Shown: positions 1-34,681 of the stretch, one piece after another | Numbering within the stretch: the stretch's first letter is position 1 | How the letters are laid out: every line of letters starts with the position of its first letter | Assembly: GCA_902796915.1 (NCBI GenBank) | Contig: CADBQS010000006.1 | Coordinates: 1 to 34,681 of the forward strand | From: an uncultured Ruminococcus sp. | GTDB lineage: Bacteria > Bacillota > Clostridia > Oscillospirales > Acutalibacteraceae | DNA length: 34,681 nt | Direction: 5' to 3' | Notes under the pieces: model-generated | The model's database searches: none | What the model was told of the DNA's origin: nothing | The model's input: the letters and a program-made list of their open reading frames with translations, nothing else | Program-made: the position numbers and the translations under genes

Positions 1-81
1 TCAGTTTAGCACACTAGGCTGTTTTTTCACCGGTTAACCTTTTTAGAACCACGCGACTATCGCGTGGTTTTCTATATACAA
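1..81. repeat. Left copy of 81-bp terminal inverted repeat
   Basis: This stretch is the exact reverse complement of 34600-34680, with no mismatch over 81 bp; identity stops at base 82. It contains a GC-rich palindrome, ACCACGCG-ACTAT-CGCGTGGT, in a very AT-rich contig. Since the copies are inverted and lie exactly at both contig ends, they look like the ends of a multicopy element where assembly stopped. A hairpin close to an element boundary without other terminal structure would suit an IS200/IS605-type (Y1 transposase) end. No transposase is inside the window, so the family is inference. Confidence 0.85.
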
Positions 82-82
82 T

Positions 83-116
83 AAAAGCTATCGAAAAATT
101 TTGATAGCTTTTTGTA
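83..116 (+). terminator. Rho-independent terminator of a gene left of the window
   Basis: A 10-bp perfect stem (AAAAGCTATC at 83-92 with GATAGCTTTT at 103-112) and a 10-nt loop are followed by a short T run. It lies immediately inside the left repeat. No gene is visible before it, so it probably ended a gene separated from it by the repeated element. Confidence 0.7.
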
Positions 117-144
117 TTGACTAATTTTTAAATATAGTTATAAT
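117..144 (+). promoter_or_regulatory. Sigma-A-type promoter for the GT8 gene
   Basis: TTGACT (117-122) and TATAAT (139-144) are separated by 16 bp, 40 bp upstream of the GT8 start codon and directly after a terminator. Confidence 0.7.
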
Positions 145-183
145 TACCCTATAGTTCTAAATAATTATAAAAGGGATGTTTTT

Positions 184-1179
184 ATGTTTAAAAAGTTTAA
201 TAAGAAAAATTATTTTATTATGATTAGCCTAATTGTTTTATTTTTTGTTTCTGGTTCATTTATAATATTCAAAAACGCTAATTCAAAACAAGCCAATAGT
301 TCTAATTTATCATCAAGTTATATCCCCGTAGCATTTTCGACAGACGATAATTATGTATATCCTACTATTGTATCTATTACTTCTATCTTAGAAAATTCTA
401 ATAAAAATACCAACTATAAATTTTATATATTAGTACCTGACGATTTAAGTAGTGATAACTCCGCAAAATTACAAATGGTTAAAGACAAATACGAAAATTG
501 TGATTTATCTCTAATTAATATGCATAATGAATTTGAAAGTAGTGAGAAAAAAAGCTGGGGTACTGCTATGTATTATAGGTTAAGGCTTTCCAGTATTTTA
601 CCAGATGAACGTAAGTGTATATATCTAGATGGCGATACAATAGTAAAAAAAGATTTGTCTGAATTATATAACATAAATATAGATGATTATTACGTTGCAG
701 GTGTTGCAGATGACCGTAGAGCTTTACGCAAAGATTATGCTGAAATAATTGGTATGCCAAACATGGACCATTATATATGTAGCGGAGTTTTACTATGGAA
801 TTTGGAAAAAATACGCAATGAAAATATTGAAGAAAAATTTGATGAGTTTATACATAATAAAGTAGATACAGAAAAAGTTTCCGAATGTCCAGATCAAGAT
901 GCGATTAATGCCGTTTGCTTTGATAAAATTTTAGACATTCCATTCAAATATGATGTAATGCTTCACATGGGAATTGATAATCCATATGAATCTAATTATT
1001 CAGCACAAGTATGCTTCTCTGAAGATGAATGGGTAGAAGGAATTAATAATCCAGTTGTAATACATTATACGCTTGCTAAACCCTGGAAAAATAGTTCTAC
1101 TCCTTTTTACAATGATTGGTTAGAATATGCTAAAAAATCAATTTGTTTTGATGATATCAAAAATAAATACAATATATAA
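184..1179 (+). CDS. Membrane-anchored family 8 glycosyltransferase
   Basis: This 331-aa protein has a short basic N-terminus, one hydrophobic helix (about residues 11-29) and then a GT8-type domain (general stress protein A / LPS glycosyltransferase-like). The metal-binding DxD motif of the family is seen as YLDGDT, with Asp149 and Asp151. Further GT8-like blocks are the PVAFSTDDNYVYP start of the domain, AGVADDRRAL after the DxD, and a C-terminal HYTLAKPW in which the His would help bind metal. The family transfers a sugar from a nucleotide-sugar with retention of configuration. The helix suggests signal-anchor topology with the catalytic domain outside, or a membrane-attached cytoplasmic enzyme; topology cannot be decided here. 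The gene stands alone between its own promoter and terminator, and acceptor and donor are unknown. Confidence 0.85.
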   Translation: MFKKFNKKNYFIMISLIVLFFVSGSFIIFKNANSKQANSSNLSSSYIPVAFSTDDNYVYPTIVSITSILENSNKNTNYKFYILVPDDLSSDNSAKLQMVKDKYENCDLSLINMHNEFESSEKKSWGTAMYYRLRLSSILPDERKCIYLDGDTIVKKDLSELYNINIDDYYVAGVADDRRALRKDYAEIIGMPNMDHYICSGVLLWNLEKIRNENIEEKFDEFIHNKVDTEKVSECPDQDAINAVCFDKILDIPFKYDVMLHMGIDNPYESNYSAQVCFSEDEWVEGINNPVVIHYTLAKPWKNSSTPFYNDWLEYAKKSICFDDIKNKYNI

Positions 1180-1186
1180 AAAATAT

Positions 1187-1221
1187 AGGTGCCTTAATAA
1201 CAATTAGGTACCTCTTTTATT
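1187..1221 (+). terminator. Terminator after the GT8 gene
   Basis: AGGTGCCT (1187-1194) pairs with AGGTACCT (1206-1213), with one G-U pair and an 11-nt loop, followed by CTTTTATT. It separates the GT8 gene from the ogt operon. Confidence 0.65.
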
Positions 1222-1228
1222 AGCAGTA

Positions 1229-1257
1229 TTTAAAAATTTTAAAAAAAGTTATATAAT
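1229..1257 (+). promoter_or_regulatory. Candidate promoter of the ogt-SEDS-rpe operon
   Basis: TTTAAA (1229-1234), a 17-bp spacer and TATAAT (1252-1257) lie 30 bp before the ogt start. The -35 is weak (4 of 6) while the -10 is perfect. Confidence 0.45.
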
Positions 1258-1286
1258 AATGAAAACGAAATTATAAGAGGTAAAAT

Positions 1287-1769
1287 ATGAATATATTGTG
1301 GTATTATAAATTTCCAATTGGTATAATTGGTATTGCTGAAGATGATAATGGTATTACAAATATATTTTTTGATAATGACAATAACTGTATAGATAAATCA
1401 AATTTTATTTTAATGGAAACAACGCTTATAAATAAAACTGCAAATCAATTGTATGAATACTTTAATCATAAAAGAAAAATTTTTGACGTACCATTGAGTA
1501 TACACGGTACTGAATTTCAAAATAAAGTTTGGCTTAGCTTAGTTAAAATTCCATACGGTGAAACCAAAAGTTATCAAGATATTGCTAAAAATATCGGAAA
1601 TGAAAAGGCATGTAGAGCAGTTGGTAATGCTAACAATAAAAATCCTATATGTATTATTATCCCCTGTCACAGAGTCATAGGTAAAAACATGTCATTAACT
1701 GGATATGCTGGAGGAATACATATAAAGAAATATCTTTTAGATTTAGAGAAAAATATTAATAATAAATGA
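1287..1769 (+). CDS. ogt: Methylated-DNA--protein-cysteine methyltransferase
   Basis: This 160-aa protein is normal in length for an Ogt/MGMT DNA repair protein without an Ada domain. The active-site motif is PCHR at residues 126-129, with Cys127 as the one-time methyl acceptor from O6-methylguanine. The helix-turn-helix and Arg-finger region (PYGETKSYQDIAKNIGNEKA, then CRAVGNANNKNP) precedes it, and GYAGG follows it, as in the family. The start ATG has the SD AAGAGG nine bases upstream. It is the first gene of a four-gene operon; its TGA stop overlaps the SD of the next gene. A role in alkylation repair is established for the family. Its presence in a cell-envelope/pentose operon looks incidental. 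Confidence 0.93.
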   Translation: MNILWYYKFPIGIIGIAEDDNGITNIFFDNDNNCIDKSNFILMETTLINKTANQLYEYFNHKRKIFDVPLSIHGTEFQNKVWLSLVKIPYGETKSYQDIAKNIGNEKACRAVGNANNKNPICIIIPCHRVIGKNMSLTGYAGGIHIKKYLLDLEKNINNK

Positions 1770-1778
1770 GGTGCTAAA

Positions 1779-2927
1779 TTGTCTAAAATTAATTCTTCAA
1801 TTTATGATTACATAAAATCTACAGATAAAATTTTATGGACTATAATTATATCAATATCGATTTACTGTTTGCTCTTAATGAAGAGCGTTTCAAATGCAGG
1901 TGTAAATTTTCTTACAATTCAATCATTGGCTATATTTATGGGATATCTTGGAGCTATATGTTTACAATTTATAGATTATCGTACAATAGCTCATCATTGG
2001 AAGTGGATAGGTGCATTTTGTGTACTATTTATTATATATACTTTATTTTTTGGAATTACGGTTGAAGGTTCCTCAGGAGTTAATGCTCGTGCTTGGATTA
2101 GATTACCCGGAGGAATAACATTTCAACCGTCTGAATTGGTTAAAATAGGGTTTATAATCACTTTCTCGAAACATTTATATATATTAACTAAGGATAATAA
2201 TAAAATATTATTTAAAGATATATGTTTACTACTTATTCATGCAATGATTCCAGTGATATTAACACATTTACAAGGTGATGACGGTGCAGCAATAATATTT
2301 ATGTGTATGGCATTATCTATGGCTTTTATAGCTGGGGTACCGATGAAATATTTTATTTCAGCTTTTATAATCGGAGTTATGCTGTTACCATTAATATGGC
2401 ATTTCTTATTGGCAGATTATCAAAAACAACGTCTTATAAATCAAATAAATCCAGAGGCTGATCCATTAAATATGGGATATCAACAAATACAAGGTAAGCT
2501 CTCTATTGCATCGGGTGGAATTTTTGGTAAAGGGCTTTTTCATGGACCAAGAGTAATTAATGGAGTTGTACCAATACAAGAAAGTGATTTTGTTTTTTCT
2601 GTAGCCGGAGAAGAACTAGGCTTTATTGGATGCACATTTTTAATTATTTTAATATTTGCTTTGTTATGGAGAGCGGCCTTTATAGGTAAAACAGCTTGTG
2701 ATAAACTAGGATGTTATATTTGTTTTGGATTTTTCAGTATTGTAGCGGCGCAAACTATATTTAATCTTGGTATGTGCTTAAGTGCACTCCCAGTTATGGG
2801 TGTAACGTTACCGTTTTTTAGTGCCGGCGGCTCATCTACAGCGTGTTTGTATCTTGGAATAGGAATAATACAAAACATTTACATGAATAGAATGGACAAA
2901 AAAGAAAATAAATTGTTAGAAGAATAA
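1779..2927 (+). CDS. SEDS-family peptidoglycan polymerase (RodA/FtsW)
   Basis: This 382-aa polytopic membrane protein has roughly ten hydrophobic helices. The SEDS signature is clear: NPEADPLNMGYQ, in which Asp228 sits at the position of the catalytic Asp of RodA/FtsW, then GIFGKGLFHGPR, PIQESDFVFSVAGEELGFIG and the C-terminal GVTLPFFSAGGSS. SEDS proteins polymerise lipid II into glycan strands together with a class B penicillin-binding protein in the cytoplasmic membrane. I favour RodA-like (elongation) over FtsW, but the distinction is not safe by eye, so no symbol is given. The start is TTG at 1779, with the SD GAGGTG five bases upstream; the next in-frame ATG lies inside the first helix. 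No PBP gene is adjacent. Confidence 0.9.
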   Translation: MSKINSSIYDYIKSTDKILWTIIISISIYCLLLMKSVSNAGVNFLTIQSLAIFMGYLGAICLQFIDYRTIAHHWKWIGAFCVLFIIYTLFFGITVEGSSGVNARAWIRLPGGITFQPSELVKIGFIITFSKHLYILTKDNNKILFKDICLLLIHAMIPVILTHLQGDDGAAIIFMCMALSMAFIAGVPMKYFISAFIIGVMLLPLIWHFLLADYQKQRLINQINPEADPLNMGYQQIQGKLSIASGGIFGKGLFHGPRVINGVVPIQESDFVFSVAGEELGFIGCTFLIILIFALLWRAAFIGKTACDKLGCYICFGFFSIVAAQTIFNLGMCLSALPVMGVTLPFFSAGGSSTACLYLGIGIIQNIYMNRMDKKENKLLEE

Positions 2928-2940
2928 GGAGATATATATT

Positions 2941-3582
2941 ATGAAAGTTGCACCTTCAATACTAGCATGTGATTTTTCAAATATGGCTAGTGAATTATCA
3001 AAAATCAATAATGCGGACATGGTACACATAGATGTTATGGACGGCCATTTTGTACCTAATATCACGTTTGGCCCCGATGTAGTAAAATCATTAAGAAAGC
3101 ATTCAAGCCTTGTTTTTGATGTTCATCTTATGGTATCAGAGCCATACAAATATATTGATAGATTTTCCGAATGTGGAGCAGATATAATAACATTTCATAT
3201 TGAATCAGATTCTAATATAATGGATACTATAAATAAAATACGGTCTAATAATAAAAAAGTAGGACTTGCAATAAAACCTAATACTCATATCAGTGATATA
3301 TATAATTACTTAAAATATATTGATATGGTACTCGTTATGACTGTAGAACCAGGATTTGGTGGGCAAAGCTTTATAAATAATCAGGTAGAAAAAATTAAAA
3401 AAATAAAAGAAAAAATTAATGAATATAATTTAAATAATATTGAAATAGAAGTAGATGGAGGAATAAATTTAGAAACTGCAAAAATTTCTCATAATTATGG
3501 AGCAGATATTTGCGTAGCTGGTACCAGCTTATTTCACTCAAAGAATTTACAAAATGAATTATTAAGCTTAAAAAGTATATGA
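2941..3582 (+). CDS. rpe: Ribulose-phosphate 3-epimerase
   Basis: This 213-aa (beta/alpha)8-barrel enzyme interconverts ribulose-5-phosphate and xylulose-5-phosphate in the pentose phosphate pathway. Family motifs are in order: APSILACDF at the N-terminus (active-site Ser), HIDVMDGHFVPNITFGP with the metal/catalytic Asp, DVHLMV with the metal-binding His, VEPGFGGQ in the phosphate/substrate loop, and EVDGGIN with the second catalytic Asp. Length is typical. An AGGAG SD lies in the 13-bp gap after the SEDS gene, so it is co-transcribed. In many Firmicutes rpe sits with rsgA and thiN in the prkC region; here it has instead an envelope gene upstream and an unknown small gene downstream. Confidence 0.96.
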   Translation: MKVAPSILACDFSNMASELSKINNADMVHIDVMDGHFVPNITFGPDVVKSLRKHSSLVFDVHLMVSEPYKYIDRFSECGADIITFHIESDSNIMDTINKIRSNNKKVGLAIKPNTHISDIYNYLKYIDMVLVMTVEPGFGGQSFINNQVEKIKKIKEKINEYNLNNIEIEVDGGINLETAKISHNYGADICVAGTSLFHSKNLQNELLSLKSI

Positions 3583-3644
3583 ATTGAATTAAATATTTAA
3601 CAAAAACAAAACTCATGCATATTATGTTGTAAGAGGTGAATCTT

Positions 3645-3983
3645 ATGGTTCATATAATATATATGGGTTTTATTATATTATTAGTAATTCTTGGATTTGT
3701 TGATGCAATACGCAGCTTAATATTTATATTTTTAAAAATACGAGGATGCTCCAATACAACAATAGTAGTGCCAATAAAGGGACATAATGAACGTGCAGAA
3801 TTTTTACTAAGAAGTGCAATAGCTAAAATCAAATGGATGAGTCCAATAGAAAAAGCTCATCTTATTTGTTTAGATTGTGGTATGGATGAAGAAACCAAAC
3901 AGATATGTAAACTTATTTGTGAAGATTACGATTTTATAGATTTGTATGACGTTAATGATTTAAAATCAGAAATAATATCATAA
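3645..3983 (+). CDS. Small membrane-anchored protein of unknown function
   Basis: The protein is about 112 aa. One N-terminal hydrophobic helix (IYMGFIILLVILGFVDAIRS) is followed by a soluble part of about 80 residues: a hydrophobic strand TTIVVPIKGHNE, a helix FLLRSAIAKIKW, another strand HLICLDCGM and DEETKQICKLICEDY. This faintly resembles the first Rossmann-like half of a GT-A glycosyltransferase, but no DxD motif is present, so no function is assigned. I chose ATG 3645 over the in-frame GTG at 3636 because that GTG lies inside the SD AAGAGGTG. It is probably the last gene of the ogt operon. Its stop codon abuts base for base the stop codon of the convergent SDR gene (3983/3984), and no terminator separates them. 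Confidence 0.6.
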   Translation: MVHIIYMGFIILLVILGFVDAIRSLIFIFLKIRGCSNTTIVVPIKGHNERAEFLLRSAIAKIKWMSPIEKAHLICLDCGMDEETKQICKLICEDYDFIDLYDVNDLKSEIIS

Positions 3984-4727
3984 CTATATGACAAATCCAC
4001 CATTAGGGCTTATTGTTTGTCCTGTAATAAAATCAGCTTTTTCACTCGCAAGAAATAAAATAGTATTTGCTATATCTTCTGGTAATCCAATTCTCCCTAA
4101 AGGAGTTTCTTCCTTTAAGGAGTTTTTTGTATATTCATCTAAATTTTCATTCATTTCTGTATCTATAACACCTGGGGCAATACAATTAACTTGTATTCCA
4201 GACGGTCCCATCTCTTTAGCAAGTGCTTTCGTAAAGCCAATTACTGCTGCTTTAGACGCAGAATAATGAACTTCACAAGCTGCACCAGTTATTCCCCAAA
4301 TAGATGAAATATTTATAATCTTACCCTTTTTACGATTTATCATATCCTTAATAACCAGCTGTGTACAGTTAAACATACCATTAATATTAGTAGAAAACAT
4401 TTTTTGCCAATCATCTAACGTAATATCCGTAAACATTTTTTGCTGTGCTATTCCTGCATTATTAACCAAAATATCAATATGTCCCATCTGCTCCATAGAT
4501 GTTTCAATCAAATATTCAGCCTCTACTCTCGATGATATATTTGCCTTTACTGCGATAGCTTTTACACCTTTTTCTCTAATATGATGCAAAAGATTTAATG
4601 CTTCCTCCTTTGAATTATTATAATTAATTACAACTGAATAACCTAAATCAGCAAAAGCTATCGCCGTAGCTTTACCGATACCTCTTGAACTTCCTGTTAT
4701 AAGTACTGTTTTATTCATTATCTTCAT
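3984..4727 (-). CDS. SDR-family oxidoreductase, FabG-like
   Basis: This 247-aa classical short-chain dehydrogenase/reductase carries the NADP(H)-binding TGSSRGIG near the N-terminus and NNAG in strand 4. The catalytic Ser (NISSIWG) and the Y-x3-K pair (HYSASKAAV) are present, followed by IAPGVIDTEM after the active site. The closest well-known relative is 3-oxoacyl-ACP reductase (FabG), reducing beta-ketoacyl-ACP with NADPH. No other fatty-acid genes are nearby, so it may act on another keto substrate. The start at 4727 overlaps the upstream gene by 17 bp, suggesting translational coupling; an in-frame ATG at 4718 is an alternative. It is the last gene of the operon from the EamA transporter. 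Confidence 0.85.
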   Translation of the reverse strand: MKIMNKTVLITGSSRGIGKATAIAFADLGYSVVINYNNSKEEALNLLHHIREKGVKAIAVKANISSRVEAEYLIETSMEQMGHIDILVNNAGIAQQKMFTDITLDDWQKMFSTNINGMFNCTQLVIKDMINRKKGKIINISSIWGITGAACEVHYSASKAAVIGFTKALAKEMGPSGIQVNCIAPGVIDTEMNENLDEYTKNSLKEETPLGRIGLPEDIANTILFLASEKADFITGQTISPNGGFVI

Positions 4728-5223
4728 TCACTAAACAACTTATTATTTCTCCTACGTACATATTATGATAATCTTTATTTTCATAATTAGATTCTATTTT
4801 ATCGTCTATAAAATGGTTGGGATCAATAAATTGCGTATATATCTTTTTACACGCTAAAACTAATCTGGCCTGCTCAAAATAAGTGAAACCATTATCGAAT
4901 TTCGGAGTTAACTTACTTTCTTTAACTTTATCAATATCTCTTCCGGAAACTTTACCGCATAAAGTAAGAGCTTTTCTATAATTATTATTAAAAAAAGATA
5001 ATGTATATAAATCATTTTTCTCTAAAAATTCAAATGTATATCTTTGTGGACGTACAAACGAAAATGTTACATTCTTATTCCATAAAACACCTAACCCTCC
5101 CCAACTTGCTGTCATAGTATTAAATTTTTCTTTATCTCCACTTGTTATTAACATCCAATCCTTTCCTATAGATTCAAATGGATTGATGTTTAAGTTATTT
5201 ACGTTTACTTCTTTAAATGCCAT
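4711..5223 (-). CDS. Flavin reductase-like, FMN-binding split-barrel protein
   Basis: This 170-aa protein resembles the flavin reductase/FMN-binding split-barrel family: an N-terminal WMLITSG and FNTMTASWGGLGVLWNK segment, then FVRPQRYTFEFLEKND and LYTLSFF, and KALTLCGKVSGRD, as in many clostridial homologues. These proteins bind FMN and either reduce free flavin or act in uncharacterised redox steps. I chose ATG 5223, which has GAGGTG six bases upstream; an upstream in-frame GTG at 5232 lies within that SD. It sits 18 bp after the M50 protease gene and overlaps the SDR gene. Together with nfnAB the operon is rich in NAD(P)/flavin redox proteins. The substrate is unknown. Confidence 0.8.
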   Translation of the reverse strand: MAFKEVNVNNLNINPFESIGKDWMLITSGDKEKFNTMTASWGGLGVLWNKNVTFSFVRPQRYTFEFLEKNDLYTLSFFNNNYRKALTLCGKVSGRDIDKVKESKLTPKFDNGFTYFEQARLVLACKKIYTQFIDPNHFIDDKIESNYENKDYHNMYVGEIISCLVNEDNE

Positions 5224-5241
5224 AATAATCACCTCAAAATT

Positions 5242-5790
5242 TTATATATAAAATGAATCTTTCTTCCATAATAATATGCACATAAGATACATACTTAAAA
5301 AAAGTAAGGAAAAATTATATTTAGAATCAAATAATATTATAAACCCCAAAATTGATAACGGTATTAATGTTAAAAATGAAATTATTTGAGTAATCCTCAC
5401 AGATAAATCGAATCTTAGAAATTTACTCAATATTGCAAATATTATTTGTCCCCCATCTAAATTAGCTATTGGTAAAATATTTATTATTCCTATAATTAAA
5501 TTCTCATAAGCTATAAATTTAATTATATCTATTTTTATAATACAATATAAAATTATAAAAATTAAATATGTAAAGTAATTTATTAACGGTCCACCTAAGA
5601 GAACTTTAATATCAGATTTGTAATTAAGTTCACTTCTGTTTCCATCTATTATATCTACATTAAACATTCCTACATTTATTTGTCCGATTTCTCTTTTTTC
5701 ATAAAGCATAATAATAATATGTCCAAATTCATGCAATATACTAGCAAATAATCCAACTAATACAACACAAGATTTATCCATTAAACTCAT
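5242..5790 (-). CDS. M50-family intramembrane zinc metalloprotease
   Basis: At least 182 aa, mostly hydrophobic. The zinc site is HEFGH near the N-terminus, and the third-ligand motif is present as IANLDGGQ (NxxPxxxLDGG type). This places it with site-2 proteases of the small SpoIVFB-like group, which cleave substrates within the membrane; no substrate is known. The conventional ATG at 5790 has no SD and cuts off part of a first helix. The same frame stays open for 24 more codons to 5862 and encodes hydrophobic KISFYFIAFITF just before the Met, so the true N-terminus is probably near 5856 with a rare start (ATA or ATT), or an indel has removed a normal one. It lies between nfnB and the flavin reductase gene in one operon. 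Confidence 0.8.
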   Translation of the reverse strand: MSLMDKSCVVLVGLFASILHEFGHIIIMLYEKREIGQINVGMFNVDIIDGNRSELNYKSDIKVLLGGPLINYFTYLIFIILYCIIKIDIIKFIAYENLIIGIINILPIANLDGGQIIFAILSKFLRFDLSVRITQIISFLTLIPLSILGFIILFDSKYNFSLLFLSMYLMCILLWKKDSFYI

Positions 5791-5852
5791 AAAAGTTATA
5801 AATGCAATAAAGTAGAAACTAATTTTAAATTTGCAATTGAATAAAGTTAAAT

Positions 5853-7259
5853 CTATAAGGCATCACTCTTATTTTTACAAATATCATTATGTATTTGTAA
5901 AGCGGCTTTCTTTCCTGCTCCCATCGCTAAAATTACAGTAGCAGCCCCAGTAACTATATCTCCACCAGCATAAACGTTTTCTTTGGATGTAGCTAAAGTT
6001 GAATCATTAACTACTATACATCCTCTGCTATCACAATTTATACTCTTATCTGAATTTGTAACAACTGCATTAGGAGAATTACCTATAGCAATTATTACAC
6101 AGTCTGAATCAATTAAACAAGGTTCTTCATTTGTAGGAACGGGTTTACATCTACCAGAAGCATCAGGTTCTGATAATTTCATTTTAATATACTTTACTTT
6201 TTCTACGTTCCCTGTATTACTATTACCAATAATCTCAATAGGATTACTAAGAAATAAAAAGTTTATTCCTTCTTCTTTGGCGTGATTTATTTCATCTTTT
6301 CTTGCTGGCATTTCAATCTCGGAACGTCTATACATAACGTTAACGTCAGCACCTAAACGCCTAGCACATCTTGCTGCATCCATCGCAACATTACCTCCAC
6401 CAACAACAATAACTTTTTTAAGCTTTTCTATTGGCGTATCATAATCTTCAAGATATGCATGCATTAAATTTATTCGTGTTAAAAACTCATTAGCAGAATA
6501 AACTCCCGGTAATCCTTCGCCTGGTATTCCCATAAATTTAGGTGTGCCAGCTCCAGATGCGATATAAATAGCTTTATACCCCATTTCAAACAATTCATCT
6601 AAATATATAGTTTTGCCTATTATTACATTTGCAACAATTTTTACTCCGTTAGATTTTAACTTATTTATTTCATTATTTACAATATCCTTTGGTAGCCTAA
6701 ATTCAGGTATTCCGTAAGACAAGACACCTCCGGCGCAATGTAAGGCTTCATATATAGTTACGTCATATCCTAAATTAGATAAATCATTAGCACAAGTCAA
6801 TCCTGACGGACCCGACCCAACAACAGCAACCTTAATACCATTAGATTTTTCAGAAACATTTATTGATTCATTCATATTTTCCATATACCAATCGGCAACA
6901 AATCTTTCTAGATTACCGATTCCCACTGGTTCACCATTTTTAGCTCTAACACATTTTTTTTCACACTGTTTTTCCTGTGGACAAACTCTCCCACATATAG
7001 CTGGTAAAGCATTAGTTTCACTTATTATTTTATATGCTAATTCTATATCACTATTCTTTACCGCATTTATAAATTCAGGTATATTTACACCTACAGGGCA
7101 ACCACTTTTACAAGGTGTATGTTTACAGTTTAAACATCTAAAAGCCTCTTCTTTAGCCATTTCTAATGTATATCCTAGCGCAACTTCCTCAAAGTTATCT
7201 TTTCTTACATCTGGATTCTGAACTGGCATAACAACTTTTTTTTTGCTTTTATTAAACAT
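5853..7259 (-). CDS. nfnB: NADP-reducing transhydrogenase subunit NfnB (GltA-like)
   Basis: This 468-aa flavoprotein resembles glutamate synthase small subunits. Its N-terminal domain has cysteines for two [4Fe-4S] clusters: Cys42, 45, 50, 54 and Cys89, 93, 99, 103. An FAD-binding VAVVGSGPSGLTCA follows, then an NADP(H)-binding VVVGGGNVAMDAARCA, and a C-terminal VYAGGDIVTGAATVILAMGAGKKAA. The gene overlaps nfnA by 8 bp. That pairing identifies the NfnAB complex (NADH-dependent reduced ferredoxin:NADP+ oxidoreductase), which couples ferredoxin and NADH oxidation to NADPH formation by flavin-based electron bifurcation. The alternative reading, a stand-alone glutamate synthase beta subunit, is disfavoured because no large subunit is present and the nfnA partner is. 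The SD GAGAGGTG precedes ATG 7259. Confidence 0.88.
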   Translation of the reverse strand: MFNKSKKKVVMPVQNPDVRKDNFEEVALGYTLEMAKEEAFRCLNCKHTPCKSGCPVGVNIPEFINAVKNSDIELAYKIISETNALPAICGRVCPQEKQCEKKCVRAKNGEPVGIGNLERFVADWYMENMNESINVSEKSNGIKVAVVGSGPSGLTCANDLSNLGYDVTIYEALHCAGGVLSYGIPEFRLPKDIVNNEINKLKSNGVKIVANVIIGKTIYLDELFEMGYKAIYIASGAGTPKFMGIPGEGLPGVYSANEFLTRINLMHAYLEDYDTPIEKLKKVIVVGGGNVAMDAARCARRLGADVNVMYRRSEIEMPARKDEINHAKEEGINFLFLSNPIEIIGNSNTGNVEKVKYIKMKLSEPDASGRCKPVPTNEEPCLIDSDCVIIAIGNSPNAVVTNSDKSINCDSRGCIVVNDSTLATSKENVYAGGDIVTGAATVILAMGAGKKAALQIHNDICKNKSDAL

Positions 7260-8112
7260 AATTTACACCTCTCATCAATCTACAATAATGTTCTCTATCT
7301 GCGATTTCTTGAGATTTATGCATATTATTTCTTTTTATGATTTCTTCAAAATCCACATCATGACCATCAAAGTCTGGGCCATCAACACACGCAAATCTTA
7401 CTTTTCCTCCAACGGTTACTCTACATCCTCCACACATTCCCGTGCCGTCAATCATTATAGGATTCATACTAACGATAGTCTTAATATTATATTTCTTCGT
7501 TAAATCACAAACAGCTTTCATCATAGGAAGTGGACCAACCGTAACAACTAAATCATAATCATTATTTAATTCCAATTTGTTTTTAAGTATATCAGTAACT
7601 AGCCCTTTTCTTCCATTAGAACCATCGTCGGTTACAACATCTAAAGTATTAGATACCTTTTGTATTTCATCTTGAAGTATAATCAAACTTTCATTTCTAA
7701 AACCTGCTATAAATTCTACCTTACATCCATTTTTATAAAGCTCTTTTGCTTGTGGATACGATATTGCACAACCAACGCCTCCTCCTACGACTATAGCTTT
7801 TTTATAACTGCCAAGTTCGGAAGCCTTTCCCAAAGGTCCAACAACATCAAGTAAGCTATCACCCACTTCTTTATTGTCTAACCTCATAGTTGTTTTCCCA
7901 ACTTTTTGGTATATTATTGTAACTGTATCATTTTCACTATCATAATCAGCTATAGTAAGAGGTATTCTTTCTCCAAGTTTATCTATACGTATAATAAGAA
8001 ACTGCCCTGCGGCAGCTTTCCTTGCTATTAATGGAGCAGATATTACCATCTTACTAACATTATCATTTAATTTTACTTTTTCCAATATTTCATACACAAT
8101 ATCACACACCAT
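7252..8112 (-). CDS. nfnA: NfnA / sulfide-DHO dehydrogenase-like FAD-[2Fe-2S] subunit
   Basis: This 286-aa ferredoxin reductase-type protein has an N-terminal FAD-binding barrel (GERIPLTIADYD), an NAD-binding segment (AIVVGGGVGCAISYPQAKEL), VTVGPLPMMKAV, and a C-terminal [2Fe-2S] loop with MIDGTGMCGGCRVTV and ACVDGPDFDGHDVDF. In characterised NfnA one cluster ligand is an Asp, and the Asp of IDGTG is in the right place. In the complex this subunit oxidises NADH and feeds electrons to the NfnB side. The family overlaps with SudB and PyrK-type proteins, but the adjacent gltA-like gene favours Nfn. There is no convincing SD before ATG 8112; a start a few codons downstream is possible. Confidence 0.85.
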   Translation of the reverse strand: MVCDIVYEILEKVKLNDNVSKMVISAPLIARKAAAGQFLIIRIDKLGERIPLTIADYDSENDTVTIIYQKVGKTTMRLDNKEVGDSLLDVVGPLGKASELGSYKKAIVVGGGVGCAISYPQAKELYKNGCKVEFIAGFRNESLIILQDEIQKVSNTLDVVTDDGSNGRKGLVTDILKNKLELNNDYDLVVTVGPLPMMKAVCDLTKKYNIKTIVSMNPIMIDGTGMCGGCRVTVGGKVRFACVDGPDFDGHDVDFEEIIKRNNMHKSQEIADREHYCRLMRGVNYV

Positions 8113-8140
8113 TATTAGTTTTATTATTATATTTCAACAA

Positions 8141-9115
8141 TTAACTAGATATTCCCGCTGTAAGCTTATTTTTCTTTGATGATCTATTAACTAGGTATAT
8201 TCCTGCACATGAAAGTACAAGAGCTACTAAATTTTTAATTTCAAATACATTTTCACCCAACAATATAGCAGAAAGAATTGCTCCGAATACAGGTAACAAA
8301 CAGTTGAATACGCTTATTGAACTAACAGTATTATATTTTAAAAGCATATTCCAAACTGTTGTAGCAACAGCTGATAATGCACCTAAATAAAGTAAAACTG
8401 AAAATCCCGCTAAAGATACATTTTCTAAAGCCCCCCCACTGAGTGCTCCGATAATTACCAATACAGCGCCACCGATAAGCATACTATACCCTGTTATAAC
8501 AATAACATCGCCTTTTTTAGCTGCTTCCTTACACATAGGGCCAGACACTGCAAATGTAAACATAGATAGCATCACTAAAATATCACCCATAAAAGGAATT
8601 CCCCAAAGCATAGCTTCATTTACTGCTTCTGCTCCACCTAATCCAGATATTAAAACACCTGCAAATCCTACGATGCAACCCAATGCTTTCATAAAATTAA
8701 GCCTATCATCTTTGTACATAAAGTGGGCTATAATAACAGAGAAAAATGTTGACACACCTCCCATTACAGATGCCTTAAAACCAGTTGTATAAGATAAACC
8801 TATAAAGAAAAATAACATCTGCAACGTCGTTTGAACTAATCCTATTGACACTATACTTGGCATAATCTTTTTATCTGGAATAATTATTTTTCTTTGTTTA
8901 ATACATGGTATAATTAAAGTTAAAATACCAGCAATAACAAATCTTAACCCAGCAAATAATATCTTAGATACTATTTCGTCACGTTCAATAACAAATAAAT
9001 CAAAAGCCACCTTTACTACAGGTGCTGTACTTCCCCATAATGCCACGCACAAAACTGCCATTAGGACTACATTAATTTTTTTTGTGAAAAATTCACTAAT
9101 CGGACTTTTTACCAT
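8141..9115 (-). CDS. EamA/DMT-family transporter
   Basis: This 324-aa, ten-helix drug/metabolite transporter superfamily protein contains two EamA repeats. The first begins with VVLMAVLCVALWGSTAPVVK and the second with MLWGIPFMGDILVMLSMFTF; LLGENVFEIKNLVALVLSCAGIYLV closes the protein. Such proteins export amino acids, metabolites or drugs; the substrate cannot be told. I chose ATG 9115 rather than 9121 because GGAGGA is six bases before the former and touches the latter. A G7 run (C7 at 8431-8437 on the + strand) encodes the Gly-Gly of the linker SGGALENVS and keeps the frame as read. The gene is first in the operon leading into nfnAB, 28 bp upstream. Confidence 0.85.
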   Translation of the reverse strand: MVKSPISEFFTKKINVVLMAVLCVALWGSTAPVVKVAFDLFVIERDEIVSKILFAGLRFVIAGILTLIIPCIKQRKIIIPDKKIMPSIVSIGLVQTTLQMLFFFIGLSYTTGFKASVMGGVSTFFSVIIAHFMYKDDRLNFMKALGCIVGFAGVLISGLGGAEAVNEAMLWGIPFMGDILVMLSMFTFAVSGPMCKEAAKKGDVIVITGYSMLIGGAVLVIIGALSGGALENVSLAGFSVLLYLGALSAVATTVWNMLLKYNTVSSISVFNCLLPVFGAILSAILLGENVFEIKNLVALVLSCAGIYLVNRSSKKNKLTAGISS

Positions 9116-9163
9116 TACCATTCCTCCATATATAGTTAAAACAAACCCAATATATATATTCTT

Positions 9164-9192
9164 ATTATATACTTAATAAAGTAATTTGTAAA
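9164..9192 (-). promoter_or_regulatory. Promoter of the EamA-nfnAB operon
   Basis: On the minus strand TTTACA (9192-9187), a 17-bp spacer and TATAAT (9169-9164) lie about 50 bp before the EamA start. Confidence 0.6.
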
Positions 9193-9263
9193 TACAAATT
9201 AAAATTAATGTATAAAAGCATAAAAGCGATTTGCAATATCCTATCTTCATTAGATGAAATAGC

Positions 9264-9283
9264 TAAAAATCATTACAGTGATT
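9264..9283 (-). terminator. Weak candidate terminator after glgA
   Basis: On the minus strand AATCA-CTGTAA-TGATT is followed by a short T run (TTTTTAG). The stem is only five pairs, so read-through from glgA into the EamA operon is likely. Confidence 0.3.
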
Positions 9284-9294
9284 GAGAATACTCT

Positions 9295-10722
9295 TTAAAA
9301 CTTTGGATTTAAAATACTATTATATAAATTTATGTATTTGGATGCTGATTTATTCCATGAATTATCTTCTTTCATTGCACGTTTCATTAATAAATTCCAA
9401 CCTTCTTTATTTTTATATCCTTCTATTGCCCTGTATATGGCATTAACCATATCATTTGCATCATAATTATTAAATACAAAACCTACGCCAAATCCATCCC
9501 CACTATCTCTAACTGTATCCTTTAAGCCTCCTGTGTTTCTTACGATTGGTATGCTTCCATATCTTAGTGCAATCATTTGTGAAAGTCCACACGGTTCACT
9601 TTTGGACGGCATTAAAAATATATCTGAAGCAGCATATATTTTATGGGATAATTCTGTAACAAAGCCTCTACAACAGCTTACTTTAAAAGGATATTTACAT
9701 TGCATATTATAAAAAAACGATTCATACTCGCTATCACCAGAACCTAAAATTATAAACTGAAAATCCTTTTCATTAATCATTTTCTCAAATGCATATTTTA
9801 CAATATCCATGCCTTTATGTTCTGCAAGACGAGTAACCATTGCTATAATTGGAATGCTTTGATTAACTTTTAAGTTAAGATGTTCTTGTAATTTTAACTT
9901 GTTTTCTAATTTTTTCTCAAGATTTTCATAAGAATAATTTGAATATATAAATTTGTCAATTTTAGGATTATATAAATCAATATCTATTCCATTAACTATA
10001 CCATATAATTTCCATTTATTATTTCTCACTATAGAATCTAAACCGTGAGAATAATATGGATAGCATATTTCCTCAGCATAAGTAGTACTTACCGTCGTTA
10101 TCTTATTTGATGTTTCTATTGCTCCCTTCATTAAATTTATACATCCATCAAATTCCAATATATTTTTGTCATTATTAGATATTCCAAATACATCATTTAT
10201 AATATCCATCGAGTATTTACCTTGATACTGAATATTATGAATAGTAAAAATAGTTTTTATATCTGAATAAAAATTATCTTCATAATATATTTTACTCTTA
10301 TAAATAGGAATTAAAGCTGTTTGCCAATCGTTGCAGTGTATTATATCCACTTTAAAATCTAAATGTTTTAATGTTTCAATACATGCTCGGGAAAAAAATG
10401 CAAATCTTTCCGCATCATCATAATGACCATATATACCGTTTCTTTTAAAATAGTATTCATTATCTATAAAATAATATTTTGTATCATTATAAAGGCATTC
10501 AAATAATCCGCAATATTGGTTTCTCCATGCTACAGGAACAGTAAATGATTTAATGAATTTTATGTTATAAAAATTTCTATCTATACATTCATAAAGTGGC
10601 AATATAACTCTGCAGTCAATTCCTTTTTTACAAAGTATTTTAGGTAATGCTCCCGAAACATCACCTAAACCTCCTGTTGCTACAAACGGTAAGGCTTCAC
10701 TTGTACAAAATAAGCATTTCAT
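9295..10722 (-). CDS. glgA: Glycogen synthase (ADP-glucose, GT5)
   Basis: This 475-aa enzyme adds glucose from ADP-glucose to alpha-1,4-glucan chains. The N-terminal MKCLFCTSEALPFVATGGLGDVSGALP carries the GGL loop. The C-terminal domain has the EPCGLSQMIALRYG block with the conserved GT5/GT-B glutamates, and RNTGGLKDTV. The classic KTGGL motif of the E. coli enzyme, whose Lys contacts ADP-glucose, reads ATGGL here, so that Lys is absent. HCNDWQTAL and VTRLAEHKGMDI are also typical. The SD GGAGG precedes ATG 10722, 18 bp after glgD. It is the last gene of the glgBCDA operon. Confidence 0.95.
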   Translation of the reverse strand: MKCLFCTSEALPFVATGGLGDVSGALPKILCKKGIDCRVILPLYECIDRNFYNIKFIKSFTVPVAWRNQYCGLFECLYNDTKYYFIDNEYYFKRNGIYGHYDDAERFAFFSRACIETLKHLDFKVDIIHCNDWQTALIPIYKSKIYYEDNFYSDIKTIFTIHNIQYQGKYSMDIINDVFGISNNDKNILEFDGCINLMKGAIETSNKITTVSTTYAEEICYPYYSHGLDSIVRNNKWKLYGIVNGIDIDLYNPKIDKFIYSNYSYENLEKKLENKLKLQEHLNLKVNQSIPIIAMVTRLAEHKGMDIVKYAFEKMINEKDFQFIILGSGDSEYESFFYNMQCKYPFKVSCCRGFVTELSHKIYAASDIFLMPSKSEPCGLSQMIALRYGSIPIVRNTGGLKDTVRDSGDGFGVGFVFNNYDANDMVNAIYRAIEGYKNKEGWNLLMKRAMKEDNSWNKSASKYINLYNSILNPKF

Positions 10723-10740
10723 TATAAATATCCTCCAAAA

Positions 10741-11856
10741 TTAAACAACACTTGATTTTCCTATATAAATTGGATAAGAAGCAAATCCCATCATACTTCT
10801 TCCACTTCTTATTATTGTATTTTTATCTATCATAGCATAATCTAATCTACAATGCTCTCCAATTTCAGTATCTTGCATTATAATACAGTTAGAAACTTTT
10901 GCTCCACGTTTTATATGAACTCCCTTGAAAAGAATACTATTATATACTTCTCCCTCTACTATGCATCCATTTGATATAAGTGAATTTTTAACATTACTTT
11001 CACTACCGTATCTTGCTGGCATATCATCTCTAACCTTAGTGTAAATCGGCCTAGAATAATCAAATAATTCTATTCTCACATCTTCTTTCATCATAGCCAT
11101 ATTGCTTTCAAAATAAGCATCAGATGAAGTTATCATACTAGAAAATCCTTCGAATTTATATCCATAAATGTTAAATCTTTTAATGTTTTTCTGAATAAAA
11201 TCCCTCTCAAAATCTACTTCATTTCTACTCATACATTCTTCAATTACATTACTCAAAATACCTTTATTAATTAGATACATATTTAGGCCATAATCACATT
11301 CATAATCTATTTCAGGATTTATTATTATATTACTTATTTTATCTTCATTTTTTTCTGATATCACAACTGGTTTAATTATTTTTTGAGGTAATGTTCCGTT
11401 TTTATATACAATCGTAATATCTGCATTGTTTTCTATATGTCTTTTTAATATATCTGCATAATTAATATTACATACTGTATCACAATCGCAAAGAAGTACA
11501 TATTCTTCTTTGGAATCATTTATAAATTCTCTTATTGCAAATATTGCTTTAACCTTATTATCAAAATCCTCAGCATTACCTGAAATAGGAGGCAATATAA
11601 ATAATCCATCATTTCTCCTTGAAAGGTCCCATGGCTTACCGGAACCTATATGATTCAAAAGTGACCTATAATTGCCGTTCACTACAACTCCTACTTTATT
11701 TATTCCCGAATTTGCCATGTTGGAAAGAGGAAAATCTATAAGCCTATATCTGCCACCAAATGGAATAGAACCCATAGTTCTACTGCGAGCAATTTCTCTT
11801 ATGGAATTTTTACTCATATTTGCAAATATGAGTCCTAATATATTATTTCCTCTCAT
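10741..11856 (-). CDS. glgD: ADP-glucose pyrophosphorylase-like subunit GlgD
   Basis: This 371-aa paralogue of GlgC contains RTMGSIPFGGRYRLIDFPLSN and the C-terminal left-handed beta-helix (VKNSLISNGCIVEGEV, HIKRGAKVSNCIIMQD). The nucleotide-binding loop that reads [15 protein letters not shown] in GlgC is replaced by GLIFANMSKNSIRE, so the glycine-rich catalytic motif is gone. In Firmicutes GlgD forms a mixed complex with GlgC and changes its activity while being poorly or not active alone; this gene fits that role. It follows glgC by 22 bp, with SD TAGGTG. The 371 aa is close to GlgC length, so there is no truncation. Confidence 0.93.
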   Translation of the reverse strand: MRGNNILGLIFANMSKNSIREIARSRTMGSIPFGGRYRLIDFPLSNMANSGINKVGVVVNGNYRSLLNHIGSGKPWDLSRRNDGLFILPPISGNAEDFDNKVKAIFAIREFINDSKEEYVLLCDCDTVCNINYADILKRHIENNADITIVYKNGTLPQKIIKPVVISEKNEDKISNIIINPEIDYECDYGLNMYLINKGILSNVIEECMSRNEVDFERDFIQKNIKRFNIYGYKFEGFSSMITSSDAYFESNMAMMKEDVRIELFDYSRPIYTKVRDDMPARYGSESNVKNSLISNGCIVEGEVYNSILFKGVHIKRGAKVSNCIIMQDTEIGEHCRLDYAMIDKNTIIRSGRSMMGFASYPIYIGKSSVV

Positions 11857-11878
11857 ACTTTTTCACCTACACAATTAT

Positions 11879-13015
11879 TTAATCAGTATAATCTGCTACT
11901 GTTATTTTTAACTTTTGATTTTTTTGTAATTTTCCTAATTTACTCCCTTTTTTTATTATTGCATTTTCAGGAATTATCGCATATTCAATATCTACATCAT
12001 CTTCAATTATTGCTCCAGACATAACTACAGAATTACGTATTCTACTATTCTTACCGATATAAACACCAGTAAATATAACAGATGTGTCAATTTCACCGTA
12101 TATATTACATCCATCAGATATAAGAGAATTTTTTACACTCGCAATATTAGATATATAGTGCGGAGGCATAATTGGGTTCCTAGAATAAATTCTCCATAAA
12201 TTATCATTTAAATTAAATTTATTTTCACTATTTAATAAATCCATATTTGCTTCCCAAAGGCTTTCTATTGTACCAACATCTTTCCAGTATCCATCGAATT
12301 TATATGCAAACATTTTTTCGCCCTTACTTAGCATATAAGGTAGTACATCCTTGCCGAAATCATTAGTTGAATCTGAATTTAAACTATCCTGTTTTAGATA
12401 ATATTTAAGTTTTTTCCAATTAAAAACATATATGCCCATGGAAGCTTTATTTCCTTTTGGAAATTCTGGCTTTTCATCAAATTCATATATTTCTCCGTCA
12501 GAATAAGTATTAAGTATCCCAAATCTATGAGCTTCATTAATTGGTACTTCTATAACCGCTATTGTACAATCTGCATTCTTACTTTTGTGAAACGATATCA
12601 TTTTAGAATAATCCATCTTATATATGTGGTCTCCGGATAATACAAGAACATAATCTGGATTATAGCGTTCTATATAATTTATGTTCTGATATATAGAATT
12701 AGCTGTACCGCTATACCAAGACGCTCCCTTGCTTCTTTGATAAGGTGATAATATCTGTACACCTACATTTGTACCATCTAAATCCCACGGCTGTCCGCTA
12801 CCAATATATTCATTCAAAATCAGTGGTTGATATTGAGTTAAAACTCCTACGGCGTCAATTCCTGAATTAACACAATTAGATAAAGGAAAATCTATAATTC
12901 TATACTTACCCCCATATTCTACTGCCGGTTTAGCTAATTTTTTAGTTAATGAACCTAACCTACTTCCTTGTCCGCCAGCTAAAAGCATTGCAACAACTTC
13001 TTGTTTTGGATACAT
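11879..13015 (-). CDS. glgC: Glucose-1-phosphate adenylyltransferase
   Basis: This 378-aa enzyme makes ADP-glucose from glucose-1-phosphate and ATP, the committed step of glycogen synthesis. The nucleotidyltransferase loop [20 protein letters not shown] is intact near the N-terminus. Other family blocks are [38 protein letters not shown] with the metal-binding Asp, and [15 protein letters not shown]-terminal beta-helix with hexapeptide repeats ([17 protein letters not shown]) follows. The start ATG has GGGGTG eight bases upstream, 16 bp after glgB. It is probably active as a GlgC-GlgD complex. Confidence 0.96.
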
Positions 13016-13031
13016 CTATTAATCACCCCAA

Positions 13032-14978
13032 TTATTTTAATTTAACTAATTTTATTTTGCATTTCATTTCTGTATGCTTTTTTCTCTTACATTTAATATA
13101 AATTACAGATAGAGGCGGAATTTTTATTGATATAGATTGCTCATACCCATGCATTTTTATGCTATCTGATACTATTTGCTTTTCATTAGATATTCCTTCT
13201 CCTCCGAATTCTATGCTGTTAGAGTTAAAAACTTCGGTGTATATTCCTTCATATGGTACGCCTATTCTGTAATTTTCTCTAAGCACAGGCTGAAAATTAC
13301 AAACCGCTATTATCTCCTTACCTTTCTTATCTATTCTTCTAAAGCTTATTACGCTTTGTTTATAATCGTCATTAGATATCCAGGAAAATCCTTCCCATGA
13401 ATAATCTACTTCCCATAGCGGACTATTATTGAGATAAAAATGATTTATCTTTTTAAAAAATTCTTGGAGTTTTTTATGCTTATCATAATCTAATAAAAGC
13501 CAATCGAGCTCATTTTTAAAATCCCACTCTTTAAACTGTCCAAACTCAGTTCCCATAAATATAAGCTTTTTACCCGGATGTGCCATCATATAAGAAATAA
13601 ATGCTCTAATGCCCGCAAACTTTTGTTCATAATCCCCCGGCATTTTTTCTATCAAAGAACATTTGCCATGTACTACTTCATCGTGAGATATTGGTAGAAT
13701 GAAATTTTCAGAAAATGCATAAAAGAATGAAAAAGTGATATTTTTATGCTTTAAGCTCCTATACCTAAAATCTGTTTTCATATAATCAAGCATATCATTC
13801 ATCCAGCCCATATTCCATTTGTAATTAAACCCTAAACCTCCCGAATACGTAGGCTTGGATACCATCGGCCAAGATGTAGATTCTTCTGCTATCATCATTA
13901 TCCAAGGAAACTTTTCAAAGACTACCTCATTTAATTTTTTTATAAATTCTATTGCTTCTATGTGCTCTTTACCACCAAATTTATTCGTATTCCATTCACC
14001 ATGTTTTCTATTATAATCTAAATATAACATTGAAGCTACAGCATCTGTACGTATTCCGTCTATATGATATTTTTCTATCCAGAAAATTGCATTTGATATA
14101 AGAAAGCTTTTCACTTCATTTTTACCATAATCAAATACAAGGGTACCCCACTGCTTATGCTCACCCTTATTAGGATTATCATATTCATAACAACATGTTC
14201 CGTCAAACTTAGCTAATCCATGTAAGTCACGAGGAAAATGTGCCGGAACCCAATCCATTATAACTCCGATATTTGCTTGGTGACACTTGTCTATAAATTT
14301 CATAAAATCTAACGGAGTTCCATATCTAGACGTAGGTGCAAAATAACCTGTAACTTGGTAACCCCAAGACTCATCAAATGGATACTCCATAATTGGCATT
14401 AATTCTATATGTGTATATCCCATTTCAATTACATATGGAATTAATTCATCTGCTAACTTATCATAAGAAAAATTATTGTTATCTTTATATTTTCTCCAAG
14501 AGCCAATATGTACTTCATAAATATTTACAGGTTTAGAATAATGATTATATTTTTTTCTTTTATTTATCCAATTGTTATCATTCCATTTATAAGAATCTAT
14601 ATCAAAAATCTTTGAGGCATTAGATGGCCTAGTTTCACTGTGGAAAGCTAATGGATCACTTTTCATAATTATTTTTTCATCGTATGTTTCAATACTATAT
14701 TTATATAACGAATATTCTTCTACATTATCATTAATATAACATTCCCAAACACCTTTATTATTTATCTTATTCATTAAATTAGAGTTTCTATCCCAATTAT
14801 TAAAATCCCCAACAACAGATATAGATTTTGCATTCGGAGCCCAAATTCTAAAAACTATAACACCTTTATTAGGCTCCTTCAATCTATGTGCACCAAAATA
14901 ATTATATATATCAAAATTATTACCTCTGTGGAATGTGTTTAATACGTCCTCATTATTAGAATTCATTTGGTGCTGCAT
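13032..14978 (-). CDS. glgB: 1,4-alpha-glucan branching enzyme
   Basis: This 648-aa GH13 enzyme makes alpha-1,6 branches in glycogen. An N-terminal CBM48-type domain (about 25-130, with [18 protein letters not shown]) precedes the barrel. Catalytic signatures are [15 protein letters not shown], with nucleophile Asp312, AEEST with Glu365/366, and [11 protein letters not shown], which contains the transition-state Asp. [17 protein letters not shown] is also typical. The last residues are a Lys-rich tail ([18 protein letters not shown]) not usual for the family. It is the first gene of the glg operon; an AAGGAG SD lies ten bases before the start. No glycogen phosphorylase or debranching gene is in the window. 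Confidence 0.96.
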
Positions 14979-15094
14979 TGGTTATCTATCTCCTTAATTT
15001 TAATTCTATAAATATATATTATATTTGTCCCTCTAAAATGCATACATAAAAATATATTACGATTTATATATTTAAATTACTAAATACTTTAATT

Positions 15095-18000
15095 TTATAT
15101 TATTTTTATAAACTCATCAAGGTAAAATGAATATATATAGCATTCTTTCACTTTCTTATTATTACATTTTTCAAATGCGTATTTATATATTTTTAATTGA
15201 CTGGAATATTTATCAGATAAAATATTAATATCCTGAACTTTATCGGTTTTGTAATCTATAATTACAAATTCATTATTTTCCTCAAATACACAATCCATTG
15301 CACCTTGTATTATCACATTTTCATCTATATAACTACTATTCTCAACGTTTACAAATTCTTTTGCCGGAATTCTTACTGAAAATCGGTATTCCTTCAAAAT
15401 ATTATTACTTTTTACAATTCTTTTTCCCAACTTACTATTAAGAAATTTAATAACTTTTTCTTTATCAATTACCTGCGATTGTTCTTTTGATATAAATCCT
15501 TTATCTACTAAATTCTTTATACTTTCTTCAATATCTTTCAAGGTATCTTTAAAATTAGCATAAAATAAAAATTCATGTAATGCAGTGCCAGCCTCTGCTG
15601 AAGTAAGAGATTTCCTAAACATAAATGCTGGTCTTGAATTAGCAATATATTGGTTCCAATTACTTTCTTGGGCTAATTTAGAAGCCGCCATTTTTACTGG
15701 AATATGATTTAAATGTGAATATGGATATTTATATTTAAATCTATTATCGATTTCTTTTAAAAATTCATAATTAATTTTCTTTTCTAAATTATTATAAATT
15801 GTTTCACTATCATATTCAACATTATTATCACTAATTATATTTATTTGCCAATCATACCTTAATTTTTCATATTCTAAATTATAATCATGTATACCAGATG
15901 AATTCCTTAAAATACTACATGAATGATGCTTAACGGCACACAAAAGTATTAATTCTGCAAAACTTGTTGTATTCCTAATAACAAAAGGTGAAATATTATC
16001 TCCTTTTGAAGAATGAACCGATATTTTTTTAATAAAATCTTCTATACTTTTGAAAGACATAAAAATTATTAACTTCTCTTTAGCCCTTGTAAGAGCTACA
16101 TACAAAACTCTAAGTTCTTCTGCTATATTTTCTTTTTCTATTTGTAGCCCTATTGCTTGTCTTACAATAGTTTGATATTTAAATATATTATTTTCTTTTT
16201 TTAATTTTACTCCTAGACCTAATTTATTATGAAAAATCGTATCGTTTATTTCCTTATTGAATTTTCTTGAACATCCAGCCAATATGCATATTGGAAATTC
16301 CAACCCCTTAGAACGATGTATACTCATTATTCTTACAACGTTTGACGTTTCAGATATAACATTTGCCGGAGATAAATCTGCATTTTTTTCTTTTAACTTA
16401 TCTAAAAATGACAAAAACCCTGTGAGACCTCTATAAGATTGCCCTTCATATTTTTTTGCATAGTTTATAAGCATTCTAAGATTGGCAAGGCGAAGCTCTC
16501 CGTTATCCATAGCTTGTACAATAGAAGTATAACCAGTTGTGTCATATATCTTTCTTATTAATTTCTCTATGCTGCACGTTACGGAAATATTTCTATAATC
16601 CTCTAAATCTTCCAAAAATATTTTACATTTTTTATCTCCACATTCAGCTCTTTTCTTTAAAGCAAAATATATTGGTACATCTCTTTGTTCAAGCCTTATA
16701 TCGCTTAGATCATCAGGTAAAAAACCATATGTTGGGCTTACAAGTACTGATACAAGTGATATATCTTGTATTGGATTATCTATAATTCTTAAAAATGATA
16801 ACATTGTAGATATTTCAATAGTATTAAAAAAGCTACCCGCAACATCAGTCCAAACTGGTATACCACATTTATTAAGTTCTTTTGCGTAATCATCTGCATG
16901 TTTGTTTGCACTGCGAAGTAAAATACAAAAATCTCTATATGTAACCTCTCTTTGTAATTCTCCCTCTTGTACTAAATATTTATCTTTTATCATTTTTGCT
17001 ATACTTTTTGCAATATTTCTAGCTTCAATAATATTTGATGATTCATCGCTATCATCATTAATTTCTAAGATATTTAATTCTGTATTACTATTCTCATTCT
17101 CAATATAATTTGAACCATATTTTAATTCTTCTTCGCTGTTATAATCTATGTCACCTGTTTGTTTCGACATTATTTGTCTGAATATAAAATTTACGGTCTC
17201 TAAAACTTGCTCTCTACTTCTAAAGTTTTTATCTAATATAATTTTAGATGGATAATTGTCTTTTTCGTCTAAATAAGGCTCATACTTTTCTTTTCTACTT
17301 AAAAATATTTCAGGCATAGCTTTCCTAAATCCATATATACTTTGCTTTACGTCGCCAACCATAAATAAATTTTTTTCATCTTTAGATATAAGCCTAAATA
17401 TTAAATCTTGAATTTCGTTGATATCCTGACATTCATCTATCATAATTTCTTCAAATCTTTGGGATAGCTCTTTTGCTATTTTACTCTTTTTATATTCTCC
17501 ATCTTCTCTATCTAGTAGTATACCTATAGTCCAATGTTCTAAATCAGCAAAATCAGCAAGATTTTTTTCTTTCTTTAAGTTTTGTAATTCATCATTAAAT
17601 TTTTTCACTACCATAAATATATTTTCGAGTATCTCACCTGTTTTTTGGATATCCCTTTTTATATCATCATTACTCCAACAAAAACATTTTTTTAGCTTCT
17701 TTACTATATCTTTTACATAATTACGATTACCTTGTATTTTCTCTTTGATATCTTCATTTTCACAATTTCTTAAAGTTTTCAATTTCGCATGCTCAAAAAA
17801 GCTAACCTTTTTTGTTATCTGTTCCCAATCTTCAACCTTTAATGATTTTTGTATATCTAAAAAATAATTCAAATCTGAACTTAACGCCGGCAAATATGCA
17901 GCACTTATTTTCTCGTCGAGTTTAGATAATTCGATAGAGTTATGCGTTAAATTTATTATATATTCTAATGCTTCATTTGAGTAATCAATTATTACTTTAC

Positions 18001-18640
18001 CCCATGGGGTACTTGATATATTATCACATTCTTTATAAAGACTTATTTTTTCTTCAAACCATTGCTCATAAAATGGATATGTTCTCAAAAAATCATATAT
18101 ATTCTCTATACAGGATGTAAATTTAAAATCATCTTTATCACCACTAAAGAATTCTACTGTATTTAAAAATTTATCATCTGATTGTTCATATAATTTATCC
18201 ATAACATTTTGCATGGCTTGTTCTCTAAGTGTTATTAAGTCATTATTATCAGATATTTTAAAATTCGGAGATACTCCCAATACATGAAAGTTTTCTCTGA
18301 CTATATTATTGCAAAAACTATCTATAGTACTAATTTGAGCCCTTTTTAACAGAATTTGTTGTCTTTGAAGATTGATATCATTTGGATTTTTTGATATAAG
18401 CTCAGATATAACATTTGAAATTCTATATCTCATTTCTTCTGCGGCAGCATTTGTAAATGTTGCAACAAGAATCTTATCAGCATCGCAAGGATTATTTTTA
18501 TCTGTTATTCTCTCGATTATCCTTTGTACGAGAACGGCTGTTTTTCCCGAACCAGCCGCTGCGGATACTAATACTGTTCCTTTTCTAGCTTCTATAGCAT
18601 TTTTTTGACTATGTGTCCATACTCTATTGCTCATTTTCAT
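15095..18640 (-). CDS. addA: ATP-dependent helicase/nuclease subunit A
   Basis: This 1181-aa UvrD-type helicase has a C-terminal RecB-family nuclease domain. Walker A is SAAAGSGKTA (Lys33), the DEAD-box-like motif II is MIDECQDINEIQ, VGDVKQSIYGFRKA is motif III, and motif VI is ELRVLYVALTRAKEKLI. The nuclease domain near the C-terminus ends with FVIIDYKTDKVQD, whose Asp and Lys are catalytic. AddA works with AddB to resect double-strand breaks for RecA-dependent recombination. Its start overlaps the addB end by 17 bp. Length fits the family. The gene is separated from glgB by 116 bp. Confidence 0.96.
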   Translation of the reverse strand: MKMSNRVWTHSQKNAIEARKGTVLVSAAAGSGKTAVLVQRIIERITDKNNPCDADKILVATFTNAAAEEMRYRISNVISELISKNPNDINLQRQQILLKRAQISTIDSFCNNIVRENFHVLGVSPNFKISDNNDLITLREQAMQNVMDKLYEQSDDKFLNTVEFFSGDKDDFKFTSCIENIYDFLRTYPFYEQWFEEKISLYKECDNISSTPWGKVIIDYSNEALEYIINLTHNSIELSKLDEKISAAYLPALSSDLNYFLDIQKSLKVEDWEQITKKVSFFEHAKLKTLRNCENEDIKEKIQGNRNYVKDIVKKLKKCFCWSNDDIKRDIQKTGEILENIFMVVKKFNDELQNLKKEKNLADFADLEHWTIGILLDREDGEYKKSKIAKELSQRFEEIMIDECQDINEIQDLIFRLISKDEKNLFMVGDVKQSIYGFRKAMPEIFLSRKEKYEPYLDEKDNYPSKIILDKNFRSREQVLETVNFIFRQIMSKQTGDIDYNSEEELKYGSNYIENENSNTELNILEINDDSDESSNIIEARNIAKSIAKMIKDKYLVQEGELQREVTYRDFCILLRSANKHADDYAKELNKCGIPVWTDVAGSFFNTIEISTMLSFLRIIDNPIQDISLVSVLVSPTYGFLPDDLSDIRLEQRDVPIYFALKKRAECGDKKCKIFLEDLEDYRNISVTCSIEKLIRKIYDTTGYTSIVQAMDNGELRLANLRMLINYAKKYEGQSYRGLTGFLSFLDKLKEKNADLSPANVISETSNVVRIMSIHRSKGLEFPICILAGCSRKFNKEINDTIFHNKLGLGVKLKKENNIFKYQTIVRQAIGLQIEKENIAEELRVLYVALTRAKEKLIIFMSFKSIEDFIKKISVHSSKGDNISPFVIRNTTSFAELILLCAVKHHSCSILRNSSGIHDYNLEYEKLRYDWQINIISDNNVEYDSETIYNNLEKKINYEFLKEIDNRFKYKYPYSHLNHIPVKMAASKLAQESNWNQYIANSRPAFMFRKSLTSAEAGTALHEFLFYANFKDTLKDIEESIKNLVDKGFISKEQSQVIDKEKVIKFLNSKLGKRIVKSNNILKEYRFSVRIPAKEFVNVENSSYIDENVIIQGAMDCVFEENNEFVIIDYKTDKVQDINILSDKYSSQLKIYKYAFEKCNNKKVKECYIYSFYLDEFIKII

Positions 18641-21600
18641 TCTCGCTTTCTGACAGCATTTTCTTTAATGCATCTTCTTTACCCATATTTTTTATAATAC
18701 TTGTATTCATTCCATCTTCATATCCACATATTGCTCCGTATGGACACCACTCGCATGAATCATATTCACCAGAAATTGGTCTTGATGAAACTTGTCCATT
18801 TCTGAGATTTTGTGCCATTTCTATTATAAGCTTTTCTATGTATTTCATTATAATTCCCATTTGAGCTAAATTAGCAATACTTTCAGATTTTTTTACTTTT
18901 CCGTCTTTAACCACAGCTGGAATGAATATACCTTTTGCCTCTTCTTCCATTCCAATAACCACTTCTGGGTTATCAAGAACCAATCCGTTCATTCTCATTT
19001 TCTTGAGAACTTTTAAATTAGCCTTACTTTCCGTATCATCATCTTCTAAATTTACTGTTGGTGTAATAGCGGGCATATAAAGTATTCCGGCTGGTATCAT
19101 ACTATTATATTTTTTTTCATCACTTGATTTAATGGTTAACATGTATATCATCATTTGCATATTCAGACCATATAGAATATCTGATAACTTGAAAGTTTTA
19201 TTTCCGGTTTTATAATCTATAATTCTAACGTATGTTTTGCCATCCTTACTCATTGTATCTACTCTATCAATTTTTCCTTCAACTTCTATTAAACTATCAT
19301 CAGGTAATTTTATAGTTAATGGCTTTAAGTCACTATTTTCAGATATCTCCTTTTCGCATTCCATGGGTTTAAAATCACTTTGAGATAACTCTTTAATAAT
19401 ATGCTTTATTAAAATCGTAGCAGCATTTGAGCATCTTATAAATAAATATTTAAATCTTTTTGATTTATTTTCAAGTCCACCTAATTTTTTTTCAATATAT
19501 TCGTCCATAACTGATAATATATGCTCTTTAATTTGTTTATCGGTTAAATTTAAAAATGTATCTAATTCAAAATCCGATAAAAATTTTTCTAATATAAAAT
19601 GTATCAAACTTCCGTATTCCATAGCGTTAAATTTTGCAGGTTTGCGTTCCTTTGCTTTTAAACCATATTTACAAAAATAAAAAAATCTACATAAATAATA
19701 TTTTTCTATCTGTGAAGCTGATATTCTCATTTTATCTCCAAATAAAACCTTAGATTTATTAGAATCAATAAAATCTAATGGACGATTATCTACAGCCCTT
19801 TCGATAGATTCTATTTTAGCTATATAGCTATGGTTATTTCTGAAATATTCCTTTAAGGTTTCAGACAATACAGAATTATCATTCCAAATTTGTGAGCATA
19901 ACTCGAATGTATATTTTTCAGACCATATTTTATCCTTTAAGTCAATGCTATAGTTATCTATAATTTTGATTTTAGGAAAAATCTTTTTTACTTCCTTAAC
20001 TATTTCAGAAGGTAATCTACCAGGACCGTTACTGTTTAATGAAGGCCAACTTATATATAATTTATCAGATGCACTAGATATTGCTATATAAGCCAAAAGT
20101 CTTTCTTTTAACGATATAGACTCTAATGTATCATACATTGTTAATCCAAGAGAAATTAATTTTTGTCTTTCTAAGTCACTAAAAATTCCTGCTTGTACAG
20201 GTGTATGCGGAAACTCTCCATCTACAGCTCCAATAATAAACGTAATTTTAGGATGAGATAATCTTATTCTGTCTATTGAGCCTATAGTGACTTCGTCAAG
20301 CCCTCTCGGTATAAAAGCTATATCCATAGATTTCATTGTAACTCCAAGCAATTCTGAGTATCTTTTTGGCGTAATCTTTGTTTCTCCTAAAACAACTGCT
20401 GTTTGATTCAAAGATTCCATTAATATATCCCATAGTCTTGCCTGTTCTTCTGCCTCTGATATATTTCCGAATTTATTAAGAATATTACATATACTCTTGA
20501 TTTTACTCTGAACTCCAACTTCATTTAATAGATTATACACAGATTTTGCTATTTGTTTACCCGTAGCATTTTTTATACTTTCTTTGAATTTTTGTAATGG
20601 AGTAATAATTTTTTCTCTCAATTTATTTATATTGCTAAGGAATTCAATATCTTTGTCTTTAAAGCTAGAACCGAATCCATTTGGATGATTAGTAAAATCT
20701 GATAGCCATTGTTCCCCATTTATACTCCAAAGTAATACATAATTTTCTATATTTGAAATTTCTTCTGTACTTAATTCTGTAAGACCAGATTTCAAATATC
20801 TAAATATCGCAGATGAATTATATGATGAATTAACACAATCAAATGCAGAAAGTACCATACTATTAAGTGTTTTATTTATTATAGGTTCGGGATTATCTAT
20901 AAAATATTGAATATCAAATTTTGAAAATATATTGTCTATTACCTCAGAATATTCGCATATATCACGAGTTATTACTGCGAAATCTTTAAATCTATAACCA
21001 TAACTAAACACCAGCTCTTTTATCTTACATGCTATAAAATTACATTCATCATATATATTACATGCATTATATATAAATACATCGTTAACGTTATCATTAT
21101 ATGTAGTATTATTTATTCCAAATATATTTTTTTCGAGGTAAGATAATTCCCTACCTTCTGTACGATAATATTTGTCCAGAAATATTGGTTCATTGATGTT
21201 TATTTTACAAGCCTTTGCAAGCGAAATGATAGATTTTACAGTTCTATTTACATGTGAAAATAAACTTATTGGATTTTCAATATTATCTTTTCTATAGTCT
21301 GTACAAAATGACATATAGACATCATCTGCTTGCAAAAATATATGTTTTATCACTTCCATTTGCTGAGCTGTAAACCCATTAAACTCATCAAAAAATATTT
21401 TATATCCATTAAATATGTTATTTTCCTCTAATATCTTACTTAAAATATCTAAATCATCAAGAGGATCCGAATAATTAGAGCCTAGTAATTCTTCATATTT
21501 GTTCATTATAATATTTGTTTCATATAATTTTTCTTTTAATATTCCATCATCTAATTTATTAATAGTATCATTAATTAAGCAATTATCTAATTTACACATT

Positions 21601-21992
21601 TTAAATTCTTTTAATGTACTAATCATAAGTTCTATCATTTCTATACTGTCAGAATTTTTCTTATATATTTTAAATTCCTTTTCTACTTCATTTATAGCCA
21701 TACTCATAAGCATGTTACGACCGCTATCGTCTAATTTCTTGCTATATTTACTCCCTACCTTTCTAAATACAAAATCACATAATCTCGTAAAACTTAAAAC
21801 ATTAAGCCTTTGAAATTTATTTTCATCAAGCTCATTTAACATGTTTTTTTCCGTATCGAATGAACTTTGCTCTGGAACTATAATTATTACGTTAATATCA
21901 TTATCTATAAAATTTTTAACTTTTTCTCTAATAAAAGTAGTTCTTCCACTACCTGCTCTACCTAATATAAGTTGTAAAATATAAATCAGCAC
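18624..21992 (-). CDS. addB: ATP-dependent helicase/nuclease subunit B
   Basis: About 1120 aa. The N-terminal LQLILGRAGSGRTTF holds the Walker A site. The C-terminal nuclease domain has VEGKIDRVD and VRIIDYKTGNKTF with catalytic residues. Cysteines for the structural [4Fe-4S] cluster are in YLCRFFYFCKYG and CEWCPYGAIC. The start is uncertain: the open frame runs back to a TTG at 22046, but that extension lacks an SD and is unlike homologues, which begin close to LQLILGRAG. I placed the start at GTG 21992; ATT 21980, nine bases after AAAGGTG, matches homologues better but is a rare codon. addB precedes addA in one operon, divergent from the tRNA. Confidence 0.93.
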   Translation of the reverse strand: MLIYILQLILGRAGSGRTTFIREKVKNFIDNDINVIIIVPEQSSFDTEKNMLNELDENKFQRLNVLSFTRLCDFVFRKVGSKYSKKLDDSGRNMLMSMAINEVEKEFKIYKKNSDSIEMIELMISTLKEFKMCKLDNCLINDTINKLDDGILKEKLYETNIIMNKYEELLGSNYSDPLDDLDILSKILEENNIFNGYKIFFDEFNGFTAQQMEVIKHIFLQADDVYMSFCTDYRKDNIENPISLFSHVNRTVKSIISLAKACKININEPIFLDKYYRTEGRELSYLEKNIFGINNTTYNDNVNDVFIYNACNIYDECNFIACKIKELVFSYGYRFKDFAVITRDICEYSEVIDNIFSKFDIQYFIDNPEPIINKTLNSMVLSAFDCVNSSYNSSAIFRYLKSGLTELSTEEISNIENYVLLWSINGEQWLSDFTNHPNGFGSSFKDKDIEFLSNINKLREKIITPLQKFKESIKNATGKQIAKSVYNLLNEVGVQSKIKSICNILNKFGNISEAEEQARLWDILMESLNQTAVVLGETKITPKRYSELLGVTMKSMDIAFIPRGLDEVTIGSIDRIRLSHPKITFIIGAVDGEFPHTPVQAGIFSDLERQKLISLGLTMYDTLESISLKERLLAYIAISSASDKLYISWPSLNSNGPGRLPSEIVKEVKKIFPKIKIIDNYSIDLKDKIWSEKYTFELCSQIWNDNSVLSETLKEYFRNNHSYIAKIESIERAVDNRPLDFIDSNKSKVLFGDKMRISASQIEKYYLCRFFYFCKYGLKAKERKPAKFNAMEYGSLIHFILEKFLSDFELDTFLNLTDKQIKEHILSVMDEYIEKKLGGLENKSKRFKYLFIRCSNAATILIKHIIKELSQSDFKPMECEKEISENSDLKPLTIKLPDDSLIEVEGKIDRVDTMSKDGKTYVRIIDYKTGNKTFKLSDILYGLNMQMMIYMLTIKSSDEKKYNSMIPAGILYMPAITPTVNLEDDDTESKANLKVLKKMRMNGLVLDNPEVVIGMEEEAKGIFIPAVVKDGKVKKSESIANLAQMGIIMKYIEKLIIEMAQNLRNGQVSSRPISGEYDSCEWCPYGAICGYEDGMNTSIIKNMGKEDALKKMLSESENENEQ

Positions 21993-22073
21993 CTTTAATA
22001 ATTTTAGTATAGTAATAATTTTATTTTTTTTATAAAGGAAAATCAATAATATAAAATTAGTTCAAATTATATA

Positions 22074-22102
22074 TTGACAATAAAATATTTAATTTATATA
22101 AT
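22074..22102 (+). promoter_or_regulatory. Consensus promoter of tRNA-Ser
   Basis: A perfect TTGACA (22074-22079), a 17-bp spacer and a perfect TATAAT (22097-22102) lie 22 bp before the tRNA. Confidence 0.85.
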
Positions 22103-22124
22103 TTGAATGTAAAAAATTATATAT

Positions 22125-22216
22125 GGAGATGTACCCAAGTGGTTGAAGGGTCCGGATTCGAAATCCGGTAGGTCGGTTTTGCCGGCGCTAGGGTTCAAAT
22201 CCCTACATCTCTGCCA
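22125..22216 (+). tRNA. tRNA-Ser(CGA)
   Basis: This is a 92-nt class II tRNA with an encoded CCA. The acceptor stem GGAGATG pairs with CATCTCT (terminal G-U), with discriminator G. The anticodon loop is TTCGAAA, anticodon CGA (reads UCG). The long variable arm is formed by the GGTCGG...CCGGC segment, and the T arm is TAGGG-TTCAAAT-CCCTA. It is a single-gene unit with its own promoter and terminator. Confidence 0.95.
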
Positions 22217-22223
22217 TTTTTAT

Positions 22224-22258
22224 AAGCTATAACGATTCGTGTCGTTGTAGCTTTTTTG
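22224..22258 (+). terminator. Terminator of the tRNA-Ser unit
   Basis: AAGCTATAACGA (22224-22235) pairs with TCGTTGTAGCTT (22242-22253), with one G-U pair and a 6-nt loop, then TTTTT. Confidence 0.85.
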
Positions 22259-22308
22259 TTTTCCAAAATTAACATATACAAAATTATTTATTTTTTTTAA
22301 AAAAAGTA

Positions 22309-22337
22309 TTGAAATACAGCAATATGCAATGTATAAT
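22309..22337 (+). promoter_or_regulatory. Promoter of the glycine-rich surface protein gene
   Basis: TTGAAA (22309-22314), a 17-bp spacer and TATAAT (22332-22337) lie 40 bp before the start codon. Confidence 0.65.
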
Positions 22338-22377
22338 ATATTTATTATATATAATAAAATCAAATGAGGTGGATATA

Positions 22378-25329
22378 ATGTATGATAATTTAAAAAACTC
22401 ATCAAATAAATTAAAGAAGCGCGCGGCAGTATTAATGTCAGCGATATTTACGTTAAGCGTTGGTGCGACAAATTTTATGTTTTCAAATCAAGGGAGTATA
22501 ATTTCAGACGCAAATGCGACCGCCCCATCTATTTCTGTTGCAGGAGATAACGGTACGTGGTGGGCGAAAAACGAGCCGGAAAGTTACATAGCAGAATATA
22601 AGGGAACTAAAACAGGCATAGACATTACGCAGTCTGGAAGTTACAAATTTACAGATGTTACGTCTTCAGGGTCTGCGAGCAGTCTATGGGAAGGGCTTAG
22701 AATTGGAAGTAATCTTGATGTGCATATTTACATTTTTGGGAATTGTTCGTTTACAGGAAAGAATGCGAATGGGACGGAACCCGGTGGAGCGGGAATTGCA
22801 GTTCCAGAATCTTCCAAACTTTACATTCACGGCTCAGGAACATTGACCGCAACAGGTGGCGATGGAAGTGCTGGTACACAAGGAAAAAGTGATAACGTCC
22901 ATGCTTACAATTCTTATGGTACATATGTTGTCAATGGAAAGGGTGGAAACGGTGGAAACGGCGGTGGCGGTGCTGGTGCTGGTATAGGTGGTAATGGCGG
23001 ACAGGGAGGAAATGGAGGAGCCGGTAGTACGGTTCAAACAGAAGGTGCATGGGACAAGAATGGTGATCAAGCAGGCGGAACGGGAACAGTTGGTAATAAC
23101 GGGAGTTCATCGAGTAGTATTGGAAAAATCTATCAATCAATCTCTGTAACGGTAAAGGCTACTGGTGGAAAATCTGGTACTATCAACAACACTGTGAACT
23201 CGTCGCCCCATGGAAATTACTGCGAAAGAAATGATGGATGGGATTGGGGCATTGCTGGCGGCGGTGGAGATGGTGGTAACGGAGGTGCTGGATTAAAAGG
23301 TGCAGATATCGGAACTGGCGGTGGCGGTGGCGGTGGCGGCGGTGGCGGAGGCAGCGGTTCGTTCAGCCGTAATAAAATTAATAGTGGCTATGCTGCTGCC
23401 GGTGGTGGTGGCGGCGGCGGAGCCGGTGGTGGCGGCGGAGCCGGTGGTGCGGCTGGTAAGGGGCATAGGAGACAAGGTAATGGTAATTCCATGGATGGCT
23501 ATGAGGGCGCTGCTGGAAAATCTACTTCATTGAACAGTACTACTGGTGGAGATGGTGGCGGTGGCGGCGGCGGAAAACAGCCCGGAGGCGCCGGTGGTAA
23601 AGGTGGTAGCTCTGGTGCTGCGGCAACTACCAAACAAACAACCTCTTTCCCGGACCTCTCCTACTCCAAGTTGACAGTGTCCGGTACATGGGCATCCGGA
23701 AAAACGCTTACAGCCACGTTGAAAACAGCCGATGGAACGAAAAATATTCCTAATGCAACTTTACAATGGTATTGGCCCAATGAAAACGGTCAAGCATACG
23801 CAAAAAGTAAAACCCAAACCACGACCGCAGAAGGTGCAACGCACCAATTGGTACTTGACGATAATGACATAAAAGGTCTGGGGGGAATACACCTGCGCGC
23901 GAGCGGTGATACTACCACCAATAGTAAATTGGTAGTAAAAATCGGCACGTGGGCGCAGTGCCCGCCTGGCGTTGATAATGCTTATGCAGTTGGAACGCAG
24001 GTTATGCACGTGGCTAATGATACGTGGCAAGGAGGTTATACGTATAACTCCACTATGACTCGAGACGGAGTCGTTGCTTCTACTAGCACCGATACTCGTT
24101 TCGACAATGGAGGCAATTCTTACACCCTGCAAAAGAAAGACATCGGGCGCAACCTGGGGTTTACCTTTAGCTCAAGTGGGGGCTTTACATCAAATAATAT
24201 AAAAACTACATATAATTTTGGTAGTGTTGACATAAAAACTCGCTGCACGGACATTACTATCACGAACTATAAGTACAACAACGCATTGACGAACAACAGT
24301 AATATGCCTAAGACCGACGAAGAAGCTTACACATGGGAATACCCTTCGATTATTCGGACGCTCAACGACGGCAATTCTGACATCATGGTTTATTTGGATA
24401 GTAGCATACTTGATTCTTTCAAATCAGACTTCAGTGGAGATAAATCTTATCCAATTAATGACCAAACTGATTTAATGCTCATTTCCATCATTTTAGATTG
24501 TAATCCTGGTGCTCGGGGAATTAATATAGATATTAATGATAACATATGTATGTCTGCTCCCTTAAATTGGAGCAAAGATCACACCGATCCAAATGGTCAT
24601 CCTTGGAAAGCAAATCATGATATTTATGATAATGATCAAGTACATAATGCATGGGATAGGTTCTATCGCCCACTTGGTTCCGATGATGTAATGTTTTCTG
24701 GGAAAATTAAAGGCAATAATAAAGTAATTAATTATATAACAGTTAAGGAACCGAATAAAAGCGGTGTTGGACTAATTGGGTATATGTCTGGTGGTAGAAT
24801 TGATAATCTCACGCTGAGTATGAATGTAACTGGTAGGAATTATGTTGGTGGACTTGTTGGTTTTGCACATAAATCCGTTATAAGAGATTGTGTTATTAGA
24901 CGTACGGACGTTACTGGTTCAAGCGATACTGTTGGAGGTTTAGCCGGTGAACTTTATCTATCACTTTCTATTAATAATAATCTAAAGCAAGTCTCAAATA
25001 GCATTAATATTACAGGAAATCAAATTTTAGGTGGATTGGCTGGTGAAGTTCACAATTCTGAGATTTATAATTCTGGTAAAGTTTCAGAAACAATAACAAT
25101 AACAGGAAGTTTAACAGGAAAAATTGTTGCATATAACTACAACAGTAAAATTACTTCTGACAGTTATCCTGATCCAACACCTGGAAATGAAAAACTTCCA
25201 ACAGAAGAAACTAGACCTTCTGAAGATTCTGATAGTAGTGGCGGCAATACTGGTGGCTCTGGCGGCAACTTCGATTATAAGGAACCTAACATTCAACCCG
25301 ATACTGATACCGGTATCAATCCCTTTTAA
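22378..25329 (+). CDS. Secreted glycine-rich protein with C-terminal GLUG repeats
   Basis: About 983 aa. A basic N-terminus (LKKRAAVLMSAIF) and hydrophobic segment ending near ANA form a signal peptide. Next comes a beta-rich part with carbohydrate-binding-domain-like phrases (LRIGSNLDVHIYIFG, KLYIHGSGTLTATGG). A glycine-rich region of roughly 250 residues follows, including a run of about 12 Gly (around 23317-23350, tandem GGCGGT), then an Ig-like segment (SYSKLTVSGTWASGKTLTATL). Near the C-terminus are GLUG-type repeats (YVGGLVGF, TVGGLAGE, ILGGLAGE) and a Thr/Ser/Pro-rich tail ending GINPF. There is no LPXTG or transmembrane anchor, so attachment is unknown. ATG 22378 has GAGGTGG upstream. 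The first two thirds are clearly more GC-rich than the rest of the window, suggesting acquired or recombined DNA. Role probably adhesin-like. Confidence 0.8.
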   Translation: MYDNLKNSSNKLKKRAAVLMSAIFTLSVGATNFMFSNQGSIISDANATAPSISVAGDNGTWWAKNEPESYIAEYKGTKTGIDITQSGSYKFTDVTSSGSASSLWEGLRIGSNLDVHIYIFGNCSFTGKNANGTEPGGAGIAVPESSKLYIHGSGTLTATGGDGSAGTQGKSDNVHAYNSYGTYVVNGKGGNGGNGGGGAGAGIGGNGGQGGNGGAGSTVQTEGAWDKNGDQAGGTGTVGNNGSSSSSIGKIYQSISVTVKATGGKSGTINNTVNSSPHGNYCERNDGWDWGIAGGGGDGGNGGAGLKGADIGTGGGGGGGGGGGGSGSFSRNKINSGYAAAGGGGGGGAGGGGGAGGAAGKGHRRQGNGNSMDGYEGAAGKSTSLNSTTGGDGGGGGGGKQPGGAGGKGGSSGAAATTKQTTSFPDLSYSKLTVSGTWASGKTLTATLKTADGTKNIPNATLQWYWPNENGQAYAKSKTQTTTAEGATHQLVLDDNDIKGLGGIHLRASGDTTTNSKLVVKIGTWAQCPPGVDNAYAVGTQVMHVANDTWQGGYTYNSTMTRDGVVASTSTDTRFDNGGNSYTLQKKDIGRNLGFTFSSSGGFTSNNIKTTYNFGSVDIKTRCTDITITNYKYNNALTNNSNMPKTDEEAYTWEYPSIIRTLNDGNSDIMVYLDSSILDSFKSDFSGDKSYPINDQTDLMLISIILDCNPGARGINIDINDNICMSAPLNWSKDHTDPNGHPWKANHDIYDNDQVHNAWDRFYRPLGSDDVMFSGKIKGNNKVINYITVKEPNKSGVGLIGYMSGGRIDNLTLSMNVTGRNYVGGLVGFAHKSVIRDCVIRRTDVTGSSDTVGGLAGELYLSLSINNNLKQVSNSINITGNQILGGLAGEVHNSEIYNSGKVSETITITGSLTGKIVAYNYNSKITSDSYPDPTPGNEKLPTEETRPSEDSDSSGGNTGGSGGNFDYKEPNIQPDTDTGINPF

Positions 25330-25341
25330 GTAGCAAACTTG

Positions 25342-25382
25342 AAATAATACGCAGAAACATAATTTCTGTGTATTATTTTTTT
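25342..25382 (+). terminator. Terminator of the glycine-rich protein gene
   Basis: A 16-bp stem (25342-25357 with 25363-25378, one G-U) with a 5-nt loop runs into a T tract. Confidence 0.9.
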
Positions 25383-25518
25383 ACAAAGTAAAAATATTTG
25401 TTAAATATAATCTTATATAACATACAATACACTTTTCTAAAGATAAAAATATCGTAAAACTTTTTATTTTCTGATACAATATACGAGTTATTAATTATAT
25501 ATTAAAATGGAGGATAAA

Positions 25519-27663
25519 ATGAATTTTTCACAAATATTATCAGATGAATTCAAAATAAAACAAGATTTTATTGAAAACATTATCAAACTTCTAGACGAAG
25601 GAAATACCATCCCCTTTATCGCAAGATATCGTAAGGAAATGCATGGTTCTTTAGATGACCAAAGTATTCGACAGATTAGCGAGAGACTAGATTACTTACG
25701 TAATTTAGATGCAAGAAAAAATGAAATATTTAACCTTATAAGTAATCAAGGTTTAATGAATGATGAAATTAGTAAATCTTTAGAAGATTCAAAAACATTA
25801 ACGGAACTTGAAGATATATATCGTCCATTTAAGCCTAAAAGAAAAACAAAGGCTTCAGTCGCAAAAGAAAAAGGATTAGAGCCTTTAGCTAATTATATAT
25901 TTTTACAAGATAAAAGTAATGTATCACCCGAAATCGAAGCAGAAAAATATATTAATCCCGAAATGGAAATAGACAACTCTGAACAGGCTATATCTGGAGC
26001 AATGGACATAATAGCAGAAAATATTTCTGATAATCCACAAATTAGAAAAAGACTAAGATTTGTAGCTATGAATCAAAGCATTATAAAATCAACGGCTGTA
26101 GACGAAGAAAAAGATTCTGTTTATAAACAATATTATAATTTTAGTGAATCTGTCGCTAAAATAGCCGGACATAGAACTTTAGCAATTAATAGAGGCGAAA
26201 AGGAAGGTTATTTGAAAGTAAGCTTGGAATTTGATAATGATAAAGCTTTAAGAATAATATACTCTGAAATTTTAAAGGAAGACTGTGCATCAACTAAATT
26301 TGTAAAATTAGCAGCAGAAGATTCATATAATAGGCTTATTTTCCCATCTCTAGAAAGAGAAATTAGAAGTGAACTTACAGACGAAGCATGTAAGCAGGCA
26401 ATAAAAGTTTTTTCCGTAAATTTGAGGCAACTTCTTATGCAGCCTCCTGTAAAAGGTAAAATTACTATGGGGTTAGACCCCGGATATAGAACTGGATGTA
26501 AATTAGCTGTTGTAGACAGTACAGGCAAAGTTCTTGATACAAACATTATTTATCCTACTCATTCTCAAGATAAGGTTAATAAATCAAAGGAAATAGTAAA
26601 AAATCTTATAGCTAAGCATAATGTTGATATAATAGCAATAGGAAACGGAACAGCATCTAAGGAAACAGAAATTTTTATATCGGATATAATAAAAAATATA
26701 GATAGAAAAGTATATTATATGATTGTAAATGAAGCCGGAGCTTCTGTATACTCAGCTTCAAAGTTAGCTGCAGATGAATTCCCTAATTTTGATCTTACTC
26801 TCAGAAGTGCAATATCAATAGCAAGACGTTTACAAGATCCATTAGCAGAGCTTGTAAAGATAGACCCTAAATCCATAGGTGTTGGGCAATATCAGCATGA
26901 TATGAAGAAAAAATATCTTGATGAAGCCTTAAACGGAGTTGTTGAGGATTGTGTAAATTCCGTAGGAGTAGATTTGAATACAGCTTCTGCCCCACTTTTG
27001 GAAAAAGTTTCAGGTATAAATTCAGCTATAGCTAAAAATATAGTTTTATATAGAGAAGAAAACGGAGAATTTACATCCAGAACAGATATAAAAAAAGTTC
27101 CTAAATTAGGTAAAAAAGCATTCGAGCAATGTGCTGGATTCTTGAGAATTCCTGAAAGTAAAGATATTCTTGACAATACAGGTGTTCACCCTGAATCTTA
27201 TGGAGCCCTAAAAAAGATTTTAAGTACTCTGGGATATAAGCTATCTGATATAAATAGTAAAATTATTTCAGATATAAAAATGAAATTAGAAAACTTTGGT
27301 ATACCACGTATATGCAGTGAAGTAGAAATCGGAGAACCCACGCTTAGAGATATAATAGACGAGCTCTCTAAACCCGGACGTGATCCAAGAGATGAATTAC
27401 CAAAACCTATGCTTAGAGAAGATATTATGAATATTAACGATTTAAAACCAGATATGAAACTTAAAGGTACTGTGAGAAATGTTATAGATTTCGGTGCATT
27501 TATTGATATAGGTGTTCATCAGGATGGACTTGTACATATCTCTGAAATATGCGATAAGTTCATTAAGCATCCATCTGAGGTACTTAAAGTCGGAGATATT
27601 GTAGACGTAAGAGTTTTAGCTGTAGACACCAATAGAAATAAAATTTCATTAAGTATGAAATAA
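25519..27663 (+). CDS. tex: Tex-family S1 RNA-binding transcription accessory protein
   Basis: 714 aa, normal for Tex. N-terminal helical region (IPFIARYRKEMHGSLDDQSIR, LEDIYRPFKPKRKTKA), a YqgF/RNase H-like domain starting MGLDPGYRTGCKLAVVD, helix-hairpin-helix segments (SAPLLEKVSGINSAIAKNIV, FTSRTDIKKVPKLGKKAFEQ) and a C-terminal S1 domain (LKGTVRNVIDFGAFIDIGVHQDGLVHISEI). Tex binds nucleic acid and affects transcription; its precise task is not settled. Start taken as ATG 25519, because GGAGG lies seven bases before it and overlaps the codons after the in-frame ATG 25507. It stands alone, before a strong bidirectional terminator. Confidence 0.95.
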   Translation: MNFSQILSDEFKIKQDFIENIIKLLDEGNTIPFIARYRKEMHGSLDDQSIRQISERLDYLRNLDARKNEIFNLISNQGLMNDEISKSLEDSKTLTELEDIYRPFKPKRKTKASVAKEKGLEPLANYIFLQDKSNVSPEIEAEKYINPEMEIDNSEQAISGAMDIIAENISDNPQIRKRLRFVAMNQSIIKSTAVDEEKDSVYKQYYNFSESVAKIAGHRTLAINRGEKEGYLKVSLEFDNDKALRIIYSEILKEDCASTKFVKLAAEDSYNRLIFPSLEREIRSELTDEACKQAIKVFSVNLRQLLMQPPVKGKITMGLDPGYRTGCKLAVVDSTGKVLDTNIIYPTHSQDKVNKSKEIVKNLIAKHNVDIIAIGNGTASKETEIFISDIIKNIDRKVYYMIVNEAGASVYSASKLAADEFPNFDLTLRSAISIARRLQDPLAELVKIDPKSIGVGQYQHDMKKKYLDEALNGVVEDCVNSVGVDLNTASAPLLEKVSGINSAIAKNIVLYREENGEFTSRTDIKKVPKLGKKAFEQCAGFLRIPESKDILDNTGVHPESYGALKKILSTLGYKLSDINSKIISDIKMKLENFGIPRICSEVEIGEPTLRDIIDELSKPGRDPRDELPKPMLREDIMNINDLKPDMKLKGTVRNVIDFGAFIDIGVHQDGLVHISEICDKFIKHPSEVLKVGDIVDVRVLAVDTNRNKISLSMK

Positions 27664-27701
27664 ACAACTTTATATACAAAATTGTTTACTTTATAAAAGT
27701 T

Positions 27702-27740
27702 AAAAGCATATTCATTTCTAAATGAATATGCTTTTCTACT
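27702..27740. terminator. Bidirectional terminator between tex and the peptide gene
   Basis: A 15-bp perfect stem (27702-27716 with 27721-27735) and a 4-nt loop start with AAAA and end with TTTT, so it can stop both tex (+) and the convergent peptide gene (-). Confidence 0.85.
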
Positions 27741-27747
27741 TTTTATA

Positions 27748-28175
27748 TTATTTTTCAAGATATTTTACAACTTTTTTACCTATCTTTGCTCCAATCCATG
27801 CACCGCTACCTATACCCAGCGAAGCACCACCTAAATTACCAACTAATGCACCATAACCAACACCAACCACAGCACCATTTTCTCCATCCAACGCACCGCC
27901 GATGGCCCCACCGGCAAGCCCAGCACCAACAGCACATGCTGGCATTGTAAAGCTAGAAATTAAGCTTCCGACTGATAATGCACCAACTGTACCACCAATA
28001 AGTTTACCCACCGTCACATTATTTAATCCACCAACTGCTTCTTTCGTTTCCTCTTCTGTAACATCTACTCCTTTGCTAGCAAACAATTTTTTGCTTCCTC
28101 TACTGTTTCTTTGTTTACTAATTCTCCAACAAATTCCTGATCCTGCATTAAATCCTCAAATTTTTTGTCTAACAT
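27748..28175 (-). CDS. Nif11-leader-like glycine-zipper peptide precursor, frame broken
   Basis: Read across one frame break, this gives about 142 aa. From ATG 28175 (SD AGGAAAGGG) the frame reads MLDKKFEDLMQDQEF and goes on to VNKETVEEAK; it then stops at 28065. The -1 frame goes on from the A6 run (28092-28087) as LFASKGVDVTEEETKEAVGG and a glycine-rich core of about 92 aa full of GxxxG spacing (GAGLAGGAIGGALDGENG, IGKKVVKYLEK). The joined N-terminal part has the layout of Nif11-type leaders: an acidic helix, then T-E-E, ending in Gly-Gly. A bacteriocin-like or RiPP precursor is the best guess; a plain glycine-zipper membrane protein is the alternative. The run A-AAA-AAT could allow -1 slippage, or one A is missing. 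No transporter or modification enzyme is nearby. Confidence 0.65.
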
Positions 28176-28244
28176 TTTTACCCTTTCCTTTAAATTGTTT
28201 AATTTTCATATATTTATTATACTATACTTTAAATATACATAAAT

Positions 28245-28270
28245 ATTATACCCCCACAAAATTTTGTCAA
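28245..28270 (-). promoter_or_regulatory. Promoter-like site with G5 tract and short spacer
   Basis: On the minus strand, perfect TTGACA (28270-28265) and perfect TATAAT (28250-28245) are only 14 bp apart; the spacer is nine bases followed by five G. It lies about 70 bp before the peptide start. Three more G would give a 17-bp spacer. Compare 29508-29536, which has the same plan with eight G. Confidence 0.65.
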
Positions 28271-28330
28271 TACTTTTTCCTAAAAAACTTAAATTATATT
28301 ATTTTTCACTTCTAAAAAAGATAATTTTAC

Positions 28331-28370
28331 AAAATAAAAATTACATTATCCTTTATAGTAGATAATGTAA
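28331..28370 (-). terminator. Terminator of the LRR gene
   Basis: On the minus strand TTACATTATC (28370-28361) and GATAATGTAA (28350-28341) form a 10-bp stem with a 10-nt loop, followed by TTTTTATTTT. Confidence 0.75.
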
Positions 28371-28388
28371 CAAATCTAATATTAACAT

Positions 28389-29402
28389 TTATAAATATTC
28401 GCTTACTTCGTATTCTGCCTTCCCAAATTTAAAAAACATTTTGTATCTATAGTTTTTATGTGTATTTTCTGGGACCAAAACTTTTACTTTTTTATCCTTA
28501 AATTTCCTACTAATATAAAAAGCTGTTTCTCCAATTTTAGGTGGTATATCATTTAAAAATCTTATTTCATCCAAAAAATTACAATATTCAAAAGCATCCC
28601 AACCAATATAATCTATATTATACGGAAAAACTATATTGTTTATATTATAACATCTAGAAAAAGCCTTGTCTCCTATACGCAAAAGAGAATTAGGAAAACC
28701 CACATTACTCAATGAATTGCAATTATAAAACCCTTTCTCCCCTATTGTCTCTATATTGCTACCTAATTGCACATTTTCTAAATTAACACAGTTTTGAAAC
28801 GTACCTACTTTAATTTCAGATATTCCATTAGGTATACTTATATTTTTTAAACTATAGCAATTATAGAATGAATATTGCCCCAGATTTATAAGACTATCGT
28901 ACAAATCTACATGCGTTAAGCTGTAACAATCCTCAAAACAATAATCAGATATTCCTTTCAGTCCTTCCGATAAATTAATTTCTTTTAATTTATAGCAACC
29001 ATAAAATGCACAATTCCCAATAAATTCAACACTAGATGGTAACTTCACTCTTTCTAATTTATCGCATTCAAAAAAGCTGTAATTACCTATTACTTTAATA
29101 TTACACTTTATATCTATACTTCTTAAATTACGACTTTCCTTAAATGCATTAGGTAAAATTCCTTTTATATAATATTCTATATCATCAAATAGCACTGATT
29201 CAGGAATTATTATCTCTCCATTATAACCATCTGATTTAAATGTAACATAAGCCTTGCTTTCTTCATCGTTAAAAACTACATAGCATATCCCATCTTTCTC
29301 AAAATTTTTTATTATTTTCACATCGTTTTCAACAGCATATGTTTTGTTAAAACATAATAAAGTCAATATCATAAAAAACATTTTAAATATAAATTTTTTC
29401 AA
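28389..29402 (-). CDS. Secreted BspA-type leucine-rich repeat protein
   Basis: 337 aa. An N-terminal signal peptide (MKKFIFKMFFMILTLLCF, ending near YAVE) leads into about nine repeats of roughly 23 residues of the LRR_5/BspA type, for example IKVIGNYSFFECDKLERVKL and INLGQYSFYNCYSLKNISI. Such proteins in gut and oral bacteria are surface or secreted binding proteins. There is no cell-wall anchor or dockerin. The start is TTG 29402 with AGGAGGG six bases upstream, the only well-placed SD. It is flanked by the two G-tract promoters but has no clear promoter of its own. The last repeat is followed by a short C-terminal strand, so it seems complete. Confidence 0.85.
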   Translation of the reverse strand: MKKFIFKMFFMILTLLCFNKTYAVENDVKIIKNFEKDGICYVVFNDEESKAYVTFKSDGYNGEIIIPESVLFDDIEYYIKGILPNAFKESRNLRSIDIKCNIKVIGNYSFFECDKLERVKLPSSVEFIGNCAFYGCYKLKEINLSEGLKGISDYCFEDCYSLTHVDLYDSLINLGQYSFYNCYSLKNISIPNGISEIKVGTFQNCVNLENVQLGSNIETIGEKGFYNCNSLSNVGFPNSLLRIGDKAFSRCYNINNIVFPYNIDYIGWDAFEYCNFLDEIRFLNDIPPKIGETAFYISRKFKDKKVKVLVPENTHKNYRYKMFFKFGKAEYEVSEYL

Positions 29403-29507
29403 TTTATTCCCTCCTCGTCAATTATTTTCATTATATTCAATAAATTACAATAATGATTACAGTATGTAAAATATTTATAAAAAACACAAAAAAACTTCAA
29501 AAAACTA

Positions 29508-29536
29508 TTGACATTTTTTCGAGGGGGGGGTATAAT
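29508..29536 (+). promoter_or_regulatory. Consensus promoter with G8 tract in the spacer
   Basis: Perfect TTGACA (29508-29513) and perfect TATAAT (29531-29536) are exactly 17 bp apart. The last eight spacer bases (29523-29530) are all G, in DNA that is otherwise strongly A/T. A change in G number would change spacer length, as in the phase-variable porA promoter of Neisseria. Confidence 0.8.
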
Positions 29537-29548
29537 GTACTTGTACAT
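29535..29548. promoter_or_regulatory. 14-bp palindrome at the predicted transcription start
   Basis: ATGTACTTGTACAT is a perfect dyad (6-bp arms, TT centre) that begins in the -10 element and covers the expected +1. It may be an operator or an RNA 5' hairpin; no regulator can be assigned. Confidence 0.45.
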
Positions 29549-29604
29549 AAAAACTACAAACAACAAAATATGTACAAAATTCATATTTTATAGGAGGAGA
29601 TTTT

Positions 29605-30090
29605 ATGATCGCAGCATTTACAAAAGGAGCAGACAAAATTTTGAAAGAAGCAAAAATTTACAAACACTCAAAGATGGGTTCAAACAATTTTCATTACTCT
29701 ACACAAAAAGAATTTGACGATGAAAAACCAATAGAATGGAAGTCAAATGGTAACCACAGTGTGGGATACTATAAAGCGCTCGAAAACTTGTACTGTTATC
29801 GTACTAGCTATAGGGGAAATGTTTTTATTGAGCATTATGTTGACCCCGATGATGCACATTCTAAAAAACTTACCGGCGAACATCTAAATGCTTACAAAGA
29901 GTACTCAGAAAAGAATGATAGACCAGAGGAAAGGTATTTGTTACTTTCTAAGGCCGAACTAGCTAAGGTTGAAGACGCTACATCTGCCGATGTATTCAAA
30001 GACAATTTAAAAATTGCGAAAATTGTTAATAAGCCTGCGTTTATGGGTGAATATTATCACGTTGATTACTATCCAAAATCTGAAAAATAA
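29605..30090 (+). CDS. Unknown 161-aa soluble protein under a G-tract promoter
   Basis: No family is recognised. The protein is hydrophilic and Lys/Glu/Tyr-rich, with no signal peptide or membrane helix. Notable stretches are an N-terminal FTKGADKILKEAKIYKH, an aromatic region SVGYYKALENLYCYRTSYRG, the acidic EHYVDPDDAHSKKLTGEH, and a C-terminal YYHVDYYPKSEK. The single Cys is in LYCYR. The start ATG has a very strong SD (AGGAGG, seven bases), so once transcribed it should be well translated. It is monocistronic, with the G8 promoter about 70 bp upstream and a hairpin terminator after it. It might act in immunity to the peptide nearby or as an independent effector; nothing in the sequence decides. 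Confidence 0.7.
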   Translation: MIAAFTKGADKILKEAKIYKHSKMGSNNFHYSTQKEFDDEKPIEWKSNGNHSVGYYKALENLYCYRTSYRGNVFIEHYVDPDDAHSKKLTGEHLNAYKEYSEKNDRPEERYLLLSKAELAKVEDATSADVFKDNLKIAKIVNKPAFMGEYYHVDYYPKSEK

Positions 30091-30102
30091 TTCCACATTG
30101 AA

Positions 30103-30137
30103 CAACCGTTTCATATATATGAAACGGTTGCCTCTTT
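30103..30137 (+). terminator. Terminator after the 161-aa gene
   Basis: CAACCGTTTCATA (30103-30115) and TATGAAACGGTTG (30118-30130) form a near-continuous palindrome, followed by CCTCTTT. The T tail is short. Confidence 0.6.
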
Positions 30138-30140
30138 ATA

Positions 30141-31133
30141 TCACTTCCCTTTATTTAATATATTATTATAAAAAGAAACAAAATTATTATTTTTAAAAAT
30201 TATATAATCTAAAAACTGACAGCCTGATTTTGTTAACTCTGACTTTAGTTTATCTACAAAAAGTACGTCATTCTTAGTGAAGTTGATAGTATCATTAATA
30301 CAATTATTTGCTAGTATTACGTAACTAGCATCCAATTCCTTAGACTTTGATACAACACTATCAATAAGCTTATTATCATAAGGATTAACATAATCCATAA
30401 ATATTATTTTAAGCTCAGAGTCCAAAAGAATTAAAACAAATTTTTCATTATTATCAGCAAATTTTGCCCTGATTATTTTACATACATCTTCAAACAATAG
30501 AGTTTTATTTAATGAAGAAAAATTATTTTCTTGTGAATAAATCTTTAATACCTCATAATATGTTTTTATTAATACAACTACATCATTACTTATATCTTTC
30601 ACATTTAAAAGTTCATCAACAGAAGCCTCAACTACATTAGTTAAAGAACCAAACCTATTAATAAGCTTACTTGCTAGCTCTTTAGCTTCTTCTTTAGAGT
30701 CTGTATATGTTAATATTAATTCTAATATTTCATTACTCTTAATTTTACTTTTAGAATCTAATAATATTTTATTTTTCAGTCTTTGGTTATGCTTTTCACC
30801 AATAGAAATTGATTTATCTATATTATTCTTCATTTCAAGATAACGTATAAAACTTTTTATTTCATCTTTTGCATGTGAAGAAAGCTTTTCAGGTACTTTT
30901 ATAAAACTATTGTCATTATTTATAGGAGCAGGCTCGTTTATTATACCAAGAAGATAATCTGAAGAAACGTTGAAGTATAAAGCTATCTTTTTTAGTGTTT
31001 CAACATCAGGTAAATTTACATTAAGTTCATAATGTGATATTGTTGCTACAGATACATTTAATAACTTAGCTAAATCTTTTTGTAATATACCTTTATCAGT
31101 TCTTAATTCTTGTATCCTATCACCTAAAGACAC
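30141..31133 (-). CDS. XRE DNA-binding domain fused to a degenerate RadC domain
   Basis: 330 aa. Residues 1-65 are an XRE/Cro-type helix-turn-helix (RIQELRTDKGILQKDLAKLL, VSVATISHYELNVNLPD). Residues about 116-190 resemble the helical N-terminal part of RadC (NEILELILTYT, FGSLTNVVEASVDELLNVKD). Residues about 215-325 align with the RadC JAB/MPN domain (KFVLILLDSELK, LDYIIFKNNNFVSF). The metal motif H-x-H-x-S-G with S-x2-D becomes N276-N-C278-I-N-D with T286-K-N-D289: both His are lost and only the Asp is kept, so hydrolase activity is unlikely. GTG 31133 has AAGGAGG seven bases before it. Inverted repeats upstream may be its operators. It is probably a transcription regulator whose RadC part senses or binds something; the target is unknown. 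Confidence 0.75.
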   Translation of the reverse strand: MSLGDRIQELRTDKGILQKDLAKLLNVSVATISHYELNVNLPDVETLKKIALYFNVSSDYLLGIINEPAPINNDNSFIKVPEKLSSHAKDEIKSFIRYLEMKNNIDKSISIGEKHNQRLKNKILLDSKSKIKSNEILELILTYTDSKEEAKELASKLINRFGSLTNVVEASVDELLNVKDISNDVVVLIKTYYEVLKIYSQENNFSSLNKTLLFEDVCKIIRAKFADNNEKFVLILLDSELKIIFMDYVNPYDNKLIDSVVSKSKELDASYVILANNCINDTINFTKNDVLFVDKLKSELTKSGCQFLDYIIFKNNNFVSFYNNILNKGK

Positions 31134-31195
31134 TTCGTTTCCTCCTTAACTAAAAGTAATATTAATTAAGATTATCACATTTATTTAAAAGAAAC

Positions 31196-31249
31196 ACTTG
31201 ATTTAAGAATTGCGATAATTTATAATATCAAGTATAGTAATTCTTAAAT
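31196..31249. promoter_or_regulatory. Nested inverted repeats upstream of the XRE-RadC gene
   Basis: ATTTAAGAATT (31201-31211) and AATTCTTAAAT (31239-31249) are perfect 11-bp inverted copies; inside and overlapping, ACTTGAT (31196-31202) pairs with ATCAAGT (31227-31233). They lie 60-115 bp before GTG 31133, where a promoter is expected. An operator for one of the two XRE proteins is plausible. Confidence 0.45.
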
Positions 31250-31303
31250 GAGATTCTATAAAAACACTTTCTAAATTATGATAAAAATTTTTAGACTTTA
31301 ACT

Positions 31304-31639
31304 TTATTTATCTTTTACTTTTACAACAGCTTTACTAAACTCAATTAAAATTTTTTCTGCACTTTCTAAAGTATCTTTATCAAATTTTTTTAATATTTCT
31401 GTTATAAATGAAATATCATTCTTATTATCATCTCCAAATAATATATAATCTGAAGTAACTCTTAAAGCCTTAGAAATTCTCATTAGCGTTGCAGCTGACA
31501 TTCCTTTTTGTCCTGTTTCTATATCGTATATAAATCTATCGCTTATATCGGAAAGTTCACTTAATTCTTCCCTTGACAACTTTAGGCTCTTTCTTAATTT
31601 ATATATCCTTTCTCCTACCTCTTTATTAAAATCATTCAT
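31304..31639 (-). CDS. XRE-family transcriptional regulator
   Basis: 111 aa. A helix-turn-helix spans about residues 7-62 (VGERIYKLRKSLKLSREELS, ISDRFIYDIETGQKGMSAAT). A short acidic helical tail (KFDKDTLESAEKILIEFSKA) is probably for dimerisation. No effector domain is seen. I chose ATG 31639 over GTG 31648 because the latter lies within the GGGTGA that serves as SD. It is in the same direction as the XRE-RadC gene, 170 bp upstream of it, so they may or may not share a transcript. Two dyads just upstream (31684-31712) may be its own operator. It is divergent from the ABC importer operon. Confidence 0.8.
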   Translation of the reverse strand: MNDFNKEVGERIYKLRKSLKLSREELSELSDISDRFIYDIETGQKGMSAATLMRISKALRVTSDYILFGDDNKNDISFITEILKKFDKDTLESAEKILIEFSKAVVKVKDK

Positions 31640-31683
31640 TACTATCACCCATTAATAGATTAACAACAATTTAGTTCAATAAA

Positions 31684-31712
31684 CATGATTATTGGTTCAT
31701 GATTACTATGAA
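31684..31712. promoter_or_regulatory. Two overlapping dyads, possible XRE operator
   Basis: CATGA (31684-31688) with TCATG (31697-31701), and TTCAT (31696-31700) with ATGAA (31708-31712). They lie 45-75 bp before the XRE start, a typical place for autoregulation. Confidence 0.3.
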
Positions 31713-31786
31713 TCTTTGCTATAAAAATTTATTGTGTCATAATTATAAATCATTCATCAATTTTTTACTTAAATATTTATTATTTT

Positions 31787-31820
31787 GTTATTATAGACAA
31801 TATCTATAATAACTTTTTTA
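31787..31820 (+). terminator. Terminator-like hairpin in the ABC operon leader
   Basis: GTTATTATAGA (31787-31797) and TCTATAATAAC (31803-31813) form a perfect 11-bp stem with a 5-nt loop, followed by TTTTTTA on the + strand only. The upstream gene runs the other way, so this either attenuates the ABC operon or is an orphan. The stem is all A/T except two pairs and is therefore weak. Confidence 0.45.
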
Positions 31821-31841
31821 TTTAATATAATTTGTGATATA

Positions 31842-31871
31842 AAACTTTAATTATACATACGATTAAAGTTT
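31842..31871 (+). other. Second leader hairpin before the ABC operon
   Basis: AAACTTTAAT (31842-31851) and ATTAAAGTTT (31862-31871) form a perfect 10-bp stem with a 10-nt loop, without a T run. It could be an operator dyad or RNA leader structure. Confidence 0.35.
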
Positions 31872-31959
31872 ATTGTATTTATAAAAGTTGCCTTTCACAA
31901 AAACTTATTATTAGAAATAAAATATTAAATAAGAAAAATTAATTAGGGGGGAGATTTTA

Positions 31960-32718
31960 ATGGATGAAGTTTTAAAACTAGAACATATTGTAAAAAAATA
32001 CCAATCTGATAATGGAGAAGTCTTATCTGTGGACGATGTTAGCTTTAACCTCAAACAAGGCGAATTTTTAAGCATCATTGGACCAAGTGGATGCGGTAAG
32101 TCTACTATTCTTTCTATAATAGCAGGAATCGAAAAAGCTACGCATGGTAAAGTTTACATAGACAATGAAGAAGTTGATGGACTAAATTCAAAGGTAGCTT
32201 ATATGCTACAAAATGATAATCTGCTTGAATGGCGTAATGTTTATAAAAATATTATATTGGGGCTAGAGATACAAAATAAATGTAAAAAAGAAAATTTAGA
32301 ATATGTTGACAGACTTATAAAAACATATGGTCTCGAAGAATTTAAAATGAGCTATCCATCACAGTTATCCGGTGGAATGAAGCAAAGGGCTGCATTAATA
32401 CGTACACTTGCCATAAAACCTGAATTACTTCTTTTAGATGAAGCTTTTTCTGCTCTTGATTATCAGACAAGATTACAGGTTACAAATGACGTAAGGGAAA
32501 TACTCAAAAAAGAAAATAAATCTACAATCATGGTTACTCACGATATACCAGAAAGCATAAGTATGTCAGATAGAGTCATCGTACTTTCAAGTAGACCAGG
32601 TAAAATTAAAGATATTCATACTCTTGATTTTGATGGATGCGATAATCCTCTAAAAAGAAGAGCCCATCCAAAGTTTACTAAGTATTTTGATATATTGTGG
32701 GGTGAAATGATTGGATAA
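31960..32718 (+). CDS. ABC importer ATP-binding protein (SsuB/ThiZ/TauB type)
   Basis: 252 aa. Walker A GPSGCGKST, Q-loop MLQNDNLLEWRNV, signature LSGGMKQR, Walker B LLLLDEAFSALD and switch His in MVTHDIPES are all present, so it should be an active ATPase. Its family energises uptake of nitrate, taurine, sulfonates or thiamine pyrimidine precursors. The short C-terminal segment after the switch (SSRPGKIKDIHTLDF) is normal. The SD GGGGGGAG lies seven bases before ATG. It overlaps the permease gene by 8 bp. Substrate specificity resides in the binding protein and is unknown. Confidence 0.92.
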   Translation: MDEVLKLEHIVKKYQSDNGEVLSVDDVSFNLKQGEFLSIIGPSGCGKSTILSIIAGIEKATHGKVYIDNEEVDGLNSKVAYMLQNDNLLEWRNVYKNIILGLEIQNKCKKENLEYVDRLIKTYGLEEFKMSYPSQLSGGMKQRAALIRTLAIKPELLLLDEAFSALDYQTRLQVTNDVREILKKENKSTIMVTHDIPESISMSDRVIVLSSRPGKIKDIHTLDFDGCDNPLKRRAHPKFTKYFDILWGEMIG

Positions 32719-33535
32719 GGTTGAAATTATAGAATCTGAAGAAAGACGTAGATATTTAACTAAAAAAAGAAATAAAAAAATAGCAATAAGAAGTACTCAA
32801 ATACTCATACTTATTGCTTTAATTGCTGTATGGGAAATTTTTGCTGATTTAGGTATAATAGATGCTTTTATTATGAGCTCTCCATCAAGAATCTTAGATA
32901 CCTTTGCTCACCTTTCGTCAAATGGATTATTGCATCATCTTGAAGTAACCTTATACGAAACATTAGTAGGTTTCGGATTAGGAGTTATATTTGGTATTAT
33001 AATTGCTACCATACTTTGGTGGTCACCATTTCTTACTGCTGTATTTGAGCCTTACTTAGTTGTATTAAATAGCTTACCTAAAATTGCCCTTGGGCCTGTA
33101 ATTATCATTTGGATGGGTGCTGGAACTGGAGCTATTATATTTATGGCCATTGCTATATCTTTAATCGTTACCGTTATGGAGCTTCTAAACGGATTCCATG
33201 CAACTAATAAGAATAAGATTAAGATGGCACAAACTTTTTCGGCTACAAGAAGTCAAATTTTCTTTAAAATTGTATTTCCATCGAATCTTTCCACATTATT
33301 TAATTCCATGAAAGTAAATATAGGCTTATCATTGGTAGGCGTAATTGCCGGAGAATTCTTAGTTTCTAAGGCCGGACTTGGATATCTTATAGTTTATGGC
33401 GGTCAAGTATTTAAATTGGATTTAGTAATGGCTAGCGTAATTATACTAGCTTTGGTTGCAGCTCTTCTTTATGGGGCAGTTGAACTACTTGAAAATATCG
33501 TTATACGCTCTATTAATCATACTTCAAAAAAATAG
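32711..33535 (+). CDS. ABC importer permease (SsuC/ThiX type)
   Basis: 274 aa with about six membrane helices and a basic cytoplasmic N-terminus (SEERRRYLTKKRNKKIAIRS). The ATPase-coupling loop (EAA-like) is AQTFSATRSQIFFKIVFPSN. IGLSLVGVIAGEFLVSKAGLGYLI is typical of the nitrate/sulfonate/taurine permease group. The start is TTG 32711, with GGGGTG six bases before it, inside the end of the ATPase gene (translational coupling). It probably forms a homodimer with two ATPases. Confidence 0.92.
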   Translation: MDKVEIIESEERRRYLTKKRNKKIAIRSTQILILIALIAVWEIFADLGIIDAFIMSSPSRILDTFAHLSSNGLLHHLEVTLYETLVGFGLGVIFGIIIATILWWSPFLTAVFEPYLVVLNSLPKIALGPVIIIWMGAGTGAIIFMAIAISLIVTVMELLNGFHATNKNKIKMAQTFSATRSQIFFKIVFPSNLSTLFNSMKVNIGLSLVGVIAGEFLVSKAGLGYLIVYGGQVFKLDLVMASVIILALVAALLYGAVELLENIVIRSINHTSKK

Positions 33536-33561
33536 TCTTACTGTTTGGAGGGTTTATATAA

Positions 33562-34560
33562 ATGAAAAAATATTCTAAATTTTTTACTATACTTTTAATT
33601 CCTATAATGATAGCCATGATTTTTTCAGGTTGCTCGTCTAATGAATCACAAAATAAAAAGGTAAATTTATGCGAGGTTACTCATTCTATATTTTACGCAC
33701 CACAATATGTGGCAATCAATAAAGGCTTTTTTAGCGATGAAGGAATAGACATAACCTTAACTAACGGAGGCGGAAGCGATAAAGTTATGGCAGCCGTACT
33801 TTCTGATAATATGGATATTGGTTTGTCTGGTCCTGAAACATGTATATACGTATATAATGAAGGTAAAGAAGATTCACCTAAAGTATTTGCTCAATTAACA
33901 AAACGTGATGGTTCATTATTAATTTCAAGGGAAAATATCACTAATTTTAAATGGAATGATTTAAAAGGAAAAACTGTAATTCCCGGTCGTAAAGGTGGAG
34001 TTCCCTATATGGTACTCGAATACATATTAAAACAAAATGGATTAAATCCATCTAAAGATTTAGTTCTAGATGACAGTATTCAATTTGACTTAATGGCAAG
34101 TGCATTTAGTAATGGTACGGCAGATTTCGTTACGGCCTTTGAGCCTACTGCCTCTCAAATTGAAAAAATAGGTAAAGGATATATAGTTTCATCTCTTGGA
34201 ACTGCCAGTGGAGAAATTCCCTATACTGGATACATTGCAAAACAAAGTTACATAAATAATCATGAAGATATAATACAAGGCTTTACAAATGCTATAGCTA
34301 AAGCTCAAAAATGGGTAAACGAACATTCTGCACAAGAAATTGCTGAAGCAATATCCAGCCATTTTCCAGACACCGATGCTGATTCCCTAGCTGTATCGAT
34401 TAAAAATTATAAAGATATAGATGTATGGAATGCTACACCTGTAATGAAAGAAGAAAACTTTGACAGACTTCAAGACGTTATTATAAGCGCCGGAGAACTT
34501 ACTGATAAAGTTCCTTTCGATAATGTTGTTACAAATAAATTTGCTAATAAAGCAAAATAA
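33562..34560 (+). CDS. ABC importer substrate-binding lipoprotein (SsuA/THI5-like)
   Basis: 332 aa. The signal sequence ends in the lipobox IFSGC with Cys24 as the lipidated residue. The mature protein has the NMT1/THI5-like fold: VTHSIFYAPQYVAINKGFF, SDEGIDITLTNGGGSDKVMA, DIGLSGPETCIY, LKGKTVIPGRKGGVPY and ADFVTAFEPTASQ. This family binds thiamine precursors, sulfonates, taurine or nitrate; no ligand can be chosen by eye. A TPP riboswitch, which would point to thiamine, was not seen upstream. GGAGGG lies nine bases before ATG. It is the third gene, 26 bp after the permease, ending in a strong terminator. Confidence 0.9.
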   Translation: MKKYSKFFTILLIPIMIAMIFSGCSSNESQNKKVNLCEVTHSIFYAPQYVAINKGFFSDEGIDITLTNGGGSDKVMAAVLSDNMDIGLSGPETCIYVYNEGKEDSPKVFAQLTKRDGSLLISRENITNFKWNDLKGKTVIPGRKGGVPYMVLEYILKQNGLNPSKDLVLDDSIQFDLMASAFSNGTADFVTAFEPTASQIEKIGKGYIVSSLGTASGEIPYTGYIAKQSYINNHEDIIQGFTNAIAKAQKWVNEHSAQEIAEAISSHFPDTDADSLAVSIKNYKDIDVWNATPVMKEENFDRLQDVIISAGELTDKVPFDNVVTNKFANKAK

Positions 34561-34570
34561 TAATTCAAGT

Positions 34571-34602
34571 AAAAACCACACATTAATTTGTGTGGTTTTT
34601 TG
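34571..34602 (+). terminator. Terminator of the ABC importer operon
   Basis: A perfect 12-bp stem, AAAAACCACACA (34571-34582) with TGTGTGGTTTTT (34589-34600), and a 6-nt loop. Its 3' end touches the right terminal repeat. Confidence 0.9.
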
Positions 34603-34680
34603 TATATAGAAAACCACGCGATAGTCGCGTGGTTCTAAAAAGGTTAACCGGTGAAAAAACAGCCTAGTGTGCTAAACTGA
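34600..34680. repeat. Right copy of 81-bp terminal inverted repeat
   Basis: Exact reverse complement of 1-81, including the palindrome ACCACGCG-ATAGT-CGCGTGGT. It starts where the terminator of the ABC operon ends, mirroring the left copy, which also starts next to a terminator. One extra base (34681) lies beyond. Confidence 0.85.
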
Positions 34681-34681
34681 A

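Follow-up and report, generated by a model that had tools for sequence, protein, structure and literature searches.

Two reading frames on the minus strand of an uncultured Ruminococcus sp. genome meet at a run of six adenines, raising the question of whether they are halves of one bacteriocin-like peptide gene and, if so, whether the break between them reflects error, decay, or a switch. The window, meaning the whole 34,681-nucleotide stretch of DNA that was analysed, comes from a 1.40 Mb draft genome of 145 contigs that is 94.5% complete. An initial annotation had described a Shine-Dalgarno (SD) sequence, an ATG at 28175, a stop ending at 28065, the A6 run, and a -1 frame extending to 27748, and this description matches the sequence letter for letter. 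Its promoter with a short 14-bp spacer is likewise present, with TTGACA and TATAAT at 28270-28245. Direct reading places the SD-like AAGGAAAGGG ahead of the ATG at 28175, and the split unit is flanked by the 14-bp-spacer promoter on its 5' side and a terminator-like hairpin on its 3' side. The features of the locus are as follows:

28245..28270, minus strand: promoter with TTGACA, a 14-bp spacer ending in G5 (28255-28251), and TATAAT
28065..28175, minus strand: 5' frame of 36 codons from ATG to TAG, encoding the first half of the Nif11-like leader (sequence, translation, profile)
28087..28092, minus strand: A6 run at which the reading frame breaks, the -1 register being needed downstream (sequence, junction scan)
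27748..28092, minus strand: 3' frame with the leader end and a Gly-rich core, 114 codons plus stop (translation, profile, GxxxG count)
28032-28027, minus strand: Gly-Gly closing the leader, within the 3' frame (translation)
27702..27735, minus strand: terminator-like hairpin of 15 pairs, 3' of the gene

Profile comparisons identify the 5' and 3' pieces as one gene whose frame is broken at the A6 run. Elsewhere in the same genome, a search recovered intact paralogues with open frames on contigs C102, C83, and C76, the kind of homologue that the initial annotation had proposed to look for. A profile built from these three paralogues, with the target left out, was searched against the 812 stop-to-stop frames of the window; it matches the 5' piece at 44.6 bits (E 6.6e-13), the 3' piece at 18.3 bits (E 8.1e-5), and the read-through at 65.2 bits (E 3.2e-19). 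A second profile (A3) of 12 other leaders, nine from other genomes and three from this one, gives 24.4 bits for the 5' piece, 16.2 bits for the 3' piece, and 46.6 bits for the read-through. When a -1 junction is scanned across 32 codon positions, the best score falls on the A6 run, at codons 28-29. The 3' frame has the character of coding sequence, with GC contents of 0.60/0.49/0.22 by codon position and a 114-codon stop-free run that has p = 0.00035 under a first-order Markov model of the same stretch.

The alternative that the 3' frame is a separate ORF starting at TTG 28086, preceded by an unrelated or regulatory 36-codon peptide, was rejected and retains a negligible probability. TTG is a possible start codon, and mechanical ORF calling does list an ORF from this position, but the upstream ORF matches the paralogue leader at the E-value given above and the relatives carry leader and core in one frame. 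Once identical ORFs reached through several loci had been removed, the listed relatives carry the upstream leader except where an ORF is cut at a contig end or is itself broken, and none lends support to a start at TTG 28086 without it, an arrangement that the initial annotation had named as evidence against a joined gene.

The affiliation of the leader is clear at the level of the clan and not at that of the curated family. The joined 142-residue target does not match TIGR03798 at E up to 10, the comparison suggested by the initial annotation, and the paralogues on C102, C83, and C76 do not match it at E up to 1; membership at the curated level is therefore rejected. Within a wider set of 16 leaders, 11 match TIGR03798 at E up to 0.01, a threshold that is not the curated cut-off. 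An hhalign comparison of the family profile A1, which includes the target, with A3, which holds none of the four glycine-zipper paralogues among its 12 leaders, gives a probability of 99.1 and an E-value of 7.8e-19. The comparison of A1 with a further profile, A2, was set aside because A2 contains the four A1 sequences, and A3 was used instead. The C76 leader exceeds the cut-off of TIGR01847, the bacteriocin signal, and a Pfam scan of the leaders returned weak, scattered matches only. The leaders end in a Gly-Gly type motif, with Gly-Ala in two paralogues. By profile comparison, then, the target leader belongs to the Nif11-like leader clan. The earlier description of a Nif11-like leader with a Gly-Gly end holds for the double glycine and for the clan, and fails for a formal TIGR03798 match; the intact paralogues and the 12 other leaders establish the upstream leader as part of the gene, so treating a missing HMM match as refutation was too strict.

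The target leader is also unusually short. Counted by eye in a 16-leader alignment, it reaches the Gly-Gly after 50 residues; the other 15 leaders take 68 or more, a difference of at least 18 residues from every relative compared. In the same alignment the first helical part (TEEE) is followed directly by KEAVGG. The C83 paralogue has the octamer ACAGAAGA at each end of the segment that the target lacks, and the target has it once. This pattern suggests a repeat-mediated deletion that removed the C-terminal half of the leader, which would be a second lesion in a decaying gene.

The product of the intact members is most likely an unmodified, exported, membrane-active peptide, judging from core composition and gene content. 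The target core is 26% Gly and has 14 GxxxG motifs against 5.8 in shuffles, a count reached by 0 of 2000 shuffles. No shuffle reaches the 17 GxxxG motifs of the C83 core, and the excess is weaker in the C102 and C76 cores (0.055 and 0.073). The glycine-zipper core proposed in the initial annotation thus stands as a GxxxG excess; the target core has no match over the cut-off to a glycine-zipper family. Contig C86 carries NHLP export genes, with matches to TIGR03796 at 910.8 bits (cut-off 853.3) and TIGR03797 at 734 bits (cut-off 709.4); TIGR03794 scores 86.9 bits there, below its cut-off of 156.2. No LANC-like or YcaO genes were found in this 94.5% complete draft. The family probably comprises bacteriocins or similar membrane-active peptides, and antibacterial action would follow from that resemblance.

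The promoter of the target is one of a set. The genome was searched for TTGACA, 4 to 13 nucleotides, GGGG, and TATAAT, with the reversed pattern as a control; the pattern occurs at five sites and the reversed control at none. A sixth site has an interrupted run:

Target: 14-bp spacer, G5
Contig C76: 15-bp spacer, G6
Contig C102: 16-bp spacer, G8
Window, 29508..29536, plus strand: 17-bp spacer, G8, upstream of a 161-residue ORF (29605-30090)
Contig C64 (L017 1501-1529): 17-bp spacer, G6, before a 218-residue protein (1594-2250)
Contig C69: 18-bp spacer, interrupted run GGGGAGGGG; the gene runs off the contig

Three of the five uninterrupted G-run promoters drive the bacteriocin-like peptide family, and the intact C83 paralogue has a plain 17-bp spacer with no G run. 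A spacer of 17 bp is the promoter optimum and is the commonest length in this genome too: among 54 further consensus promoters with 13-18 bp spacers, exactly 17 bp is found in 40. At the G content of those promoters, a G5 run at the -10 element is expected 0.0009 times in 60.

The plus-strand promoter at 29508 lies 1.2 kb from the target, and the 161-residue protein behind it is a different product from the peptide family; this protein has no Pfam match at E up to 0.1 and an NCBIfam match below cut-off only. The 218-residue protein on C64 has no credible family match. An ORF on contig C7 (L291 245-1093, minus strand; G000) has, close to its 5' end, a G12 run that may be a contingency tract within coding sequence. 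The end of C69 (L334) carries a leader start behind the interrupted G-run promoter and the start of C90 (L325) carries a leader remainder; these contig ends are possibly one gene broken by assembly.

Promoters of this type extend beyond this genome. Among 398 genomes of the same bacterial family, 31 have a site with G5 or longer, and none but this genome has more than two. Named species genomes hold at least 122 sites in at least 118 loci, and the figures that follow are among the matches listed. The commonest G run is 9 nucleotides (50 of 122 sites), the spacer is 15-18 bp at 116 of 122, and an SD sequence, an ATG, and an ORF of at least 40 codons lie behind 90 of 122. Of the sites with such an ORF, 50 of the 64 that have G8 or longer encode a protein with a hydrophobic N-terminal stretch, compared with 9 of 20 that have G6. 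Among promoters that share the prefix TTGACAAAGTGCC and have similar flanks, one chicken-gut MAG has a G9 and a G6 run and another species a G11 run; homologous G-run promoters of differing lengths are what slipped-strand variation would leave. In gut Clostridia, Bacilli, and Saccharibacteria, genes for secreted or membrane proteins are likewise repeatedly preceded by promoters with a G run in the spacer (L117, L133, L071, L089, L098, and others within L065-L182). At L038 and L039, two congeneric species have the same gene behind the same G9 promoter, indicating that the run is kept between species.

The site itself and the rest of the family bear on the cause of the break. In the target, GCA is followed by the remaining A run and TTG; the corresponding paralogue sequences are GCAAAGAAATTA, GCAAAACAATTG, and GCAAAAAAGCTA, each of which stays in frame, and the A run is interrupted in two of them (AAAGAAA and AAAACAA) and closed by G in the third (AAAAAAG). 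A search of the 398 family genomes with A1 matched 17 genomes in 51 rows, two of which are the split target. No internal stop occurs in 46 of the 49 non-target rows, and the other three are two weak core-only matches and one leader gene (G238:C13:30087). This Nif11-type leader gene (L303, minus strand, about 40-560) has a one-base break of opposite sign near a contig end. Frame breaks do occur among these relatives, yet the family search found no conserved shift site. A search of 148 relatives gave any match in four genomes. When the same gene was sought in named species genomes, none of 104 pattern stretches was confirmed as a second copy of the locus, and viral contigs gave 0 stretches.

The initial annotation had left three explanations for the break: an A lost in assembly or sequencing, an on/off switch by slippage, and programmed -1 frameshifting. 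The last, or transcriptional slippage at the same place with low-level synthesis of the full peptide, is highly improbable. As had been noted, the heptamer A_AAA_AAT fits the zero frame, and a GAGG stretch lies just upstream of it, but all three paralogues read through the site without a shift, the break in G238:C13 has the opposite sign, and the heptamer is background, occurring in frame 53 times in the 30,214 codons of 68 intact ORFs. RNA folds downstream of the A6 run are ordinary (z -0.72, 0.07, and 0.95), and an A6 run lies below the poly(A) length of n > 7 given for transcriptional realignment in the part of the source consulted (PMC3711429). Programmed frameshifting was rejected on the paralogues, the heptamer background, and the folding. 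A consensus that lost a base from the A run of a gene in frame in the cell is quite unlikely, although the 3' frame retains its full coding character, the draft genome is split into 145 contigs, and the other one-base-broken leader gene adjoins a contig end. The A6 site lies 6.6 kb from the contig end. In the stretches of this genome that were examined, 68 intact ORFs of 200 codons or more contain 162 A6 and 73 A7 runs, indicating that the assembly handles such runs well, although the sample was picked for intact ORFs and is biased. Full coding character over 114 codons implies that the gene was broken very recently, is still switching, or is intact and misassembled.

A dedicated translational switch, in which the A run would be a selected contingency locus and a second layer over the promoter G run, is very doubtful. 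It has precedents in a frame-switching poly(A) tract and in GG-leader peptides called likely phase variable, as excerpts of the two reports describe them (PMC2831843; PMC11798529), and G runs elsewhere in the genome, including the G12 run inside the C7 ORF, are compatible with it. Against it, a longer A run is not kept in the paralogues, A6 runs are short and common in this genome, and the leader is truncated as well. The broader proposal that two stochastic switches, promoter G runs and a coding A run, act on the family and would make a clonal population a mixture of cells producing different subsets of antagonistic peptides is unlikely.

A real indel, silent and perhaps revertible, fits best. 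The target is fairly probably a presently null copy of its family, produced by an ordinary, recent, and in principle revertible homopolymer slip, with the family's switch more likely to reside in the promoter. An excerpt of a survey of frame-broken genes types isolated cases as indel or error (PMC3711429). The target belongs to a set of paralogous, probably secreted glycine-zipper peptides with Nif11-like leaders, and under the indel reading a one-base contraction of its A run, which codes for the leader Lys-Lys, would have put the core out of frame. The C-terminal half of the leader would also have been lost in the window copy. Slipped-strand changes in the G run between -35 and -10 would shift the spacer around the 17-bp optimum, and at 14 bp the window copy would be transcribed weakly or not at all. 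The NHLP transporter, whose genes lie elsewhere in the genome, would export intact members and cleave them at the double Gly. As a counterpoint to a promoter switch, two other G-run promoters are already at 17 bp and the C83 promoter is without a G run.

By its leader and core, the gene belongs to a peptide family of a known kind. As far as the excerpted source describes them, the N11P (TIGR03798) and NHLP (TIGR03794/03796/03797) families share with it a helical Gly-Gly leader, a large paralogous family, transporter genes in the same genome, and a Gly-rich core (Haft et al., 2010; PMC2887384). Unlike N11P, the joined leader and the C102, C83, and C76 paralogues miss TIGR03798, no LANC-like or YcaO enzyme was found, the core is long and glycine-zipper-like, and the export genes are unlinked.

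The promoter recalls Neisseria porA and fetA, for which an excerpted account describes transcriptional phase variation through -10/-35 spacing and lists the porA tract as a T run, C, and G6 (PMC5320596); the likeness lies in a G run within a sigma-70-type promoter spacer and in several lengths among relatives. The phylum and product differ, and the lengths here are compared between loci, with one consensus each. Gonococcal nap bacteriocin-like peptides, GG-leader peptides with homopolymer tracts that are called likely phase variable in the portion of the report consulted (PMC11798529), resemble the target in that leader or frame depends on a homopolymer, although theirs is a G or T run and the one here an A run. 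In Listeria, according to a partial text, one-base changes in a poly(A) tract flip the frame at about 5e-7 by reporters (PMC2831843); A-run length near the 5' end of a gene sets the frame in both cases, whereas the gene is unrelated and length variation was measured, by reporters, in Listeria only. A literature search found nothing that pairs phase variation with Nif11 and nothing on homopolymer promoters in gut genomes, which is not proof of absence in print.

Taken alone, the frame break would mark an ordinary silent copy, and the family and its promoter set are of more interest. More widely, the locus points to an uncultured lineage with a whole family of bacteriocin-like peptides, probably exported, and with a shared promoter type that has a G run in its spacer; in other gut bacteria this promoter type stands upstream of many proteins that are secreted or membrane-bound. 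Should read data show the runs to vary, making the peptides would amount to bet hedging, a trait overlooked by work on consensus genomes.

Follow-up and report, generated by a model that had tools for sequence, protein, structure and literature searches.

Two promoters within the window, by which we mean the whole stretch of 34,681 nucleotides analysed here (contig C6, 30% GC, of the 1.40-Mb, 145-contig host genome G000), carry perfect −35 and −10 boxes with a G homopolymer in the spacer between them, and the same architecture recurs in other contigs of G000 and in its relatives; what an earlier note had observed at two sites is confirmed and widened to a promoter class at the level of the order. 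We consider it quite probable that this class, both window sites included, is a family of spacer-slippage promoters of the Neisseria porA type, in which the site at 29508 would stand at its ON length and the site at 28245 would be OFF and probably a decayed copy. The evidence is the architecture of the promoters, its recurrence, the scatter of tract length among paralogous promoters, and the class of genes that lie downstream.

On the + strand, TTGACA, TTTTTTCGA, G8 and TATAAT follow one another over 29508-29536, and the ATG of a 161-aa ORF lies 68 nt further 3′; on the − strand, TTGACA, AAATTTTGT, G5 and TATAAT do so over 28270-28245. The features, read from the sequence and, for the peptide gene, from comparison with its paralogues, are:

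29508..29513 (+): −35 box TTGACA of the promoter of the 161-aa gene
29523..29530 (+): G8 tract, which with TTTTTTCGA makes a 17-bp spacer
29531..29536 (+): −10 box TATAAT of the same promoter
29592..29599 (+): good ribosome binding site, AGGAGGAG
29605..30090 (+): orphan protein of 161 aa whose N-terminus is not signal-like, putatively driven by the G8 promoter
28265..28270 (−): −35 box TTGACA of the promoter of a Nif11-like gene
28251..28255 (−): G5 tract, which with AAATTTTGT makes a 14-bp spacer
28245..28250 (−): −10 box TATAAT of the same promoter
28087..28092 (−): A6 run (T6 on the + strand) at which the frame breaks relative to the paralogues on C76 and C102
27748..28175 (−): frameshifted precursor gene with a Nif11-like leader and a glycine-rich core

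Boxes and tracts are exact at both sites, as the earlier note had read them, and at both the homopolymer lies inside the spacer between canonical boxes, as in porA-type promoters. A pattern fitting both promoters matches twice in the window and not once in 100 dinucleotide-preserving shuffles. Directly 5′ of the −35 box at 29508 stands TTCAAAAAACTA, which is common to the site on C64 and nearly so at the site on C76. A palindrome, TGTACttGTACA (29536-29547, +), lies immediately 3′ of the −10 box of the G8 promoter and might be an operator; it is absent from the remaining G-tract promoter sites of G000.

A search for further such promoters, which the earlier note had proposed as a check, returned six TTGACA...GGGG...TATAAT sites in the whole of G000, against none for a reversed control pattern, and additional sites in relatives. 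The six sites of G000 are:

C6− (28245): 14-bp spacer
C76: 15-bp spacer
C102: 16-bp spacer
C6+ (29508): 17-bp spacer
C64: 17-bp spacer
C69: 18-bp spacer, tract G4AG4, gene cut off by the contig end

The non-G part of the spacer comprises 8-14 bases across the sites, and the nine bases seen in the window therefore do not represent a fixed plan. The full TTGACA is present in all five occurrences of GGGGGTATAAT in G000 that have TTG at promoter distance, and only three G runs of at least 8 exist in the 1.40 Mb, two of them within these promoters. Two promoter subtypes can be recognized: C6+, C64 and C76 have an A-rich stretch and AACTATTGACA in common; C6−, C102 and C69 have TATTGACAAAATTTT in common, the C69 version with CATATTGACA. 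C6− and C102 are paralogous promoter–gene units, alike over TATTGACAAAATTTT...TATAATATTTATG; the spacer is 14 bp in the former and 16 bp in the latter. Because they are alike up to TATAATATTTATG while their spacers are unequal, the non-G part of the promoter has been copied while the G part differs. A continuation of contig C69 into C90 was considered and rejected: the two ends overlap by 7 bases only, and then diverge.

The genes downstream of the G-tract promoters in G000 are of two kinds. The targets on C64 and C6+ are orphans of 218 and 161 aa with no recognizable domains and no signal-like start; for the 161-aa protein we found no family match, one weak and uninformative match in 398 genomes of the family, and no usable fold in a structure prediction (pLDDT 36). 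The minus-strand gene of the window belongs to the second kind. The earlier note had called its product a glycine-zipper peptide; the start is at 28175 rather than 28086, 5′ of a 1-nt frameshift at the A6 run relative to the paralogues, and the gene encodes a leader (MLDKKFEDLMQDQEFVGELVNKETVEEAK) followed by the core in a different frame. The glycine-rich core stands, but the product is a Nif11-like leader precursor rather than just a glycine-zipper peptide: it has a double-glycine-type leader end, a variable core and a paralogous family. A leader profile search of G000 gave 18 matches (about 17 genes), in which a leader with a GG-like ending precedes a core that is often glycine-rich; the leader ends in GG in most members, and in VGGG, VGAG and, across the frameshift, VGG in those with G-tract promoters. 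The closest precursor subtype has four members, three with G-tract promoters (C102, C76 and C6−) and one (C83) with an ordinary 17-bp spacer.

This family resembles the Nif11-derived peptide (N11P, TIGR03798) and NHLM systems (PMC2887384) in its conserved leader ending in GG, its diverse core and its large number of paralogues, as well as in the presence of an NHLM-type exporter in the genome. It differs from N11P in falling under the TIGR03798 cut-off: the G-tract members have no match to that profile, and other paralogues of G000 score 11.8-20.2 bits against a curated cut-off of 32.3. The exporter is a pair of HlyD and C39-ABC (peptidase-ABC) genes (L134, G000:C86, 894-3396; TIGR03794, E 1.3e-24; TIGR03796, E 2.7e-224; both matches partial and below the curated cut-offs), and it likely exports the leader-peptide family. 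A scan of genome contigs for the peptide family returned one distant locus only, in a sheep-rumen Oscillospiraceae MAG, which by this search is the nearest named relative; about eight related leader-type precursors stand there in tandem (L054, 2545-7000), with no G-tract promoter in the upstream stretches inspected.

The frameshift bears directly on the site at 28245. It is probable that this site is the dead promoter of a pseudogene and that only 29508, C102, C76 and C64 matter, a reading that is compatible with a slippage family: the spacer is 14 bp with only G5, and the gene is broken at A6 where its paralogues are open. Against this, neither box at 28245 has lost its perfect sequence, and the core can still be read in an open frame, which suggests that any inactivation was recent; moreover, the A6/A7 slip might itself be reversible, and the A6 run at 28087-28092 looks like either a pseudogene mark or a second slippage site. 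As three more G plus an intact reading frame would be needed, a decayed copy in the OFF state is a likelier reading of 28245 than an active switch; the addition of three G would not rescue the full protein, because the downstream gene is frameshifted. Given that short tracts slip rarely, the G8 sites are the best switch candidates in G000. A live switch at 28245 is thus weakly indicated, whereas phase variation at 29508 is likely.

Our scans of relatives covered 398 genomes of the family, 394 of the order and 397 of a second family within it (sets that partly overlap), and reversed control patterns returned no site in any of the three. G runs of at least seven touching TATAAT recur across the scanned relatives; three species of the genus g256 have 7, 8 and 4 sites, mostly with the core TTGACAA(A/G)(A/G)TGC(C)Gn, with G6-G11 tracts and with spacers of 11-18 bp. 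A scan of viral contigs gave 6 sites. We pooled 44 distinct sites of G7 or longer from all fetched loci, including two G11 sites on viral contigs (L126 and L127); the G7-or-longer requirement leaves out G5/G6 matches of the CsoR operator type (L068 and L112).

The spacers of the pooled sites are spread over 14-21 bp, and only 8 of the 44 are 17 bp long, compared with 39 of the 53 ordinary non-G perfect promoters of G000 with spacers of 14-20 bp (Fisher P = 5e-8; P = 7e-8 with non-G promoters from 398 kb of G642 added); these pooled values overstate independence, because the sites are partly paralogous. Within G000 alone and within g256 alone the deficit of 17-bp spacers is suggestive only (P = 0.06 in each case). 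A signal-like hydrophobic N-terminus was called, with a crude predictor and on partly paralogous sites, in 33 of 40 readable downstream genes, as against 35 of 119 long background ORFs at these loci (P = 6e-9). To judge from sequence, the targets in relatives comprise, among others, lipoproteins, dockerin-like and BspA-type leucine-rich repeat proteins and members of a paralogous family that begins MKKIFALALAAVMTAGM. The 161-aa product of the window, unlike most of these, has no signal peptide, which counts against the proposed switch. In two species of one genus (L096 and L099; G635 and G648), G9 promoters with 19-bp spacers have no clear ORF within about 660 nt downstream.

Tract length varies among paralogous promoters and between species, the two levels at which it was compared. 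The 195-bp upstream flanks of L103 and L105 in G642 are 94.9% identical, and their spacers are 15 bp (G9) and 18 bp (C plus G11); L108 and L125 in G803 have spacers of 16 and 17 bp, differing by one G; and L117 and L124 in G889 have spacers of 13 and 16 bp, differing by three G, upstream of proteins that are 56% identical. All such lengths come from draft assemblies, where homopolymers may be off by one. The paralogues L098 and L101 both have 14 bp; the sole pair of orthologues, L056 and L057 (86% identical, from two congeneric species), has G9 in both; and when a genus was searched for orthologous promoters of unequal tract length, only two species were found, their tracts being equal. Slippage, with tracts now and then equal by coincidence, would give such a pattern among the paralogues and species compared.

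We infer that slippage is the cause of this scatter and that switching is reversible and acts on transcription. In the proposed mechanism, the promoters would be of the sigma-A type, with the G homopolymer in the 3′ part of the −35/−10 spacer; slipped-strand replication would add or remove G and so change tract length; and the change would take the spacer off its length of about 17 bp or restore it, altering transcription as in Neisseria porA. In G000 the promoter family would drive Nif11-like leader peptide precursors and the two orphan proteins, and in relatives mostly secreted or surface proteins; 29508 (G8, 17 bp) would be the ON length for the 161-aa gene, and 28245 (G5, 14 bp) would be OFF. 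Phase variation is likely for the promoter class at the level of the order. The porA-type switching suggested in the earlier note gains partial support from the further promoters, their mostly secreted or precursor targets and the scatter of spacers around 17 bp, but its extension to a live switch at 28245 is weak.

The G run could instead be a fixed regulatory element, an operator or a DNA-shape feature for a common regulator, with spacer differences tolerated or set by that regulator; we regard this as unlikely. CsoR-type operators are plain at the GGGGG-TATAAT sites of some relatives, at L068 5′ of a CsoR-like gene (TACCATCTGGGGGTATA) and at L112, where a transporter gene is preceded by ATACCCC-TGGGGGGTAT. 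However, the mirrored half-sites of CsoR/RcnR operators (TACCC...GGGTA) are not found at the window sites, where no C-rich half precedes the G run; the targets of the G-tract promoters are unrelated to metals; tracts of G4-G15 with spacers of 11-21 bp are too loose for a single operator; and tract length is not the same in duplicated promoters. Chance or mutational bias, by which two unrelated promoters happen to have G runs, is very improbable and disfavoured: perfect boxes alone are common (72 TTGACA/TATAAT pairs at 10-22 bp in G000), but the empty shuffles and reversed control, the concentration of long G runs in these promoters and their recurrence beside secreted genes in relatives all speak against it.

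The best-known cases of slippage in promoter spacers come from mucosal pathogens, Neisseria among them. In the open-licence literature we found no description of multi-locus G-tract spacer promoters in the apparent Clostridia order. If slippage does operate on such a many-locus set, which stands before genes for leader-type peptide precursors and for secreted, dockerin and leucine-rich repeat proteins, cell-to-cell variation in surface and peptide output could be tested directly from existing metagenome reads. More tentatively, and with less confidence than for the slippage family itself, it is conceivable that throughout the order each cell selects the surface proteins and the leader-type peptides that it makes, the latter perhaps bacteriocins or signals, through independent G-tract slippage in a shared, copied promoter module.

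In porA of Neisseria meningitidis, the closest known system compared, a poly-G tract likewise lies between the −35 and −10 boxes, and where it takes the spacing below its 17-nt optimum, transcription drops or is abrogated (PMC7864442, discussing van der Ende 1995); the gonococcal porA tracts are (T)8-11 C (G)6-8 (PMC5320596), a layout of T run, C and G run that 29508 resembles (T6-CGA-G8). Unlike porA, the promoters described here belong to a low-GC genome of another lineage, occur at several loci per genome with a common promoter module, and include peptide precursors among their targets, and their switching is a prediction. Neisseria fetA, whose poly-C operates between −10 and −35 (PMC5320596), and nadA (PMC2791445) are alike in that a repeat, placed between the core promoter elements or upstream of them, alters spacing and expression level, and differ in the repeat, in its position (nadA) and in lineage; selection brought out no switching of the 5A/6A tract in the nspA promoter of Neisseria (PMC6389960). 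The Bifidobacterium breve pilus (PMC9187656) offers G-tract slippage for surface structures in a gut commensal; more G tracts in promoter spacers are mentioned there without detail, and the characterized tracts, unlike those described here, switch frame within genes and belong to Actinobacteria. The third G run of at least 8 in G000 is a G12 close to the start of a 282-aa ORF (L075, G000:C7, 245-1093, −; tract at C7:1029-1040, near codons 19-22); the ORF is open at G12, and the tract looks like a frame-switching tract.
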